In this document: piece by piece, positions 1 to 64,000 of the stretch
How positions within the stretch are numbered: position 1 is the first letter of the stretch
How the letters are laid out: the number at the start of each line of letters is the position of its first letter
NCBI GenBank assembly: GCA_027592785.1
Contig: JAQCLD010000006.1
Coordinates: 1-64,000 of the forward strand
Direction: 5' to 3'
DNA: 64,000 nt
From: Acidobacteriota bacterium
GTDB lineage: Bacteria > Acidobacteriota > Terriglobia > Bryobacterales > UBA6623
The notes under the pieces: model-generated
Told to the model about the DNA's origin: nothing
The model's input: the letters and a program-made list of their open reading frames with translations, nothing else
The model's database searches: none
Made by a program: the position numbers and the translations under genes

Positions 1-27
1 CGGCCCTCCCGACACCTTCGCTCACCC

Positions 28-1491
28 CTACCGCGCCCTCGCCCTAATCCTTACCGACGGATTTGGGCCCCGACCGCCGGTGAGTCGCACGCCACCCTCA
101 CGAAGAAAAAGAGCCGCATTCAGCCGAGACGTTAGCCATGTGGGTGCGAGCGAGCAGGCCAAAGCCGTCAGCAGCGATACCGATGCGGCGAAGAAGATCA
201 CTTCGCTATGGATGCCCGCATCGGCGATGCGCGGAATCTCGGCGGGCGCCCAAGCAACCAGCAACTCGATCAACGCCCAAGCGATCGCTAACCCGAGAGT
301 TCCCGCGATCATTCCTGCCGCCAAACCCTCAACCGCGAATTGAGAGAAGACCTGCCGCGCGGTCGCTCCCAACGAAGTCCTGGTTGCGATCTCTTGCCTG
401 CGGGCGAAAGCTCGGGATAGAAAAAGATTGCCTGCGGTGATGCAGGCCGCGATCAAGAGAAGAAACGATGACCCCAACGAAACCAACAACTGGAGACGAG
501 TTGATCCAGTCCAGTAGTCAGTCAACCGCTTGATGACCGGCTCCTGTGCTGCGGGATAGAACTGCGGGTACTCCTCCGCCTGGCGTTTGAACAGGCCGCG
601 TAGCTGAGCGCTTACCTGTTCGTCCGAGGTGCCCGGCACCACTCGGGCAATGGCCTGCAGCCACTGGCCGCCTCTACCTGCGGAGGAATTGGAAAGGAGC
701 AACCAGAGCTCGGCCCTGCGCGGAAAGTCAATACTGGGACCCATGACGCCGCGCACCCCGTAAGCGCGCCCGTCGATGCTGATCTTTCTGCCGATGATAG
801 AGCGATCGGCGCTGAAATACCCGCGCCACAAATCGTGGCTGAGTATTACCGTGGGACCTCGCGCCTCGTCGTCGCCGGAAGGGGGAAAGTCTTGACCCAG
901 CATCGGAGTGACGCCAAGAGTCCGAAAGAAGTCGGGCGAGACCGGCGCCGTATCCACATCGACTGGCTCAAGCCCCGGTCCTTGGACTACCCTGCCGTTG
1001 GCGTAGGGCGTGGTCGGCAGCACCGCGACCGATTCAAAGACATCGATGCCCTCGGTCAGGTCTTCCACCTCTGCGTAGGCCAATTCCACGGCATACGGAC
1101 TCCCTGGGAGGGCCTTCCAAACAACGCGGAGAGCATTCTGATTGGGAAAGGGCAGCGGCTGCAGCAGAACTGCGTGGACCAACGAAAACAGCGCGGTGGT
1201 CATGCCGATGCCGACGGCAAGCACGACGATGGCAAACACGTAGGCGCCGGTCCCACGCCGAAAAGTGCGCAGTGCGAAGCGCAGATCTCTGGCGATTGCA
1301 TCCAGGCCCTGCATCCAGCCCCACGCGCGGCGGGTGTCCTCTTTCACCGACGTCACGTTGCCGAAGGCTCGCCGTGCTGCATAGCGGGCTTCATCGGGCG
1401 CGAGGCCACTGTCTGCTTGCTCCTCGGCTTCGAGCTCGAGGTGCGCTTCCAGCTCGCGTTCCAGATCCTCGTTGCGGCGGAGCCAACGCAT
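28..1491 (-). CDS. ADOP-type ABC transporter permease, truncated (probable decaying gene)
   Basis: A 487-aa inner-membrane protein of the MacB/FtsX permease type, in the form common in Acidobacteriota (ADOP, usually about 800 aa with two permease halves). Residues 1-60 form the helical N-terminal region seen in ADOP proteins. One transmembrane helix (about 85-110) is followed by a periplasmic MacB_PCD domain and an FtsX domain with three helices (about 335-465). The second half is missing. The frame ends in an arginine-rich tail at a TAG, and all three frames on this strand are closed within about 30 codons. Another frame past the stop still reads AVGVSEGVGRA, similar to the ALVVSEVAL segment that usually follows, so erosion is more likely than a designed short form. 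It lies 4 bp downstream of the PadR gene in the same transcription unit. The substrate cannot be told from sequence. Confidence 0.75.
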   Translation of the reverse strand: MRWLRRNEDLERELEAHLELEAEEQADSGLAPDEARYAARRAFGNVTSVKEDTRRAWGWMQGLDAIARDLRFALRTFRRGTGAYVFAIVVLAVGIGMTTALFSLVHAVLLQPLPFPNQNALRVVWKALPGSPYAVELAYAEVEDLTEGIDVFESVAVLPTTPYANGRVVQGPGLEPVDVDTAPVSPDFFRTLGVTPMLGQDFPPSGDDEARGPTVILSHDLWRGYFSADRSIIGRKISIDGRAYGVRGVMGPSIDFPRRAELWLLLSNSSAGRGGQWLQAIARVVPGTSDEQVSAQLRGLFKRQAEEYPQFYPAAQEPVIKRLTDYWTGSTRLQLLVSLGSSFLLLIAACITAGNLFLSRAFARRQEIATRTSLGATARQVFSQFAVEGLAAGMIAGTLGLAIAWALIELLVAWAPAEIPRIADAGIHSEVIFFAASVSLLTALACSLAPTWLTSRLNAALFLREGGVRLTGGRGPNPSVRIRARAR

Positions 1492-1495
1492 GACC

Positions 1496-1828
1496 TTAGC
1501 TCTTCTCGGGCGGGGCCATGACCAGCCCGATGGCGCGGGTGACTTCCTGCCACTTCGACTCTTCAGCGAGCAGTTGTTTTCTGCCCGCTGCGGTGAGCCG
1601 GTAGAACTTCAACTCGCGGTTGCGGTCTTTCGCCTGTTCCCACTTGGAGACGATCCAGCCTTGACGTTCAAGGCGATGCAGCGCCGGGTAGAGCGAGCCA
1701 TGTTCTACCTGCAGGACGTCTTCTGACGTGCGTTGGATGTGCTTGGCGATGCCGTGCCCGTGCGCCGGACCGAATAGAAGCGTTCGCAACACCAGCATGT
1801 CGAGCGTGCCTTGTATCAGAGAAGCCAT
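1496..1828 (-). CDS. PadR family transcriptional regulator
   Basis: A 110-aa winged-helix regulator. The sequence opens with the PadR pattern QGTLDMLVLRTLL, followed by the recognition-helix region and the conserved VEHGSLYPALHRLERQGWI segment of the wing, then a short C-terminal helix for dimerisation. In Acidobacteriota, regulators of this small subtype usually stand directly before ADOP permeases, as here, and presumably repress them. The ATG lies 6 bp from a perfect 15-bp palindrome (separate entry), which is consistent with autoregulation. The inducer is unknown. Family assignment is firm; the regulatory target is inferred from position. Confidence 0.9.
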   Translation of the reverse strand: MASLIQGTLDMLVLRTLLFGPAHGHGIAKHIQRTSEDVLQVEHGSLYPALHRLERQGWIVSKWEQAKDRNRELKFYRLTAAGRKQLLAEESKWQEVTRAIGLVMAPPEKS

Positions 1829-1834
1829 ATCGAT

Positions 1835-1872
1835 GGTAGATAATCTACCACTACGAAGGTAGAGTGTCTACT
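1835..1872 (-). promoter_or_regulatory. Palindromic operator pair upstream of the PadR gene
   Basis: GGTAGATAATCTACC at 1835-1849 is a perfect palindrome around a central A. GGTAGAGTGTCTACT at 1858-1872 is a related, less perfect copy. The starts are 23 bp apart, about two helical turns, so two dimers could bind the same face. The first copy lies just before the PadR start codon, so binding there would block transcription or its start. Use by PadR itself is inferred. Confidence 0.6.
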
Positions 1873-1895
1873 ATCGGAGTCGCCCCGTCAGCGAC

Positions 1896-2630
1896 TTACT
1901 CTTCGAAGCCGCGAAGCGATTCGATGAGGTCGTGGGCGGTGTGGTCAAACCGCAACGGCGTAATCGAAACTTTGCCGTCGCGGACGGCGGCATAGTCGCT
2001 GCCGGGTTCGGCGTCGTGGACGGGGATCTCTTCGTGCATCCAGTAGTAGGGGCGTCCGTAGGGATCTTGCGTCTCGATCATCAGGTTGCGTGAGAGGCGT
2101 CCGCTTTGATGCGTGATGGCAACGCCGTGATACGACGGATGGGGCACGTTGACGTTGAGCGCGATGCCGGCGGGCAGCCCGTGTTCCAGCGTTCGCAGCG
2201 CGATCTTCATGGCGAAGTCCGCCGCCGGGCCATAGTCGATGTCGACGCGCTGGTTGACCGACATGGCGATGGCCGGGATGCCGTATTTGGCGCCTTCGGC
2301 GGCGCCGGCGACCGTGCCGGAGTAATAAACGTTCTCGCCCAAGTTCGGACCGTTATTGATGCCCGAGACGACCAGGTCCGGCTTGAAGTCGAGCAGCAAG
2401 GTGAGTGCCATCATGCCGCAATCGGCAGGCGTGCCGTCGACGGCGTAGCGGTTCTTGCCGTGCATCTCATAACGGAATGGCTTGCGCAATGTGATCCGGC
2501 GGCTGGCCGCGCTTTGCTCGTAGAGCGGCGCTACAGTGTAGACGTCGCCGATGCGCGCCAGCGAGGCTTCGAGAGCGTGGATGCCGGGCGCAGAGATGCC
2601 GTCGTCGTTGGTGATAAGAATGCGCGGCAT
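1896..2630 (-). CDS. surE: 5'/3'-nucleotidase SurE
   Basis: A 244-aa cytoplasmic metal-dependent phosphatase that removes phosphate from nucleoside monophosphates and from some exopolyphosphate ends. The N-terminal ILITNDDG motif supplies the two metal-binding aspartates (D9, D10). Ser40 in EQSAASRR and Asn92 in SGINNGPN match the other metal ligands of the family. The length is normal and all blocks are present, including YSGTVAGAAEG. It lies 9 bp downstream of the MerR gene on the same strand, so the two are probably co-transcribed. In many bacteria surE is near pcm or rpoS; neither is visible here. Confidence 0.95.
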   Translation of the reverse strand: MPRILITNDDGISAPGIHALEASLARIGDVYTVAPLYEQSAASRRITLRKPFRYEMHGKNRYAVDGTPADCGMMALTLLLDFKPDLVVSGINNGPNLGENVYYSGTVAGAAEGAKYGIPAIAMSVNQRVDIDYGPAADFAMKIALRTLEHGLPAGIALNVNVPHPSYHGVAITHQSGRLSRNLMIETQDPYGRPYYWMHEEIPVHDAEPGSDYAAVRDGKVSITPLRFDHTAHDLIESLRGFEE

Positions 2631-2639
2631 GCGGGCGGC

Positions 2640-3044
2640 CTAACGGAGCAGGGCGAGTAGCTCTTGGAGTTCCTTCTTGATCATGTCGATCGTTTCGTTG
2701 CTGGGATCGGCAAAAAGGGCGCCTTGCGACCGAGGCTTGGCCGCGGAACGCGTCCTCTTATTGCGCGTCTTGTCTTTGAGCGCCTTGCGGGCCCCGGCGA
2801 TCGTATAACCCTCATCGTAGAGCAGCCGCTTGATTTCGAGAACGACCTCGACGTCTTTGCGCCGGTATTGCCGCTGGCCGTTAGAAGTCTTCTTGGGCTT
2901 GAGGACGGGGAACTCAGTTTCCCAGTAGCGCAACACGTAGGCCTCGAGTCCGGCAAGCTCGGCGACGTCGCCGATGCGGAAGAAAAGCCGGTTGGGGATC
3001 TGGGGCGCCCCTGTCAATTCCGTCGCTTGGACTTCACCCGCCAT
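2640..3044 (-). CDS. MerR family transcriptional regulator
   Basis: The ORF track shows 302 aa, but only the last 134 aa look like protein. The ATG at 3044 (MAGEVQ) is chosen because the upstream part is arginine/serine-rich and lies antisense to the 3' end of the neighbouring gene. Residues 21-90 form a MerR-type winged helix ([23 protein letters not shown]). A basic linker ([15 protein letters not shown]) and a short C-terminal helix follow, which fits the short one-component MerR subgroup without an effector domain. There is no Cys pattern for metal sensing. It is probably co-transcribed with surE. Target unknown. Confidence 0.85.
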
Positions 3045-3069
3045 CTGTGAAGGTATCGTAACAAAGCAG

Positions 3070-4959
3070 CTAGAACGACAGCGTAACTGTGTGGCTGCCG
3101 CGGGGTAGGCGCAGCGACCAATGACGCTTTGCGGCGACCAGATCGGGCTCGATGAGAGCGCCATCGACGGTGACCTGCCGGGGGCGGCGATCGAGCAATG
3201 CGATCGAGCGGGCGGAGTACTTGTAGCTGAGGCTGACGGTCTGCTCGACGACCTGAGCACTAAGCAAATCACCCGTGAAGCGCACGATACGGCCGGGCGG
3301 ATGGACGGCGGCGGGCTCGACCTTGTGGTGTCCAGCCGGTAGCCAGACGGTAATTGAGTCCGCCACGGGCCAAACCGCGCCGTCGACTTTCGCGAAACCG
3401 CTCCAATTGACGCCGAACGGTTGCGGAGCTTCCGCGATGACCTTGGATGGCGAAGCTTCGAGCAGCTTGGCCCCCGCGGACGCTTGCGGCAGCAGCGCGA
3501 GATCGACCGGAGAAATGGAGTTCTCAAAGTACAGCGCGACACGCGCAAACGAACGCGAGGAGCGATCGACGAGCTGAAACAATTCGCCGCCCGTTTGCTT
3601 GCGCGTTGGGTAAGTCTGCTGGTAGCGCTCGACGATGTTGATGTCGATTGCCAGCCGCTCGGGCGAGTCGGTCAGCGGTTGGTAGCGGCGGGCGATCTCG
3701 GGGTAGCGTTCGGGACCGAGCGACCACAATGGCGCGGGGTCTTCGATGAGCAGGGTGAAGGGATCGTCCAACTCGAGCAGCGTGGCCGCGTCGGCGCCCA
3801 GCAGCTCGCGCATCCGCGGGTCGAACTGGTCGTCGATCTGCGTAATGACCACGTTAGCCTCTGGCAGGGTCGCGCGGATGATCCCTAGCCAATGTTGCTG
3901 CAGGCGCAGCGCGAGTTCCGCTCGATAGTCGACGAAGGCCTGCCAATCTGCGGGTTGCTTGGACCAATGGTGCGGGCCCTGCGCATCGCAAAGCTCAAGC
4001 GGGTCGAAGCCCAGCAACGGTTTCGCCTCGGTCCGTACCGTCTCGTTCATCGGCGTAAAGCGCGCGGGGTTATCGGGGCCATGCAGCGACTCAAAATAGA
4101 GCTCGCCCAGGTTGACGCCGTCCCAGTCGAAGGCCGTCAACAGCCGCTCAACGCCCGTCTCGACCGCGGCCGCGCAAGCGACGTCGGTGAGGTCGATCAG
4201 CTTGCGCCAGTCCAGTTTAGCGTCTTGCAGCGAGGCTGTTTTTTCGCGGCACTCAGCATGCTCCTGCCAGAAGTTTTCGCTGACATGCGGCAGCTCTAGC
4301 CAGGCGTAGACAAGGATGCCTTCACGGCGGCAAGCGGCGATGAGCTTGTCGAGATAAGCCGCCTTCTCGGAGTCGGGGTCGTAGTAGTGCCAAGCGGCGA
4401 CGTGCAGGCCGCTGATGCCGGCCTCGCGCCACTGGCGCGCCAGGTAGCCGGGGTCGGCGCGCAGCCGGTACGAAGAATCAAAAAACGCCCACAGCCGATC
4501 GCCGCGAAAAGGCGGCTCCAGGCCTAGGTCGACCAGCGCATGCAGTAAATAAGGGAAGCGTTCGTAGCCCGCGGCGCCAGGCGGCACGGCGAGCCACAGC
4601 GTATCGCCCACTCCTGCCATCAACGGCGCCGCGGTGTGCCGTTCGCGAACGAACACCCTGGCCGACTCCGGCAACGAGTAGACCGCGACCTCGGCAGGCT
4701 CCTCCCAGAAAATGTCGAGGTCTGGATCGTGCGAATCGACAACCGAAGCCACGCGCACTTTCTCACCCGACTCGCTTACGCCGAGCTGCCTATCGGCGCC
4801 GATGGCAATGCGCAAGGGCGCCCGCTCCGTCGTCGCTTCGATGCCCAGCGTCGAAAGCAATCTATGCCAAACCTCAGGCTCGGCCACTTGCACCCGATAA
4901 CTCGTCTGCGCCCCCAGCGTGACCGTCAGCAGCGCCAGCAGTGCGCCCACGCGTCGCAT
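3070..4959 (-). CDS. Secreted TIM-barrel protein, glycoside-hydrolase-like
   Basis: A 629-aa exported protein with a signal peptide at residues 1-17. The middle part (about 145-430) reads like a (beta/alpha)8 barrel of the glycosyl-hydrolase-like type: [27 protein letters not shown] and [14 protein letters not shown] follow one another as in GH10-like/PgaB-C-terminal barrels. The acidic residues in NLGELYFE would be catalytic candidates. The remaining C-terminal part is beta-rich. Its ATG overlaps the TGA of the upstream TPR/barrel gene by one base (TGATG), indicating translational coupling. With that partner it may trim or modify an exported polysaccharide, as hydrolases do in the Pel, Pga and Bcs systems. 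The exact family and substrate are not recognised. Confidence 0.6.
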
Positions 4960-7307
4960 CAGCGGGTGAACGAATACCAGACGCCGATGCGCAGATCGAA
5001 GTAGTTCGGTCCGCGTGTGTTCCCTTGGTTCGACAAGTTCACGCCGCGCACGAAGTCGACCGAGAAATCCATTGGCGGCGTGACGGTCGGCACGCGCAGC
5101 TTGAAGCCCGGCCCCGTCTCAACGTAATTGCCCCAGTACTCGCGGCTGGTATCCGCGGTGACGTTCCAGTTCCAGTAGATCTGCGCGCGCAGCGGGCCAC
5201 GATTGGGCAGCCGGTAGCCGGGACGGAACTGTGAATAGGCCAACACATCGTCGTCGAAGCGGCTCACGTACACCACGTCGACGTTGGCCTCATAGAACGT
5301 CCCAGCCTCATTCCCGCCCAGCGTCGAGCCCCGGGCCCGAAACCAATTCGCTCCGCCGCGATAGTCCGGCGCGGCGCGCGGCACACCGTCAGGAGTCGAA
5401 CCCAAATAGCTGAACGATTCGCCCGCCTCGCCCCACAGCGTGACGCCGTGATCGAGGCGAGCGTTGGCGCCGACAGCAGCGATCAACGCACTCTCCGACA
5501 ACAGGCTCGGAGAAGATCCGCCCGCCCGCCGCCGCACGTCCCCCGCTAGCCGCAACGAGATGTACGGTTTGATAGGCGAGTTCCCGATACGAAATTCCGT
5601 CTTCGCCTGCGCGTAGCCGAACACCGTGCTGAAGCGCCGCGAATAGAACGGATACATCCAAACCGTCGTGCGCGCAAAGCGGTATTGCGGCGCCAGGTTG
5701 GCGTAGGAGCGCGAGGCTTGTCCGGCGATGCGCGGGTCGTCGCTGGCGGTCGCGATGCGGAACCACTCAATCGCTTCGCGGTCTTGCTGCATCAGGTTGT
5801 GGACGACGCCCAGCTTGAGCGCGGCGGCATAGTCGGTCGGGTTAGCCGAGTAGGCTTCGGCGAACTGCTTTTGAGCGTCGAGCAGATAACTCTTCTCTAA
5901 ACTCTTCTCGCCCAACTCGCGCAACGGCGCCGAGCGTTCTTCGCGGATGCGTTCGAGTTGCAAGCGTGCCGGTTCGGCCACTTCGGGGTCTTGCGACTCC
6001 TGCGCTTGTTCGAGCAGCGCCGCGGCGCGTTCCGCCTCCCCGGCTTCTTGGTAGAGAAAGGCCAACTGCGCGGCGGCCTGATAGTCATTCGGATGCGCGG
6101 CCAGCAGCGTCTCGAACTCGGCTATCGCCGGATCGCGCTCGCCGACTTCTAACAACAGGTAGGCTAGCTCTCGCCGCAGCCCGGCGTGTTCGGGGTCCAG
6201 GGCCAGGGCAGCGCGGAACTCGCTCGCCCAAGGGAAGCGGCTGGGCATCAGAGTTTTCGCCGTCTCGGCAATCCGCGTCTCCGCCGACTGTGCGGCCAGC
6301 AACCAGGCGCCGTGCGTGCTTTCGGAGTCGCCGGCTGCCAGGCTCGCACGTGCCAGTTTGAGCAACACTTCATCGCCGTCGGGGCCAGGGAGCCGCCAGC
6401 CTTCCAGGTATTGCGCGGCGGCTTTGGCGGGCTGGTTGCGCTTTTCGTAGAGCTCGGCAAGTTCGAGATGGACCGAACGGTTGGCGGGGTCTTGGACGAT
6501 TGCTTCGACCCAGCGCGCGATGGCCGCATCGAGTTCCGATTCGAGATTGCGCGCCGTGGCGGCGGCCAGTTCGCGGACCTGCGCATCTTCGGAACCGGCG
6601 AGCCGTTGGAACCTCGCCAAAGCCTCGGCGGCCTGCCCGGTCTCGTGTTGCAAGAAAGCCAACTCCATCGCGGCCCGCTCGTCAGCGGGGTCCAGATGCA
6701 CGGCCCGCGAGAAGGCTTCACGAGCTTCGAGCGTCGCGCCGGTTTTGAGCAGCGCGTAGGCCAGTTCCTTCTCGATCTGGGGCCGCGCCGGCGCCGCGGC
6801 CAGTGCCTGGCGGAAATCGTCGACGGCTTGGTCGTAATCTTTTTCGGAGAGCGCTGCGTACGCCTTCGCAAGGTGCGCGAAAGCTCCGTCGCTCGCATTG
6901 CTGAGGCGCTCCAGTGCGGCGGCGGCTTGTTGCGCAAAGGGCTGTGCGCCGATCTGCGCCACGCGGCGGAACTCCTGCGCGGCCTCTTCGGCGCGTCCCT
7001 GCGATCGCAGGATGAAGGCGCGCTGTAGGGCGGTTTCGTGGTCTTGCGGAGTCAGCTTGAGCGTCCACGCGAAGGCGTCGAGCGCGGCGGGGCGGTCGTT
7101 GGCTTTCAGCTGCAGGTAGCCGAGCTGCTTCCAGGCCAGCGGGTTGGCGGGGTCCAGGCGCACCGCGTCCTCAAACTGCGCGATAGCCCCTGGGACGTCG
7201 CCGTTCTGGATCGAGAGATATGCTTTTTTGACGAGATCGCGGGCGGGATCCGGTTCTTGTGCGGCGGCTGACAGGCACACACAGGCCAACAGAATTAGCC
7301 TTTTCAC
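4959..7307 (-). CDS. TPR protein with C-terminal outer-membrane barrel (NfrA/PgaA-like)
   Basis: A 782-aa exported protein. A signal peptide (MKRLILLACVCLSAAA) precedes about 500 residues of tetratricopeptide repeats, for example NPLAWKQLGYLQLKANDRPAALDAF. The last 250 residues are rich in aromatic and alternating polar residues and end in a phenylalanine-containing strand (IGVWYSFTR), as outer-membrane barrels do. TPR superhelix plus barrel is the plan of PgaA, PelB, BcsC and NfrA. The C-terminal part resembles NfrA_C more than the larger PgaA barrel. It is first in a coupled two-gene unit with a glycoside-hydrolase-like protein. No polysaccharide synthase is in the window. Architecture is clear; export of a polymer is inferred. 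Confidence 0.7.
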   Translation of the reverse strand: MKRLILLACVCLSAAAQEPDPARDLVKKAYLSIQNGDVPGAIAQFEDAVRLDPANPLAWKQLGYLQLKANDRPAALDAFAWTLKLTPQDHETALQRAFILRSQGRAEEAAQEFRRVAQIGAQPFAQQAAAALERLSNASDGAFAHLAKAYAALSEKDYDQAVDDFRQALAAAPARPQIEKELAYALLKTGATLEAREAFSRAVHLDPADERAAMELAFLQHETGQAAEALARFQRLAGSEDAQVRELAAATARNLESELDAAIARWVEAIVQDPANRSVHLELAELYEKRNQPAKAAAQYLEGWRLPGPDGDEVLLKLARASLAAGDSESTHGAWLLAAQSAETRIAETAKTLMPSRFPWASEFRAALALDPEHAGLRRELAYLLLEVGERDPAIAEFETLLAAHPNDYQAAAQLAFLYQEAGEAERAAALLEQAQESQDPEVAEPARLQLERIREERSAPLRELGEKSLEKSYLLDAQKQFAEAYSANPTDYAAALKLGVVHNLMQQDREAIEWFRIATASDDPRIAGQASRSYANLAPQYRFARTTVWMYPFYSRRFSTVFGYAQAKTEFRIGNSPIKPYISLRLAGDVRRRAGGSSPSLLSESALIAAVGANARLDHGVTLWGEAGESFSYLGSTPDGVPRAAPDYRGGANWFRARGSTLGGNEAGTFYEANVDVVYVSRFDDDVLAYSQFRPGYRLPNRGPLRAQIYWNWNVTADTSREYWGNYVETGPGFKLRVPTVTPPMDFSVDFVRGVNLSNQGNTRGPNYFDLRIGVWYSFTR

Positions 7308-7399
7308 CGTAATGTGGATCGATTCGAGTGCTTATTCCATCACAGGCCGCGCGAAATAGCAATGGGGAAGTAGCGTCGACTGATCGTAGCCTACCTGAG

Positions 7400-7420
7400 C
7401 CCGGGCGCGTAAGCGCCGGG
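7400..7420. repeat. GC-rich hairpin, REP-like
   Basis: CCCGGGCGC and GCGCCGGG pair around a GTAA loop in the 226-bp gap between the divergent TPR and ferredoxin-like genes. The surrounding text (GTAGGACCCGGCGCTTACGC on the other strand) looks like an interspersed palindromic unit. Only one copy is present here, so the REP assignment is a guess. It has no T-tract and is not a terminator. Confidence 0.35.
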
Positions 7421-7532
7421 TCCTACCGTCGGGAGACCCTTAACCGCTTCGCCACATCCAACAACGCCTCAGCCTTGTTCGGGCTGCCGAACCCAAACTG
7501 GTTGAACAACAACTAGACTGAGTTGGTCCGGC

Positions 7533-7844
7533 ATGAAGCGAGTCAACGCACATCCAGACAATGTTCCTGGGGATTTCTACGTTGAGGACGGATGTTGCAC
7601 TCTTTGCGGCATTCCGCAAGTTCACGCCCCCGAGCTTTTCTCAGATCTATATGACAAGGCGGACCACTGCTACGTAAAGAAGCAACCAACCAACGAGACT
7701 GAACTAGGCCAGATGTTGAGGGTTATCCAGGGTGCCGAACTCCGGTGCGTACGCTACTGCGGCGGTAATTCAGAGATCCGTGCCAAATTGGCGGCGACGG
7801 GCGACGGGGATATTTGCGATAACCAGCCGGACGATCAGGGTTAA
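7533..7844 (+). CDS. Ferredoxin-like small protein
   Basis: A 103-aa soluble protein. The VPGDFYVEDGCCTLCG opening, a later Cys in DHCYVKK and RCVRYCG near residue 75 resemble small 4Fe-4S ferredoxin-like proteins, although the spacing is not a classical CxxCxxCxxxC set. It is first of three overlapping genes; its TAA overlaps the next ATG (TAATG). The last gene of the run is an Fe(II)/2-oxoglutarate dioxygenase. An electron-carrier or iron-related role is possible but not shown. The DNA is visibly less GC-rich than the flanks. Confidence 0.6.
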   Translation: MKRVNAHPDNVPGDFYVEDGCCTLCGIPQVHAPELFSDLYDKADHCYVKKQPTNETELGQMLRVIQGAELRCVRYCGGNSEIRAKLAATGDGDICDNQPDDQG

Positions 7845-8209
7845 TGAGTATGCCGCCGCAAACGATCGGTCCCGGAGATACAGAACTACCCACCTATGTA
7901 GGGAGTCTTCCATTGGATGCGCTTGCTCAGGTTTTTTGCCTTGGGGCTAAGAATCTGACGATTGCGGCGAGAGACACGTACGTTCCAGGTTCGTTAGAGG
8001 TTCGCAGCCCAGCCACGCTTCGGAAGATCAACGAATGTCAACACTTCCTTCTAGGTGTTCTCAGCAGACTCTTGGTTGGCAAGGGAATTGACCGCGAGCG
8101 GCTCATAGCGCGGCTCTTGGAACTTTCGGAAGATACGGATATCGGTGCAAGTCTGAAGTGGGCGTTGAGTAGCGCATTGCGCGGAGATCGGTTCGACACG
8201 GACATATGA
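7844..8209 (+). CDS. Conserved-looking small protein of unknown function
   Basis: A 121-aa protein that I do not recognise. It is mostly helical (LRKINECQHFLLGVLSRLL, RERLIARLLELSED) with no signal peptide, membrane segment or metal motif. It is sandwiched by overlaps: the start overlaps the upstream TAA, and the stop overlaps the downstream ATG by 4 bp. The overlaps on both sides make it a real gene of the operon. The 3-gene unit has lower GC than its neighbours, suggesting acquisition as a block. Confidence 0.6.
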   Translation: MSMPPQTIGPGDTELPTYVGSLPLDALAQVFCLGAKNLTIAARDTYVPGSLEVRSPATLRKINECQHFLLGVLSRLLVGKGIDRERLIARLLELSEDTDIGASLKWALSSALRGDRFDTDI

Positions 8210-9195
8210 ACGGCGACACTAGACTGCAAGCAGTGTCTTGGCGTGGGCGTGAGTTGTTTGAGAGCGATGGCTGGCCGTATGAACTGTCAGAGCCCGAAGC
8301 AAATGCGCTCGCAGCACTCGCCGAACGCACAGAGAACCGCGATCCAGAGTCCATCACGCGCGCTGAAGCGAAACTCCCCGCGCTAGCCGACCTAGCCACC
8401 CGCCTCTCTCATGAACTCGAAGAAGGCGCCGGGGTCGTCCTGCTGCGCGGGCTGCCGCTGGACGCGCGAGCCTTGTGGGCGCTGACGCTGCAGCTCGGGA
8501 CGCCGGTTTCGCAAAGCGCCGAGGGCCAGCGCCTCTTCCCTGTCCGCGATGCGGGCTATGCGCCGGGCGACTCGCGCTTTCGCGGGCCGATGTCCAACAA
8601 GCGCCTCAGCTTCCACACTGACCGCTGCGACGTCATCGCCTTTCTTTGCATTCAGCCGGCGGCCGAGGGTGGAGACACCTTCGTTGTCAGCTCCGTCGCC
8701 CTACGGGACGAGTTGCGCCGCCGCGCTCCCGCCGTGCTCGAAACCCTGAGCCGTCCCTACCCCTACTTGCGGCACACCGTCGACCTCGGCAACCAGCGGC
8801 CCTACTGCGAGTTGCCGATTTTCTCCGAGCGCGACGGTTTCTTCGGGGCACACTTTCTACGCGTGCTGATCGACCGCGCCGACCAGTCCGCCGACGCGCC
8901 TAACCTCACCGAAGAGCAACGCGCCGCGCTCGACACGCTCGAAGCCCTCGCCGAAGACCCAGCAATGCACGCCTCGTTCCGCATGGCGCTCGGCGACGTC
9001 CTGCTGCTCAACAACTGGACGACCTTTCATCGCCGCAGCGAATTCATCGACGCTCCAGAGCCCGAGTGCAAACGCCACCTGCTGCGCGTCTGGCTCTCGA
9101 TGGACAACAGCCGCCCCATTGACCCCAGCTTCGCCGATCATTTCGGCGCAACCGAGGCCGGGACCTTGCGCGGCGGCATGCACCCCTTGGCGTAG
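8206..9195 (+). CDS. TauD/TfdA-family Fe(II)/2-oxoglutarate dioxygenase
   Basis: A 329-aa cytoplasmic oxygenase. The iron-binding HxD is in LSFHTDRCD (about residue 136). The distal histidine and the 2-oxoglutarate-binding arginine are probably in the LLNNWTTFHRR...KRHLLRVW region near the C-terminus. EGGDTFVVSSVALRDEL is typical of the TauD fold. The first 60 residues are not part of the core fold. Substrates of the family range from taurine to modified amino acids; the substrate here cannot be told. The ATG overlaps the preceding gene by 4 bp (ATGA), so translation is coupled. The usual start and full length appear intact. Confidence 0.85.
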   Translation: MNGDTRLQAVSWRGRELFESDGWPYELSEPEANALAALAERTENRDPESITRAEAKLPALADLATRLSHELEEGAGVVLLRGLPLDARALWALTLQLGTPVSQSAEGQRLFPVRDAGYAPGDSRFRGPMSNKRLSFHTDRCDVIAFLCIQPAAEGGDTFVVSSVALRDELRRRAPAVLETLSRPYPYLRHTVDLGNQRPYCELPIFSERDGFFGAHFLRVLIDRADQSADAPNLTEEQRAALDTLEALAEDPAMHASFRMALGDVLLLNNWTTFHRRSEFIDAPEPECKRHLLRVWLSMDNSRPIDPSFADHFGATEAGTLRGGMHPLA

Positions 9196-9234
9196 CTAGA
9201 TTCGCCGCCTGCCGGGGAGTACGATCCAGAGCAC

Positions 9235-9293
9235 TGACATTTTGTGACATTTTACTGACACAAAGCGACATTTCGTTCACAATTTGCTGACGT
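9235..9293. repeat. Phased TGACA repeats in a convergent intergenic gap
   Basis: Between the stops of the dioxygenase and the MoaD-like gene the sequence repeats TGACATTTTG, TGACATTTTA, TGACACAAAG and CGACATTTCG. The copies start at 9235, 9245, 9256 and 9266, that is every 10-11 bp. A looser TGACG copy starts at 9288. Helical phasing suggests protein binding or a decayed tandem repeat. There is no obvious terminator hairpin in it. Confidence 0.5.
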
Positions 9294-9560
9294 TTACTGT
9301 CCTTCCGCGCCGCCTGAGATCGCGGCGATAAAGTGGATTTCGCTATCGGCCTCAACGCGTTCGAGCAAGCCCAGCGGGGCCACTGCACCGTCGACGGCGA
9401 CGGCCAGGTTGGGCTTGAGCTTGGCGCCGTCGAGTAGTTCGGCTCGCAAGTCCGGATCGAGATTGTTGACCACTTCGCGCACGGTCGAGCCAACGACTTC
9501 GATCGACTCTTGGCCATCGGCGAAGGAGCGTAACGCAGTGGGGATGAACACGGTCGGCAT
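9294..9560 (-). CDS. MoaD/ThiS-family sulfur-carrier protein with C-terminal extension
   Basis: An 88-aa ubiquitin-fold protein (MPTVFIPTALRSFADGQ start, DSEIHFIAAISGG end). Carriers of this family are adenylated and thiolated on a terminal Gly-Gly. Here the GG is followed by AEGQ, so the chain would have to be trimmed before use, as with CysO-like carriers handled by JAMM peptidases, or the extension is tolerated. It lies 3 bp after the SpoIID-like gene, last in a coupled three-gene unit. No moaE, thiG, cysM or E1-like gene is next to it. The partner pathway (molybdopterin, thiamine or cysteine) is therefore open. Confidence 0.8.
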   Translation of the reverse strand: MPTVFIPTALRSFADGQESIEVVGSTVREVVNNLDPDLRAELLDGAKLKPNLAVAVDGAVAPLGLLERVEADSEIHFIAAISGGAEGQ

Positions 9561-9563
9561 GGC

Positions 9564-10559
9564 TTAACGAATGAGAACGGCGGGGAAGTAACGGTGCAGG
9601 ATATCGCGCCACGAGGCGCCTTGTCTTGCCAAGCCCGCGGCGCCGCGTTGGCACAGACCAATGCCGTGACCTTCCCCCGCGCCGGTGAAGGTTGCCGTGT
9701 CACCGCTGGCCGTGGCCTCGTACATGTTGCTGGGGATCGCCTCCAAGCCCAGGCGACGGACAACGTCGAGTCGAGCCTGTTCGCTGTGCTCGCGGATCAG
9801 CGCGGCGACTTCTGCTAGCGGATGAGTGCGCGTCCAGGACTTCGGGGCACGAGCGCAGATGGGACACTCGGCGCTTTGATAGGCGGCGCTCCCTTGGAGG
9901 CCGACTTGTTGCGGCGTGCGCGTGCGTCCGTCGCAACTGCGCGTGAACAGCGCTTCGAAAGGTTTGCCGTTGTACCAGAGCAGTGTTCCGGCGGTCTCGG
10001 CGGCAGCGCTGCGAGCGCGTTCGTCGAGCGCATCGGTGAGGTATTGGCAGTGCGTGGTGTCGCAGAAGTCGAACTCGTCGTGACGACGGCCCGAGGCGAG
10101 GTACGAGCGCGAGGCGACCGCTTGGGCGAGCAGCCCTTGCTGCGGGCCGTCGAGTGCGGCTTCGCCTGCAACGGCAGAGGCGACAGCGGTTTCGAGGTCC
10201 ATCGTCACGACCCCTTGCAGGGCGCCTGCGTGCGCGGTGATCTCGAGCGCACCGTTGTATTGGCGTGTGAGTTTGCCGGGGACGGTGAGTTCAAAGGAGC
10301 CTGCGGTCGAGATACGATCTGTTTCCAGCGCGTGACCAGCGATGCTGATGAGCACGCTGTCGCCGTTGGCGCTGAGCTGCGCCACGCGTTGACCTTCAAT
10401 CGTGCTGCCGCCGGCCAAGCGTAGCGGACCGGCCTGGGAAGCGCGGAGCGTTAGTTCACGAGGTTCAAACAGGCTCAGCACGCCGATGCGGACGGTCTTC
10501 GGTTGCGCTGCTAATGAGGCCGCAGCGATGAGCAGACAGATGAACAGTCGTGCGGTCAC
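9564..10559 (-). CDS. SpoIID/LytB-domain protein
   Basis: A 331-aa exported protein with a signal peptide (LFICLLIAAASLAAQ). The SpoIID core is at residues 115-325: MDLETAVASAVAGE, AVASRSYL and the late GHGIGLCQRGAAGLA block. Bacillus SpoIID is a lytic transglycosylase acting on peptidoglycan stripped of peptides; in non-sporulating bacteria the domain is thought to act in wall remodelling. The start codon is GTG and overlaps the TGA of the beta-propeller gene (GTGA), so the two are translationally coupled. Two Cys pairs (DFCDTTHC, CPIC) could form disulfides outside the cytoplasm. Confidence 0.85.
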   Translation of the reverse strand: MTARLFICLLIAAASLAAQPKTVRIGVLSLFEPRELTLRASQAGPLRLAGGSTIEGQRVAQLSANGDSVLISIAGHALETDRISTAGSFELTVPGKLTRQYNGALEITAHAGALQGVVTMDLETAVASAVAGEAALDGPQQGLLAQAVASRSYLASGRRHDEFDFCDTTHCQYLTDALDERARSAAAETAGTLLWYNGKPFEALFTRSCDGRTRTPQQVGLQGSAAYQSAECPICARAPKSWTRTHPLAEVAALIREHSEQARLDVVRRLGLEAIPSNMYEATASGDTATFTGAGEGHGIGLCQRGAAGLARQGASWRDILHRYFPAVLIR

Positions 10560-12025
10560 GGGCGAAGATCGTAGGCGGCCATTTCGGTTTGATTGCGTAC
10601 CAGTAGGATGCCGTCGGCTATGGCCGGGACGTTCCAGGTTTTGCCTTCAAGCGCTTGGAACATGGCGAGTTCTTCGTGGCCCTGGGGCGTCGCTTTGACC
10701 AGCACGACTTCGCCGCTCTCGGTGAGCACAACGATGTGCTCGCCGGCGAGCAGGAGTTGGCCGTAGCCGTAGCGGCCGCCCTTCCATTTGCGCTCGCCGG
10801 TCATCACGTCGATACAGGCCATGATCGATTCGTCGAGCCCGTAGATGTAGCCGTCGTGCAGTACCGAGCTATTGAACTTGTTGCGCATGCTGTTCTTTTC
10901 CCAGACGACTTCGACGACGAAACCGTCGCCTCTGGGGACGATCTTCAGCAGTTCCGAACCGTGCCGGTAGGAGGACGAGACCCAAAGGTGATCGTCGTCG
11001 ACCTGGATCGGCTGGGCGGAGTTGATGTCGTTGTTGGAGTACCAGGGATGCTCCCACAACAGTGATCCGTCAGCAGGATCTAGACCCACGATGCGCTTGC
11101 CGCTGAAGTAGAGCAGCTGACGCTTGTCGGCAAGGGTCGCCAGTTGCGGTGAGGCGTATCCGCCCTGGTCGTCTTGCGACGTCCAGGCTATGGAGCCGTC
11201 GGCGGCGTTGTAGGCGATGACGGATTTGTTGTTGCGGCCGCCGGGGAAAACAATGACTCTGCCGTCGTCGACGAGCGGCGCTCCGGACATGCCCCAGGTG
11301 AGATTGCCGACGCCGGCGTCTTCGAGGATATTCCGTCGCCAGAGCAACTCGCCGTTGCTTGCGTTGAGCGCCTGGAGTTCACCCAGAGCGCCCAGCGGAT
11401 AGAGTTTGCCGTCGCTCCAGGTGGGCGTGGCGCGGGGTCCGGGGCCGCCCATGGATTCTTGAAAGAGCCCGGGCCAGCCGTGTTCCCAGTGCTGCAGACC
11501 GCTGCGCAAGTCGTAGGCGGCGACGACCTCGCGGTCGCGGCGCTGTTCGATGGTGTAAACGAGCCCTTGGGCCACGACCATGGAAGCGTAGCCGCCGCCG
11601 ATTTTTACGCGCCAGAGTTCGGGCAGCCCCTTGCTAGGCCAAGCCGTATTGATGGCGGTTTGGTCGTAGACGCCGTCCCGATGGGCTCCGCGGTAGTCAG
11701 GCCAGGGTGCTCTGGAAGGCAAAGGCAATACGCTGGCTTCCGGCGCCGGCGCGGAAACCGAAGGAGCGCCTTCAGGTATCGGCGTGGGTGCGACCGGAGG
11801 AGGTTCGAGCTCGGCGAGGGTTGCAGCTGCCCGTGCGCGGTCGGCCTCGATGGCCTCGTAGTGCGCCTCGTCGTTTTGCAGACTAACGATGGGGATGCCG
11901 ATGCCCTCGCCGGGCATTTCAAACTTCACCCCGACGAACTTGTTTAGGATGAACAACAACCCGAAGCCGACGACGAGTACGATGACCAAGCTCTTGAGCA
12001 GGCCAAGAAAGATGCGCATAAGCAT
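10556..12025 (-). CDS. Membrane-anchored PQQ-like beta-propeller protein
   Basis: A 489-aa protein with one N-terminal membrane helix (FLGLLKSLVIVLVVGFGLLFI) and a proline-rich linker, then an outer-membrane-protein-assembly-BamB/PQQ-type eight-bladed propeller. Repeats of the AYDLRSGLQHW, ALNASNGELLWRR and GLDPADGSLLWEH kind are clear. Such proteins are often called quinoproteins, but many (BamB) bind no cofactor. The start at 12025 gives MLMRIFLG; the second Met at 12019 is possible. It is first in the coupled unit with SpoIID- and MoaD-like genes. Its role is unknown. Confidence 0.8.
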   Translation of the reverse strand: MLMRIFLGLLKSLVIVLVVGFGLLFILNKFVGVKFEMPGEGIGIPIVSLQNDEAHYEAIEADRARAAATLAELEPPPVAPTPIPEGAPSVSAPAPEASVLPLPSRAPWPDYRGAHRDGVYDQTAINTAWPSKGLPELWRVKIGGGYASMVVAQGLVYTIEQRRDREVVAAYDLRSGLQHWEHGWPGLFQESMGGPGPRATPTWSDGKLYPLGALGELQALNASNGELLWRRNILEDAGVGNLTWGMSGAPLVDDGRVIVFPGGRNNKSVIAYNAADGSIAWTSQDDQGGYASPQLATLADKRQLLYFSGKRIVGLDPADGSLLWEHPWYSNNDINSAQPIQVDDDHLWVSSSYRHGSELLKIVPRGDGFVVEVVWEKNSMRNKFNSSVLHDGYIYGLDESIMACIDVMTGERKWKGGRYGYGQLLLAGEHIVVLTESGEVVLVKATPQGHEELAMFQALEGKTWNVPAIADGILLVRNQTEMAAYDLRP

Positions 12026-12088
12026 TCATTGTGAGGGAAGCTGCCATTTCTGGCCAGAAATTGCCGACGTGCGAGAGGATCAAGCCTA

Positions 12089-12988
12089 GTGGGTAAGCGG
12101 GTTGAACAAGGTCTTGGTTCGGCGAAGGCTTGGTTGTGGCGTTGGCAAACGCGAGCGATCACGAGTCTTGGTTTTGCGGCGACCGCGAGACGAGTCAAGG
12201 TGTTGCGCCCCGGGGCGAGCACGCCGGCGTCCCCCGAAAGCCTGGTTGTCGTTTGTTTGATGCGCGACGCGGGCGGCTACGTCGATTCGTACATCGAGCA
12301 CTATCGCCGTTTAGGCGCAGTGCGGATTGTATTGCTCGACAACGGTTCGACAGACGACAGCGTTGAGCGCGCAATGAGCTACGACGGCGTGACGGTGCTG
12401 CGCTGCGAGCTGCCGTTCCGTTGGTTCCGGACAGCCATGCGGCGCTACTTGGTTGAAACGTACGGGGACGGCGGATGGGTGCTGCTGGCGGATGTGGATG
12501 AGCTTTGGGACTACCCGTTCTCCGAAGGGCTGGCGTTAGGGTCGTTTTTGCAGTATCTGAATGAACACTCCGACACAGCCGTGGCCGCGCAGATGTTGGA
12601 TCTGTTCGCTCCAGGGCCGGTGGATGGATGGCCGGATGCAGGTCCGGAGTTGGTTCAGGCGGCGACCTGGTTCGATTTGTCCGATGTGCGCAAGCAAGAG
12701 TTGCCGGCCGCGGCGCTAAGAAATCGATTCGCCGCTGAAGCACCGCCCTGTTTCAACGGCGGGCTGCGGATGCGAGCGTTCTCAGCCGATCCGTTGTTGA
12801 CGAAGTTCCCGCTGACGCGGCGGGAGAACGGTCGTGGGCCGTTAGTAGAGAACGCACACTTCGTGAGTGGAGCGTCGGTCGCTGACGTGACCTGCGTGCT
12901 GTTGCACTACAAGTTCGACGGAAGATTCCGGGAAAGGACAGAGGAAGCGGTCCGGCGAAAGAACTTGAGAACGGCGCTGCAAAACTAG
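12089..12988 (+). CDS. Glycosyltransferase, family 2 (Glyco_tranf_2_4-like)
   Basis: A 299-aa cytoplasmic GT-A enzyme. VVCLMRDAGGYVDSYIEHYRRLGA, LLDNGSTDDS and WVLLADVDELWDYP are the hallmarks of this subgroup; DVDE corresponds to the metal-binding DxD. It would transfer a sugar from a nucleotide sugar to an unknown acceptor. The start shown is GTG; the first 40 residues are not part of the fold and a later start is possible. The last codons lie inside one arm of a 28-bp inverted repeat, so the C-terminus may have been replaced by a rearrangement. Confidence 0.8.
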   Translation: MGKRVEQGLGSAKAWLWRWQTRAITSLGFAATARRVKVLRPGASTPASPESLVVVCLMRDAGGYVDSYIEHYRRLGAVRIVLLDNGSTDDSVERAMSYDGVTVLRCELPFRWFRTAMRRYLVETYGDGGWVLLADVDELWDYPFSEGLALGSFLQYLNEHSDTAVAAQMLDLFAPGPVDGWPDAGPELVQAATWFDLSDVRKQELPAAALRNRFAAEAPPCFNGGLRMRAFSADPLLTKFPLTRRENGRGPLVENAHFVSGASVADVTCVLLHYKFDGRFRERTEEAVRRKNLRTALQN

Positions 12989-13072
12989 ACCACTTCTGCG
13001 GTCTGGTTTTCCGGCGCCTTCCGGCTCCTTCACTCCGCCGCTCTGTGGTCTAGTTTTGCAGCGCCGTTCTCA
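12966..13072. repeat. 28-bp perfect inverted repeat at the glycosyltransferase 3' end
   Basis: TGAGAACGGCGCTGCAAAAC... (12966-12993) is repeated exactly in inverted form at 13045-13072, with a 51-bp spacer. The left arm is coding; it holds the last codons and stop of the glycosyltransferase gene. The right arm lies where the brxA-like remnant stops. A small hairpin (AGACC/GGTCT, then TTTT) inside the spacer near 12985-13010 could terminate transcription. The duplication looks like a foldback rearrangement joint. Confidence 0.8.
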
Positions 13073-13405
13073 GAGTGCTGTCAACCAGAAATAGATAGGA
13101 CGCACCATCAGTGCCGGCGCATCCAATCGCTCTAGCGGCGCAAGCAGCTTCCAACCCTACTTCATCGGACCTTCGACGAAACGCGGCACAAAGATTCGGT
13201 TGAGCACATCGGCGGCTCTGGCCCGGGTGGCCTTATTTAGGGGGTTCAGGCGAATCACCTCCGCTTTATTGGTATCAAGGGGGGCGTCGGTCCACATGCG
13301 CACGAGCTGTCGCATCTCTTCAAGCATGGCACCGCCCTTTTGAATCCGGCTCGTGTAGCGGGACGGCGAGGTAGACCTAGGCTGAGGAACTGACCGGATC
13401 GGCAT
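13070..13405 (-). pseudogene. brxA-like (DUF1819, BREX) remnant
   Basis: From the ATG at 13405 the frame reads MPIRSVPQ..., then RYTSRIQKGGAMLEEMRQLV and NKATRARAADVLNRIFVPRF. These are the start and first conserved blocks of DUF1819/BrxA proteins of BREX phage-defence systems as I know them. A TAG follows at 13157, but the same frame continues as GWKLLAPLERLDAPALMVRP and IYFWLTAL before a TGA at 13070, where the inverted-repeat arm begins. A full BrxA is about 200 aa, so both a nonsense mutation and loss of the second half are seen. No other BREX gene (brxB, brxC, pglX, pglZ, brxL) is present. The family call rests on motif memory. Confidence 0.6.
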
Positions 13406-13696
13406 GCTAGTTCTTGTTTCAGCAGATAGGCGGGGGAAAACGTCGGAGCCAGATTGCATCAGATCCCCAATTCTACGGGAAGATGTGCAGCCAGTGCCGT
13501 GGCGCTGTCCGAATGCTTGAGCAAGTTGCCACGTTGTTGGAACTTGCCAAAAAGGACGACCGAGGGCAAGATCGGCAAGTGGGACTTACTTCAAATTCCG
13601 TGCACGCGGTTTACGAATGGTCTGGCAATTTGCGGACACCACGCGGACACGGACAACCCCGCTCTCGGGGCCATCGCTGTAAGTGGTTGAGTTAAA
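13406..13696. other. Gene-free stretch next to tRNA-Pro, possible integration scar
   Basis: No convincing gene. The stretch has GCGGACAC twice (13632-13639 and 13643-13650, an 11-bp period) and a CCCCG/CGGGG hairpin at 13657-13670, directly beyond the 3' end of the tRNA. Such short repeats beside a tRNA 3' end fit arm-type integrase sites or the remains of an integrase gene. A plus-strand ORF (FYGKMCSQCRGAVRMLEQVA) could be a gene fragment but is not recognised. Confidence 0.4.
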
Positions 13697-13773
13697 TGGT
13701 CGGGGCGCCGAGATTCGAACTCGGGACCTCTTGCTCCCGAAGCAAGCGCGCTACCAGGCTGCGCTACGCCCCG
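13697..13773 (-). tRNA. tRNA-Pro (CGG)
   Basis: Read on the minus strand, the gene folds as a full cloverleaf. CGGGGCG pairs with CGCCCCG in the acceptor. The D-arm contains AGCCTGGTAGC. The anticodon stem CTTGC/GCAAG carries the loop TTCGGGA with anticodon CGG. The T-arm is CCGAG/CTCGG around TTCGAAT. The 3' CCA is encoded. It reads the proline codon CCG. Its 3' end faces the brxA remnant, and tRNA 3' ends are common integration sites. Confidence 0.95.
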
Positions 13774-13827
13774 ACACGGGAAGAGCTTCATCGATGATAC
13801 CGGATTCCCCGGTGCTCCGCTTGAGGG

Positions 13828-14256
13828 CTAGCGCCAGCCGGCTCCCTGTTCCTGAAGGTAGTCGACAACCGCTCGATGGCCTCCGCGCGCCGCGAACGCT
13901 AGTACGGGTTTGTCTTCCTTGCCGTGGTGGAGGCTCAGGTTCGCCCCAGCTTCGACCAATACTCGAACAGTTTCCAGGTGGCCGCGGTCGGCGGCGAGGA
14001 TAAGCGCGGTAGCACCCTCGTATTGACTCGCGTCGAGGTCGGCGCCCGCCTTGGCCAAAACGCGGCACGCTTCCACGCGGCCGTTCTGGGCGGCCCAGGT
14101 CAAAGCGGTGTCGTCCCACTGGTCACGGGCGTTAACGCGGATGCCGGATTTCAGGAAGCCTTCGAGCACGGCGACGTCGCCCGCTTTGGCGGCTTCAAAC
14201 CAGGTCGGGTCGGTATAGAGGCCGATCGCCTTCTTCAGCTTGTTTGTCCAGGTCAT
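13828..14256 (-). CDS. Ankyrin-repeat protein
   Basis: A 142-aa protein made of about four ankyrin repeats: [60 protein letters not shown] and [15 protein letters not shown]. The ATG at 14256 (MTWTNKLKK) is preferred to the longer track ORF, whose first 61 residues are low-complexity and lie in intergenic-like DNA. There is no signal peptide. Ankyrin repeats bind proteins; the partner is unknown. Confidence 0.8.
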
Positions 14257-14480
14257 GCTGCTACACCAGAGTAACAGTGCGGAAGGCGGCACTGTGCCTG
14301 GTTTGTACTTCATGGAGATTGCTAGCGTGCAAAAGGCGTCACCGACTGGGAAGAAGACTGGATGCGGGAACTCACGACATCGACGCGGATGTCGTCGAGA
14401 TTCGGCGGGGCCTATGGCGCTGGAGGAAACGGGCGACAAGCGGAGACAGTGCGCAAGATGCTCAAGCTCTCGCGGATTGC

Positions 14481-14500
14481 GCCGGTCTAGACCGGCTTTT
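14481..14500 (+). terminator. Palindromic hairpin followed by TTTT
   Basis: GCCGGTCTAGACCGGC is a perfect 16-bp palindrome followed by TTTT on the plus strand. The TAG stop of the SpoIIE-type gene is inside it. On the minus strand no T-run follows, so for that gene it is at best a stabilising hairpin. No plus-strand gene ends here. Confidence 0.45.
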
Positions 14501-16133
14501 CGCTTTCGTAGCCGATGACAAGCAACGTCAGATCGTCGGACTGAGCGACGCCTTGCGTAAATTCGGCAATCTCATCCATGAGGGCGTCATGGAGTTCTTG
14601 AACAGAGCCGTACTTTCCGCGGCTGGCGAGGTCCGCCAGACGCTGCTCGCCGTAACGATCTTGGACAGCGTTGGCGGCCTCGGAGACCCCGTCGCTGTAG
14701 AGTACAAGCCGGTCGCCTGGTTGCAGCTCCAGCTCTTCGGAAGGGAATTCCGCGTCGGCGAAGAGTCCGATTGGTACCGCGGTCGGTTTGAGCCAGTCAA
14801 TACCGCCTTGAGCCCGTACGACCAAGCCTGCGCAATGACCCGCATTCACCCAGCGCCCCTTGCCGTCCCGCTGGATCATGGCGCAAAACGCCGTGGTGAA
14901 ACGGGCATGACGGGAGCGCTCGGTAATATAGCGATTGATCTTCGATACTGCGTAGGAGAGATCGGCGCTGGAAGCGACGGCGGAGAAGAACGCCCCCTGC
15001 AAGAGCGAGGACATGAGGGCCGCGGAGACGCCCTTTCCCGAGACATCCGCGAGCACGATGCCCCAAGTGTCGTTACCTAGGTCGATGACGTCGTAGTAGT
15101 CGCCGCCGACCTGAAAGCACGCTTCCGATGAGCCGGCGGCTGCGAACCACCCGCTCGATGGCAGCTTGGCGGGAAGCAACGCTTGCTGAATCTCGCGAGC
15201 GATTTGCAACTCCTGCTCGAGATCGTGGCGCTGGCGGCTTTCGCTCAGGAGCCGAGCATTCTCGAGAACCGTGGAGATCTCGATGCCGAGCGTCTGCAGC
15301 AATTCGCGGTTACCGTCCGCGAGATTAGCGCCGATCTGGCGAGTGTCCATGTAGAGGACGCCGAGGGTGTCTTTGGCCTTCGTCAGTAGGTTAGTTTCGG
15401 ATTCTTGTCCGAGCCGAATGCGCACGAGCGGTACGCAGATGACGCTGCGCAACTCCAGGGCCAACACAGTATGGCCTTGCTCGAGTGCGTCCGTGTCGGC
15501 GGCCGGGTCGAACGACATAGCGAACAGCTCGGATCGATTCTTTAGGGCGTCTTCGATGACTTGGTGAGGCACGCGCAGTTCGTCTGCGGCGAGAATCTCG
15601 CCTTCGCGATCACGGGCGACGCGAATATCCAACTGGCCGTCAGAGCCGTGCAACATCAGAAATCCACGCTCTGCGCCCGTGACCGACAAAGCCGCGTCCA
15701 CCGCAGCTGCAAGCACGTCGTCGAGGGAACCCGACGACTCCAGAACGCGGGCGACGTCGAGGACAGCGCTGAGGCGTCCGAGATTGTCTCCGCCCTCGGG
15801 CATCTCGGCGACCTTCTTAAGTAAGGGGGCCGAAAAGGCAGGGTTGTTGCCGACGAACAAGACGTAGGAGTCTTCCACGCCGAAATCGATGCGATCCCGC
15901 GGTCGCAATCGCGCGCGCTGCACCCGCCGACCGTTGACGAAGACGCCATGACGGCTGTCGCAATCTTCGATGTAGTGCTCGCCGTCTTCCTGCAGAATCT
16001 GCGCGTGGTTCCTGGAAATGCGGCTGTCGCTCAGAGACAGTTCACGGTCTATCAGACGACCAATGCGGAACGGGCTGCGGTTGACCCGAGCTTGGCGGCG
16101 TTCCTGGCTGGGGGAGATGACAGTTAGGATCAT
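14487..16133 (-). CDS. FHA-GAF-SpoIIE (PP2C-type) serine phosphatase
   Basis: A 548-aa cytoplasmic signalling protein. Residues 20-95 form an FHA domain (RIGRLIDRELSLSDSRISRNHAQI), which binds phosphothreonine. Residues 125-300 form a GAF domain (GAERGFLML, SVICVPLVR, LGVLYMDTR). The coiled linker LEQELQIAREIQQALLP leads into a PP2C-like SpoIIE domain with the metal-binding GDYYDV and LADVSGKG motifs and the late LYSDGVSEA. This family dephosphorylates anti-anti-sigma factors or similar STAS proteins in partner-switching pathways. No STAS or anti-sigma gene is next to it. Confidence 0.9.
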   Translation of the reverse strand: MILTVISPSQERRQARVNRSPFRIGRLIDRELSLSDSRISRNHAQILQEDGEHYIEDCDSRHGVFVNGRRVQRARLRPRDRIDFGVEDSYVLFVGNNPAFSAPLLKKVAEMPEGGDNLGRLSAVLDVARVLESSGSLDDVLAAAVDAALSVTGAERGFLMLHGSDGQLDIRVARDREGEILAADELRVPHQVIEDALKNRSELFAMSFDPAADTDALEQGHTVLALELRSVICVPLVRIRLGQESETNLLTKAKDTLGVLYMDTRQIGANLADGNRELLQTLGIEISTVLENARLLSESRQRHDLEQELQIAREIQQALLPAKLPSSGWFAAAGSSEACFQVGGDYYDVIDLGNDTWGIVLADVSGKGVSAALMSSLLQGAFFSAVASSADLSYAVSKINRYITERSRHARFTTAFCAMIQRDGKGRWVNAGHCAGLVVRAQGGIDWLKPTAVPIGLFADAEFPSEELELQPGDRLVLYSDGVSEAANAVQDRYGEQRLADLASRGKYGSVQELHDALMDEIAEFTQGVAQSDDLTLLVIGYESEKPV

Positions 16134-16191
16134 GGACGCGAGTGAGTTAGACGGGCGCGTCTAAACGATGTGAGGCAGGCTTCGGGGGAGC

Positions 16192-16692
16192 CTAGGGGGC
16201 CGTTTGTCCGACTTCTGCAGGGGAGTCGACGGCGTCCTCTCCCTGGCAGTCGGCACACAATCCGCCCACCTCTGTTCGGGCTACTTCGATCTTGAAACCG
16301 AGCGACGCCTCAATTTGATCCCTAAGGTCCTTGACCGGTTCGCCGAAGAACTCTTGGACCGCGCCGCACTTGAGGCAGACCACGTGGGCGTGAGCTCGCT
16401 TCAAACGCGTCTCGTAGTAGTGCTGCTCGCCTTCGTAGTGCAGCAGGTCGAGTTCGTCGATCAAGCCTTCTTGTTTCAGTACTTTGAGTGTGCGGTAAAT
16501 CGTGACGCGATTGATTTTTGGGTCGCGCTTTTTGGCCAGCTCGAATAACTGATCGGCGTTCAGGTGCCGATGAGCATTATTGATGATCTCGAACAACAAC
16601 TCACGTTGGCGGGTGAGCCGAATGCCGTGTGCTTGTAGCGGCGCTCTTGCTGGAGAATTAGCTGGCAAAACGAGGGTTCCGAGAGCCCTCAT
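16192..16692 (-). CDS. Fur-family transcriptional regulator
   Basis: A 166-aa metal-dependent regulator. The start at 16692 (MRALGTLV) is chosen because the 23 preceding residues of the track ORF are not part of the fold; GIRLTRQRELLFEII could begin even later. The winged helix contains NRVTIYRTLKVLKQEGLID. The His-rich AHAHVVCLKCGAVQEF and the later GLCADCQG form the structural CxxC/CxxC zinc site. It could sense iron, zinc or peroxide; the sequence alone does not decide between Fur, Zur and PerR. Confidence 0.85.
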   Translation of the reverse strand: MRALGTLVLPANSPARAPLQAHGIRLTRQRELLFEIINNAHRHLNADQLFELAKKRDPKINRVTIYRTLKVLKQEGLIDELDLLHYEGEQHYYETRLKRAHAHVVCLKCGAVQEFFGEPVKDLRDQIEASLGFKIEVARTEVGGLCADCQGEDAVDSPAEVGQTAP

Positions 16693-16863
16693 CCTACCAT
16701 AGGGGCGGCGAAGCGCCTGTGGATTCGCGAATCCGAAGCGCCCCTTCGCGCGTCTATTCAACAGGAGGCGCCTGACGGATTCGCCCTAGAACGTAAGGAC
16801 TATAGACTTCGCTGAAAGCGGTCCCTATAGTAAGAGTTCCGGAGGCCGCAGGCGATACAAAAC

Positions 16864-17085
16864 GTGACCAAGAAGACAACAGACTTGACCGACATCGTGG
16901 ATCCGAAGTTGCTGACCTCTGCCAAGAAGGTCGTCTTCGAACCGTCGATTCGCAAGACCTTTGATTGCAAAGTCTGCGGAGAGGCCGGCGCGAGCCAGGA
17001 GTCGGAAGGTCTTTGCTGGGTCTGTCGTCGCCTCAAGATTAGCGCCTGGCGCGAAGTAGAAATGCAGCTGCCGCTGAACGAATAA
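16864..17085 (+). CDS. Small zinc-ribbon-like protein
   Basis: A 73-aa protein with two CxxC knuckles, DCKVCGEAG and GLCWVCRRL, that would bind one zinc ion. It ends just before a strong terminator, which supports an expressed gene. Family not recognised. It starts at an ATG 4 bp after the GTG of a slightly longer reading; the exact start is uncertain. Confidence 0.65.
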   Translation: MTKKTTDLTDIVDPKLLTSAKKVVFEPSIRKTFDCKVCGEAGASQESEGLCWVCRRLKISAWREVEMQLPLNE

Positions 17086-17111
17086 CGGCGCGCAGTATCC
17101 TGACGGAACCG

Positions 17112-17148
17112 AGGCCGTTCCCATGCATCGCATGCGAGCGGCCTTTTT
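17112..17148 (+). terminator. Rho-independent terminator after the zinc-ribbon gene
   Basis: AGGCCG (17112-17117) pairs with CGGCCT (17139-17144), followed by TTTT. The inner part (GCATCGCATGC) can pair further. It lies 27 bp beyond the stop of the small zinc-ribbon gene and before the DUF1080 gene. Confidence 0.75.
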
Positions 17149-17206
17149 GCGTCCGGCTGCTAGAATAGCGTCGATCGATTCATTGGCCACCCTGGAGTTT
17201 GCTGCA

Positions 17207-18064
17207 ATGATCCACCGAATTTGTCTCTTCGCCGGCGCCGTCGCCCTAGCGCTGGTCGGCGCCTTCGCTCAAGAACACGCCCCGGCCACTGGGTATACGG
17301 ATACTCCATTCCTGCCTGGCGGCAAGTGGCGCGTTCATGACGATACTCGACCCAGGCCTGCGGTGGTTACGCCGGGAACATTCCCGACGGATATGCACAG
17401 GAGCACGGCGCCATCGGACGCGGTTGTTCTCTTTGACGGGACGGACTTGTCGCAGTGGGTCGGCTGGCAAGGTCCGTTCGGCATGGAGTTCTATCCGAGC
17501 TACTCCAAGGGCAAGGCGGTGGAACCGACCTGGAAAGTCGAGAACGGCTACATGCAGGTCGACACCAGGGCGAACCTGTTGTCCAAGCAGAAGTTCGGCG
17601 ACATACAACTTCATGTGGAGTGGGCCGCGCCGGAAGCGGTCGCGGGAGCAAGCCAGGGCCGCGGCAACAGCGGCATTGGCATTATGGGGACGTACGAGAT
17701 TCAGGTGTTGGACTCGTTCAACAACAAGACTTATGCCGACGGGCAGGCGGCGTCGCTCTACGGCGAGTACCCGCCGTTGGTGAACGCCTCGCGCGAACCC
17801 GGCAAGTGGCAGACGTACGACATCGTCTTTGAGGCCCCGCGGTTCACCGACGGCAAGCTAGTCAAGCCTGCGTTCGCTACCGTGTTTCACAACGGGGTGC
17901 TCGTGCAAAACCGGCAAGAGCTGCTCGGGCCGACGGCACATCGCGTGAGATCGGAGTATGTGCCCCATGAGGCGGAAGGCCCGATCCTGCTGCAGATGCA
18001 TGGCAATCCGGTTCGTTATCGAAGCGTTTGGGTACGCCGCCTAAATCTAGACGACAAGCCCTAG
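17207..18064 (+). CDS. Secreted DUF1080 protein (3-keto-disaccharide hydrolase-like)
   Basis: A 285-aa exported protein. The ATG at 17207 gives a clean signal peptide (MIHRICLFAGAVALALVGAFA); the longer track ORF would bury it. The DUF1080 domain covers most of the chain: VVLFDGTDLSQWVGW, YMQVDTRANLLSKQKFGDIQLHVEW, GNSGIGIMGTYEIQVLDS and the final GPILLQMHGNPVRYRSVWVR. It is a laminarin-binding-like jelly roll, abundant in Acidobacteriota and Planctomycetes. Some members cleave 3-keto-glycosides after oxidation of the sugar. The substrate is unknown. Confidence 0.88.
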   Translation: MIHRICLFAGAVALALVGAFAQEHAPATGYTDTPFLPGGKWRVHDDTRPRPAVVTPGTFPTDMHRSTAPSDAVVLFDGTDLSQWVGWQGPFGMEFYPSYSKGKAVEPTWKVENGYMQVDTRANLLSKQKFGDIQLHVEWAAPEAVAGASQGRGNSGIGIMGTYEIQVLDSFNNKTYADGQAASLYGEYPPLVNASREPGKWQTYDIVFEAPRFTDGKLVKPAFATVFHNGVLVQNRQELLGPTAHRVRSEYVPHEAEGPILLQMHGNPVRYRSVWVRRLNLDDKP

Positions 18065-18075
18065 GCGTCGCACCA

Positions 18076-18594
18076 TCACCAAACCCAGACACTTACGTCT
18101 TGGTCAGGCTGCCGGACGTCGACGAGCCTGGTGTGAGAGACGCCGTCGAATGCGCCGGCGAGTTCGCCGATTCTGAGATACCCATCGCCTGCAGCACGCG
18201 CCGCCGCCTGCAGCGCGGCCATCGGAACGGTGACGTGGACGGTTTGGTCTTCATCGATCACGGACACATCGAAGCTTTGGCCTACTTTTCGGATCGATAC
18301 GCTGAGACCGGGTTCTTCCACGTGAACCATCTCGAAGTCTGGAGCCTTAGCTAGCTCGTCGACGATCGGCCGCAGCATCGGCAGAAACTCGAGAGCCTCA
18401 GGCGGCAGATCGACCTGCTGAGCCTGGGCTCCGCCGATCCGCAGGGCAATATCGGCGAGAAAGACGGGGGCGGGGACCATCAGCCTCCAGCCCTCCTCTT
18501 TCTGGTGGACGTACACCACAAGCCAACTCGTACTCAGCACGGTCACGATAACCAGGCCAAGAAAGACGCCGACAATGCCTAGAAAAACGCGCAC
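18076..18594 (-). CDS. Membrane-anchored protein of unknown function
   Basis: A 172-aa protein with one N-terminal membrane helix (MRVFLGIVGVFLGLVIVTVL) and a soluble part outside the cytoplasm. The C-terminal half (LSVSIRKVGQSFDVSVIDED, VHVTVPMAALQAAARAAGD) matches the pattern in the upstream gene's product, so the two are probably paralogues. It begins 3 bp after that gene's stop. The family is not recognised. Confidence 0.6.
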   Translation of the reverse strand: MRVFLGIVGVFLGLVIVTVLSTSWLVVYVHQKEEGWRLMVPAPVFLADIALRIGGAQAQQVDLPPEALEFLPMLRPIVDELAKAPDFEMVHVEEPGLSVSIRKVGQSFDVSVIDEDQTVHVTVPMAALQAAARAAGDGYLRIGELAGAFDGVSHTRLVDVRQPDQDVSVWVW

Positions 18595-18597
18595 GAA

Positions 18598-19152
18598 TTA
18601 GTCTCCCTGCGAGCCGATCCAGACGCGGACAGTTTCGTCTCCGTCTTCGACGTTCACGATGTCGCCCGTGTTGCCTTCGAGTTCATTGATGGCGGCAAGT
18701 AGGTTGAAGCTTTCGCCGTCGCCGCTAAGCAACGCATCGACGACTCCGATGGGGATATCGACTTTGACGTGCTCGGATTTCTCGCCCGTCTTATCCACGC
18801 GTATTCGCACCCAGTCGCCCTCGCGGGCAACGCGTACGGTCTCGTCGGCTTCTTGCACCGTCACAAACTCGGCGTTGCCCGCATTCTTAATTTCCGCCCA
18901 AAGCTTGCGAATGTCAGCGATCGACACGTCATGCTCGTTGAGTTTCTCGACGGCCTTGTCGGTGAACTGTTTGGGGGCCATGCCCAGGGCCACTTTGGCG
19001 ACCGAGAGGGGCAGATTCACGTTGACTGTTGAGGCCTTCTCGCCGCCATCGGTTACTTGCACGTGAAGCCAGCTGGCAGTCTGCGCCCATAGCGGGGCGC
19101 CGAGGCTCAAACAAGCAGCGAGGGCTGCCGTACACAAAAATCGTCCTGTCAT
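18598..19152 (-). CDS. Secreted protein of unknown function with a duplicated beta domain
   Basis: A 184-aa protein with a signal peptide (LCTAALAACLSLGAPLWAQ). Two similar halves contain STVNVNLPLSVAKVALGMAP and HVKVDIPIGVVDALLSGDG, each followed by an acidic ETVRV strand. The same unit occurs once in the next gene. No enzyme motif is visible. It is first in a two-gene unit; function unknown. Confidence 0.6.
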   Translation of the reverse strand: MTGRFLCTAALAACLSLGAPLWAQTASWLHVQVTDGGEKASTVNVNLPLSVAKVALGMAPKQFTDKAVEKLNEHDVSIADIRKLWAEIKNAGNAEFVTVQEADETVRVAREGDWVRIRVDKTGEKSEHVKVDIPIGVVDALLSGDGESFNLLAAINELEGNTGDIVNVEDGDETVRVWIGSQGD

Positions 19153-19249
19153 CTTCGTTCTCCTCCTGAATCCAATTCCTTATGGAACTGACAGGAAGGT
19201 ACGGGACTAGGACAGGAAAGTTCCGACCGCGCTGCGATTTTGAGACCGA

Positions 19250-20281
19250 CTAGTTGAGGTAGTAGGCACGATAGAGCGTATCGCGCTGCTTGGGAACAAA
19301 ACCAGCATCGCGAATCATGCGGCGCAGATCTTCTTCGGTTGCCGAATGCTGGGCGCCAGCTTGACTCACGACGTTTTCTTCGAGCATGACGCTGCCGACA
19401 TCGTTCCCGCCGAACTTCAGCCCCAGCTGACAAACCTTCAAGCCTTGGGTCACCCAGGAAGTCTGGATGTTGACGATGTTGTCGAGATAGAGGCGGCAGA
19501 TCGCCAAGGTCTTCAGGAACTCGACCGCGGTTGCCTCGTCAGCGACCTTTTTGCCCAGAGGGTTGTTGACCGGTTGAAACGGCCACGGTATGAAGGCGGT
19601 GAAGCCGCCGGTCTCCTCTTGGAGTTGACGAATGATCTCCAGGTGGTTGAGGCGGTGCTCGACGGTCTCGCCGCAACCGAACATCATCGTCGAGGTCGTG
19701 CGCACGCCGAGTTGGTGGGCCGTGCGGTGGACTTCGAGCCAGTCGGCGGTAGTGCACTTGAGTCGCGCAATCTTGACGCGGACTTCATCGTCGAGGATTT
19801 CGGCTCCGGCTCCGGGAATGGAGTCGAGACCAGCATCGCGCATACGCGCAATCGTGTCCCTGATGGAAAGATTGCTGACGTTGGCGACCTCCAGGATCTC
19901 CGGCGCCGATAGACAATGCAGATGGATGTCGAACTTCTTCTTCAAGCCGGAGAAGAGGTTTTCGAAGTACACGATGTCGAGGTCCGGATTGACGCCGCCT
20001 TGCATTAAGACGCCGGTGCCGCCGAGATCAATCGTTTCCTGGATCTTATCGGAGATCTCGTCGAAGGAGAGGACATAGCCCTCTTTGTGGCCCATGGGCC
20101 TATAAAAGGCGCAGAATGTGCAGTACTCGGTGCAGAAGTTGGTGTGATTGATGTTGCGGTCGATGATGTAAGTCGCGACGCCTTCAGGATGGAACTTGCG
20201 GCGAACGGCGTCCGCTTCCATGCCGACGCCGATCAAATCGTCGCTTGCGAACAGGTCGCGGGCTTGCTGCTGAGTCAACAT
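19250..20281 (-). CDS. mqnC: Cyclic dehypoxanthinyl futalosine synthase MqnC
   Basis: A 343-aa radical SAM enzyme of the futalosine route to menaquinone. It cyclises dehypoxanthinyl futalosine to its spiro product. The [4Fe-4S] motif CTEYCTFC (C50, C54, C57) lies after NINHTNF. GGTGVLMQGGVNPDLDIVYFENLF and GAGAEIL are typical for MqnC rather than MqnE. The ATG overlaps the mqnA stop by one base. The length matches the family. Confidence 0.93.
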   Translation of the reverse strand: MLTQQQARDLFASDDLIGVGMEADAVRRKFHPEGVATYIIDRNINHTNFCTEYCTFCAFYRPMGHKEGYVLSFDEISDKIQETIDLGGTGVLMQGGVNPDLDIVYFENLFSGLKKKFDIHLHCLSAPEILEVANVSNLSIRDTIARMRDAGLDSIPGAGAEILDDEVRVKIARLKCTTADWLEVHRTAHQLGVRTTSTMMFGCGETVEHRLNHLEIIRQLQEETGGFTAFIPWPFQPVNNPLGKKVADEATAVEFLKTLAICRLYLDNIVNIQTSWVTQGLKVCQLGLKFGGNDVGSVMLEENVVSQAGAQHSATEEDLRRMIRDAGFVPKQRDTLYRAYYLN

Positions 20282-21126
20282 CAGTTCTGCTCCTGGCCGG
20301 CAATGGCCGAAGATTCAAGATAGCGCGCCGCGCAGCCTTTTGGCGCATATCCGGCTTGCTCGGCGAGCTCGAGATAACGGTCCATTGCCAGTCGCTCTCG
20401 GGGCCCTAGGTCGTACGAGATGTGGCCGGTAATGTACTCGCGCACTAGGTCTGGATCGAAGGCTCGCGCTGTGCTTTCCAAGCGGACGATCTCTTCGGTA
20501 TGACTGAGCCCGTAACACTTGGATTCTTCGAGAACGCCGGCGGCCGATGGATCGACGTGCTCCTTCGCGGCCCAGACGGCGAATACCATCGGCAGACCAG
20601 TCATCTCCACCCATTGCTGACCAACGTCATAGACGAACACGGGCTGGCCTTGCCATGCGGACATCTCCGGATCGAGCCGCAATGCCGGATCGCCGATGAT
20701 CAGCGCTGCGTCAGCTATCCGTAACATCGCATCGAGATCGGGTTGGTGCGGCGTTACGACGGGCGCCTCGACGCCTTTGGAACGCAGCACGAGTTGCGTG
20801 AGTACGACGGAAGTCCGCGAAGAGGTGTCCGCAGCGAGAGTGCGGATCTCGGCCATGGGACATTTAGAGACCAGCAAAATGCTGCGGACGGGCCCCTGGC
20901 AAACGATCGCGCTGCCGGGGATGACGGCCAGGTCCGGCTGCCGGGCCAGTTCAATGATGGGTACGAGCCCGATGTCGGCGCGGCCTTCTCTCAAGTCGTC
21001 CGCACATTCGGAAGGTACGACGAAACGGAGGTCCATTCGGCCCTTCTGCGGTCCGTGCAGCAGTCCCCAAACGAGCGGTGAGGTATTTAGGAAGCTGACG
21101 GCGCTAACTCGTGGCAGAACGGGCAT
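20281..21126 (-). CDS. mqnA: Chorismate dehydratase MqnA
   Basis: A 281-aa cytoplasmic enzyme with a periplasmic-binding-protein fold. It dehydrates chorismate to 3-[(1-carboxyvinyl)oxy]benzoate, the first step of the futalosine menaquinone pathway. RVSAVSFLNTSPLVWGLLHG at the N-terminus and ADIGLVPIIELAR are family blocks. The TGATG junction with mqnC shows translational coupling. mqnB, mqnD and mqnE are not in the window. It competes for chorismate with the trpE product encoded 23 kb away. Confidence 0.93.
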   Translation of the reverse strand: MPVLPRVSAVSFLNTSPLVWGLLHGPQKGRMDLRFVVPSECADDLREGRADIGLVPIIELARQPDLAVIPGSAIVCQGPVRSILLVSKCPMAEIRTLAADTSSRTSVVLTQLVLRSKGVEAPVVTPHQPDLDAMLRIADAALIIGDPALRLDPEMSAWQGQPVFVYDVGQQWVEMTGLPMVFAVWAAKEHVDPSAAGVLEESKCYGLSHTEEIVRLESTARAFDPDLVREYITGHISYDLGPRERLAMDRYLELAEQAGYAPKGCAARYLESSAIAGQEQN

Positions 21127-21202
21127 CGCAAGACCTCCATTCTACCAGCGTGCCCGATCAGTAAACGTCAAAGGCCATGTTCAACCCCGCCGCCATCTGA
21201 GG

Positions 21203-21214
21203 ATAAGGCCTTAT
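21203..21214. promoter_or_regulatory. 12-bp palindrome between mqnA and the cytochrome gene
   Basis: ATAAGGCCTTAT is a perfect palindrome in the divergent intergenic region between mqnA and the multiheme cytochrome gene. It could be an operator shared by both. It is short, so chance is possible. Confidence 0.3.
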
Positions 21215-21261
21215 GGCCATGCCCTCGTCTCAACACTCAGAATAGGGAGGTGGACCGTCCT

Positions 21262-21819
21262 TTGAAGCTTTACGCTGGTTCGTGGAATCTGGCCCGGCGC
21301 CTATTCCTCGTGGCCGCGATTGCGTCCCTGGCGATGGCCCAACAAGCTCCTGAACCGCGCAACTACCAAAGCCCGCCCGAGACGCTGCCCCGGCGAGTTC
21401 CTGGGCAGCCGGTGCGCTTCAGCCACAAGGCACACGCGGCCCAAGGCATCGATTGTATCCGCTGCCACCCGGATTCAGCGAAGAAGTTTGAGGCGGGATT
21501 GCCGACTCCGCGCGATTGCATGGGATGCCATCGCACGGTCGCGCGCGATAACACCAGCATCCAAAAACTCGTTCAGTTGATCGCCGCCGATGTGCGCATC
21601 GATTGGATTCCGGTGTACGACTCGCCGAGCTACGTGATTTTCTCTCATCGCAAGCACGTACGCGCCGGGGAGACCTGCCAAACCTGCCACGGCGACGTCA
21701 CCCAATATGACGCCTTGCCGCAGGAAGTATCGATCAGTATGACCTCCTGCATGAACTGTCACACGCAGCGCGGCGTTGAGAACGAATGCTTCTGGTGCCA
21801 CGAGCTCAACGGTTTTTAG
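21262..21819 (+). CDS. Five-heme c-type cytochrome (cytochrome c3/c7-like)
   Basis: An exported protein of about 185 aa with five CxxCH heme sites: CIRCH, CMGCH, CQTCH, CMNCH and CFWCH. FSHKAHA and FSHRKHV supply distal histidines, as in cytochrome c3/c7-type domains. The track start is a GTG at 21250, but that codon lies inside the ribosome-binding sequence AGGGAGGTGG. The TTG at 21262 has ideal spacing to it and opens directly on the signal peptide (MKLYAGSWNLARRLFLVAA). It probably carries electrons in the periplasm; the partner enzyme is not adjacent. Confidence 0.85.
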   Translation: MKLYAGSWNLARRLFLVAAIASLAMAQQAPEPRNYQSPPETLPRRVPGQPVRFSHKAHAAQGIDCIRCHPDSAKKFEAGLPTPRDCMGCHRTVARDNTSIQKLVQLIAADVRIDWIPVYDSPSYVIFSHRKHVRAGETCQTCHGDVTQYDALPQEVSISMTSCMNCHTQRGVENECFWCHELNGF

Positions 21820-21823
21820 GTTG

Positions 21824-23422
21824 TTAGCCCTGACTTTCTTGCTTCGCTCCCGGCTGACCTTCGTCGACCCGAAATGAAGCCCGCGTAACGAGCGGGGCGC
21901 CGGGGCGGCTTACGTACTCCACCACCCGGTATTCGGATTGCCAAGACTGTGGGGTTACCGTGCAGCTGACGTAGCCGCGCTGCGCATTGTAGAAGCGTAC
22001 AAACGAGTTGTCGTTTTGGACGGATTCGGCGTACTCCACATTTTGGCTGCCGTCGCCTCCTGAGGTGATCGAAGTGCCCACGAACTCCGTTGCAACGACT
22101 GGCGATTCCTCGCGATCGAAATCGATCTTGATGTCGTTGACCCAGTTCGAATGGATGTCGCCGGTTAGCACGATAGGGTTGCGGACGTCCGGTTTGGAGA
22201 GCCGCTCAACGAATCGCTTGCGGGCCGCATCGTAGCCGCTCCACTGGTCCATGCTGTAGGCGATCTCTTCGCCAGCCTGGCGATCGACGCGGGCGACCAT
22301 GATCTGTTGAGCCAAAACGTCCCAAGTCGCCTGCGACTGGCTGAGCCGATCCGAGAGCCAGTTCTCTTGCGATTCTCCCAGCAGAGTTGCCTGGGGGTCG
22401 AAGACGCCTTCGCAAGGAGCGGTGTTGTGATCTCCGCAGGGCTGGTCGGTGCGGTACTGGCGAGTGTCGAGTACGTGAAAAGACGCCAAACGGCCGTATT
22501 CGCATCCCCGATAAAGCTGCATGTTGCTGCCGCGGGGACGCGTGGCTGAACCAATGGGCATGTGCTCGTAGTAAGCCTGATAAGCGTGTGCGCGACGCGT
22601 GAGCAGTTCGTCGGCGGAGACGGCTTGTTGTTCTGAAAAACGATCGGCGTAATTGTTGTCTACTTCGTGATCGTCCCAGGTGACGATCCAGGGGAACGCC
22701 GCGTGGGCTCTCTGAAGGTACGGATCCGACTTGTATAGCGCGTGGCGCACCCGGTAGTCGGCGATGGTCGTAATCTCGTCGCCGGTGTGCGCCCGAACTT
22801 GGCCGGTTCGGGCCGGCCCTTCGTAAATGTAGTCGCCCAGATGGACGACCACGTCGAGGTCCTCACGCGCCATGTGTTCGTAGGCGGTATACAAGCCGCT
22901 CTCATAGTGCTGGCAGGAGGCGAAGGCGAAGCGCAGCTGCCCGGCGAGATCGGCGGCGGCAGGAGCCGTGCGAAACCTGCCGACGGGGGAGATTTCGCTC
23001 CCAGCCCGAAAACGGTAGAAGTACCAGCGATGCGGCAGCAAGCCGGAAACCTCAACGTGCACGGAGTGCGCTAGCGCTTGCGGAGCCGTGACCTCGCCCG
23101 ATGCCGCCACGTTGCTGAAGCCTTCGTCCGCGGCGACCTGCCACTCCACGCGAACGTCTTCCGCCGCCATGCCTCCATCCGCCGCGAGCGGCTCAGGGGC
23201 CAACCTGGTCCAGAGGACGCATCCGCTGGGAGTGGGGTCACCGGAGGCGACGCCGAGCCGAAATGGGTAGTCCGAGTAGCGGCCCCGACCGGCGCCTGCT
23301 TGAGGCGGCGCGGCGGCCAGTCGCGCTAAGCCCCCTGCCATTCCGAGGCCGACGGCCAAAACATCTCTGCGGTTCAGTCCCCGCACATTCTGCTGCGATC
23401 TTCTCAAGCCTGTGTCCTCCAA
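21824..23422 (-). CDS. phoD: Alkaline phosphatase PhoD
   Basis: A 532-aa secreted phosphodiesterase/phosphomonoesterase. The N-terminus carries a twin-arginine signal (NRRDVLAVGLGMAGGLARLA), as expected for PhoD, which is folded with its metals before export. The N-terminal beta-sandwich (FRLGVASGDPTPSGCVLWTRLAP) and the metallophosphatase core (FASCQHYESGLYTAYEHM, VVHLGDYIYEG, TWDDHEVDNNYAD and VLTGDIHSNWVNDI) are complete. It supplies phosphate from organic esters and fits the phosphate genes at 51.9-55.6 kb. Confidence 0.93.
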   Translation of the reverse strand: MEDTGLRRSQQNVRGLNRRDVLAVGLGMAGGLARLAAAPPQAGAGRGRYSDYPFRLGVASGDPTPSGCVLWTRLAPEPLAADGGMAAEDVRVEWQVAADEGFSNVAASGEVTAPQALAHSVHVEVSGLLPHRWYFYRFRAGSEISPVGRFRTAPAAADLAGQLRFAFASCQHYESGLYTAYEHMAREDLDVVVHLGDYIYEGPARTGQVRAHTGDEITTIADYRVRHALYKSDPYLQRAHAAFPWIVTWDDHEVDNNYADRFSEQQAVSADELLTRRAHAYQAYYEHMPIGSATRPRGSNMQLYRGCEYGRLASFHVLDTRQYRTDQPCGDHNTAPCEGVFDPQATLLGESQENWLSDRLSQSQATWDVLAQQIMVARVDRQAGEEIAYSMDQWSGYDAARKRFVERLSKPDVRNPIVLTGDIHSNWVNDIKIDFDREESPVVATEFVGTSITSGGDGSQNVEYAESVQNDNSFVRFYNAQRGYVSCTVTPQSWQSEYRVVEYVSRPGAPLVTRASFRVDEGQPGAKQESQG

Positions 23423-23453
23423 CTCGTAAAGGGTAGTGAAGAGCGTTGACGAT

Positions 23454-23795
23454 TCAATTGCCTAGCGCAGCCAGCTCATCGGGGGCGAAACCCAGGATAA
23501 TCCGACGACCGGCGACGGTCACCGGGCGCTTGATCAAGTTTGGATGTTCGGACATCAGGCGCAGAGCTGCTGCGCGATTCGGCGGATTTCGTTTCATGTC
23601 GCTCTCGCGGTAGAGGACATTGCGCGTGTTCAGGAACAGCTTGTAGTCGCGATCGCCGATCAGGCGATCCAACTCCTCGACGCTGAGGCCTTTGTTGAGG
23701 TCGATGCGGTTCATCGTGACCCCCTTTTCCTCAAGCAAGCCCCGAGCCTTGCGGCAACTCGTGCAGCTTGGCTTCTCGTAGAACTTGACGGTCAT
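23454..23795 (-). CDS. ArsC/Spx-family thioredoxin-fold protein
   Basis: A 113-aa protein. The ATG at 23795 (MTVKFYEKPSCTSC) is chosen over the 232-aa track ORF, whose first part runs antisense-like through the rhodanese gene. C11 and C14 form a CxxC in the PSCTSCRKAR active site. NTRNVLYRE and LIKRPVTVAGRRIILGF are the ArsC-family blocks, with Arg91 at the usual place. It may be a glutaredoxin-type arsenate reductase or an unrelated YffB-like protein. It is co-directional with the rhodanese gene 17 bp upstream. Confidence 0.85.
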   Translation of the reverse strand: MTVKFYEKPSCTSCRKARGLLEEKGVTMNRIDLNKGLSVEELDRLIGDRDYKLFLNTRNVLYRESDMKRNPPNRAAALRLMSEHPNLIKRPVTVAGRRIILGFAPDELAALGN

Positions 23796-23812
23796 TCTTG
23801 CACCCCTAGCTA

Positions 23813-24139
23813 TCAATAGCGTGGCAGGTCGGGATCGACTTGAAGGCTCCAGGCATCGATGCCTCCAGCCAGGCTGACGACGTCCGTCAGGCCTTGTGAG
23901 CGTAGCCACTGCACAACGTACATACTGCGGACGCCGTGATGGCAATAGACAACCAGCTGGCCCTCCATCCCGCGCAGCTCTTCGACGCGGCTCGGCGTAT
24001 CGTTCATCGGGATCAGAGTTGACTGCTCCAAGCGGACGAACTCGTTCTCCCACGGCTCGCGGCAATCGATCAACTGGATTGCCTCGCCGCGTTGCCGGCG
24101 TTCGTCGAGCTCCTTGGCACTGATCTCCGGCGAGGTCAT
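23813..24139 (-). CDS. Rhodanese-domain sulfurtransferase
   Basis: A 108-aa single rhodanese domain. The active-site loop is YCHHGVRS with Cys66; LIDCREPWENEF and GGIDAWSLQVDP are the conserved flanks. It moves sulfane sulfur to an acceptor such as cyanide, thioredoxin or a biosynthetic protein. It precedes the ArsC-like gene with a short gap, so the two are probably expressed together. The shape is that of stand-alone rhodaneses of the GlpE/MoeB-C type. Confidence 0.9.
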   Translation of the reverse strand: MTSPEISAKELDERRQRGEAIQLIDCREPWENEFVRLEQSTLIPMNDTPSRVEELRGMEGQLVVYCHHGVRSMYVVQWLRSQGLTDVVSLAGGIDAWSLQVDPDLPRY

Positions 24140-24201
24140 CTTCGCGAGTCACAGTGTAACAACGGAGTCCCTGAGAAGCGCCAATGTTATGATCGATCCG
24201 T

Positions 24202-24705
24202 ATGCACTACGTGGAGGCCAGAGGCAGGAGGTTGGTTACGCTTGAGCCGGATCACGCCACGCTTTGCAGTCTGTCGGAACAGGCCGGTTTCGCCTGCGTA
24301 CTCGAAGACCGGGATCGCCAAATCGTTCTCGACCTCAGCCTTAACAACTCTCTTGAACCGTTTGTGCTCTTTGACGCGGCCGACCCGGCGAACCTCGGCT
24401 GGTTTTCGCGGTGCCAGTTCTACGTGGACGGCCTGAGCGGGCGCGTTCTACAGACTCCGCTGACGATCTCTAATAGCCGAGTTAGCGGTCGAGTCCAGCC
24501 GGACCGCCTGCAGGTGAGCCTTTCCACCGAACTGCCTGCGACCTATTTGCTGCCCGGAAAGCAGAGCGTCAGCGAACAAGTGGTCTATTCGTTGCTGTTT
24601 AACTTCCTCACCGCGCTTCGCGAGAATGGCGTTGCTGTTTGCGGACGGGGAAGCGTCGAGCCCCTGACCGGCAACCGCAGCGTGCTGCAACCGCGCCGGC
24701 GATAG
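24202..24705 (+). CDS. Hypothetical protein
   Basis: A 167-aa soluble protein that I do not recognise. It has a beta-rich N-terminal part (VTLEPDHATLC, FACVLEDRDRQIVLDLSL) and a helical segment (SEQVVYSLLFNFLTALREN). There is no signal peptide or known motif. A TATGAT sequence just upstream could be a promoter -10. It stands alone between the rhodanese pair and a terminator region. Confidence 0.55.
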   Translation: MHYVEARGRRLVTLEPDHATLCSLSEQAGFACVLEDRDRQIVLDLSLNNSLEPFVLFDAADPANLGWFSRCQFYVDGLSGRVLQTPLTISNSRVSGRVQPDRLQVSLSTELPATYLLPGKQSVSEQVVYSLLFNFLTALRENGVAVCGRGSVEPLTGNRSVLQPRRR

Positions 24706-24905
24706 GGTTCCCCGATACAAGAATGGTCCTACTACCTTCCGTAGAAGGCGTAGGGTAAGTCCCACTGCTGTGGGGTACCCAGGTACCGCCGGAAATTGAA
24801 CCGTTCTTACCATTGAGGGGATCACCATCGCGGGTGACAATCAAGGCGTACCAGGGAAGACTCACTGGAGCTCGCAAGGGGGGACGGGGTTCCGGAGGAG
24901 TCGAG
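24706..24905 (+). other. Gene-free stretch ending in a terminator, possible small RNA or 3' UTR
   Basis: No ORF here looks like protein. The sequence contains several short inverted repeats (GGTACCC/GGTACC, TCACC...GGTGA) and leads directly into the strong plus-strand terminator at 24906. It may be the 3' untranslated end of the preceding gene or an independent RNA. It does not match a riboswitch consensus that I know. Confidence 0.3.
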
Positions 24906-24929
24906 GCCGGCTCGAAAGAGCCGGCTTTT
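24906..24929 (+). terminator. Rho-independent terminator
   Basis: GCCGGCTC, a GAAA tetraloop and GAGCCGGC, followed by TTTT. It is a textbook hairpin on the plus strand. Confidence 0.85.
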
Positions 24930-24945
24930 CCTTCGGTACAAAAGG

Positions 24946-24974
24946 AAAGGCCGCCGAGATAATCGGCGGCCTTT
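24946..24974. terminator. Bidirectional terminator between the unknown gene and tolC-like gene
   Basis: AAAGGCCGCCGA and TCGGCGGCCTTT pair over 12 bp with a five-base loop, with A-rich and T-rich ends on both sides. It can stop transcripts from either direction, including the long export operon read from the minus strand. Confidence 0.85.
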
Positions 24975-24998
24975 TTACGTTGAGGAGGGACCGCAGTT

Positions 24999-26642
24999 CT
25001 AGTCGTATTGGATCTGCACGTTGCGCTGGTTGAGCAAGTCGCCGGTGGCTTGATGCAAGCCGGTCACTGCTCGGCGGTAATTGATCGACTGGTTGACGAC
25101 CTGGCTCTGACTCTGAATCAGAGCGTCTTGGGCTTGCAGCAGAAAGAAGATCGTGCTGACGCCGAGGTCGTAGCGTTGTTGTTCGGCGTCAAGACGGAGT
25201 TGCGAGAAGCGGCGCGCCTCAAGAGCCTGTGTCACACCGGCCTTTGCCTGCTCGACTTGAGCGATGGCCTGCACGACATTGAGACGGATGTCTTGTTCGG
25301 TGCTGCGAAGATCGTAGAGATCTTGTTTTTTCGCGATCGACTGGTTGGCGAGCGTCGCGGCAGCCGCGCGGTTTCGTAGCGGCAGGTTCAGGCTAAGACC
25401 GACGCTGTAGGTCGGAAAGTCGAGTCCCCCGATCTGGCCGAACGCATCGCCGAGACCGCCTGGCAGTACCCCGATTACCGGACCCTCCGGTCCGTCTCGA
25501 AGCAATGAGTTGCCGCCGAGACCTTGAACCGAGTAGCTCGCGTTCAACGAGAGATCCGGGCGCATCTGATTCGTAGCCTGCTTGATATTCAAATCGCGGA
25601 CGTCTAGTTGCCTTCTTTGGACCGTCAACTCTGGACGCATCTGAAAGGCTAAGGCGATGAGTTCGTCCTCATTCAGTACGAGGGCATCCTCCGGGGGATT
25701 CGCAGATTCGGTGAGGTGCAGCGGCATGTCTCGGAAGTCAGCGTCTAGGTCAGCTCCGACCTGCCGCCGGACCGCCGCGTCAGCCTGTTGAAGCGCATAG
25801 ATCGCGTTCGTGACGGACACCTGCGCGTTCGCCGCCTGCTGTTCCGGCTGATAGATGTCAAGAGGCGAAATGGCGCCGAGTTCCAACTCTCGACGGCTCC
25901 GCTCGAGCGAGGTTTGCGCGAGGTTCAGATTGTTCCGTTGCACCTCTAGGCTTTCCCGCTGCTGGACGGCCAGCCAATACTGGATCTCGGCTCGCGCGAG
26001 GAGTGCGATGATCTGCTGTCTCGCTTGCTCTCGTGAACGGTCTAGCTGTACGCGGGCCACCAGGTACGGTATACGCTGGATCGACCTGCCACGACCGCGC
26101 AGCAACGGCTGAGACAAGTTCACTCCGAAAGTTTCGCGAAGAGATGGATTAAACGTCGCGATACTCCGATTGTTCGAGTTCCTACTGGTGCTGAAGTTCG
26201 CGTTCAGGTCGGTTCCCGTATCGAACGTCTTGCCGAACTGGGCTCGACCAACTTGGTTCAGCGACGACACGATGTCGCCTCCCTGCAAATTGTCTTGTGA
26301 GGGCGTCTGGCCACGTGTGGTGTCGAATGAGGCAGTGAAACTTGGGTCAAACGGGCTCAGTGCCGCCTGGACTTGGTTCTCTTGCGAGTAAACGTTGAGT
26401 TTCGCAACCTGCACGTCGCCGTGATTGGCCAACACCAATTCGATGTACTGCTGCAGCGACAGAGTAAGCGTGCCGTCCACCACAAAATCCCGCAATCGGG
26501 ACACCGGCTCGATCTCCACTTCGGTCGGCGGAGCCTGCCAGATCGAGTTCCAGTAGCTTGTTCGCGGGAATCCGCTGAACTGCGCCCAGGCCGGGGTGAC
26601 CATCAAGGCTGCCATCAACAACGCTAAACTCTTCTTTTTCAT
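24999..26642 (-). CDS. TolC-family outer-membrane channel
   Basis: A 547-aa exported protein with a signal peptide (SLALLMAALMVTPAWAQ). Two repeats of the OEP type are visible (LTLSLQQYIELVLANHGDVQVAKLN and LIALAFQMRPELTVQRRQLDVRD) with long coiled-coil helices rich in Q, A and R. It would form the trimeric barrel and tunnel that conducts substrate across the outer membrane. It is the last gene of the five-gene export operon, 51 bp after the permease gene. Confidence 0.9.
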   Translation of the reverse strand: MKKKSLALLMAALMVTPAWAQFSGFPRTSYWNSIWQAPPTEVEIEPVSRLRDFVVDGTLTLSLQQYIELVLANHGDVQVAKLNVYSQENQVQAALSPFDPSFTASFDTTRGQTPSQDNLQGGDIVSSLNQVGRAQFGKTFDTGTDLNANFSTSRNSNNRSIATFNPSLRETFGVNLSQPLLRGRGRSIQRIPYLVARVQLDRSREQARQQIIALLARAEIQYWLAVQQRESLEVQRNNLNLAQTSLERSRRELELGAISPLDIYQPEQQAANAQVSVTNAIYALQQADAAVRRQVGADLDADFRDMPLHLTESANPPEDALVLNEDELIALAFQMRPELTVQRRQLDVRDLNIKQATNQMRPDLSLNASYSVQGLGGNSLLRDGPEGPVIGVLPGGLGDAFGQIGGLDFPTYSVGLSLNLPLRNRAAAATLANQSIAKKQDLYDLRSTEQDIRLNVVQAIAQVEQAKAGVTQALEARRFSQLRLDAEQQRYDLGVSTIFFLLQAQDALIQSQSQVVNQSINYRRAVTGLHQATGDLLNQRNVQIQYD

Positions 26643-26693
26643 CGTTTTCTCGAATCTCGCTTCTCGTCGCGTCCTCGACGAATCCTCGCCCGC

Positions 26694-27947
26694 CTACTCG
26701 TGCCGGATCGCTTCGATCGGGTCGAGCTTAGCCGCCTGCGTCGCCGGATAGATTCCAAATAGCAATCCAACGCCCACTGAGACGCCGAATGCTACTGCAA
26801 TGGAGACGAAAGTCACCACGGTCGGCATATCCGCCAAGATGGAGATTACCGTTGACCCCAGGAAGCCGGTGGCAATACCCAGCAGACCGCCGACAATGGA
26901 GATCATCACGGCCTCAATCAAGAACTGACGCACGATATCCCGCTGGCGTGCGCCGATGGCGCGACGAATGCCGATCTCACGCGTTCTTTCCAAGACGGTT
27001 GCCAGCATGATGTTCATGATGCCGATGCCGCCAACTAACAGTGAGATGCCGGCGATGGAGATCATCACGATCTCGAACATCCGCTGTTGCTGCTGGCGCT
27101 GGGCAAGCAAACCGGCAGGCACCGTAATGGAGAAATCTCCGGAGTCGTTGTGCCGGGCGGTGACGATGGCGCGGACGATCTCGGCTACTTCCACGGAACT
27201 GGAATCTGACTCGACGCGCACGAAGATCCCGTCAATCTCGTCCTTGAGGTAGCTGTTGTTGTCCTCGAACCGCCGCATGACAGTGTTTAACGGCGCGACG
27301 ACCAAATTGTTCCGATCGTCGGACTCCAATCCCTCAACCTTCGCGTCCGCTGTTGCGGCCGGGGACATCACGCCGACAACGCGAAGCCAGACTTCGTTGA
27401 GCTTGATGTATTTGCCCACGGCGCTGCCGTATCCAAGGAGGCTGCCTTTGGCCGCCTCGCCCAGAATGCATACCGGAGCCGAGTGCAGGTTTTCTTCTTC
27501 GGTGAAGAATCGGCCTTCGAGCATCCTGGTCGCGTAGATGTCTGTGTAGTTCGACATGACGCCGATCAGCTGCGGTACGTCTTGCTCGGTGGGAGGCAGA
27601 GTACTGGTTGGCGTAAATGTCTTGCGGGGCGACATCGCGGCGATGTGCGGCGTGTTGGCCTCAATCGCTCTCGCATCGCGGAAGGTCATGCCAGGCGATA
27701 CCTGCCGCATCGCCAGCAACGTATCGCGATCGATCGCCTCGGTCGCTTCGATGATGATGTTGTTGACGCCGAGTTGATCGATAAAACGCAACGTCTCTTC
27801 CTGCGCTCCTTGGGTGATCGATAGCATCGCCACGACCGCGCCGACGCCGAAGATCATGCCCAGCATGGTGAGCAGCGAACGCAGCTTGTGCGCTAGAAGG
27901 CTGGCCAAGCCCATCCAGAGCTCGGGTAGTACTGACGGAACACGCAT
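26694..27947 (-). CDS. MacB-type ABC permease without fused ATPase
   Basis: A 417-aa inner-membrane protein. The N-terminal helix (ALLAHKLRSLLTMLGMIFGVGAVVAMLSI) is followed by a periplasmic MacB_PCD domain, then three helices with the typical IGGIGIMNIMLATVLERTREIGIRRAIGA. The C-terminus ends PIEAIRHE, as normal. The family's ATPase is often fused or next door, but here neither is the case; the ATPase at 42562 is the only candidate in the window. It follows three adaptor genes by 2 bp. Confidence 0.92.
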   Translation of the reverse strand: MRVPSVLPELWMGLASLLAHKLRSLLTMLGMIFGVGAVVAMLSITQGAQEETLRFIDQLGVNNIIIEATEAIDRDTLLAMRQVSPGMTFRDARAIEANTPHIAAMSPRKTFTPTSTLPPTEQDVPQLIGVMSNYTDIYATRMLEGRFFTEEENLHSAPVCILGEAAKGSLLGYGSAVGKYIKLNEVWLRVVGVMSPAATADAKVEGLESDDRNNLVVAPLNTVMRRFEDNNSYLKDEIDGIFVRVESDSSSVEVAEIVRAIVTARHNDSGDFSITVPAGLLAQRQQQQRMFEIVMISIAGISLLVGGIGIMNIMLATVLERTREIGIRRAIGARQRDIVRQFLIEAVMISIVGGLLGIATGFLGSTVISILADMPTVVTFVSIAVAFGVSVGVGLLFGIYPATQAAKLDPIEAIRHE

Positions 27948-27949
27948 CT

Positions 27950-29728
27950 CTAGAAAGCCCTTCCGAGTCCGCCGGGCGCCTGAGAGGTTTTGGCAGCCGC
28001 CTTCTTACGAGGAGTAGCCGGACCGTCCGGCGATTGGAGGCTGATCTGATCGCTCTCTTCGAGTCCGCTGAGGATGACCACCTGAGACTCGGAACGCTTG
28101 CCTAGTTCGACCGGGCGCGGTTCCAGCGTGCGGCCGTTCCAAAGATACACAACAGGGCCTTGGGTCGTGTCGAAGACCGCCTGGTAAGGAATGTAAACAA
28201 CATTCCGCAGGTTCTCCACAATCACCTCGGCATCGGCCAGCAGACCAGGACGCAAGAGGATATCGATATCGGAGCCCACATCAGGGGGGCTCGGCAACGT
28301 GGCGCTTTCGCGTTGCTGCTGACTGAATCCGCCCGGGGCCCCGCGACCGCCGCCGCCTGGTGCTCCGCCCAGCTCCTGTTGCATTCGTTGGCGGAGCTGC
28401 TGACGCTCTTCGGCGCTCAACTCGCTGATTTGCCGTCCGGCTAGCATTGCCTGCATGCGTTCGCGCATTTCCGGAGAGGGAGCAGCGCCCCCGGCGCCGC
28501 CTGGGCCATTAGCCCCGCGTTGCCGCCGGCCAGCGCCGGCACCTTCAGGGGCCTGGCCGCCCGGTTGCCCGCCGCCTGCGCCCGCACCCGCACCAGGGAA
28601 CCCGCCCCTTGCGCCGCCGCCTACAGCGCCACCCTGACGGGAGGCGCCAAAGCCCTGGCTGCGGTTCTGTTCAGCCGTTGCCAGAATCCGCTGGATCTGT
28701 TCGGGCGTTGCTCCGACGTGTCCGAGCAACTCCTTCATGTCGATCGACAGGATGCAGTCGAATTTCTTTGTCGCTTCGCCGCGGAATACGTTGATAGAGG
28801 CGGTGGCGCCCAACCGTTTGATTTTGCCGTGAATGAGCTTTCCAGGCAAAGCGTCCAGACGGATGAGAGCCTCTTGGCCTTCCGCTAGGTTGGCCCGTTC
28901 CACCTCTTCTACCTGCGCCACTAACTCCATTTCAGAAAGGTCCAGCAATTGGGCTACCGCCAAACCTGCCGGGATCTGATCGCCTTCTTGGACTGTGGGC
29001 GTCGTCGTACCGAAGCCGCCGCGACCACCGGAGCGGTTCTCCAGAATAGAGACCAAGCCGCTAATGGGGGCCAAGACCCGGGCGTCGTCGATTCGGCGCT
29101 GCTCTCGATTGACGTCCAGCTGAGCCTTCGTCAGTCGTTCGCGAATCACAGCTAGCTCGGCTTCACTTTGGGCCAAACGGTTCTTGATGTCGCCTTCGAG
29201 TTTCTTCTGGCGGGCCTGGGCCTCCTCTAATGTGAGCTCGTTTTTGCGGGCGTCGATGGCTGAGATCAACTCGTTGCGGCGCACTTGCAACTCAGCTCTG
29301 CGTACCTGGAAGGCGGCGCGCGTTAGTTCCACGTCGTCCTGCAGCTTACGGATTTCCAGCTCCGTCTCTGCCTGCTTCAGTTGTTCCTGGACCTGCTCGA
29401 CTTCTAAGCGATCATCCTCAAGGGCCGCGACGCGTTCGGAATCGTCCAATTCGACGATCAGGTCGCCCCGCTTCGCCAAGGCGCCTGCCGGAGCCAGCTT
29501 GGTGACCTGCGATTGCGACCCTAGGTTGGGCGCGGTCAGCGTCAAGGAACGCACCGCGCGCAGTTCGCCGCGGAAGAAGCTGCGAACCGTTAGGTCGCCG
29601 CGCTTGACTGCCGCCAGAGCGATCTCTTCCTTGGTTCCCAACGAGGCGTTCTGGACGAGGTAAAAACCGCCGAGCACAAGTGCGGCCACGGTCCCTAGGA
29701 CGAGGATACGAACAATCAACTTGCGCAT
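27950..29728 (-). CDS. HlyD/MacA-type periplasmic adaptor with Gly-rich insertion
   Basis: A 592-aa membrane-fusion protein with an N-terminal anchor helix (ILVLGTVAALVLGGFYLV), split lipoyl domain, a long coiled hairpin (about 105-220) and beta-barrel domain. Unlike its neighbours it has a low-complexity insert at about 365-480, very rich in G, A, Q and R (FPGAGAGAGGGQPGG and an MRERMQAMLAGRQ helix). The insert lies within the barrel/membrane-proximal part. It is third of three adaptors. Confidence 0.88.
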   Translation of the reverse strand: MRKLIVRILVLGTVAALVLGGFYLVQNASLGTKEEIALAAVKRGDLTVRSFFRGELRAVRSLTLTAPNLGSQSQVTKLAPAGALAKRGDLIVELDDSERVAALEDDRLEVEQVQEQLKQAETELEIRKLQDDVELTRAAFQVRRAELQVRRNELISAIDARKNELTLEEAQARQKKLEGDIKNRLAQSEAELAVIRERLTKAQLDVNREQRRIDDARVLAPISGLVSILENRSGGRGGFGTTTPTVQEGDQIPAGLAVAQLLDLSEMELVAQVEEVERANLAEGQEALIRLDALPGKLIHGKIKRLGATASINVFRGEATKKFDCILSIDMKELLGHVGATPEQIQRILATAEQNRSQGFGASRQGGAVGGGARGGFPGAGAGAGGGQPGGQAPEGAGAGRRQRGANGPGGAGGAAPSPEMRERMQAMLAGRQISELSAEERQQLRQRMQQELGGAPGGGGRGAPGGFSQQQRESATLPSPPDVGSDIDILLRPGLLADAEVIVENLRNVVYIPYQAVFDTTQGPVVYLWNGRTLEPRPVELGKRSESQVVILSGLEESDQISLQSPDGPATPRKKAAAKTSQAPGGLGRAF

Positions 29729-29748
29729 TTCAGAATCTCTATTTCCGC

Positions 29749-30981
29749 CTAGCTTTCGCCGATTCCCGGATTCTCCAACGCGATCTCGGCGCCTTCCTCA
29801 AGTCCCGATGACACCACGATTTCATTTCCGCTGCGGGCCTGCACTTCGATAGGCTGCGGCCGGAAGGTCTGACCTTCTTTCACGAACACGGTGGGTTTGC
29901 CGTCGATTTGAAAGCTCGCCTTCGCAGGGATAACGATGACGCCCGGAAGCCTCTCGACGATGACTTCGGCGGTGACGCGCATCCCCGGACGGAGGCGGTC
30001 ATCGAGCTTCCGGATGTTTGCCAATGCGGGGAAACTCTTGCCTGGCGGGATGGTATTGAAAACCAGCGCGGCGATGGGGCTCAGCCACGTAATTTCGCCT
30101 TCCAAGCGCGCGTCGGGCACTGCATCCACCTTCAAGCGAACCTCTTGGCCCTGATTGACGCGCCCACGGTCGATCTCGCCAATATGAAACTCCGCTTCCA
30201 GGGATCCCAAGTCCGGGATCTGGGCGATCGCCGCGCCGGTCCACACGGTGTCGCCTTCCTGGAACGGCGGTCGGCTGGTCCCGAACGATCCCTGAGCGCG
30301 ATTGTTGTCCATGATCTGCACGACTCCATCTACCGGAGACCGCAATTCCATACTGGTCAGATACGTCTTCGACAGATCGCGGTCGCGAATCGCCTTCTGC
30401 AGGCGTTCCTTTTTCCGGGCGAGGTCAGCGGACTGCGACAGGTCGGTCGCTTCGACGGTGACTTCGGCTTTGCCTAGCTCACCGGCGGCAGTACCCACAT
30501 CGATGCGGTTCTTGAGCCCCTCAATCTCGGATAGAATTTCTTGCTTGCCCGCCTCCAACTCAGCGCGCTCCAGGTTGTACTTCGACTGCATAACGGCCAT
30601 TTCGTTTTGCTGATCCGCGATCGAATGCTGCGCTTCAAGCTGTTTGATCTCGCTTTGGACCTGGCGCAAGTCAGTCTCTTCTTCCAAGAGCCTGTCTTCC
30701 TGGGCGGCGGCGTCAAACTTGACGACGATATCGCCCTGCCTAATCCGGGAGCCGCTTTCGGCTAGCTGCACGATCTTCAAGTCAGGAGTTCGGGGAGCGG
30801 TGACCTGGACGGACTTGGCGCTTTTCAATTCGCCGCGGCTGGACACTGTGGTGATGAAATCACGCTTTTCCACACGCGCCGTGGGTATTTCCCGCGCGGC
30901 AGGTTGGAAGTAGCCCCAGCCCAGGTAGACGAAGGCCGCTCCGATTGCGGCAAAAACGATCCATGAAACGACACGGCCCAA
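29749..30981 (-). CDS. HlyD-type periplasmic adaptor
   Basis: A 410-aa membrane-fusion protein. It has an N-terminal helix (SWIVFAAIGAAFVYLGWGYF), lipoyl half motif SRIRQGDIVVKFDAA, coiled hairpin, second lipoyl half MELRSPVDGVVQIM, and barrel with LRPGMRVTAEVIVER. It is the shortest of the three tandem adaptors and lacks inserts. It would bridge the permease and TolC channel in the periplasm. Confidence 0.9.
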   Translation of the reverse strand: MGRVVSWIVFAAIGAAFVYLGWGYFQPAAREIPTARVEKRDFITTVSSRGELKSAKSVQVTAPRTPDLKIVQLAESGSRIRQGDIVVKFDAAAQEDRLLEEETDLRQVQSEIKQLEAQHSIADQQNEMAVMQSKYNLERAELEAGKQEILSEIEGLKNRIDVGTAAGELGKAEVTVEATDLSQSADLARKKERLQKAIRDRDLSKTYLTSMELRSPVDGVVQIMDNNRAQGSFGTSRPPFQEGDTVWTGAAIAQIPDLGSLEAEFHIGEIDRGRVNQGQEVRLKVDAVPDARLEGEITWLSPIAALVFNTIPPGKSFPALANIRKLDDRLRPGMRVTAEVIVERLPGVIVIPAKASFQIDGKPTVFVKEGQTFRPQPIEVQARSGNEIVVSSGLEEGAEIALENPGIGES

Positions 30982-30992
30982 AGTACATCCCC

Positions 30993-32387
30993 CTACTTAT
31001 CTTCCGCTTCTTCCACGTGACCGACCGCGAGCTTATCGCCTTCTTTGAGGCCCGCGCTGACGGCAATCTGCGTATCGGTCCAAGAGCTGACTTCCACGGC
31101 ACGCCGTTCCGGCTTTTGATCTTCGCCGCCCAGTAGCCAGACGTACCAATCCTCGCCGATTTGGCTCAGCGCCTCGCGCGGCGCCAGCAGGACGTCTTCT
31201 TGGGTTTCCAACACGACATCGGCGCTCGCCGAGAGGTCGGGAATGATGACTGGGTCTGAATCCAGAATATTGACCGCAACCGCCACGTTCCTGACGTACG
31301 TGCCCGACCCACCACGGCCCCTGCCGGGCATTCCGGCGCCGCCGCCGGCCATAGCCGCGACCGATTCGACTCTGCCCTTCCACGTCCGGTCCGGATAAGC
31401 GTCCAGGTGAATCTCAGCCAACTGGCCAACCCGCAACAAATGAATGTCCGCTTGGTTCACCTGCGTTTGAAGCACCATATCGCTGGGATCGACCACCCGC
31501 ATGAACAGCGAACCGGAATTGACTTGGTCGCCCACCGACGTCTGAGCGAATGATCCGCCGCGAAAACTGGTTTCCAGCACGACGATTCCTGCAATTGGCG
31601 TACGGATCTCAAGGAGCTCTGAGTTGGTTTCCGCTCGCTGTAGGTCGATTCTCTCCATATCACGCTCGAGTTCCACCTGCCGGAGTCGAGCCGCATGCGA
31701 TCTTTCCAGCTTGGCGATCTCCGCCTCCAGCTCCTCGGCGGTAGCTTTCGACTCTTCCATTTGGGCCTGCAACAACTGCGCCTCGATCTCAGACTTGACG
31801 GCCGCGGTTCGCAAATCCAACTCAGTCTTATGGAAGTCGCCCTGAGCCACAACCAGCTGTTGCTTGAGTGCTTCCATCTCGATCATCAGATTGGCCCGCT
31901 GGCGGTCAATTGAGGCTTCTGCCTGGACGAGGTTGGCCCGTTGGCTGTCGATCGTTTGTTCCTGACTCTGGCGGTCAAACTCAGCGACGATGGCGCCGGC
32001 CTTCACCATAGAGCCTGCCGGAGCCATGCTGACCAGCGTCAGGCCTGCACCTCCGCCTCCGCCGACCCGGCGGCCGCGGCGGATTTGGGGCGCCCGAATC
32101 GGCGCGAATCTGCGGGCGACGATCGAACCGCCGACACGCAATGTGCGCTTCAATTCGCCGCGCGTCGCAGCTACTGTCTGTATTCCTCCAGTCGTCGTTC
32201 CGCCGCCGTCGAAGGCTGAGCCGGACCACTGCCATGCCGCCGCGCCCAGCGCAGCAGCCCCGAGGATCAGCCACAAGGACCTGCGGCTGCCCGTCTTGCG
32301 CCGCGGCGCAACCGGTTCCGGTCTAAGCGGAGCGGGAGTTCCCGGTTGATCCGGCTCAAATTCAGGCAAACTCGGTGCAGTGCTCAT
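30993..32387 (-). CDS. HlyD-type periplasmic adaptor
   Basis: A 464-aa membrane-fusion protein. The ATG at 32387 (MSTAPSLPEF) is preferred to the track start 15 codons upstream. A proline-rich cytoplasmic tail precedes the anchor helix (LWLILGAAALGAAAWQW). The lipoyl halves (GSMVKAGAIVAEFDRQ and EIRTPIAGIVVLE) enclose a long coiled hairpin of about 130 residues. The barrel contains a short GGGAGMPGRGRGG insert. It is first of three adaptors in the operon. Confidence 0.88.
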   Translation of the reverse strand: MSTAPSLPEFEPDQPGTPAPLRPEPVAPRRKTGSRRSLWLILGAAALGAAAWQWSGSAFDGGGTTTGGIQTVAATRGELKRTLRVGGSIVARRFAPIRAPQIRRGRRVGGGGGAGLTLVSMAPAGSMVKAGAIVAEFDRQSQEQTIDSQRANLVQAEASIDRQRANLMIEMEALKQQLVVAQGDFHKTELDLRTAAVKSEIEAQLLQAQMEESKATAEELEAEIAKLERSHAARLRQVELERDMERIDLQRAETNSELLEIRTPIAGIVVLETSFRGGSFAQTSVGDQVNSGSLFMRVVDPSDMVLQTQVNQADIHLLRVGQLAEIHLDAYPDRTWKGRVESVAAMAGGGAGMPGRGRGGSGTYVRNVAVAVNILDSDPVIIPDLSASADVVLETQEDVLLAPREALSQIGEDWYVWLLGGEDQKPERRAVEVSSWTDTQIAVSAGLKEGDKLAVGHVEEAEDK

Positions 32388-32504
32388 ATCAAGGGCCGCT
32401 CCGCGGCTGGGTCTTACTAGGACCTCACACATAGAGACGCCAGGTCCAAGATTAGGTTATCGGGAACTGAAAAAACCTGCGGGCTGGGGAGCGCTGCTGC
32501 GTCG

Positions 32505-33359
32505 CTAGAAATTGGGAAGATTGCGCAGCAAAGAGCCGGTGTCGCCGCCGCGAGAAAGGTGCGCTGCATCCAGCACCTTACGGGAAGGATCGTGCAATGT
32601 GCCGATATATCGCATATCCGCTCGTGTCCCGCCCATCAGGATGACCAAATAACTTCGTTGGGGGTACCACAAGGCCTGAAACTGTAAGTCCGCCTCTTCG
32701 GCGTTGAGCCACTGTTCCCGTTCGGCCTGGCCCATCTTGGACACCACGAGATAGTACGAATCGGTGTTGGTGAGACCCAAATAGCGCTGGTCCGTCGTGG
32801 AGGTGTCCGTGCGAAACAGTGCCGCAATCGGGTTCTCCCCCTTACTGAAGTTGAACATGACGAAAAGCAACACGACTGCCAGCCCGGCTAGCAGGGCTTT
32901 GCCGATGAACGAAAGCGTTTGGCGGTCCGCTGCGGAGTTGGTACGCTTCGGGGCTGGCGGTTCGGGACTCGTTACCGTGGGTCGCGACGCTCCACCAGGG
33001 GGCGACATCGATACAACCTGTTGCCGAAAAGGCGACACCCCGCCGCCCTTAAACTGAAGCTCTCGCAGCAACCCAACGATTAGAATCGGGGCGTCGGCGC
33101 TGGAAATCTTCCCGATGTGGCTGCGCGGCACCCAAACCTCTTCGCCTGTGCCGGCGTTTCTAGCCAGCACTTCCGACCAGGTCTCCTTTTCGAGAGTCCA
33201 TTCGTTGTGCTCGATGTTCCGTATCGCAGGGAAAAAGGCAAACGTGCGCCCGGCCAGTTCAGCAAAGCGCGGATCTTCATGAGTCTTCACGGATCGGTGC
33301 CTGATCGAAAGTATATCCGCGAATTGGCTTGCAGCGCCCCGGGCCTCGCGGATGGCCAA
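32505..33359 (-). CDS. Single-pass membrane protein of unknown function
   Basis: A 284-aa protein. Residues 1-110 are a soluble beta-rich domain (FAELAGRTFAFFPAIRNIEHNEW, VWVPRSHIGKIS). A linker rich in P and S follows, then one membrane helix (LLAGLAVVLLFVMFNF, about 165-180) and a C-terminal domain (YYLVVSKMGQAEREQWLNAE). It is not a known family to me. It lies 117 bp upstream of the export operon on the same strand and might be its first gene. Confidence 0.6.
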   Translation of the reverse strand: MAIREARGAASQFADILSIRHRSVKTHEDPRFAELAGRTFAFFPAIRNIEHNEWTLEKETWSEVLARNAGTGEEVWVPRSHIGKISSADAPILIVGLLRELQFKGGGVSPFRQQVVSMSPPGGASRPTVTSPEPPAPKRTNSAADRQTLSFIGKALLAGLAVVLLFVMFNFSKGENPIAALFRTDTSTTDQRYLGLTNTDSYYLVVSKMGQAEREQWLNAEEADLQFQALWYPQRSYLVILMGGTRADMRYIGTLHDPSRKVLDAAHLSRGGDTGSLLRNLPNF

Positions 33360-33424
33360 GTAACCAAGTTGGACTGCAAGAGCGTCAAGACGAGTTGATA
33401 GAATGACCTACGGTCTCCTGATCC

Positions 33425-35635
33425 ATGCAATTCCTACGAGTTTCGATCCTCTGCCTTGTCCTGCTTGCTTTGGCGACCGCCGATGTTGCGTCAGCCGCGG
33501 ATTGGCCCTCTTGGCGAGGCCCCTCGTCGACCGGCGTTTCTCCAGACACGCGGATGCCCGGCTCTTGGTCGCCAGACGGTGAGAATCTGCTCTGGAAGAC
33601 CGAATTCGGAGGCCGCGCGACTCCGGTTGTAGTCAAAGGGATGGTTTGTACGATCCGTCTCGCAGAGCCGGAAACCCCCGCCAAGTGGCAAGAGCAGGTC
33701 GTTTGCCTCGATGAGGCTAGCGGGCAGGTTCGCTGGCAGCGCCGCCAGAACGTGTTTCAAACCGACATTCCGCACCACCGCGTCGGCTGGGCGTCGCTGG
33801 CCGCTGATCCGGAATCGGGCACGCTGTATGCGCAAGGTATCTCCGGCGTCGTCACTGCCTATCGCCCTGACGGGACCGTTCTTTGGGCTCGTTCCTTGGA
33901 TGAAGAAATTGGCCGTTTCTCCGGTTTTGGCGGCCGCACGACGACTCCGGTCGTCGACGGCGATCTGGTGGTAGTGACTTTCCTCACCGCGGGATTCGGC
34001 CCCAACGCGATTCCCCGCCACCGCTTCTATGCTTTGAACAGGGCTTCCGGTGAGACCGTTTGGATTTCGACGCCCGGCGTTGCCCCCCAAGACACGACGT
34101 ACTCGACGCCGATTGTGCGGGTCATCGGCGGACAGCGTCTACTCATCGCCGGCAATGGCGACGGGGGAGTCTACGCGATCAAGGTGGGCACCGGCGAAAA
34201 GGTTTGGGGTTTCCCGCTATCCAAGCGCGGCCTCAACACTTCGGTGGTGGAGAGCGGCGGCATCGTATACGCCTCACACAGCGAGGAGAACGTTGACGAA
34301 TCGACGAACATGGGCCGCCTGATCGCCCTGGACGCAAACGTGATTACCGAAGGGAAACCGAAGCTGTTGTGGATGGTCGATGGTTTCGGAGGCGGTTATT
34401 CCTCGCCCATCATCGATGGCGGAATCCTCTATCAGGCGGATAACTCGGCTAACCTTGTGGCCTTCGATGCGCTGAACGGCGAGCGGCTTTGGCTGGAGAA
34501 CTTGGGGATCGCGCAGAAAGCGTCCCCGGTGATTGCCGACGGCAAGATTTATGTCTCCGACGTCGACGGGCAATTCCACATCTTCAAGCTCAATGGCCGC
34601 ACAGCGCCGGAACGCTTGGATCTGGACACGTTTAAGAATGAAGACGGCTCCGCGACTCAGATCAACGGTTCGCCGGCGATCGCCAACGGGCGGATTTTTC
34701 TGCCTACGGATAACATGCTCTACTGCATCGCTACCGGCAACGGTATGTCGATGCCGGCTGTAACGGTTCCCGGTCCGGTGGAGAATGCGCCAGTCAGCGC
34801 TACGCCGGCTTATTTGCAAGTGACTCCGACGGAGGCGGCCCTTCGCCCCGGCACACAACAACATTTCGCGGCGCGCTTGTTTGATGCCCAAGGAAGATTC
34901 ATTCGCCAGGCCGACGCGGAGTGGAGTCTGGCTGGAATAGACGGACAACTCAATGCCGGCCACCTGGCGCTGACGGCCGAGAATGCGCCCCAAGGCGGAA
35001 CCGTAACCGCCAAAGCCGCGGGGCTAACCAGCGTCAGCCAGGTTCGCGTCATGCCCACCGTCGGCTATACCGAAACATTCAATTCCTATCCTGTGCAAGG
35101 TATCGTTGCCGGCGCTCCCGCGATGCGCGGCCGCTTCGCCGTCGTCGAGAAGGATGGCGAGAAAGTCCTCTACAAGGACGCGGCCAACTTAAGAAGCCAG
35201 AAAACGACGGCCTATCTGTCGCCCCCGAGCGATCGCGAGTACGAAGTTCAGGTGGACGTTTTCGCCGCCGAGAAAGGACGACGCATGCCGGACGTTGGCC
35301 TGATTTCCCATCGCTACACGCTCGATCTGATGGGCAACAAACAGCGCATGATGGTCCGAACATGGACGTCGGAGCTGGGTCGCTTCTCCGAGCAGGTCCC
35401 CTTCCGCTTCGATCCCAACGTCTGGTATCGTCTTCGCTTCCGGGTGGAGCCCAGCGGAGAGAACGGCCCGACGCACATCATGGCCAAGGCCTGGAAGCGC
35501 GACGAGCCGGAGCCTGACGCCTGGACTATTGATGTCGTCGACCCGATCGGCAATGCGCACGGCAGCGCGGGCATCTACGGTTATGCCCTGGCGGACATTT
35601 ACTACGATGATTGGAAAGTGCTTCCGCTGCAGTAG
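33425..35635 (+). CDS. Secreted PQQ-type beta-propeller protein with C-terminal lectin-like domain
   Basis: A 736-aa exported protein with a signal peptide (FLRVSILCLVLLALATADVASA). Residues 25-450 form a PQQ-like propeller beginning with ADWPSWRGPSSTGVS, a phrase common in Planctomycetes and Acidobacteriota, with blades such as ALNRASGETVWIS. A bacterial Ig-like segment follows (about 455-550). A C-terminal jelly-roll-like domain (TAYLSPPSDREYEVQVDVFA to YGYALADIYYDDWKV) may bind a carbohydrate. It heads a co-directional run with another propeller. Confidence 0.85.
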   Translation: MQFLRVSILCLVLLALATADVASAADWPSWRGPSSTGVSPDTRMPGSWSPDGENLLWKTEFGGRATPVVVKGMVCTIRLAEPETPAKWQEQVVCLDEASGQVRWQRRQNVFQTDIPHHRVGWASLAADPESGTLYAQGISGVVTAYRPDGTVLWARSLDEEIGRFSGFGGRTTTPVVDGDLVVVTFLTAGFGPNAIPRHRFYALNRASGETVWISTPGVAPQDTTYSTPIVRVIGGQRLLIAGNGDGGVYAIKVGTGEKVWGFPLSKRGLNTSVVESGGIVYASHSEENVDESTNMGRLIALDANVITEGKPKLLWMVDGFGGGYSSPIIDGGILYQADNSANLVAFDALNGERLWLENLGIAQKASPVIADGKIYVSDVDGQFHIFKLNGRTAPERLDLDTFKNEDGSATQINGSPAIANGRIFLPTDNMLYCIATGNGMSMPAVTVPGPVENAPVSATPAYLQVTPTEAALRPGTQQHFAARLFDAQGRFIRQADAEWSLAGIDGQLNAGHLALTAENAPQGGTVTAKAAGLTSVSQVRVMPTVGYTETFNSYPVQGIVAGAPAMRGRFAVVEKDGEKVLYKDAANLRSQKTTAYLSPPSDREYEVQVDVFAAEKGRRMPDVGLISHRYTLDLMGNKQRMMVRTWTSELGRFSEQVPFRFDPNVWYRLRFRVEPSGENGPTHIMAKAWKRDEPEPDAWTIDVVDPIGNAHGSAGIYGYALADIYYDDWKVLPLQ

Positions 35636-35660
35636 GCGCTCAGCCCACGGAGTTCAGACA

Positions 35661-37079
35661 ATGCGATCCCCACGATTCATACAACTTCTGGCTCTTCTCG
35701 CTTTCGCGGCGGCGCCCTCGTTCGCCGAAGATTGGCCCATGTGGGGCGGCAAACCGGAACGCAACATGGTTTCCACCGAGAAGGGAATCCCGCGCACCTG
35801 GGACATCGGCGCGAACGAGAACGTCAAATGGTCGGCGGAGATCGGATCGCAGTCCTACGGCAATCCCGTGGTGGCTGGCGGCAAGGTTTTCGTCGGGACC
35901 AACAATCAGTTGGAGCGCAACCCGAAGATCACCGGTGACCAGGGCGTCATGATGGTCTTCGACGAGAAGACGGGCGAGTTTCTCTGGCAGATGACTCACG
36001 CCAAACTAGAGTCGGGCCGCGTCAACGATTGGCCCGAGCAGGGCGTGTGTTCTTCGCCCGCGGTTGCGGACGGAATTGTCTACTATCTCTCCAGTCGCGC
36101 CGAGTTGATGGCCTTGGATGTCGAAGGTTTTCGCGACGGCGAGAACGACGGGCCCTTCACAGAGGAAGAGTTCACTTCTGAGTTCGACGGCGACGTGATC
36201 TGGAAGCTAGATCTGTTTAACGATCTAGGCGTGTTCCCTCACAACATGGCGGCGACTTCGCCGCTGATCGTCGGCGATCTAATTTTTGTAAATACGTCTA
36301 ACGGCGTCGACGAGAGCCATTCGAATATCCCTTCGCCGCGCTCGCCCAGCTTTCTGGCGGTCAATCGCAAGACCGGCGAGATTCTCTGGGAAGACGCTTC
36401 GCCCGGCGAGAACATCCTTCACGGGCAGTGGTCTTCACCCGGTTACGGCACGATCGGCGGAGTGGAGCAAGCGATCTTCGCCGGCGGAGACGGCTGGCTG
36501 CGAAGTTTTGAACCGCAAACCGGCAAGATCCTCTGGCAGTTCGACGTGAACCCGAAGGATTCGGAGTGGAAGCAAGGCCGCGGCGACCGCAACAACATCA
36601 TCGCCACCCCGGTCGTCTTCGATAACAAGGTATTCATTGCGGTCGGCCAAGACCCCGAACACGGGGAAGGCGTCGGACATCTCTATGCTGTCGACGGAAC
36701 CAAGCGCGGTGACATTACCGAAAGCGGTCTGGCCTGGCGCCATCCTTTCCGGCGTACGATCTCGACCGTGGCGATCTCGGACGGCGTCGTTTATGCAGCC
36801 AACTTCTCCGGTTTTCTCCATGCGCTTGATCTGAAAACCGGCGAGTTGCTCTGGGAGCATGATCTGCTGGCAGCCGTTTGGGGCTCCCCTTACATCGTCG
36901 ACGGGAAAGTTCTCATCGGCGATGAAGACGGCGACATCGCCGTGTTGCAGGCAGGCAAGACCCACGAACTTCTCTCTGAGGTCAACATGGGCAACTCCGT
37001 ATACTCCACGCCCGTAGTCGCCAACGGGGTGCTCTACATCATGACTCGTTCGCGGCTTTACGCGATCGCCCAGAAGTAG
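35661..37079 (+). CDS. Secreted PQQ-type beta-propeller protein
   Basis: A 472-aa exported protein. The ATG at 35661 gives a clear signal peptide (MRSPRFIQLLALLAFAAAPSFA); the longer track ORF overlaps the previous gene out of frame. The propeller starts EDWPMWGGKPERNMVS and has blades with VNRKTGEILWED, SFEPQTGKILWQF and ALDLKTGELLWEH. No cofactor-binding residues can be assigned with certainty. It follows the 736-aa propeller by 25 bp. Confidence 0.85.
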   Translation: MRSPRFIQLLALLAFAAAPSFAEDWPMWGGKPERNMVSTEKGIPRTWDIGANENVKWSAEIGSQSYGNPVVAGGKVFVGTNNQLERNPKITGDQGVMMVFDEKTGEFLWQMTHAKLESGRVNDWPEQGVCSSPAVADGIVYYLSSRAELMALDVEGFRDGENDGPFTEEEFTSEFDGDVIWKLDLFNDLGVFPHNMAATSPLIVGDLIFVNTSNGVDESHSNIPSPRSPSFLAVNRKTGEILWEDASPGENILHGQWSSPGYGTIGGVEQAIFAGGDGWLRSFEPQTGKILWQFDVNPKDSEWKQGRGDRNNIIATPVVFDNKVFIAVGQDPEHGEGVGHLYAVDGTKRGDITESGLAWRHPFRRTISTVAISDGVVYAANFSGFLHALDLKTGELLWEHDLLAAVWGSPYIVDGKVLIGDEDGDIAVLQAGKTHELLSEVNMGNSVYSTPVVANGVLYIMTRSRLYAIAQK

Positions 37080-37128
37080 GGCGCACCGGGCCGCTGACTT
37101 TCTTCGAAACTAGATAACGCCATAGAAC

Positions 37129-38223
37129 ATGTCTGTTGCCGTCGACTCCCAACTCCAAACAAAAGTGGCCGCTGCCCGCGAGCGCCTCGATGCGCACGTC
37201 CGCGAGATCGTGCAGTGGCACTTCAATCCCGAGACCGGTTGTGAGTTCTGGCTCAACAGAGCGAAGAGTTTCGACTTCGACCCGCGTAAGGACGTCAACA
37301 GTTTTGACGACCTCAAGAAGTTCGGCTTATTTGAAGACGAGTGGCTGCGCGGCGGACCGGTGCGCCGTTGGGTGCCCAAAGGCCTTGCCGACAAGCCTGT
37401 CTATGTCTTTGAAACGGGCGGCACGACCGGCGTTCCCAAAAGCCGCATCAACATTGACGACTTTAGAACTGACTATTCGGAGTTCTCGAAGACTCTGCCC
37501 GATCAGCATTTTCCGAAAGGTTCGGACTGGCTCATGCTCGGGCCCAGCGGCCCGCGGCGTTTACGACTAGCGGTGGAGCATCTGGCCCAAGTTCGCGGCG
37601 GCATCAGCTTCTGCATCGATCTGGACCCCCGTTGGGTGGTCAAGCTGCTGAAACGCGGCGAGATGGACGAAGTCGAGCGATACAAGAAACATTGCATCGA
37701 TCAGGCCATTACGATTCTCGGCGCCCACGAGGGCATTAAGTGCATCTTCACGACTCCGAAGTTGCTTGAGGCCCTATGCGACCGCATTTCGCTCAAGAAA
37801 TACGGCATCACCGGCGTCTTCTGCGGCGGTACCGAGATGACCCCGCAGTTCAACCGCTTCGCTCACGAAGAGCTGCTTGAAGGCGCATACTTCGCCGCGA
37901 CGTACGGCAATACGCTGATGGGTTTGGCGTGTCACAAACCGTTCGACCCCGCCGACGACTACGCCATCATCTACTTCCCTCCGCAGCCTCGCGCTGCAAC
38001 CCAAGTCGTCAATCCGGACAGCATGGACGAGGAAGTTGGCTATGGCGAGACGGGCCGCGTCCTGCTGACGACGCTGACCAAAGAGTTCTTCATGCCGCGC
38101 TTCCCGGAGCGCGACATGTGCGAGCGCGAAGCTCCCTGTGACGCATACCCTTGGGAAGGCGTTCGAAACGTGCGCCCATTCCAGACCGGAAAGAGCGGCC
38201 AAGTGACAGTCGGCGTCTATTGA
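37129..38223 (+). CDS. PaaK/LuxE-like adenylate-forming enzyme
   Basis: A 364-aa cytoplasmic protein. FETGGTTGVPKS is the phosphate-binding loop of adenylate-forming enzymes. The layout resembles phenylacetate-CoA ligase and LuxE acyl-protein synthetase, but the chain is short and largely lacks the C-terminal lid domain. It would activate an aromatic or fatty carboxylate as an acyl adenylate. It is followed 37 bp later by an iron alcohol dehydrogenase, a pairing that suggests carboxylate-aldehyde-alcohol conversion. No acyl-CoA/acyl reductase (LuxC type) is beside it. Confidence 0.7.
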   Translation: MSVAVDSQLQTKVAAARERLDAHVREIVQWHFNPETGCEFWLNRAKSFDFDPRKDVNSFDDLKKFGLFEDEWLRGGPVRRWVPKGLADKPVYVFETGGTTGVPKSRINIDDFRTDYSEFSKTLPDQHFPKGSDWLMLGPSGPRRLRLAVEHLAQVRGGISFCIDLDPRWVVKLLKRGEMDEVERYKKHCIDQAITILGAHEGIKCIFTTPKLLEALCDRISLKKYGITGVFCGGTEMTPQFNRFAHEELLEGAYFAATYGNTLMGLACHKPFDPADDYAIIYFPPQPRAATQVVNPDSMDEEVGYGETGRVLLTTLTKEFFMPRFPERDMCEREAPCDAYPWEGVRNVRPFQTGKSGQVTVGVY

Positions 38224-38260
38224 TGAGCGCCGTCCCCGGTCGAATCGGAACGCTCAGCGC

Positions 38261-39370
38261 ATGACCTCTTTCGACTTCCAGCCCCGCACCCGGGTCATTT
38301 TTGGCGCAGGTTCGATCCAGCGTCTGGGCGAGCTGGCGGCGAGCCTCGGCGCGTCGCGCGTCTTGCTCGTCGCTGACCCGGGTATCGTCGCCGCCGGCCA
38401 TCCGCAAACGGCGATTCGCTTGTTGACGGCGGCGGGAATCGAAAGTCTCCTCTTTGACCAAGTTGCTGAGAACCCAACAACGGATCACGTCAACGCAGGT
38501 TTGGAGTTTGTCCAGGGCCGCGGCGTCGATCTGATCATTGGATTAGGCGGCGGCAGTTCGCTGGACTGCGCCCGCGGCATCAACTTTCTGCTGACCAACG
38601 GCGGTCAGATGGCCGACTACTGGGGCGTCGGTAAGGCGTCGAAGCCGATGCTTCCGTTTATCTCGATACCGACCACGGCAGGCACCGGCAGCGAGGCCCA
38701 ATCCTATGCGCTCATCGCCGATCCTGTCACCCACCAGAAGATGGCCTGCGGAGATCCCAAAGCAGCCGCGGCGATCGCCCTGCTCGACCCGGAACTGACC
38801 CTAACGCAGCCGGCCCAGGTCACCGCGGTTACGGGCATGGATGCAATAGTCCACGCCCTCGAGACGCTGGTGGCGACCAAGCGCAACCCAATCTCCGAAG
38901 TCTTCTCGCAGCGCGCCTGGCAGCTGTTGTCTCGCAACTACCCGCTGGTCCTGAGTGAGCCCAACAATCCCGAAGCGAGGGCCGGAATGTTGCTCGGCGC
39001 ACACTTCGCCGGCGCGGCGATTGAGAACTCTATGTTGGGCGCCGCCCACGCTTGCGCTAATCCGTTAACTGCACGGTTTGACGTGACTCATGGCGCCGCC
39101 GTCGGACTCATGCTGCCCGCAGTCATCCGTTTCAATGCTTTGCAGCAAGCCTCGCTCTACGAAACCGTCGGCGGGGCCGAACACGTCACCCGGCAGGTCG
39201 AAGACTTGATGGAACAGGCCACGCTTCCGGCGCGTCTGTCTGAATACGGAATCTCTGAAAACGACGTTCCGCAACTGGCCGAGGATGCCGCCAAACAGTG
39301 GACGGCTCAGTTCAACCCGCGTCCGGTCGAATTGAACGATTTCGTCGGGCTCTACCAGAGCGTTCTGTAA
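38261..39370 (+). CDS. Iron-containing alcohol dehydrogenase
   Basis: A 369-aa NAD(P)-dependent group III dehydrogenase. GLGGGSSLDCARGI binds the dinucleotide; PTTAGTGSEAQSYALI is the family signature. Metal ligands fit Asp and His residues around TAVTGMDAIVHALE and the late AHACANPLTARFDVTHGAAVGLMLP. It interconverts an alcohol and its aldehyde. The stop abuts the ATG of the next propeller gene directly, indicating one transcript. Confidence 0.92.
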   Translation: MTSFDFQPRTRVIFGAGSIQRLGELAASLGASRVLLVADPGIVAAGHPQTAIRLLTAAGIESLLFDQVAENPTTDHVNAGLEFVQGRGVDLIIGLGGGSSLDCARGINFLLTNGGQMADYWGVGKASKPMLPFISIPTTAGTGSEAQSYALIADPVTHQKMACGDPKAAAAIALLDPELTLTQPAQVTAVTGMDAIVHALETLVATKRNPISEVFSQRAWQLLSRNYPLVLSEPNNPEARAGMLLGAHFAGAAIENSMLGAAHACANPLTARFDVTHGAAVGLMLPAVIRFNALQQASLYETVGGAEHVTRQVEDLMEQATLPARLSEYGISENDVPQLAEDAAKQWTAQFNPRPVELNDFVGLYQSVL

Positions 39371-40498
39371 ATGCGAATGAAGATGCCAAACCAGCGACCG
39401 AACGCCCGCCGCTTGCTCGCCGCTGCTTGGCTCCTAGCCCTGGCCGCTTTGCCCGTTGCCGCCGACTGGCCTATGTTTCTCGGCAACGCCCAGCGCAACT
39501 CGGTCATCGAGCGCAGCTTTCCTCCGCCGCTCGCCGTGGAGTGGACCTATGACGCCCCCGACGGAATCGATTCCACCGCCATCATCGTCGACGGGACGGT
39601 CTACTTCGGCGAGATGAACGGCAAGTTCCACGCAGTGGAGCTGGCAACAGGGAAGGGCAAATGGGTCTATCAGGCGGGCCTCGGCGTTCCCGCTTCGGGC
39701 TGCGTGATGGACGGCGTCGTTTTCTTCGGAGACGAAGAAGGAGCTTTCCACGCCGTCGATATCGTGACCGGCGCGCTGCGCTGGAAGTACCAGACCGGCG
39801 CCGAGATTCTCTCCTCGCCCAGCTGCCTGCCCGGCGCGGTCCTCGTCGGCTCCTACGATTCCAGCCTTTACAGCCTCAATCCCGCGACGGGCGAGCCCAA
39901 CTGGGACTACCGCACCGAAGACCGCGTCCATTGCAGCCCGGCAGTGCAGGACGGCAAGACCTTCGTGACGGGCTGCGACGGGCGCCTGCGCGTCATCGAC
40001 GTCAAAACCGGCAAAGAGGAGTCCCAAGTCTCGACCGACGATTACATTGCTTCAACGCCCGCCCTAGTCGGCGACCGCATTTATATCGGAACCATGGGCG
40101 GCCAAGTGCTGGCCATCGATTGGAAGAAGGGCGAAATCGTCTGGTCTTATCGATACTCGGACGCCAACAACCAATTCCTGTCTTCGCCCGCCGTGGTGGA
40201 CGGCAAGGTGATCCTCGGCGGCCGCGACCGGCGCGTTCACGCCATCGACGAGCAGACAGGCACCCTCGTCTGGGAGTTCATGACTAGATCCCGGATCGAC
40301 TCGTCCCCCGTCGTTGCCGGCCAGACGGTATGGGTTGGCTCCAACGACGGCAATCTCTACGCTCTTGACCTCAAAACCGGCCAAGAACAATGGAAATTCA
40401 CCCTCGGCGGCCCCGTCGTCGCCCAGGCGGCGATTTCCGGAGACCGCTTGATTATCGGTTCTCGGGACGGCGTCCTCTACAGCTTGAAAAAGCCCTAA
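39371..40498 (+). CDS. Secreted PQQ-type beta-propeller protein
   Basis: A 375-aa exported protein with a signal peptide (LLAAAWLLALAALPVAA). It is a compact propeller of BamB/PQQ type: DWPMFLGNAQRNSVIE, AVELATGKGKWVYQ, AVDIVTGALRWKYQ, AIDEQTGTLVWEF, ALDLKTGQEQWKF. The ATG follows the preceding dehydrogenase stop with no gap. It is the smallest of the four propellers here. Function unknown. Confidence 0.85.
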   Translation: MRMKMPNQRPNARRLLAAAWLLALAALPVAADWPMFLGNAQRNSVIERSFPPPLAVEWTYDAPDGIDSTAIIVDGTVYFGEMNGKFHAVELATGKGKWVYQAGLGVPASGCVMDGVVFFGDEEGAFHAVDIVTGALRWKYQTGAEILSSPSCLPGAVLVGSYDSSLYSLNPATGEPNWDYRTEDRVHCSPAVQDGKTFVTGCDGRLRVIDVKTGKEESQVSTDDYIASTPALVGDRIYIGTMGGQVLAIDWKKGEIVWSYRYSDANNQFLSSPAVVDGKVILGGRDRRVHAIDEQTGTLVWEFMTRSRIDSSPVVAGQTVWVGSNDGNLYALDLKTGQEQWKFTLGGPVVAQAAISGDRLIIGSRDGVLYSLKKP

Positions 40499-40520
40499 GT
40501 CGCTGACAGCAAAATACCTA

Positions 40521-40550
40521 TTGCCTCACCACGATCTTGTGGTGTATTAT
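40521..40550 (+). promoter_or_regulatory. Promoter with a palindrome filling the spacer
   Basis: TTGCCT (40521) and TATTAT (40545) fit -35 and -10 hexamers 18 bp apart. The whole spacer is the inverted repeat CACCAC-GATCTT-GTGGTG (40527-40544). A protein bound there would sit exactly between the two hexamers. It precedes the small ORF at 40574. Confidence 0.5.
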
Positions 40551-40573
40551 CCTCCACAGGGAGCCTTGTGCTC

Positions 40574-40771
40574 GCTATGCAGATGAAACTCACATTTTTC
40601 AAGTCTTACTCGAAGCTCGGTTGGTGGGCTGCCCGGTTGCCGAAAGGCGAACAATGGGCCGGCCAGGAAGTCGAGTTGATGGGCTTTGGCGTCACCCAGA
40701 CCCAAGCCGAGCGTGATCTCGCGGAGAAAGAGCAGGCGCAAATGAGCGCCGAAGCGGAACTCGCCGCCTAA
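40574..40771 (+). CDS. Small protein of unknown function
   Basis: About 65 aa (MAMQMKLTFF by analogy with the track, where the frame opens at 40568; ATG at 40577). I chose the nearest in-frame region after the promoter; the exact start is uncertain. YSKLGWWAARLPKGEQWAGQEVELMGFG looks like a small beta-sheet unit, and the C-terminus is a helix rich in E, A and Q. An antisense ORF of similar length exists, but the good promoter favours the plus strand. Not recognised. Confidence 0.45.
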   Translation, partial: AMQMKLTFFKSYSKLGWWAARLPKGEQWAGQEVELMGFGVTQTQAERDLAEKEQAQMSAEAELAA

Positions 40772-40960
40772 CAGCGGACCTCTCGCCGCCCCCTCCCTCA
40801 AGCAATATTCCCGACGCCTCTAACCAGTTCAGCGATTCTCGCCCGAGGCGAGCAAGACTGTAGCGGAGTTAGTTTGTCAGGGGAACGCTTGGATTACGCC
40901 CCCGATCGGACTGTCGCGCATTACCCTCGTACTCGGAGGCAAGTTAGGGCTGCGTCTCGG

Positions 40961-41173
40961 CTAAGGACGCAGGTCCATCACCAGCCCGGAATCGAGGAAG
41001 AACTGCCGCACCGGAACAGCTTCGGGCCCTTCCACCGTCACAGTCAAACTCAAATCCTGCGGCGGACCCAGCAGGCGGATATCGATGCGGTCCAACTCGT
41101 CGTAGAAGCGCACGTAAGAAATGGCCTGTACGTTGATGACGCGATTGCGGATTCGGATAAACGGCGAGCTCAT
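40961..41173 (-). CDS. Small conserved-looking protein
   Basis: A 70-aa protein, MSSPFIRIRNRVINVQAISYVRF..., with alternating strands (DRIDIRLLG, LSLTVTVEG) and a short helix (VRQFFLDSG). It resembles small uncharacterised one-domain proteins with an FIRI-N-INV start. It is divergent from the class V aminotransferase gene, with about 58 bp between the starts. No motif gives a function. Confidence 0.55.
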   Translation of the reverse strand: MSSPFIRIRNRVINVQAISYVRFYDELDRIDIRLLGPPQDLSLTVTVEGPEAVPVRQFFLDSGLVMDLRP

Positions 41174-41231
41174 GACGCGGGGAGTCTCTCAAGTCTAGCT
41201 GAGGTCACAGGCCGTATAATCGACGTTCGCC

Positions 41232-42476
41232 ATGAACGTTGAAAACAGTCTCGACCTCGATTGGATTCGCTCCCAGTTTCCAGCGCTATCTATTGAGGTC
41301 GCCGGCGGCCCAGCGGTCTTCCTCGATGCCCCCGGCGGTACGCAGGTCCCCCAACAGGTCGTGTCGGCCGTCTCCGATGCCCTAGTGAACGCCAACGCCA
41401 ACACTCACGGCGCGTTTCTGACGAGCCAACGTGTTGACCAGATCATCGCCGCCGCCCACCAAGCGGCGGGCGACTTCCTCGGCTGCGATGCAGACGAAGT
41501 CGTATTCGGCCCCAACATGACCAGTCTGACTTTTTCGCTGAGCCGCGCCATGGGCCGAGCACTCAAGCCAGGCGATGAGATCGTGCTCACTTACCTCGAT
41601 CACGACGCGAATTTTGCCCCCTGGAAGGCGCTGGAAGAGACCGGCGCAGTCATCCGGGTTGCCGACTTTCGTCGTGAGGACTGTACTCTCGACATCGATC
41701 AGCTACTTGGCCTAATCAACCACAACACTAAAATCGTCGCCGTCGGCTACGCGTCGAACTCGGTCGGCTCGATCAACGATGTCGCCCAAATCGCTGCAGC
41801 CGCCAAAGCCGTCGGGGCCTACAGCTTCATCGACGCCGTTCACTACGCGCCACACGGTCCGATTGATGTGCGCGCCATCGGTTGCGACTTCCTGGCCTGC
41901 TCGGCGTACAAGTTTTTCGGACCGCATCAGGGGATACTCTACGGACGCCGCGAGCTTCTCGAGCGGCTCCGGCCCTACAAAGTCCGCCCGGCCAGCGACG
42001 AGCCTCCCTGGCGCTGGGAGACGGGTACGCAGAATCACGAGGCCATGGCCGGCGTGACCGCTGCTGTCGATTATCTGGCAGCCCTGGGCGAACGATTGGG
42101 CGAAACCGGCGCACGACGGCAGCAGCTGCAGGCGTCGATGCATGCGACCAGCGCCTACGAGCGGCGTCTTTCAGAGAAGCTAATCGCCGGCTTGCTCGAT
42201 ATCCCCTCCGTTGAGTTCTTCGGGATTCGCGAACTCGAGCGCTTCTCCCAGCGGACCCCAACCGTCTCGATTCGCGTCCAAGGCCTCTCGCCGCGCGATG
42301 TCGTCGAAAGGCTCGCCGAATTGGGATTCTTCGTCTGGGAGGGGAACTACTACGCCCTCAATCTCAGCGAACGGCTAGGCGTTGAGTCCTCCGGAGGCAT
42401 GATCCGGATCGGTTGCGCCCACTACAACACCCTCTCTGAAATAGATCGTTTGCTGGCGGCTATCGAGACCCTGTAG
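41232..42476 (+). CDS. Cysteine desulfurase-like class V aminotransferase
   Basis: A 414-aa PLP enzyme. It has the TIGR01976-type opening (DLDWIRSQFPALSIEVAGGPAVFLDAPGGTQVP), ANTHGAFLTSQ and the PLP lysine in LACSAYKFFGPHQG. This subfamily is related to SufS but often lacks proven desulfurase activity. VYFDN is replaced here by VFLDAPGG, as usual for the subgroup. No Fe-S assembly genes are adjacent. The start is the ATG at 41232. Confidence 0.85.
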   Translation: MNVENSLDLDWIRSQFPALSIEVAGGPAVFLDAPGGTQVPQQVVSAVSDALVNANANTHGAFLTSQRVDQIIAAAHQAAGDFLGCDADEVVFGPNMTSLTFSLSRAMGRALKPGDEIVLTYLDHDANFAPWKALEETGAVIRVADFRREDCTLDIDQLLGLINHNTKIVAVGYASNSVGSINDVAQIAAAAKAVGAYSFIDAVHYAPHGPIDVRAIGCDFLACSAYKFFGPHQGILYGRRELLERLRPYKVRPASDEPPWRWETGTQNHEAMAGVTAAVDYLAALGERLGETGARRQQLQASMHATSAYERRLSEKLIAGLLDIPSVEFFGIRELERFSQRTPTVSIRVQGLSPRDVVERLAELGFFVWEGNYYALNLSERLGVESSGGMIRIGCAHYNTLSEIDRLLAAIETL

Positions 42477-42561
42477 GTCCGCGCCGAAAAAGGTTTGCTC
42501 CTCGGGTGTTACCGTCCTACCGCCGGTCACGCCTAACCAATGAAGGCATACTAAGAGTTTC

Positions 42562-43308
42562 ATGGCGACAGCAGCACTAGAAAAAGAACGCGCAATCGGG
42601 GAAGAGCTGAAGCGCAACAACGTAATCATCCAGACTTACGATCTTTGGAAAACCTACCGGATGGGCGACCAGCTTATCCATGCGGTCTCCGGCGTCGACA
42701 TGACCATCAAGAAGGGCGAATATGTCGCCATCATGGGTCCATCCGGTTCCGGTAAGTCGACCTTCATGAACCTGATCGGCTGCCTAGACACGCCCAGCGC
42801 GGGCGATTACTACATCCGCGGGCAGCTAGTGTCCAAGATGAGCGACGACGACCTGGCCCACGTCCGCAACATAGAAATTGGGTTCGTTTTCCAGACGTTC
42901 AATCTCCTGCCCCGCCTATCGGCCTTGCAGAACGTCGAACTGCCCTTGATCTACAGCGGCATCAAGCCGGACGAACGTATGGAGCGCTCCAAAAAGGCTT
43001 TGGCGATGGTCGACCTGACCCCGCGCATGCACCACAAGCCGAACGAGTGCTCCGGCGGTCAGCGTCAGCGCATCGCCATCGCCCGTGCGTTGGTGAATGA
43101 TCCGGCGATCTTACTGGCCGATGAGCCGACTGGCAATCTCGATACCGCCACGGGCATCGAGATCATGGCAATTTTTGAAGAACTTCATCGCCGAGGACAT
43201 ACGATCGTCGTCGTTACCCACGAGCCTGACATCGCCGAGCACGCCCGTCGAGTGATCCATGTCCGCGACGGCAAGATCGAGCGCGACGAGCAAATCCCGC
43301 ACAGCTAG
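42562..43308 (+). CDS. ABC transporter ATP-binding protein, LolD/MacB type
   Basis: A 248-aa ATPase with Walker [11 protein letters not shown]-loop [20 protein letters not shown], signature [14 protein letters not shown] and Walker [13 protein letters not shown]. This is the type that works with FtsX/MacB permeases such as the one at 26694, which has no ATPase beside it. An N-terminal extension of about 20 residues is present. It stands alone between unrelated genes. Confidence 0.92.
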
Positions 43309-43316
43309 TCGCCGGC

Positions 43317-43880
43317 TCAGAGCTCCAGGAAGTTCTTGAGCAGTTTCTTGCCGGGCTCGGTGAGAATCGACTCCGGGTGGAACTGCACGCCTTCGATCAG
43401 CATTTTCTTGTGGCGCAGGCCCATGATCAGCCCGTCCGCCGTTGTCGCTGTGATTTCCAACTCCTTCGGCAGCGATTCCCGCTCGACGATCAGCGAGTGA
43501 TAGCGAGTAGCGACGAAGTCCTGATCCATGCCCTTGAAGATCGTTTTTCCGTCGTGGTGGATACGGCTGACTTTGCCGTGCATCAAGTACGGCGCCCTGA
43601 TTACCTTGCCGCCAAAGGCCTGTCCAATCGACTGATGGCCCAGGCAAACTCCCAGGATCGGAATCTTTCCGCCGAGCTGCCGCACGACGTCGAGCGAGAT
43701 GCCCGCCTCGTTGGGCGTACATGGTCCCGGCGATATCACAATCCGTTCCGGCGCCAAGTCCTCGATCTCGGAGATGGTGATCTTGTCGTTGCGGCGCACT
43801 TCTAACTCGGCGCGTAATTCCCCGAGGAATTGCACGAGATTGAAAGTGAACGAGTCGTAGTTGTCGATGACGAGAATCAT
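43317..43880 (-). CDS. trpG: Anthranilate/aminodeoxychorismate synthase glutamine amidotransferase
   Basis: A 187-aa class I amidotransferase. It releases ammonia from glutamine for the TrpE partner. The catalytic Cys is in [15 protein letters not shown] and the His-Glu in [29 protein letters not shown] is the standard start. It lies 4 bp after trpE in one transcript. Whether it also serves folate synthesis (PabA) cannot be told. Confidence 0.92.
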
Positions 43881-43884
43881 GGCT

Positions 43885-45354
43885 CTACAACTCCCGCGCC
43901 CGTTCCACCGCTTTCAGCATGCCGCGAGCCTTGTCCATCGACTCTTGCCATTCCGTCTCCGCCACCGAATCAGCCACGATGCCCGCCCCCGCCGGAAGGT
44001 ATGCTTGCCCGTCTTTGATGAGCATCGTGCGGATGGCGATGCACGAATTCAAGTTGCCCGAGAAGTCCAGATACATTACGCATCCCGCGTAATGACTGCG
44101 AGCGGTGGGCTCGAGCTCTCCGATAATCTCCATCGCCCTGACCTTCGGCGCGCCACTTAACGTACCCGCCGGGAAGCAGGCCATCAGGGCGTCGAAGGCG
44201 TCTTTGTCCTCGCGTAACTTGCCGCGAATCCCCGAGACGATGTGCATCACGTGCGAATAGCGTTCGATGATCATGAACTCGGGCACGTGGACGCTGCCGA
44301 ACTCGCTCACCCGTCCGACGTCATTGCGCCCTAGGTCGACTAGCATCACGTGCTCCGCACACTCTTTCTCGTCGGCCGCCAGTTCGTCCGCCAGCGCTTG
44401 ATCTTCAGCCTCGTCCTTGCCGCGTGGCCGCGTTCCCGCGATCGGACGATACTCGATATCGCGGCCTTCGACCTTCACCAGCATCTCCGGAGAGCTGCCG
44501 ACGATGGTCGTGTCGTCCAGCGACAGGTAGAACAGGTAAGGCGATGGGTTTACCGCGCGCAGGGCGCGGTAGATCTGAAAGGAGTCGACCTTCGGCTCAA
44601 ACGTCAGGCGATGCGCCAGTACGACCTGGAATACATCCCCGGCCAGGATGTACTCTTTGGCCTTCTCGACGATCTTGCAGTAGGCTTCCTTGCCCACATT
44701 CGACTTGGCCTCGACCGGCTCCACGTACTTCGCGCTCGGTGGCAACACTACCGGCCGCGCCAGCGCGTGCTCCATGCGTTCGATCGCCCGCTGCGCCGCC
44801 TTAAACCCATCGTCGATGTCTTCGTAATCTTGAGTCCGGACGTTCGCGACCAGGTAGACCTCGTGTCTTACGTGATCAAAAACCACCAGGCTCGAGAAGA
44901 ACATGAAGATCGCATCAGGCGCGTCGACATCTCGTTCTCGAAAGGCAGGAACGCGCGGTTCAATCTGACGGACCAGGTCGTAACAGATATAGCCAACAGC
45001 ACCCGCGCTAAGGGGCGGAAGACCCTCTTGCCCGGCTGGCTCGTAACGCTGCGTGAGTTCACGCAACACCTCGAACATGTTGCCTTCGCGCTCGGTCTTC
45101 GTGCCGCCTTCATCCAGCTCAATGCGCGTGCCCCAAGCCTTCACCGTCAGAAAAGGGTCGCGGCCGATGTAGGTGTAACGCCCAACGCGCTCGCCGCCCT
45201 CGACGCTTTCCAATAAGAACGAGTATTTCTCGCCCTCCGCCAACTTGAGATAGGCGGATACCGGCGTCTCTAAGTCGGCTGTTAGGGTCTTCCAAACGGG
45301 CGCAACATTGCCGTTGGCCGCCGCTCGGCGGAAAGCTTCTAAGTCCATTTGCAT
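43885..45354 (-). CDS. trpE: Anthranilate synthase component I
   Basis: A 489-aa enzyme converting chorismate and ammonia to anthranilate, the first step to tryptophan. The chorismate-binding part has [43 protein letters not shown] and [18 protein letters not shown]. The N-terminal domain contains [17 protein letters not shown], with the Ser/Glu-rich tryptophan feedback site. Lengths are typical. It is followed by trpG and preceded by the aroDE fusion gene 10 bp upstream. Confidence 0.93.
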
Positions 45355-45364
45355 GTTGGCTGGG

Positions 45365-46897
45365 TTAGACCCCTTGTAATACGTCTAGCACAGCGTTACG
45401 CATCACGGCCCGCGGCGCCGGCAGCTTCGTCCACAGTTCAAATTGGGCTGCCGCTTGTTCGATGAACATTTCGAGGCCCAATACGACGGTTTTTCCCTGT
45501 TCTCGGGCCCTCTTGATCAAGGCGGTTCGCAAAGGGTTATAGACCATGTCCAATACGATTTCTGCGGGAACAGCATCCGGGAACAGGTTGTCCTCCACAT
45601 TCGGCCACATGCCGACAGGCGTCGATTGCACCAAGATGTCGAAGCCGCGCTGGGTCGCTACGTCCCACGCCAATCCCTCCGCTCCCGTCGCCTGGGCCAG
45701 AGCGCGCACCTTCTGCGGGCGTCGGCCCGTGACGGCTACCCGTGAGCCCTTGGCCTGCAGTGCGAAAACGGCCGCCCTCGCCGCTCCCCCCGTCCCAACG
45801 ACCAAGGCCGTCGCGCCCTTCAATCGCCGCAGTCGTTCGAGCGGAGCTGTGACGCCGATCGCGTCGGTGTTCACCCCCCACCAATGCTTTCCCTTGCGGA
45901 AGACCGTATTGACGGCGCCGATCTGCAACGCCAGCTTGTCGCTGCCGGCTAGATGCCGCATCACCTTTTCCTTGTGCGGCAGCGTGACGCTGAAGCCCTC
46001 GACAGGCAGCTCTTCTGCGAAGCGAAAGAAGTCGCCCAACCGTTCCGATTCCACTCGAAACGGAAGGTAGACGCCGTCGACGCCGCACCTGCGCAAAGCC
46101 CGGTTATGGAGCACCGGAGACATGGAATGGGCTACCGGCGAGGCGATTACCCCGAAAACCCGCGTGTCCGGAGTGAGCTTGTCGACTCGATAGAGTCCTT
46201 GCATCACTGCGGCGGAATACTGTCCTGGCGCCGTTCCCGGCGATGTGTTGGGTGCTGCAAAGGTGAAAGCCGCTCCGCGGGAAGGCCCCAGAATGCGGCT
46301 CGCGGCGCCAACCTCTCCCATCGCCAGCACCACGAGCGGCGGCGCATCCGCCTGGCCGAGCAGCCGCAACAGGCGGCTGCTGTCGCTCGGCTTCACGCCG
46401 GCCACCGCCATCTTGTAGAGGTCCGCCCGGACCTTCCGCAGACGCCTCAAGACCTTCTCTGGCGACGGAGCCTTCTCAAAGTCGTGGAAAGAAACGACCA
46501 CCCGGCTTTTCTGCCTCAATCGCGCGGCGACGTCCGGAGCCGCTTCCGCTGTTTCAATCTCCAGGTCCAGCAGTTGAGCGCCGTTTGCTGCCGCCTTCGC
46601 CAGGATACGCTCCTGTTCTTCGATCGACCCTGCGAATCCTCCCTGCGCCTCTTTGCGGCGGCAGGTCGCCAGGATATTCAGTTTCGGCCAGCGCTCCCGT
46701 AGCAATTTGATCAGCGGCAGACCCGCTTCCGGCTGCGGCAACAGATCGAGCCGCAACTCAACGAACTTGGCCCCCGCTTCGCACTCAGCCAGCGCGAGAC
46801 GCTTGAGGCCGTTTGGGTCTGCAGCGCTGAGAGCAACGCAGATTGGCGGAAGGGAACGGACCGAAATCATCTGGGATGAGCGGCCGAGGACCGCCAA
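45365..46897 (-). CDS. aroDE: Fused 3-dehydroquinate dehydratase / shikimate dehydrogenase
   Basis: A 510-aa bifunctional enzyme. Residues 15-235 are type I dehydroquinate dehydratase (ELRLDLLP, VVVSFHDFEK with the catalytic His, and the Schiff-base Lys in ADLYKMAV). Residues 245-510 are shikimate dehydrogenase (SPVAHSMSPVLHN, FSVTLPHKEKV with the catalytic Lys, GVNTDAIG with the catalytic Asp, VVGTGGAARAA for NADP). The fusion channels two steps of the shikimate pathway and is known in plants, chlamydiae and some bacteria. It is first in the aroDE-trpE-trpG unit. The second Met at 46870 is a possible start. Confidence 0.92.
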   Translation of the reverse strand: MAVLGRSSQMISVRSLPPICVALSAADPNGLKRLALAECEAGAKFVELRLDLLPQPEAGLPLIKLLRERWPKLNILATCRRKEAQGGFAGSIEEQERILAKAAANGAQLLDLEIETAEAAPDVAARLRQKSRVVVSFHDFEKAPSPEKVLRRLRKVRADLYKMAVAGVKPSDSSRLLRLLGQADAPPLVVLAMGEVGAASRILGPSRGAAFTFAAPNTSPGTAPGQYSAAVMQGLYRVDKLTPDTRVFGVIASPVAHSMSPVLHNRALRRCGVDGVYLPFRVESERLGDFFRFAEELPVEGFSVTLPHKEKVMRHLAGSDKLALQIGAVNTVFRKGKHWWGVNTDAIGVTAPLERLRRLKGATALVVGTGGAARAAVFALQAKGSRVAVTGRRPQKVRALAQATGAEGLAWDVATQRGFDILVQSTPVGMWPNVEDNLFPDAVPAEIVLDMVYNPLRTALIKRAREQGKTVVLGLEMFIEQAAAQFELWTKLPAPRAVMRNAVLDVLQGV

Positions 46898-46927
46898 TCG
46901 GGCTAGCGTATCACACGCGAATCGGAC

Positions 46928-48097
46928 CTATGCTGCCGGCGTGCGCTCCGCGGGCGCAACTGAGTGGTCCGCCAAGACTCGCTGCAGCCGTATCAAGTCG
47001 ACCGCGTCATGGGCTGGGTCAGCCTGCTCCAGCCGCCGCTCTTCCATCCACAGCACGTTGTGGTAGCTCGCCTGTCGATAGTCGTCGACCAGTCCGGCCG
47101 CCAGCTTGGAGTCAATCTCCCGGATTCCTTCTTCGAGAGAAGTCAGGGCCCGGAAGCGGAGTACCCGCTCGATTGCGCCGAATTCTACTCGATAGTTGCG
47201 GCGGTCGTCCGTCTCTTCGAGAGCGATACTCGCCTGTGGGTGCAACCGCCGCAGGACGTCTGCGATAGACGACAAGCGGTGATTGCCTGCGTTCGAGCCC
47301 AGGTTCAGAACTTTGCCGTGAATCGCTTGATGCGGCGCCGTTAACGCTTTCTCGAAGCCGCGCGCAATATCTTTGACGTGTACAAACGGTCGCCAACGAT
47401 CTCCGTTGAAGATCACCGCCCTGCCTTCAAAACGAGCCTTGGCTGTAAGCAAGTTGACTAGAAGATCGAAGCGAGGCCTCCGCGACCAGCCAAACGCTGT
47501 ACCGATGCGCAACGCCGTGGGCGAGAAAGTCGGAGCGGCGCACTCCAGCACCAGCCGCTCAGCGTCGATCTTGGTCTCGGCGTAAAGGCTGACCGGGTTG
47601 AGCTCGGAGGTCTCATCCACGGTCAGCGGATTCGAGCCGTACACGCTACAGGTCGAGGCAAACACAATCCTCCGCACGCCCAAGCCACGCGACAGCTTGG
47701 CCAGCATTCCACTGGCCTGCCGATTCGTCTCGATAGCCTCTCGCTCATGAGCGGCGCAGGCCGGGTCTCCGACAACCGCGGCCAAATGGATCACGGCATC
47801 CGCATCTCGTAACGCTTGAGCCGCCACATCGATGTCTCGCAAGTCTCCGTTCACCAACTCGAAGCGCTTATGCGGCAGCAGATGGCGGATCGCGGCGTCT
47901 CCAAAGTCCAGCCGGTCTAAAGCGACAACGGAATGGCCCATCTCCAGCAGTCGCTCTGTCAAGATGTTGCCGATATAACCGGCCGCACCCGTCACCACGA
48001 CCCGTTCGGGGCGTTCGCGCCGCCTCGGAATCCACATCGACGGCACGCTCAGCCGCGGCCTCTTGGGACGGTTCAGCCATTGGGTCAACCCGGACAT
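46928..48097 (-). CDS. NAD-dependent epimerase/dehydratase (extended SDR)
   Basis: A 389-aa enzyme acting on nucleotide sugars. The ATG at 48097 (MSGLTQWLNRPK) is chosen because the track's 53 extra residues run into the divergent hydrolase gene. The Rossmann motif VVVTGAAGYIGNIL, STCSVYG and the catalytic YAETK are present. The C-terminal part fits the UDP-glucose epimerase-like fold; the exact reaction is open. It may feed the surface-polysaccharide functions suggested elsewhere in the window. Confidence 0.88.
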   Translation of the reverse strand: MSGLTQWLNRPKRPRLSVPSMWIPRRRERPERVVVTGAAGYIGNILTERLLEMGHSVVALDRLDFGDAAIRHLLPHKRFELVNGDLRDIDVAAQALRDADAVIHLAAVVGDPACAAHEREAIETNRQASGMLAKLSRGLGVRRIVFASTCSVYGSNPLTVDETSELNPVSLYAETKIDAERLVLECAAPTFSPTALRIGTAFGWSRRPRFDLLVNLLTAKARFEGRAVIFNGDRWRPFVHVKDIARGFEKALTAPHQAIHGKVLNLGSNAGNHRLSSIADVLRRLHPQASIALEETDDRRNYRVEFGAIERVLRFRALTSLEEGIREIDSKLAAGLVDDYRQASYHNVLWMEERRLEQADPAHDAVDLIRLQRVLADHSVAPAERTPAA

Positions 48098-48224
48098 AAG
48101 TTCTTGTGGCTTATCGTCCACAACGCTCGATCTCGTTAGCTTCTCGCTGAACCCGGCGCTGGGCGTTTCAGGACAATTGCTCAATGCCGCCGCTCTCCGC
48201 GTGCTGTAGAATCTGGAAGCGCAT

Positions 48225-48230
48225 AAGGAG
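48225..48230 (+). promoter_or_regulatory. Ribosome-binding site deciding the dienelactone hydrolase start
   Basis: AAGGAG lies 7 bp before the ATG at 48238 and marks it as the start, not the track's ATG at 48184. Confidence 0.8.
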
Positions 48231-48237
48231 TCTTCCC

Positions 48238-49131
48238 ATGGAACGCAAACAAGCACGTGATTTCCCCCAAGAGCTGCTCGACATCTTTGATCTGTATGTT
48301 CACGGCGATATCGACCGCCGCCAGTTCTTAGACCGCGCCAAAAAGTTTGCGGTCGGCGGCGTGACCGCCATGGCTCTGCTTGAGGCCCTCAGGCCGAACT
48401 TCGCCTGGGCGCAACAAGTCCCCAGCGACGATCGCCGGATTTCCACCTCGCGCGTGACCGTACCTTCGCCGCAAGGCAACGGAACGATCAACGGCTACTT
48501 GGTCCGACCGGCGAATCTCTCGGGCAAGGCGCCCGGAGTCCTCGTCGTACACGAGAACCGCGGCCTGAACCCCTATATCGAAGACGTCGCCCGCCGCCTA
48601 GGTACGGAAGGCTACGTCGCCCTGGCGCCGGATGGTTTGACCAGCGTCGGCGGCTATCCGGGCGACGAAGATAAGGGCCGCGAACTGTTCACGACCGTGG
48701 ACCGTCAGAAGATGGCCAACGATTTCATCGCCGCGGCCCGCTGGTTGAAAGCCCGCGAGGATTGCACCGGCAAGATCGGAGCCGTAGGTTTCTGCTTCGG
48801 CGGCGGCGTGAGCAACAACTTGGCCGTTCAACTGGGCGCCGACCTCTCAGCGGCCGTCCCGTTCTACGGCGCACAGCCCGCCGCCACAGACGTCGCCAAG
48901 ATCAAGGCTCCGCTTCTGGTCCAGAACGCGGGTCTCGACACGCGCATTAACGCTGGCTGGCCAGCCTACGAAGCCGCCCTGAAGGCTAACAACGTCAAGC
49001 ACGAGATGCACATGTACGAAGGCGCCAACCACGGCTTCCACAACGACACCACCCCGCGCTACGACGAAGCCGCCGCCAAACTGGCCTGGCAACGCACGCT
49101 AGCCTTCTTCGCCGCGAACTTGCGGGGGTGA
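48238..49131 (+). CDS. Dienelactone hydrolase family protein
   Basis: A 297-aa alpha/beta hydrolase. A strong AAGGAG places the start at 48238 (MERKQARDFPQELL). An N-terminal DRRQFLDRAKKFAVGG segment resembles a twin-arginine-like signal ending near FAWAQ. The nucleophile is the Cys in GAVGFCFGGGVSNNLA; Asp and His follow in GLDTRIN and GANHGFHND. The family hydrolyses dienelactones and related esters. Neighbours give no substrate. Confidence 0.9.
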   Translation: MERKQARDFPQELLDIFDLYVHGDIDRRQFLDRAKKFAVGGVTAMALLEALRPNFAWAQQVPSDDRRISTSRVTVPSPQGNGTINGYLVRPANLSGKAPGVLVVHENRGLNPYIEDVARRLGTEGYVALAPDGLTSVGGYPGDEDKGRELFTTVDRQKMANDFIAAARWLKAREDCTGKIGAVGFCFGGGVSNNLAVQLGADLSAAVPFYGAQPAATDVAKIKAPLLVQNAGLDTRINAGWPAYEAALKANNVKHEMHMYEGANHGFHNDTTPRYDEAAAKLAWQRTLAFFAANLRG

Positions 49132-49164
49132 AGCCGGCACATAATCCAGGTGAGAACTTGGGGC

Positions 49165-49297
49165 GGTATATATACCGGTCCGTCTAGTGTCGTATCCGAT
49201 CAAGGTATATATACCCTGATCGGATACGACACTAACAACACTGGTATATATACCATAGTTGAAATCAACCTCAAGTTCCAACAGAGGTATATATACC
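49165..49297. promoter_or_regulatory. Array of four GGTATATATACC palindromes before the AbiEi-like gene
   Basis: The 12-bp palindrome GGTATATATACC occurs four times without a mismatch, at 49165-49176, 49204-49215, 49243-49254 and 49286-49297. Start distances are 39, 39 and 43 bp. The spacers differ in sequence. The fourth copy ends 31 bp before the antitoxin ATG. Iterated palindromes before a toxin-antitoxin gene are best read as operator sites for its own regulator; classical AbiEi binds two inverted repeats. Binding by this protein is inferred. Confidence 0.75.
49185..49234. repeat. 50-bp near-perfect palindrome centred on the second operator
   Basis: TAGTGTCGTATCCGATCA (49185-49202) is repeated in inverted form at 49217-49234, 18 of 18 bases. 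Between the arms are single bases A and C that do not pair and the self-complementary GGTATATATACC. It could extrude as a hairpin with a 12-bp inner palindrome, act as a terminator-like or cruciform structure, or protect the gene pair from upstream transcription. Confidence 0.85.
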
Positions 49298-49314
49298 AAT
49301 CTTAGTATCTGAAC

Positions 49315-49320
49315 TACAAT
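49315..49320 (+). promoter_or_regulatory. Possible -10 element directly before the AbiEi-like start
   Basis: TACAAT lies 8 bp before the ATG at 49329. If it is the -10 element, transcription would start almost at the start codon, giving a leaderless mRNA. No Shine-Dalgarno sequence is visible. Confidence 0.35.
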
Positions 49321-49328
49321 GTCAGTAG

Positions 49329-50204
49329 ATGGCCCGCCGCGCTCCACTAGGCCTTGCCGTACAGCAGGTTGCGGCAGATTTTGACCAACTCCCGCAAACG
49401 GTCTTCTCCGGTCGCGCTCTGAACCAGCTTGTCGGAGAGCATGGCGCCGGCTGGCGGCTCCCGCCCCGTGAAGCTCCTATCGAACTCTTGCTTGAGAACA
49501 CCGCCCTGCGCGAGATCCAACTTGACTCGGTCAACCATCCCAACGTCGCCTCAGTCACCCGCTACGCCTGGGGTGAACCGGACGCCTTCGAGGTCGCCCT
49601 CTCGCTGAAAAAGAACGGCTACTTGTCGCACGGCAGCGCCGCCTTCCTCCACGGCCTCACCGACGAGCTGTCGAGCACCGCCTACTTGAACGTGGAGCAG
49701 AGCCCCAAGCCGAAGCCAGCCGGCCAACTAACCCAAGGAGGCATCGACCGGGCCTTCAGCGGCCAACAGCGGCAGTCGACAATGATTTACCGCTACGACG
49801 ACAGCCAGATTGTCATCCTCAACGGCAAAAATACGGGATTGCTCGAGGTCGGCGAGATCCTCTTCCAGGGTAAGAGCTACCTGGCCGCCAAACTGGAGCG
49901 GACCTTGATCGACATCGCCGTCCGGCCAGTTTACGCGGGCGGTGTCTATCAAGTGCTCGAAGCCTACCGCCGGGCGCGAGAGACGGTTTCCGTCGGCACG
50001 TTGCTGGCGACGTTGAAAAAACTCGACTACGCCTACCCCTATCACCAGGCGATCGGTTTCTATATGGAGCGGGCGGGTTACGAGTCTAAACTCTACGATC
50101 GGCTGAAGGCGCTTGGGATGGAGTTGGACTTCTACCTGGCCCACGGCAGCCGCGACCGCGAGTACTCATCAGACTGGCGGCTCTTCTACCCAAAGGGCTT
50201 GTAA
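49329..50204 (+). CDS. AbiEi-like antitoxin (type IV toxin-antitoxin)
   Basis: A 291-aa protein of the AbiEi/COG5340 type. The N-terminal part ([25 protein letters not shown]) fits a winged-helix DNA-binding domain. The middle part has the family pattern [29 protein letters not shown] and the late [18 protein letters not shown]. Antitoxins of this family repress their own promoter through inverted repeats and neutralise an AbiEii nucleotidyltransferase without forming a stable complex. Here the toxin-like gene is on the opposite strand and the stops overlap by 36 bp, unlike the usual co-directional abiEi-abiEii operon. Confidence 0.75.
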
Positions 50205-51023
50205 GCGGTTGACCTGGCCAATCACAAGGTCGAAGTAGACATCGTATTCTTCTAGATCCGCAGCTACTGAGTTGACGACAGCCGGCCAGTCTGGTCTGTG
50301 AAACTCTCGATAGTCGCCAACCAAACGCAGCAGATCGAGGGGAACTTGCTTCACTGCAAAAACCTGTCTCAACAGCTCCAAATTTTCGGCGCTGGCGATG
50401 TCGATGTTCGTACTGGTCAGAACTAGATGAATGTCGTAGAAATCACGCGCCCGCGCTCGGCCGAGACCAAACTCGTATTCGCGCATCTGCTGGCAAATCG
50501 CCCGCAGCTTCTCCACCACCACCATCTCCAGGCTGTAAACGTAGATCGTGTAGTTTTCTAATTCGAACGACCGCTTACCTATCGTGTACTCGTTCTTGCT
50601 CAGGTCCACAGTGAAGACGCGACGTTGGCCAGGGCCTGTCGTTTCGACGTCTAGACTACGCTTCTCGGGACTCAGTCGTTGAAACTTCGATTTTTCGATG
50701 ATCTTGAAGCAGAGTTCGTAACCGCCCCACCAGGGCCGCACGTCCGGACCTTCCAAGCGAGGTTTTGGCTGTAGCCGTTCATCGAAGACAGCGTAGCCGT
50801 GCGAATCAAAGCGATCTCTTAGAGCACGAAAGATTCTGGTCCGCGAACGATCCAGGTCTTCAAAATCGGTCTCGAGAGAAAAATCAAGATCGAGCGATGC
50901 CCGCTTGCTGATCCCGTGTATCAAACTCAGGGCGTTGCCGCCTTTGAGGACCAACTGGTCGAGAAGTTCGTCGTCGGAGAAAAGCGCGACGATTGTGAGT
51001 CGCCGGATTTCTTCAAACGTCAT
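50169..51023 (-). CDS. AbiEii-like nucleotidyltransferase toxin (type IV toxin-antitoxin)
   Basis: A 284-aa protein of the nucleotidyltransferase AbiEii/AbiGii family. The GS-type core appears as [13 protein letters not shown] followed by SLDLDFSLE, whose aspartates bind the metal and nucleotide. [17 protein letters not shown] and [13 protein letters not shown] are the family's later motifs with Lys and Asp. Such toxins transfer NTP-derived nucleotides to tRNA or other targets, stopping growth, and are used in phage defence. It is convergent with the AbiEi-like gene. Its own promoter would be at about 51030-51110. All active-site residues seem present. Confidence 0.8.
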
Positions 51024-51113
51024 GGTCGGGCGTCTTCCGCCCTACTCCGCCGGGCCGCTGTAGGTCACTGTCAGCCGCGCGCCGTCTGCGGTGGTCGTTG
51101 CCGAGGCGGAGAT

Positions 51114-51770
51114 TTAATACTCGGCCGACCGGCCCTGAACGCTCTCGACGGTGTTGCCGCCGCCGGAGAACGACGACCGGTTCGCTTCCAGGTCCAAGGC
51201 CTCCAACCGGCCTTCGTAGTAGCTCAACGACGCTGCCGCATCGTTAGTGGCGAAGCTGTAAATACCGCTGCGCTTGCCGTTCGAGGTTGCCGCATATCCG
51301 CCCACGTCGGTCTTCGCTCCCGGATACTCGCCCAGCCAACTGGGGACTTCGACCGCCGCGCCGGCGGCCCCTATAGACATGCTCGAACCATTGCTGCCCG
51401 TAATAGAGATCGGCCCGCCATCAGCTGAAGTGTTGGACTGAATCCGCACCTCCTCGCCCTCGCCGTCTTCGAAAACCAGCTCGCCTCTCTCCAGCTGCGA
51501 GTAGTTGACCGTCAGCTCTTTGCCCGTCGCCTTCTCGCGAATAGTGATCGTGCCGGCTTCCCGGTCGCTGTCCACAAGATCTAACTCGGGGTTGATCCGT
51601 ACGATGGCCTCGGCCGCCGCAGCAGCCGGGTTGTCGCCGACGAAGTCCGAGACGGTCTTGGCGGCAAAATATCCGCCGACGCTCACGACCACGATTCCAA
51701 TCAGCAGCAGTCCGCCGCAGCCAATCCCAATCCACGCTAGCGGGCTAAGGCCCTTCTTTTGTTCGGTCAT
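51114..51770 (-). CDS. Single-pass membrane protein of unknown function, probably shortened by a stop
   Basis: A 218-aa protein. An N-terminal helix (LAWIGIGCGGLLLIGIVVVSVGGYFAA) anchors it; the remainder is a beta-rich extracytoplasmic domain (EAGTITIREKATGKELTVNY; VPSWLGEYPGAKTDVGGYA). It stops at TAA at 51114, but the frame continues for 23 sense codons as ISASATTTADGARLTVTYSG before a TAG at 51042. That continuation looks like a natural final beta strand, so the TAA is probably a recent mutation. Family not recognised. Confidence 0.6.
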   Translation of the reverse strand: MTEQKKGLSPLAWIGIGCGGLLLIGIVVVSVGGYFAAKTVSDFVGDNPAAAAAEAIVRINPELDLVDSDREAGTITIREKATGKELTVNYSQLERGELVFEDGEGEEVRIQSNTSADGGPISITGSNGSSMSIGAAGAAVEVPSWLGEYPGAKTDVGGYAATSNGKRSGIYSFATNDAAASLSYYEGRLEALDLEANRSSFSGGGNTVESVQGRSAEY

Positions 51771-51880
51771 GAGTTTCTCTCCTGAGACAAGCAGATTAGC
51801 TTAATCGCCGACGACGCTGCTGCCGCGATCCCCTCCCCAGGCCCAGCGATCAGGTCGTTCGTCATAGTTTCGTCGCACTC

Positions 51881-51889
51881 CTGTAACAT
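51881..51889 (+). promoter_or_regulatory. CTGTAACAT motif before phoU-like gene
   Basis: CTGTAACAT lies about 29 bp before the GTG start and resembles half of a Pho box. Related motifs stand before the porin and the response-regulator genes. Confidence 0.35.
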
Positions 51890-51917
51890 ATAAAGCAATC
51901 GTCTTTCGGAGTCCCCT

Positions 51918-52613
51918 GTGCTGAACGATCTCCTAAAAATCTTTCGCTCTCAAGGCCCAGGCAAAGGCCTCCGGGAAGATTTGGATCAAATGATTCGCCA
52001 GAGCGCGGAACTCGTCGAGGTGGCCGGCGACGTCTATTTCCAACGAGGCGACAAGCACGGCGAGCCCCATGACATCGCCGCCGAAGACAAGAAGATCAAC
52101 AAGTTGCAGCGCCAGATCCGCAAAGACGCCCTGCTGCGCGCGGTGGCCAGCGAAGATGGTTTCGATCTGCCCTTCTGCCTGTCGCTCATGAACGTCGTCA
52201 AAGACGTCGAGAGGATCGGCGACTACGCCAAAGACGTCGCCAAGCTGGCTGAGAAGTCGACAGCTTCTGACGCGTCTTCCTACGATGGCCTAGCTCTCGA
52301 AGCCGAGAGGATCGGCATGCGCCTGGCCAAAATTCTCCAGGACTCGGATCAGCTTGAGGCAGTCAATCTGATCGAGGAAGGCAAGGATCTGAGGAAGCGG
52401 ATCAATACGGAACTGTTTGCCCACGTCGAATCCAGCGAACCCGGCGCCGGCCGCCATGTGCTGTGCCTGCAGTACTACCAGCGCATCGTCGGCCACATGA
52501 TGAACGTCCTGTCGACGATCGTGACTCCGCTGCACCGCATGGACTACACCGGCAAGCGCAGTCTGCTTCCTGAGGTCAAGGCGAAGCTCGGCGCGCCCAA
52601 CGCCGACAAGTAG
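51918..52613 (+). CDS. PhoU-domain protein
   Basis: A 231-aa cytoplasmic all-helical protein of the PhoU/DUF47 kind. It contains the metal-binding E/DxxxD patterns (INKLQRQIRKDAL, VVKDVERIGDYAKDVAKLAEK). PhoU proteins tune phosphate uptake through their partners. The start codon is GTG. Near it lie an OprP-like porin gene and a Na/Pi symporter gene, so it probably modulates that symporter rather than a Pst transporter. Confidence 0.85.
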   Translation: MLNDLLKIFRSQGPGKGLREDLDQMIRQSAELVEVAGDVYFQRGDKHGEPHDIAAEDKKINKLQRQIRKDALLRAVASEDGFDLPFCLSLMNVVKDVERIGDYAKDVAKLAEKSTASDASSYDGLALEAERIGMRLAKILQDSDQLEAVNLIEEGKDLRKRINTELFAHVESSEPGAGRHVLCLQYYQRIVGHMMNVLSTIVTPLHRMDYTGKRSLLPEVKAKLGAPNADK

Positions 52614-52620
52614 ACGCTGC

Positions 52621-53910
52621 CTAGAACGAAGCGTCCCATTGGACGCGCACCCCGATTCGCGGCCCCAGATTACTGTCGACCGCTGCCAGCGAATAGCGGC
52701 TCACATCGACGGACAGCTTGTCGGCGTGTCCCTTGAAGAACCAGTTGGCGACAACTCCGGTTTCGTGGATGAGATCGTTTGACCGCCCTGTTTGGGGATC
52801 GACAAAGGCATACCGTCCCGCAAACTCTAACTGGCGGGGAATCTTGCTGTAGATCTCGTTGAAAAAGTAACCCGCCTGAACATAGCTGCCGCGCAAGTGG
52901 GTCTCGCTGGAGTTCACGTTGTCGATCACCAGCTTCCAGTGGAACTCTTGTTGCAATGAGAACCCTCGCTGCTTGTAGGCCGCCTCAGTCAGGTATTGGC
53001 GCAGCGAATATTGCCCGGGCGCTCCAGCCTGGAACCCGTCCATTTGGCCGCCGCCGCTGGACGAGAAGCGAGTGTAGCTGCTGCGATTACCGGTCGTCGC
53101 CACAGCCAGACTAAGGCGTGGATCCTTTTGCCGTTCTAAATCGCTTTGGGACAGGGATACCCCTCCGCCGAGTGGGTTCCACTGATATCGCGCCAACCAC
53201 ATCGGCGCGCCATCCGCTGCGTTCGTCGGTACCCGCCGATCGCGGAAGATGCCGCGGCCCTGGCCTGTGAAGACGCCCACAAAATACTGAGAATCCGCGA
53301 CAGATCCTTTTGCCAGCCGGCCAACTAGTTCGACTCCTTTCTGACGGTCAATCGTGAACTCGCGGTTGACGATCGACCGTTCGACAAACTGTTGCTTGCC
53401 CGACGAATCCATCCGCTCGCGACTGTAGTCGGCCTTCCACTGGCCAACGAGCAACTTCATCCACTCCGGGCCGACGTCGAAGCGCAAGTCGAGCAGATTG
53501 CCGCCTACTAGATCGTGCTCGTACTTGTACTCGATCCACGGAGCGGCGATATGACCCTCCATCTTGAAGCGGGCCCGGCGAAACTTAAGGTTCGATTCGT
53601 CCGCCTGACTTAGATGGCTTTCCTTGCGCGGCGCAGATTCGAACGGCGAGGTGAATCGCAGTTGTGAGCGCACGTTGACCTTGGCGCTGAAGGGTCCATC
53701 CTGCGAACCGAGCTGGAGTCCCGAGGAGCCGTAACGAAGCCACCTACTGGGCTCTTTGGCATCCTCGCCGCTATCGCCTGGGCGCAAAGCAGCCACAACC
53801 TCGGCTGCAGCCGATCCTGGTTCTGCCGCGGCAGGCATGCTGAATTGAGCAATGAGAAAAGCGCAGCCGAGCAGCTGTGCCCCGCGCCACATTAAAGTGG
53901 TCTTCATCAC
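52621..53910 (-). CDS. Phosphate-selective porin O/P-like protein
   Basis: A 429-aa outer-membrane protein with a signal peptide (LLGCAFLIAQFSMPAAAEP). A typical OprO/OprP barrel follows: FRRARFKMEGHIAAPWIEYKYEHD, YFVGVFTGQGRG and RQLEFAGRYAFVDPQ, ending with a terminal aromatic (VQWDASF). Porins of this family take up phosphate or polyphosphate. The stop is 7 bp from the convergent phoU-like gene stop. It reads away from the Na/Pi symporter gene. Confidence 0.85.
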   Translation of the reverse strand: MMKTTLMWRGAQLLGCAFLIAQFSMPAAAEPGSAAAEVVAALRPGDSGEDAKEPSRWLRYGSSGLQLGSQDGPFSAKVNVRSQLRFTSPFESAPRKESHLSQADESNLKFRRARFKMEGHIAAPWIEYKYEHDLVGGNLLDLRFDVGPEWMKLLVGQWKADYSRERMDSSGKQQFVERSIVNREFTIDRQKGVELVGRLAKGSVADSQYFVGVFTGQGRGIFRDRRVPTNAADGAPMWLARYQWNPLGGGVSLSQSDLERQKDPRLSLAVATTGNRSSYTRFSSSGGGQMDGFQAGAPGQYSLRQYLTEAAYKQRGFSLQQEFHWKLVIDNVNSSETHLRGSYVQAGYFFNEIYSKIPRQLEFAGRYAFVDPQTGRSNDLIHETGVVANWFFKGHADKLSVDVSRYSLAAVDSNLGPRIGVRVQWDASF

Positions 53911-53912
53911 TA

Positions 53913-53928
53913 CTGTTACGGTAAGCAG
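53913..53928 (-). promoter_or_regulatory. CTGTTAC-type motif before the porin start
   Basis: CTGTTACGGTAAGCAG has matched ends (TTAC/GTAA, CTG/CAG). It lies just upstream of the porin ATG and resembles the motif before the response regulator. A few bases further upstream CTTAACGAATCCTTAAAC is a short direct repeat of CTTAA with an 11-bp period, reminiscent of a Pho box. Confidence 0.35.
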
Positions 53929-54006
53929 TCAACGGTTTAGATCAGGTAAAGGATCTGCGGTAAATTCGTGACTCTTTGTTTAAGGATTCGTTAAGGCTGT
54001 GCGGCT

Positions 54007-55173
54007 CTATCGCAAAAAAACCGCCACTAACGCCGGGGCGCCGTAGAACACGCTGCCGACATAGGCGAATGCCCGCGGCTTGGAGTGCGCGGCGACATCT
54101 GCCAAGCGCTCCGCCATCCGCAGCGGAATCTCGCGAATTGCCGGTATCGGGTAAATAATCGCAACACCGATGACGTTGAAGAGCAGATGTACGATGGCGA
54201 TCGTACATCCGGCCGCGGCATTCTCCCCCGAAACCGCCAGCGACGCGGCCAAGGCCGTTACCGTCGTGCCGATATTCGCTCCCAGAGTCACCGGGAAGGC
54301 TTGCCGAAGCGTCAGTACGCCGGCCGCCGCGAACGGGATCAGCAACGACGTCGTCACCGAACTCGACTGCACCATGACCGTAACCGCAATACCCACGATC
54401 ATCGCGGTGATGCCCCGGCCGCCCAGTGCCCGCTCGATCTTCTCTCCTGCCGTATGTCCTAACCATTTACGCAACGTCTTCACTAGCATCAGCAGCGATC
54501 CGATGATGAGCACTGCGCTCATGATTGCCAAGGCCGTGCCTTGCGCCGAGGCCGAACTGAACAGCGCCTCAGCCACCGTTGTCAGTTGATCCGACCCAGC
54601 TTTCATGGCTGTCTTGATCGGACTGTCGAACTTCAAGCCGCCCAGGCCCGCTAGGCTGCCCGCCAGCCGAGCCGAGATGGTCCCCAAGAATCCCGTCGCG
54701 ATTTCTAAGGGAAGCAGTATGGCGACGGTGATGAAGTTGAAAAAGTCATGGCACGTCGCAACAGCAAAGGCGCGGCGAAACTCCTTCGTCTCACCCATGT
54801 GCGCCAGCGCCACCAGCGTGTTCGTGACGGTCGTTCCGATATTGCTGCCCATAATCATCGGTATGGCATTCACAACAGGCAGCGGGTTTTCCGGCGCCGC
54901 GACCATGCCGACGACCATCGACGTCGTCACCGACGAACTTTGCACCAACGTCGTCGCCAAGATGCCCACCATCAGGCCCACGAAGGGATTCTCAGTCGCG
55001 CGGAAGAACGAGTCGAGCGTCCCGGAGCCCAACATGTGGAATCCGTCGCCGAACGCGCGTACGCCCACCAAGAACGCGAAAAGCATCGCCAGGACCTTGC
55101 CGACGGCCGCCAAGGTCTGCAACTTGCCGTCGGTTCGAGCGGTAGTGGGGGCTACTGGGCTAGTGGTACTCAT
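54007..55173 (-). CDS. Na+/phosphate symporter (NptA/PNaS family)
   Basis: A 388-aa inner-membrane protein with about eight helices. The two inverted halves each carry the QSSSVTTS motif (LVQSSSVTTSMVVGM; MVQSSSVTTSLLIPF) and a GSNIGTTVT/GANIGTTVT motif that bind sodium and phosphate. The usual C-terminal PhoU-like domain is absent; the separate PhoU-domain gene could supply it. Its ATG overlaps the TAA of the response-regulator reading frame (TAATG), showing coupled translation. Confidence 0.92.
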   Translation of the reverse strand: MSTTSPVAPTTARTDGKLQTLAAVGKVLAMLFAFLVGVRAFGDGFHMLGSGTLDSFFRATENPFVGLMVGILATTLVQSSSVTTSMVVGMVAAPENPLPVVNAIPMIMGSNIGTTVTNTLVALAHMGETKEFRRAFAVATCHDFFNFITVAILLPLEIATGFLGTISARLAGSLAGLGGLKFDSPIKTAMKAGSDQLTTVAEALFSSASAQGTALAIMSAVLIIGSLLMLVKTLRKWLGHTAGEKIERALGGRGITAMIVGIAVTVMVQSSSVTTSLLIPFAAAGVLTLRQAFPVTLGANIGTTVTALAASLAVSGENAAAGCTIAIVHLLFNVIGVAIIYPIPAIREIPLRMAERLADVAAHSKPRAFAYVGSVFYGAPALVAVFLR

Positions 55174-55589
55174 TACATCAATTCCTCTTGCGTGGGCAGC
55201 GAGTCCTGCAACTTCACTTGAGCTTGGACGCGCCTGAGCAATTCGCGAATGCTGAACGGCTTCGGCAGATAGTCGTCTTGCGAAGAAAACCGGTAAGACC
55301 GCAGGTAAGTCTCTTTGGGGTGCGCGGTGACAAATAGAATCGGAATGCTTGCCGACGAAGGGCTCTGCCGAATCTGCCTGGCTAAATCCAGACCCGATCC
55401 GTCGGGCAGCATGAGATCGAGGATGACCAGGCTTGGAGTTCCGTCCTCAAGAACTTGTCGAGCGGAGCCAAGATCAGCCGTCAACTAGACCGCATAGCCG
55501 CTCCGGCCGAGGTTGTAGCCAATCAATGCGCGAAGATCGCCTCCATCCTCGACAACGAGGATCGCGGCCGGAAACGGTTGGTCTGACAT
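55173..55589 (-). pseudogene. Response regulator receiver gene interrupted by an in-frame TAG
   Basis: From the ATG at 55589 the frame reads MSDQPFPAAILVVEDGGDLR and GYNLGRSGYAV, then TAG, then LTADLGSARQVLEDG and LVILDLMLPDGSG. The rest keeps the phospho-acceptor Asp (LVILDL), the Thr in FVTAHP and the Lys in LPKPFS, so without the TAG it is a normal single-domain CheY-type receiver. The first acidic pair is ED-G instead of DD. The track starts at the TTG just after the stop. Translation might restart there, but would lose the first strand of the domain. Confidence 0.75.
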
Positions 55590-55673
55590 GGGCCAGCCGG
55601 CAATACGCTCCGGCAAGCCTCGAATATAGCTACCGCAACATTTCAGTTCGGTTAAGAGACGGGCAAGTTTCGA

Positions 55674-55690
55674 CTGTAAAACTGTTACAG
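55674..55690 (-). promoter_or_regulatory. CTGTAA-N5-TTACAG inverted repeat before the response regulator
   Basis: CTGTAAAACTGTTACAG is a perfect six-base inverted repeat with a five-base spacer, 85 bp before the response-regulator ATG. GATTAAGAG and GGTTAAGAG flank it at a distance of about 43 bp. It may serve the regulator/symporter operon. Confidence 0.45.
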
Positions 55691-55739
55691 AACGATTAAG
55701 AGGAACCGCACGGCGGCAGGGAAGGGGGCAAGAACAACG

Positions 55740-56150
55740 TTAGCCGCGCGACTTTTCCCAGGCATCCAGTTTCGCCTTAGCCGCTGCTACGGCCGCTTCG
55801 GCGTCCTCGACATCCTCTTCCATCACGTGTTCTCCGAGAATGTCGCTGGCGCGCTGCAGGGCGATACGCGCACGTTCGACCTCGGCCGCATCCACCCAAC
55901 TGGCACTGGACGCCAGCACCCGAACACGGTGCGGCTGGGCTTCCAAAAAGCCGTCCACCAGAGCAATATGGCGCGGGACCCCGGCCTGCGTGAAGGTCAG
56001 CACGCCCGCGCCCAGCTCGGTCAGCAGGGGTGCATGACCAGGCAAGATGCCAATGTAGCCGTCCGAGGCAGGGGCTTGCACGTCATCCACTTCTTCGCTG
56101 ACGAGGGACCCTTCAGGGGACGCGACCTCAAGATGGAGCTTGTTGGCCAT
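55740..56150 (-). CDS. atpC: F1 ATP synthase epsilon subunit
   Basis: A 136-aa peripheral subunit of F1. The beta domain begins LHLEVASPEGSLVSEEVDDVQ and has SDGYIGILPGHAPLLTELGAGVL; the C-terminal helical pair is ERARIALQRASDILG and AAVAAAKAKLDAW. It couples the rotor and can inhibit hydrolysis. Last gene of atpHAGDC, 6 bp after atpD. Confidence 0.95.
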   Translation of the reverse strand: MANKLHLEVASPEGSLVSEEVDDVQAPASDGYIGILPGHAPLLTELGAGVLTFTQAGVPRHIALVDGFLEAQPHRVRVLASSASWVDAAEVERARIALQRASDILGEHVMEEDVEDAEAAVAAAKAKLDAWEKSRG

Positions 56151-56156
56151 GGGACC

Positions 56157-58483
<2,327 letters not shown>

Positions 58484-60025
58484 TTAGCTAGCCTCGGGCG
58501 TCCCGATCTTGTGGCGCTGCACAAACGTCTTCTTGAAGTCGTTCAGCGTCGCTTCGACCTCTTTGACGATCTCGTCCGTAAGCGTCTTTGTCTCAGCGAT
58601 CTTCCCGAGCACGCTCGTTTCCTTGCGTTCCAGCGAATCAAACAATTCGCTTTCGAACTCGGCCAAGCTCTCGACCGGCAGATCGTCGACGAAGCCGTTG
58701 ACGCCCGCGTAGATGATCAGCACTTGCTTTTCCATCGACATCGGCGTGTACTGCTTCTGCTTGAGAATCTCAACCAGACGTCGACCACGATCCAACTGGC
58801 GCTGCGAGGACTTATCTAACTCAGACCCGAACTGCGCAAACGCTTCCAGGTCGCGGAACTGCGCCAAGTCAAGGCGTAGCGTACCAGCAGTCTTTTTCAT
58901 CGCCTTCGTCTGCGCGGCGCCGCCGACTCGGCTAACCGACAGTCCGACGTTGACGGCAGGTCGGATGTTCTTGTTGAACAAGTCCGACTCCAGGTAAATC
59001 TGTCCGTCCGTGATCGAGATGACGTTGGTCGGAATGTATGCCGAAACGTCGCCCGCCTGGGTCTCGATGAACGGTAAGGCCGTCAACGAACCGCCTCCCT
59101 TTTCGTCGCTCAGCTTCGCCGCGCGTTCCAGCAACCGGCTGTGCAAATAAAAGACGTCGCCGGGGTAGGCTTCGCGGCCTGGAGGACGGCGCAGCAGTAG
59201 CGAGATTTCGCGATAAGCGACTGCATGCTTCGAAAGATCGTCGTACACGCACAAAGCATGCTTGCCGTTGTCGCGGAAGTACTCGCCCATCGCACACCCG
59301 GCGTACGGCGCAAGATACTGCATGGGCGCCGGGTCAGAGGCCGATGCTACGACGATGATCGAGTACTCCATCGCGCCCGCTTCTTCGAGTGTGCGCACAA
59401 CTTGTGCAACCGTCGAGCGCTTCTGGCCAATAGCGACGTAGATGCAGACTAAGTCGCCGCCCTTCTGGTTGATGATCGTGTCGACAGCGATGGCGGTCTT
59501 GCCGGTCTGGCGATCGCCAATGATCAACTCCCGCTGTCCCCGGCCCACCGGCACCATCGCGTCGATTGCCTTCAGTCCCGTCTGCATCGGCTCGCTGACC
59601 GATTTGCGGTCGACCACGCCCGGCGCCATGCGCTCGATTGGAAAGAACGTATCGGTGTCGATCGGCCCCTTGCCGTCCAGCGGACGACCGAGCGCGTCAA
59701 CCACACGGCCGATCAACGCCTTGCCCACAGGCACCGAGATGATCTTGCCTGTTCGCCGCACCTCGTCGCCTTCGGTCAGCTGCGTGTAGTCGCCCAGCAG
59801 AACGGCGCCCACCTGATCCTCTTCGAGGTTCATGGCGATTCCCGCCACGTCGTGTGGGAACTGCAACATCTCACCTGCCATGACTTTCTCCAAGCCATGC
59901 AAACGAGCAATGCCGTCGCCCAACGAGATGATTGAGCCGACTTCCGCAACCTGAACCGCGCTGTCGTAGTTCTCGATTTGGTCGCGAATCAGCTTCGTGA
60001 TCTCTCCAGCGCTGATCTGAGCCAT
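58484..60025 (-). CDS. atpA: F1 ATP synthase alpha subunit
   Basis: A 513-aa non-catalytic nucleotide-binding subunit. The start is the ATG at 60025 ([21 protein letters not shown]); the track's extra 29 residues overlap the atpH gene. Walker A is [33 protein letters not shown] and the late [22 protein letters not shown] are typical. It pairs with beta in the hexamer. Confidence 0.96.
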
Positions 60026-60050
60026 AGAAACCTCTTGGTCTAGTGAATCC

Positions 60051-60602
60051 TTACAGACGGCCGGACATCGCCCGGTCGAGCACCTGCAACTGGGCCGACA
60101 CGGAGCCGTCATAGAGCTTCGAGCCCACTCTCACGACCACGCCGCCTAGCAGCGCCTCGTCCAGATGGAAAGATGCATGAATCTCGCGGCCGGTAAGCCG
60201 CTGGAACTTATCGATTACCGACGTGCGTTGGTCATCCAACAGCGCGGTCGACGAAGTGACGCTGATCCGGCTTATGCCCTGCTTTTCGTCGAACCATTTT
60301 TCAAAAGCAGTGATCAGCTCGGGCAACAGCGTGATCCGCCGGTTATCGAGCATGACGAATATCAAATTGCGGATCGACTTCGAGAAGCCAATGCGATCGC
60401 CGATCGTTTCCGCCAGACGCTTCTTGCTCTCGACATCGACCGAAGGCGCCGAAAACAACGTCCGCAGCTCCGGGGCCGCTTCAATCGTCCCCTGAAAATC
60501 GCGAAGCTGATTGAGCGCCGCTTCCGGCGTCGCATCCGCTTTGTCGCCGGATAGGACATCCGCGAGGGCCGTGGCGTAGCGACTAGCGATTGCGAGTGAC
60601 AT
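60051..60602 (-). CDS. atpH: F1 ATP synthase delta subunit
   Basis: A 183-aa subunit joining F1 to the peripheral stalk. It has the OSCP pattern: [12 protein letters not shown] at the start and [33 protein letters not shown] at the end. First gene of atpHAGDC. The F0 genes atpB, atpE and atpF usually lie before it, but the next gene upstream is an unrelated divergent one; they must be elsewhere. Confidence 0.93.
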
Positions 60603-60778
60603 AAACGTCCAGAAGCCGTCCTGCTTACAGTCCTAGTACACCTCGAAAGCCCGTGCCTCGAAGACCATTCAGTCACCTTGTGGTGGAGCGGACGTGCACC
60701 TACGAGGCGCAAGAACCTGAAGCTTCAAGCTATCACAGCCGATCCATAGATTCAACAAGGCCCGAGCGCGATAACTCG

Positions 60779-61780
60779 ATGAAAACATTGCCCCAGACAA
60801 ATGCATCCGAGTACACTCAAAGAGCCGCGTGGTTCCCGCAACGCGACGGTCCGAAGACAGGCGTGACTGGCGTTCCATTAGAGTATTCGGGAGCCGCTCT
60901 CGACAGCAAACGTTGTTCTGGTTGCGGACATTGGGTCGCGATTCAGGCGCAGCGTTGCGACCGCTGCGGTCGTCTACTCCGCAATCGGGACGCCGCCGCG
61001 CGCCTCCGCCGCGGATTCGAGCAGGCAGAGGCCTTGCCCGAACCTTCGGCCCCGCCCCCGCCGCGGCCCTCCCCTGAACCGGAATGGAAACGCGAACTTC
61101 AGGAAAGATTAGCGGGTTATCGGGATCGCCTCGACCCGCTTGCAGACGCACCGCGACCGGCCCTAGACCTGCCGCCGCCGAAACCGGCCGCCGCTCCACA
61201 AATCCGCCCTCGGCCGAAGCTGCCCGAAGCGCGCCCTGCATCGTACGTCCGTCCTGCTCCAGCTGACTCCGCGCCGGTAGCGCGCCTGCCGGAAACCACG
61301 CCGCCGATTATCGATCTACGGCCCACTGGCGGCGATAGCCCACGTCTGGCGCGTCTGGAACCGATCCCAGCCCCCCTATCGATCCGAGCTATCGCCGGCG
61401 CCATGGACCTCGGCGTGGCCCTGTTAGCCACGGGCCTTTTCATGGGAATCGTCTCCCAAGTCGAGCAGGTATCCCTCTCGCCCGACGAGGCCGTCCGCGT
61501 CATCGGGGCCGCCTTAGCGCTGAATCTAACCTGCTATCTTCTTTGTTTTCTGCTCTATGCAGGGCGCACAGCCGGCATGAGCTGGCTCGGGCTGAGCGTC
61601 CTCAACCTAGACGGCGAACCCCCTGCCGCCGCTCAACGTCGCAGCCGCGCTTTCGGAACCCTGCTGAGCCTCGCAGCTCTTGGCGTCGGATTCATCTGGG
61701 CCGCCGCGGACGAGCAGGGCCTTACCTGGCACGACCGCATGTCTCGAACCTTCGTCGCTCAAGACGATCCGCTCCCCTAA
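60779..61780 (+). CDS. RDD-family membrane protein with N-terminal zinc ribbon
   Basis: A 333-aa protein. The ATG at 60779 (MKTLPQTNASEYTQ) is favoured over the track start, whose leader overlaps the promoter region shared with atpH. Residues 45-75 carry CSGCGHWVAIQAQRCDRCG, a zinc ribbon. A proline-rich linker follows. The C-terminal RDD domain has three membrane helices (RAIAGAMDLGVALLATGLFMGIV; GAALALNLTCYLLCFLLYAGRTAGM; LLSLAALGVGFIWAA) with the signature SWLGLSVLNLDGEPP and the end WHDRMSRTFV. Function unknown, perhaps transport. Confidence 0.82.
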   Translation: MKTLPQTNASEYTQRAAWFPQRDGPKTGVTGVPLEYSGAALDSKRCSGCGHWVAIQAQRCDRCGRLLRNRDAAARLRRGFEQAEALPEPSAPPPPRPSPEPEWKRELQERLAGYRDRLDPLADAPRPALDLPPPKPAAAPQIRPRPKLPEARPASYVRPAPADSAPVARLPETTPPIIDLRPTGGDSPRLARLEPIPAPLSIRAIAGAMDLGVALLATGLFMGIVSQVEQVSLSPDEAVRVIGAALALNLTCYLLCFLLYAGRTAGMSWLGLSVLNLDGEPPAAAQRRSRAFGTLLSLAALGVGFIWAAADEQGLTWHDRMSRTFVAQDDPLP

Positions 61781-61803
61781 AATCCCTCACCGCGACCCGC
61801 ACG

Positions 61804-63993
61804 CTAGGCGAAGCGGTAACCGTGCTTCCTCAGCGGCAGCGAACGAATCCGCTCACCCGTCACCGCGAATATCGCGTTGCAGATCGCCGGCAGCACAGGC
61901 GGCAAGGCCGGCTCGCCAATTCCTGTTGGCGGCACGTCAGTCTTGACGAAGTGGACCTCGATCTCCGCCGGCGCGTGCGCCATCCGCAGCAGCTCGTGCT
62001 CGTGGTAGTTCGATTGAACGACGCGGCCCTTCTCCACCGTAATCTCCTGGTACATCAACTCGCTCATCCCGTCGATCACCGCGCCTTGAGCCTGGTTAGT
62101 AGCGCTACTTGGGTGCACGATGTGCGCGCCGATATCGCCGCCGACCCAGAATTTGTTGACCTTGACTCGCTTCTGATCGTCGACCGCCACTTCCGCCACG
62201 TGAGCGAAGTAACCCGCATGGCTGAAGTAGAAGGCGATGCCCAGAGCCGTTCCTTCGGGAAGCGCGCGCTTCCCCCAGCCGGATTTCTCGGCGACTAGCT
62301 GCACCACGCCCCTCATCCGCCCGGCGTCGAAGGCGTCCCGCTCATCGCTCACTCGCGGGTAGCTCAGCAATTCCAGCCGGAATTCCAACGGGTCCTTGCC
62401 TGCGGCATGCGCCAGCTCGTCAATGAACGACTGAATCACCCATGCGTGCGAATTACTGCGCGGAGCCCGCAGCGCGCCGCACGGAATCCGGGTGGACATC
62501 AGCGTGCAATCCGTGGCGAAGTCCTTCACGAAAAGAGCCGGGAACTCCGTCGCAGAAATATTGGCCGCACGGGCGAACTCTTCTCCCTCCCCGTAGCTGA
62601 CAAAGAAGTTGCGCCAGGCAACCAATTTCCCGTCGGCGCTGACGCCGCCCTTGAGAAATTGGAATCCGCCGGGCCGGTAGAAGTCGTGACGCATGTCGTC
62701 TTCGCGCGTCCACAACAACTTCACCGCGGGACCGTTCAACTCCCGTGCGATGTAGGCAGCCTGAACCATGTAGTCGATGTTGAGCCGTCGGCCGAATCCG
62801 CCGCCGATGCGCAACATGTGAACGGTGACGTCGTCTGCTGCGATTCCCAATGTCTGAACGACAGCCGGGAGGCCGCGGTCGGGACTCTGCGACGGCGCCC
62901 ATATTTCCATCTTGCCGTCCTTGTACTGCGCAGTGCAGTTCTGCGGCTCCAGCTGGGCGTGCGAGATAAAGGGATAGGAGTAGGCGGCTTCCACGACTTT
63001 GGCGGCGCGGCCAAGGGCTCCTTCCGGGTCGCCGACCCGACGCAAACTGAACCGCGGCTCTTGCTGCGACAACTCTGCCGCCCGACGGGCATACTCTGCG
63101 GTGCTCTGCTCGGCGCCGATTCCCTCGTTCCAGGTCACCTTCAAGCTCTTGCGGGCCTGCTGCGCCTGCCACCACGTATCAGCCACGATGGCGACGCCGC
63201 CGCCGAGGATCTGGAGATCTTCTAGGCCCTTGACGATCAGCACCTCGCGGACGCCCGGCAGCTTCTTCAGTTCATCCACATTCGCTGTTAGCGGCTGTCC
63301 GCCGAACACCGGGCTATGTTCGAAGACCGCGTGCAACATCCCCGGCAGCGTGAAGTCAATGCCGTAGATCGGCTTGCCAGTCACCATGTCCGCCAGTTCC
63401 CACGTGGGCAACGACTTACCGATCAGCTTGAAATGCTTGGGATCTTTCAGCGAAACCGTGCTTGGATCGGGAGGCGTCAACAGCGCCGCATCCGCCGCTA
63501 ACTCGCCGTAGCCCAGAACGCGTCCGCTGGCTTTGTGCCGGACCTGCCCCGAGGCTGTCGTACATTCGGAGGCCGCAGCGCCCCACCGTTGTGCCGCGGC
63601 CGCAACCAGCATTTGGCGGGCGCCCGCGCCCGCGCGGCGCAGCATATCCCAGTCGGATGGTATAGCTCGGCTGCCGCCGGTGTGTTGGCGCCCGTAGAGC
63701 GCTTCATTCAAGTCGACCTGCTCAACGCGAACATGTTCCCAGTCCACATCGAGTTCATCCGCCACGATCATGGGCTCGCTGGTGCGGATGCCCTGGCCGA
63801 CTTCGGGATTCTTGCTTGCGATCGTCACAATCCCGTCCAGCGCAATGCGCACGAAAACATTCGCGACAAACTCCCCGTCTGTTCGGCCCTGCGCCTCGGA
63901 GCGCATGTCGAAGACAGGCGCGACCAGCATCCCGCCGCCCGCCAGGGCGGTGACTCGCAGGAAGTAACGGCGATTCACGGCTCTCGTAGTCAT
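61804..63993 (-). CDS. Molybdopterin-binding oxidoreductase large subunit (xanthine dehydrogenase/IorB family)
   Basis: A 729-aa periplasmic subunit with a twin-arginine signal (VNRRYFLRVTALAGGGMLVAP). It belongs to the molybdenum hydroxylases of the isoquinoline oxidoreductase beta-type: SKNPEVGQGIRTSEPMIVADELD, MLRIGGGFGRRLNIDYMVQ, TRIPCGALRAPRSNSHAWV and the catalytic-Glu region TGIGEPALPPVLPAI. It oxidises N-heterocycles or aldehydes; the substrate is not known. The small 2Fe-2S subunit gene is expected just beyond the window edge, since the ATG lies 7 bp from the end. Confidence 0.9.
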   Translation of the reverse strand: MTTRAVNRRYFLRVTALAGGGMLVAPVFDMRSEAQGRTDGEFVANVFVRIALDGIVTIASKNPEVGQGIRTSEPMIVADELDVDWEHVRVEQVDLNEALYGRQHTGGSRAIPSDWDMLRRAGAGARQMLVAAAAQRWGAAASECTTASGQVRHKASGRVLGYGELAADAALLTPPDPSTVSLKDPKHFKLIGKSLPTWELADMVTGKPIYGIDFTLPGMLHAVFEHSPVFGGQPLTANVDELKKLPGVREVLIVKGLEDLQILGGGVAIVADTWWQAQQARKSLKVTWNEGIGAEQSTAEYARRAAELSQQEPRFSLRRVGDPEGALGRAAKVVEAAYSYPFISHAQLEPQNCTAQYKDGKMEIWAPSQSPDRGLPAVVQTLGIAADDVTVHMLRIGGGFGRRLNIDYMVQAAYIARELNGPAVKLLWTREDDMRHDFYRPGGFQFLKGGVSADGKLVAWRNFFVSYGEGEEFARAANISATEFPALFVKDFATDCTLMSTRIPCGALRAPRSNSHAWVIQSFIDELAHAAGKDPLEFRLELLSYPRVSDERDAFDAGRMRGVVQLVAEKSGWGKRALPEGTALGIAFYFSHAGYFAHVAEVAVDDQKRVKVNKFWVGGDIGAHIVHPSSATNQAQGAVIDGMSELMYQEITVEKGRVVQSNYHEHELLRMAHAPAEIEVHFVKTDVPPTGIGEPALPPVLPAICNAIFAVTGERIRSLPLRKHGYRFA

Positions 63994-64000
63994 GGTGCTT

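Follow-up and report, generated by a model that had tools for sequence, protein, structure and literature searches.

A Convergent AbiE Module with Four Core Sites Ahead of Its Antitoxin Gene

The window—the whole 64-kb stretch of DNA analyzed here, drawn from a 203-contig, 4.55-Mb genome assembly—contains a toxin–antitoxin module whose two genes converge, preceded by a 197-bp gap that is occupied by four copies of the 12-mer GGTATATATACC (Table 1). The toxin falls in the DUF1814/AbiEii nucleotidyltransferase family (PF08843, 1.4e-27, above the cut-off; PADLOC AbiEii, 5.5e-19). Its partner matches the PADLOC AbiEi profile (1.9e-14) and scores 14.6 bits against PF09407, under the cut-off of 22.2; profile and predicted fold together give it the two-domain build of an AbiE antitoxin, with a winged-helix N terminus and an AbiEi C-terminal domain. 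Its AlphaFold2 model (pLDDT 90) has 1zel (Rv2827c) and 6y8q (Streptococcus agalactiae AbiEi) as its top PDB matches. The module is AbiE by its parts; it departs from AbiE in its operator design and in that the genes converge instead of forming a bicistronic operon, antitoxin then toxin. The YghX-family hydrolase encoded upstream is a bystander outside the toxin–antitoxin system. Elsewhere in the window, a 510-aa open reading frame on the minus strand (45365-46897) resembles a fused 3-dehydroquinate dehydratase/shikimate dehydrogenase.

Table 1. Genes and candidate operator elements at the AbiE locus (window coordinates)
Feature	Position	Strand	Remarks
YghX-family dienelactone hydrolase gene	48238..49131	+	Upstream neighbor
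Candidate operator core, copy 1 (GGTATATATACC)	49165..49176		Poor arms
Left 18-nt arm around copy 2	49185..49202
Candidate operator core, copy 2	49204..49215		Center of the 50-bp palindrome; dyad between 49209 and 49210
Right 18-nt arm	49217..49234		Perfect complement of 49185-49202
Candidate operator core, copy 3	49243..49254		Arms match only at outer CAAC/GTTG
Candidate operator core, copy 4	49286..49297		Proximal site; dyad ~37 bp ahead of the AbiEi start codon
AbiEi-type antitoxin gene	49329..50204	+	291 aa; predicted to fold like Rv2827c and S. agalactiae AbiEi
AbiEii-type nucleotidyltransferase toxin gene	50169..51023	-	284 aa; convergent, 36-bp overlap with the end of the antitoxin gene

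Around the second copy, the sequence reads TAGTGTCGTATCCGATCA-A-GGTATATATACC-C-TGATCGGATACGACACTA, so that 18-nt arms with 100% complementarity enclose the core and a single A/C pair beside it, one base per side, is left unpaired. The original prediction had described a 50-bp palindrome of this build, and we recovered it at exactly 49185-49234; its further claim that the other three core copies lack such arms also held, copy 3 keeping only its short outer match. Perfect arms are thus a property of site 2 alone. This is the strongest palindrome in the 64-kb window and the sole one there to score at least 10. Four copies of the 12-mer compare with 0.23 expected, a count reached in no shuffle. 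Sites 1 and 3 each lie 39 bp from site 2, the interval 49165-49254 is an 84% palindrome overall, and the intergenic strand has a single-strand folding energy of z = -8.5 relative to shuffles. Across the whole genome, GGTATATATACC occurs four times, always upstream of AbiEi, and the palindrome arm has no second occurrence at two or fewer mismatches. An Rfam search of the region returned only subthreshold microRNA-hairpin look-alikes, and no recognized promoter was found in the window.

Palindromes Upstream of AbiEi in Many Phyla

How constant is the association between such palindromes and AbiEi? Relatives were gathered from GTDB contigs, plasmids, one provirus-like contig, and further genome searches, giving a family set of about 55 loci from many phyla, located on chromosomes, plasmids, and one prophage. 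Almost all AbiEi genes in the group have one to four palindromes in the ~350 bp upstream; the proximal dyad usually lies 15 to 65 bp ahead of the start codon and the distal sites lie 80 to 250 bp away. Palindromes stand before AbiEi in ~37 loci of a first set and in 17 of the 18 loci that subsequent genome searches added as a second set, and ahead of none of 26 AbiEii toxin genes. In relatives, the gene on the far side of the palindromes is unrelated or divergently oriented, and the association with AbiEi holds regardless. All 20 copies of GGTATATATACC in eight other genomes that carry this gene family lie just upstream of AbiEi. The core changes by lineage—TATATATA in most, CGTACG in Hymenobacter, AT-poor in Burkholderiaceae—and is common to the sites within a locus. 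Half-lengths cluster at 13 to 22, with few at 8 to 12 and, in Bacillota, a sharp boundary near 14. Unusually long palindromes precede AbiEi at three loci, L087, L095, and L091, the last a perfect 60-bp palindrome (30 bp per half). Cores with little or no arm occur at three of the four window sites, both sites of L012, one site of L013, and the sites of L088, and arms are therefore dispensable at some sites.

The AbiEi and AbiEii genes converge in nearly all relatives examined, and the 3'-overlapping pair recurs in Acidobacteriota, Planctomycetota, Bacteroidota, Myxococcota, Pseudomonadota, Verrucomicrobiota, and Bacillota; in Lactobacillales, the genes are divergent. Six Lactobacillales plasmids (L058 to L061, L063, and L066) carry the same AbiEi group with a divergent toxin gene and have nearly identical palindrome copies between the two genes. 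On two Campylobacterota plasmids (L064 and L065), AbiEi and its palindromes adjoin a HipA-family toxin gene, with no annotated AbiEii adjacent. A degenerate module sits beside dnaK (L008/L043): its antitoxin has lost promoter, palindromes, and first codons, and its toxin matches lie in two overlapping reading frames, i.e., it is apparently frameshifted. Overall, the module is rare: of the genomes sampled from the searched phyla, ~1 to 3% have it. It was found in none of 17 other genomes from the same family as the window genome, which left the window site itself without a close orthologue for comparison, and the other genomes of a 396-genome phylum sample contained no paired GGTATATATACC core. 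A phage collection yielded no relatives and IMG/VR yielded one. The literature searched, a single library, returned no description of convergent AbiE or of such operators, and the locus also marks this convergent architecture.

Arms Are Conserved as Pairing Rather than as Sequence

Are the arms kept as sequence or as complementarity? Within a locus, half-positions 1 to 6 are common to all sites; from about position 10 outward, likeness between sites is at or near chance and each site's own arms are still complementary, Bacillota excepted. Over half-positions 10 to 14, own arms match at 0.81 to 0.96, versus 0.23 to 0.42 for other sites of the same locus. In the GC-rich set (45 sites), the values are 0.884 for own arms, 0.286 for another site of the locus, and 0.269 for shuffled sequence, with the caveat that the division into GC-rich and Bacillota sets was drawn after inspecting the data and that related sites are not fully independent. 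The second set (31 sites in the 17 of 18 loci) gave 0.961, 0.422, and 0.323, respectively; it was assembled after the hypothesis had formed, and ascertainment by palindrome scan inflates its own-arm pairing. Because such a scan selects for pairing, the fair test is provided by the 24 sites located solely by their core, the only ones free of this ascertainment: Their own arms match at 0.808, versus 0.233 for other sites.

Nine phage contigs from IMG/VR (L017 to L025) carry two GGTATATATACC sites 29 to 52 bp apart, far above chance; these sites are mostly armless, and the retrieved stretches contain no AbiE genes. Considered as family members, these pairs were rejected on both grounds and used instead as a control. 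Across 18 copies of the core in AbiE-free phage DNA, arm pairing was 0.344 (vs. 0.808, P = 3e-5), although the hosts differ.

Covariation between the arms follows the same pattern. The score was 1.127, compared with 0.225 ± 0.035 in shuffles and at most 0.27 with slid partners, and there were 130 both-sided changes versus 47 in shuffles, a signal lost when the partner was slid by one to three columns. Compensatory double changes include GCGGAG/CTCCGC (L100 and L102) versus GCGCAG/CTGCGC (L101) and CATCG/CGATG (L052) versus CAACA/TGTTG (L053). Arm conservation in relatives had been set beforehand as the point on which the palindrome's significance would turn, and the outcome is favorable: pairing is conserved, not sequence. 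A stem maintained in this way is one feature expected of a DNA hairpin/cruciform regulatory element. In Bacillota, the arms are also common between sites (0.674); a plain duplex operator would therefore suffice there, and the signal is weaker.

Putative Operators with Structure-Bearing Arms

We interpret the palindrome as one of four putative autoregulatory operators in the antitoxin promoter region of a convergent AbiE module. Autorepression by way of inverted repeats in the promoter has been described for AbiEi-type antitoxins (PMC3985639, PMC7319586), among them an AbiEi in Streptococcus suis (PMC11062541), and by analogy AbiEi should bind the cores here. The winged-helix protein would most likely read the 12-bp core as sequence and so repress its own promoter. 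Sequence reading by a dimer is insufficient to explain the arms, because these differ between sites and match within a site, which implies either that intrastrand pairing matters or that hairpin-templated mutation perfects the arms. The cluster of half-lengths and the armless phage sites favor a function. The arms may be kept because they let either strand of the operator form a hairpin, which in duplex DNA gives a cruciform. Either AbiEi would prefer this fold for binding, or the fold would compete with promoter opening; antitoxin expression would in this way be coupled to supercoiling or single-stranded DNA. That the sites are operators of AbiEi autoregulation, with arms that carry structure and a core read as sequence, we regard as having slightly better than even prospects. 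The pattern points to a control site that acts partly through DNA shape and not through sequence alone. Among the readings offered by the original prediction, an operator copy and a cruciform regulator fit sites that are confined to AbiEi promoters and whose arms appear conserved as complementarity; a terminator and a mobile unit found no support.

Could the arms act in RNA, or not act at all? Hairpins in transcripts might, for example, let read-through mRNA hide the antitoxin ribosome-binding site so that only mRNA from the native promoter is translated, and Shine–Dalgarno-like sequence does lie in the proximal 3' arm of L006, L009, L011, and L013, just as the palindrome almost abuts the start codon in Myxococcota (L099 to L102). 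G.U-type mismatches, however, number 4 for the sense and 5 for the antisense strand (884 of 924 pairs are Watson–Crick); with no excess for the sense strand, they give no sign of an RNA stem; on this test, we rejected an RNA hairpin as the main reading. In several Bacillota, moreover, the -10 hexamer forms the outer end of the palindrome's left arm. In L032, L034, L035, and L065, it begins 14 bp ahead of the dyad, with a TTGACA-like box at 16- to 17-bp spacing, and transcription is therefore predicted to start near the dyad, in which case native mRNA would hold only half of the palindrome. (In L034, at ~1165-1290, a TTGACT box precedes both the distal and the proximal palindrome at equal spacing, suggestive of tandem promoters with one operator each.) A general sequestration of Shine–Dalgarno sequence was likewise rejected, as most proximal arms do not cover one, and RNA hairpins leave the distal sites unexplained. 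We consider the RNA reading distinctly unlikely, while a read-through role at the proximal site is possible because some 3' arms contain Shine–Dalgarno sequence. The lack of G.U bias and the predicted Bacillota start sites favor constraint on the arms at the level of DNA.

At that level, the sites may be ordinary duplex operators, in which AbiEi dimers read the core only (~6 to 9 bp per half-site). In this view the outer arms lack function, and hairpin-templated replication errors of the quasipalindrome, template-switch kind, which nucleate at the core, have made them perfect by a neutral route. Cores are indeed conserved even where arms are missing (L012 and window sites 1, 3, and 4), template switching is a recognized mutational route by which quasipalindromes become perfect (PMC7202029), and the very unequal lengths of the perfect arms, up to 30 bp in L091, resemble copying products. 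Half-lengths, on the other hand, show no decay from the core, the same core is armless in phage DNA (although the hosts differ), and the scattered compensatory pairs in related loci resemble selection as much as copying; neutral perfection is in our judgment somewhat unlikely. The two remaining readings go back to the original prediction. Termination of the hydrolase transcript would suit a strongly folding site ~50 bp past that gene's stop codon, but neither a T-run nor a terminator-like site is present, and the palindromes of relatives track AbiEi whatever gene lies upstream, even a divergent one, which makes it very improbable. Most improbable of all are the joined ends of a small mobile element, which perfect arms resembling terminal repeats might suggest, or an assembly artifact: Core and arm are confined to one locus with no dispersed copies, arm sequences differ from copy to copy, and complete plasmid records show the same architecture.

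What would follow if the arms of these operators act as structure? Bacterial operators are usually conserved as sequence, whereas here similarity between sites ends near the core and self-complementarity runs several base pairs further. The AbiEi operators would then represent promoters gated by structure, a family that occurs naturally in many phyla and on plasmids, and an anti-phage toxin–antitoxin module could sense DNA topology. More tentatively, and as a possibility we would not yet bet on, a widespread family of toxin–antitoxin repressors may have operators recognized or switched as DNA hairpins or cruciforms, the core serving as address and the varying complementary arms as shape, so that antitoxin transcription senses supercoiling or single-stranded DNA, for instance at phage infection or plasmid entry.

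Comparison with Known Systems

A promoter element active as an extruded DNA hairpin has a precedent in the hairpin promoters of the bacteriophage N4 virion RNA polymerase; these are recognized by a phage polymerase, have no toxin–antitoxin link, and possess much shorter stems than the palindromes described here. Among toxin–antitoxin systems, AbiE of S. agalactiae (type IV; PMC3985639) has an antitoxin of like fold (6y8q, a top structural match), a nucleotidyltransferase toxin, and inverted repeats over the antitoxin promoter near the start codon. It differs from the window module in its co-directional, overlapping operon and in its operator, one pair of 23-bp repeats 3 bp apart, whereas window-type loci have one to four separate, self-contained palindromes with arms that vary between copies. 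The best structural match, 1zel, comes from Rv2827c-Rv2826c of Mycobacterium tuberculosis, which likewise has four repeats in the antitoxin promoter and antitoxin autoregulation (PMC7319586); there, however, the repeats form two pairs of 23 bp that share a sequence consensus, the genes are arranged as an operon, and the text consulted does not mention pairing conserved instead of sequence.

For a stem kept as pairing around a center kept as sequence, the closest experimentally supported analogue comes from diversity-generating retroelements, in their hairpin/cruciform target element (PMC3240598). In that element, the structure of the stem matters and its sequence can vary, as demonstrated by compensatory mutation, and the center is constrained in sequence. 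It serves retrohoming downstream of the variable repeat and consists of a GC-rich 7- to 10-bp stem with a 4-nt loop, whereas the window element is a putative promoter element built around a 12-bp palindromic core.
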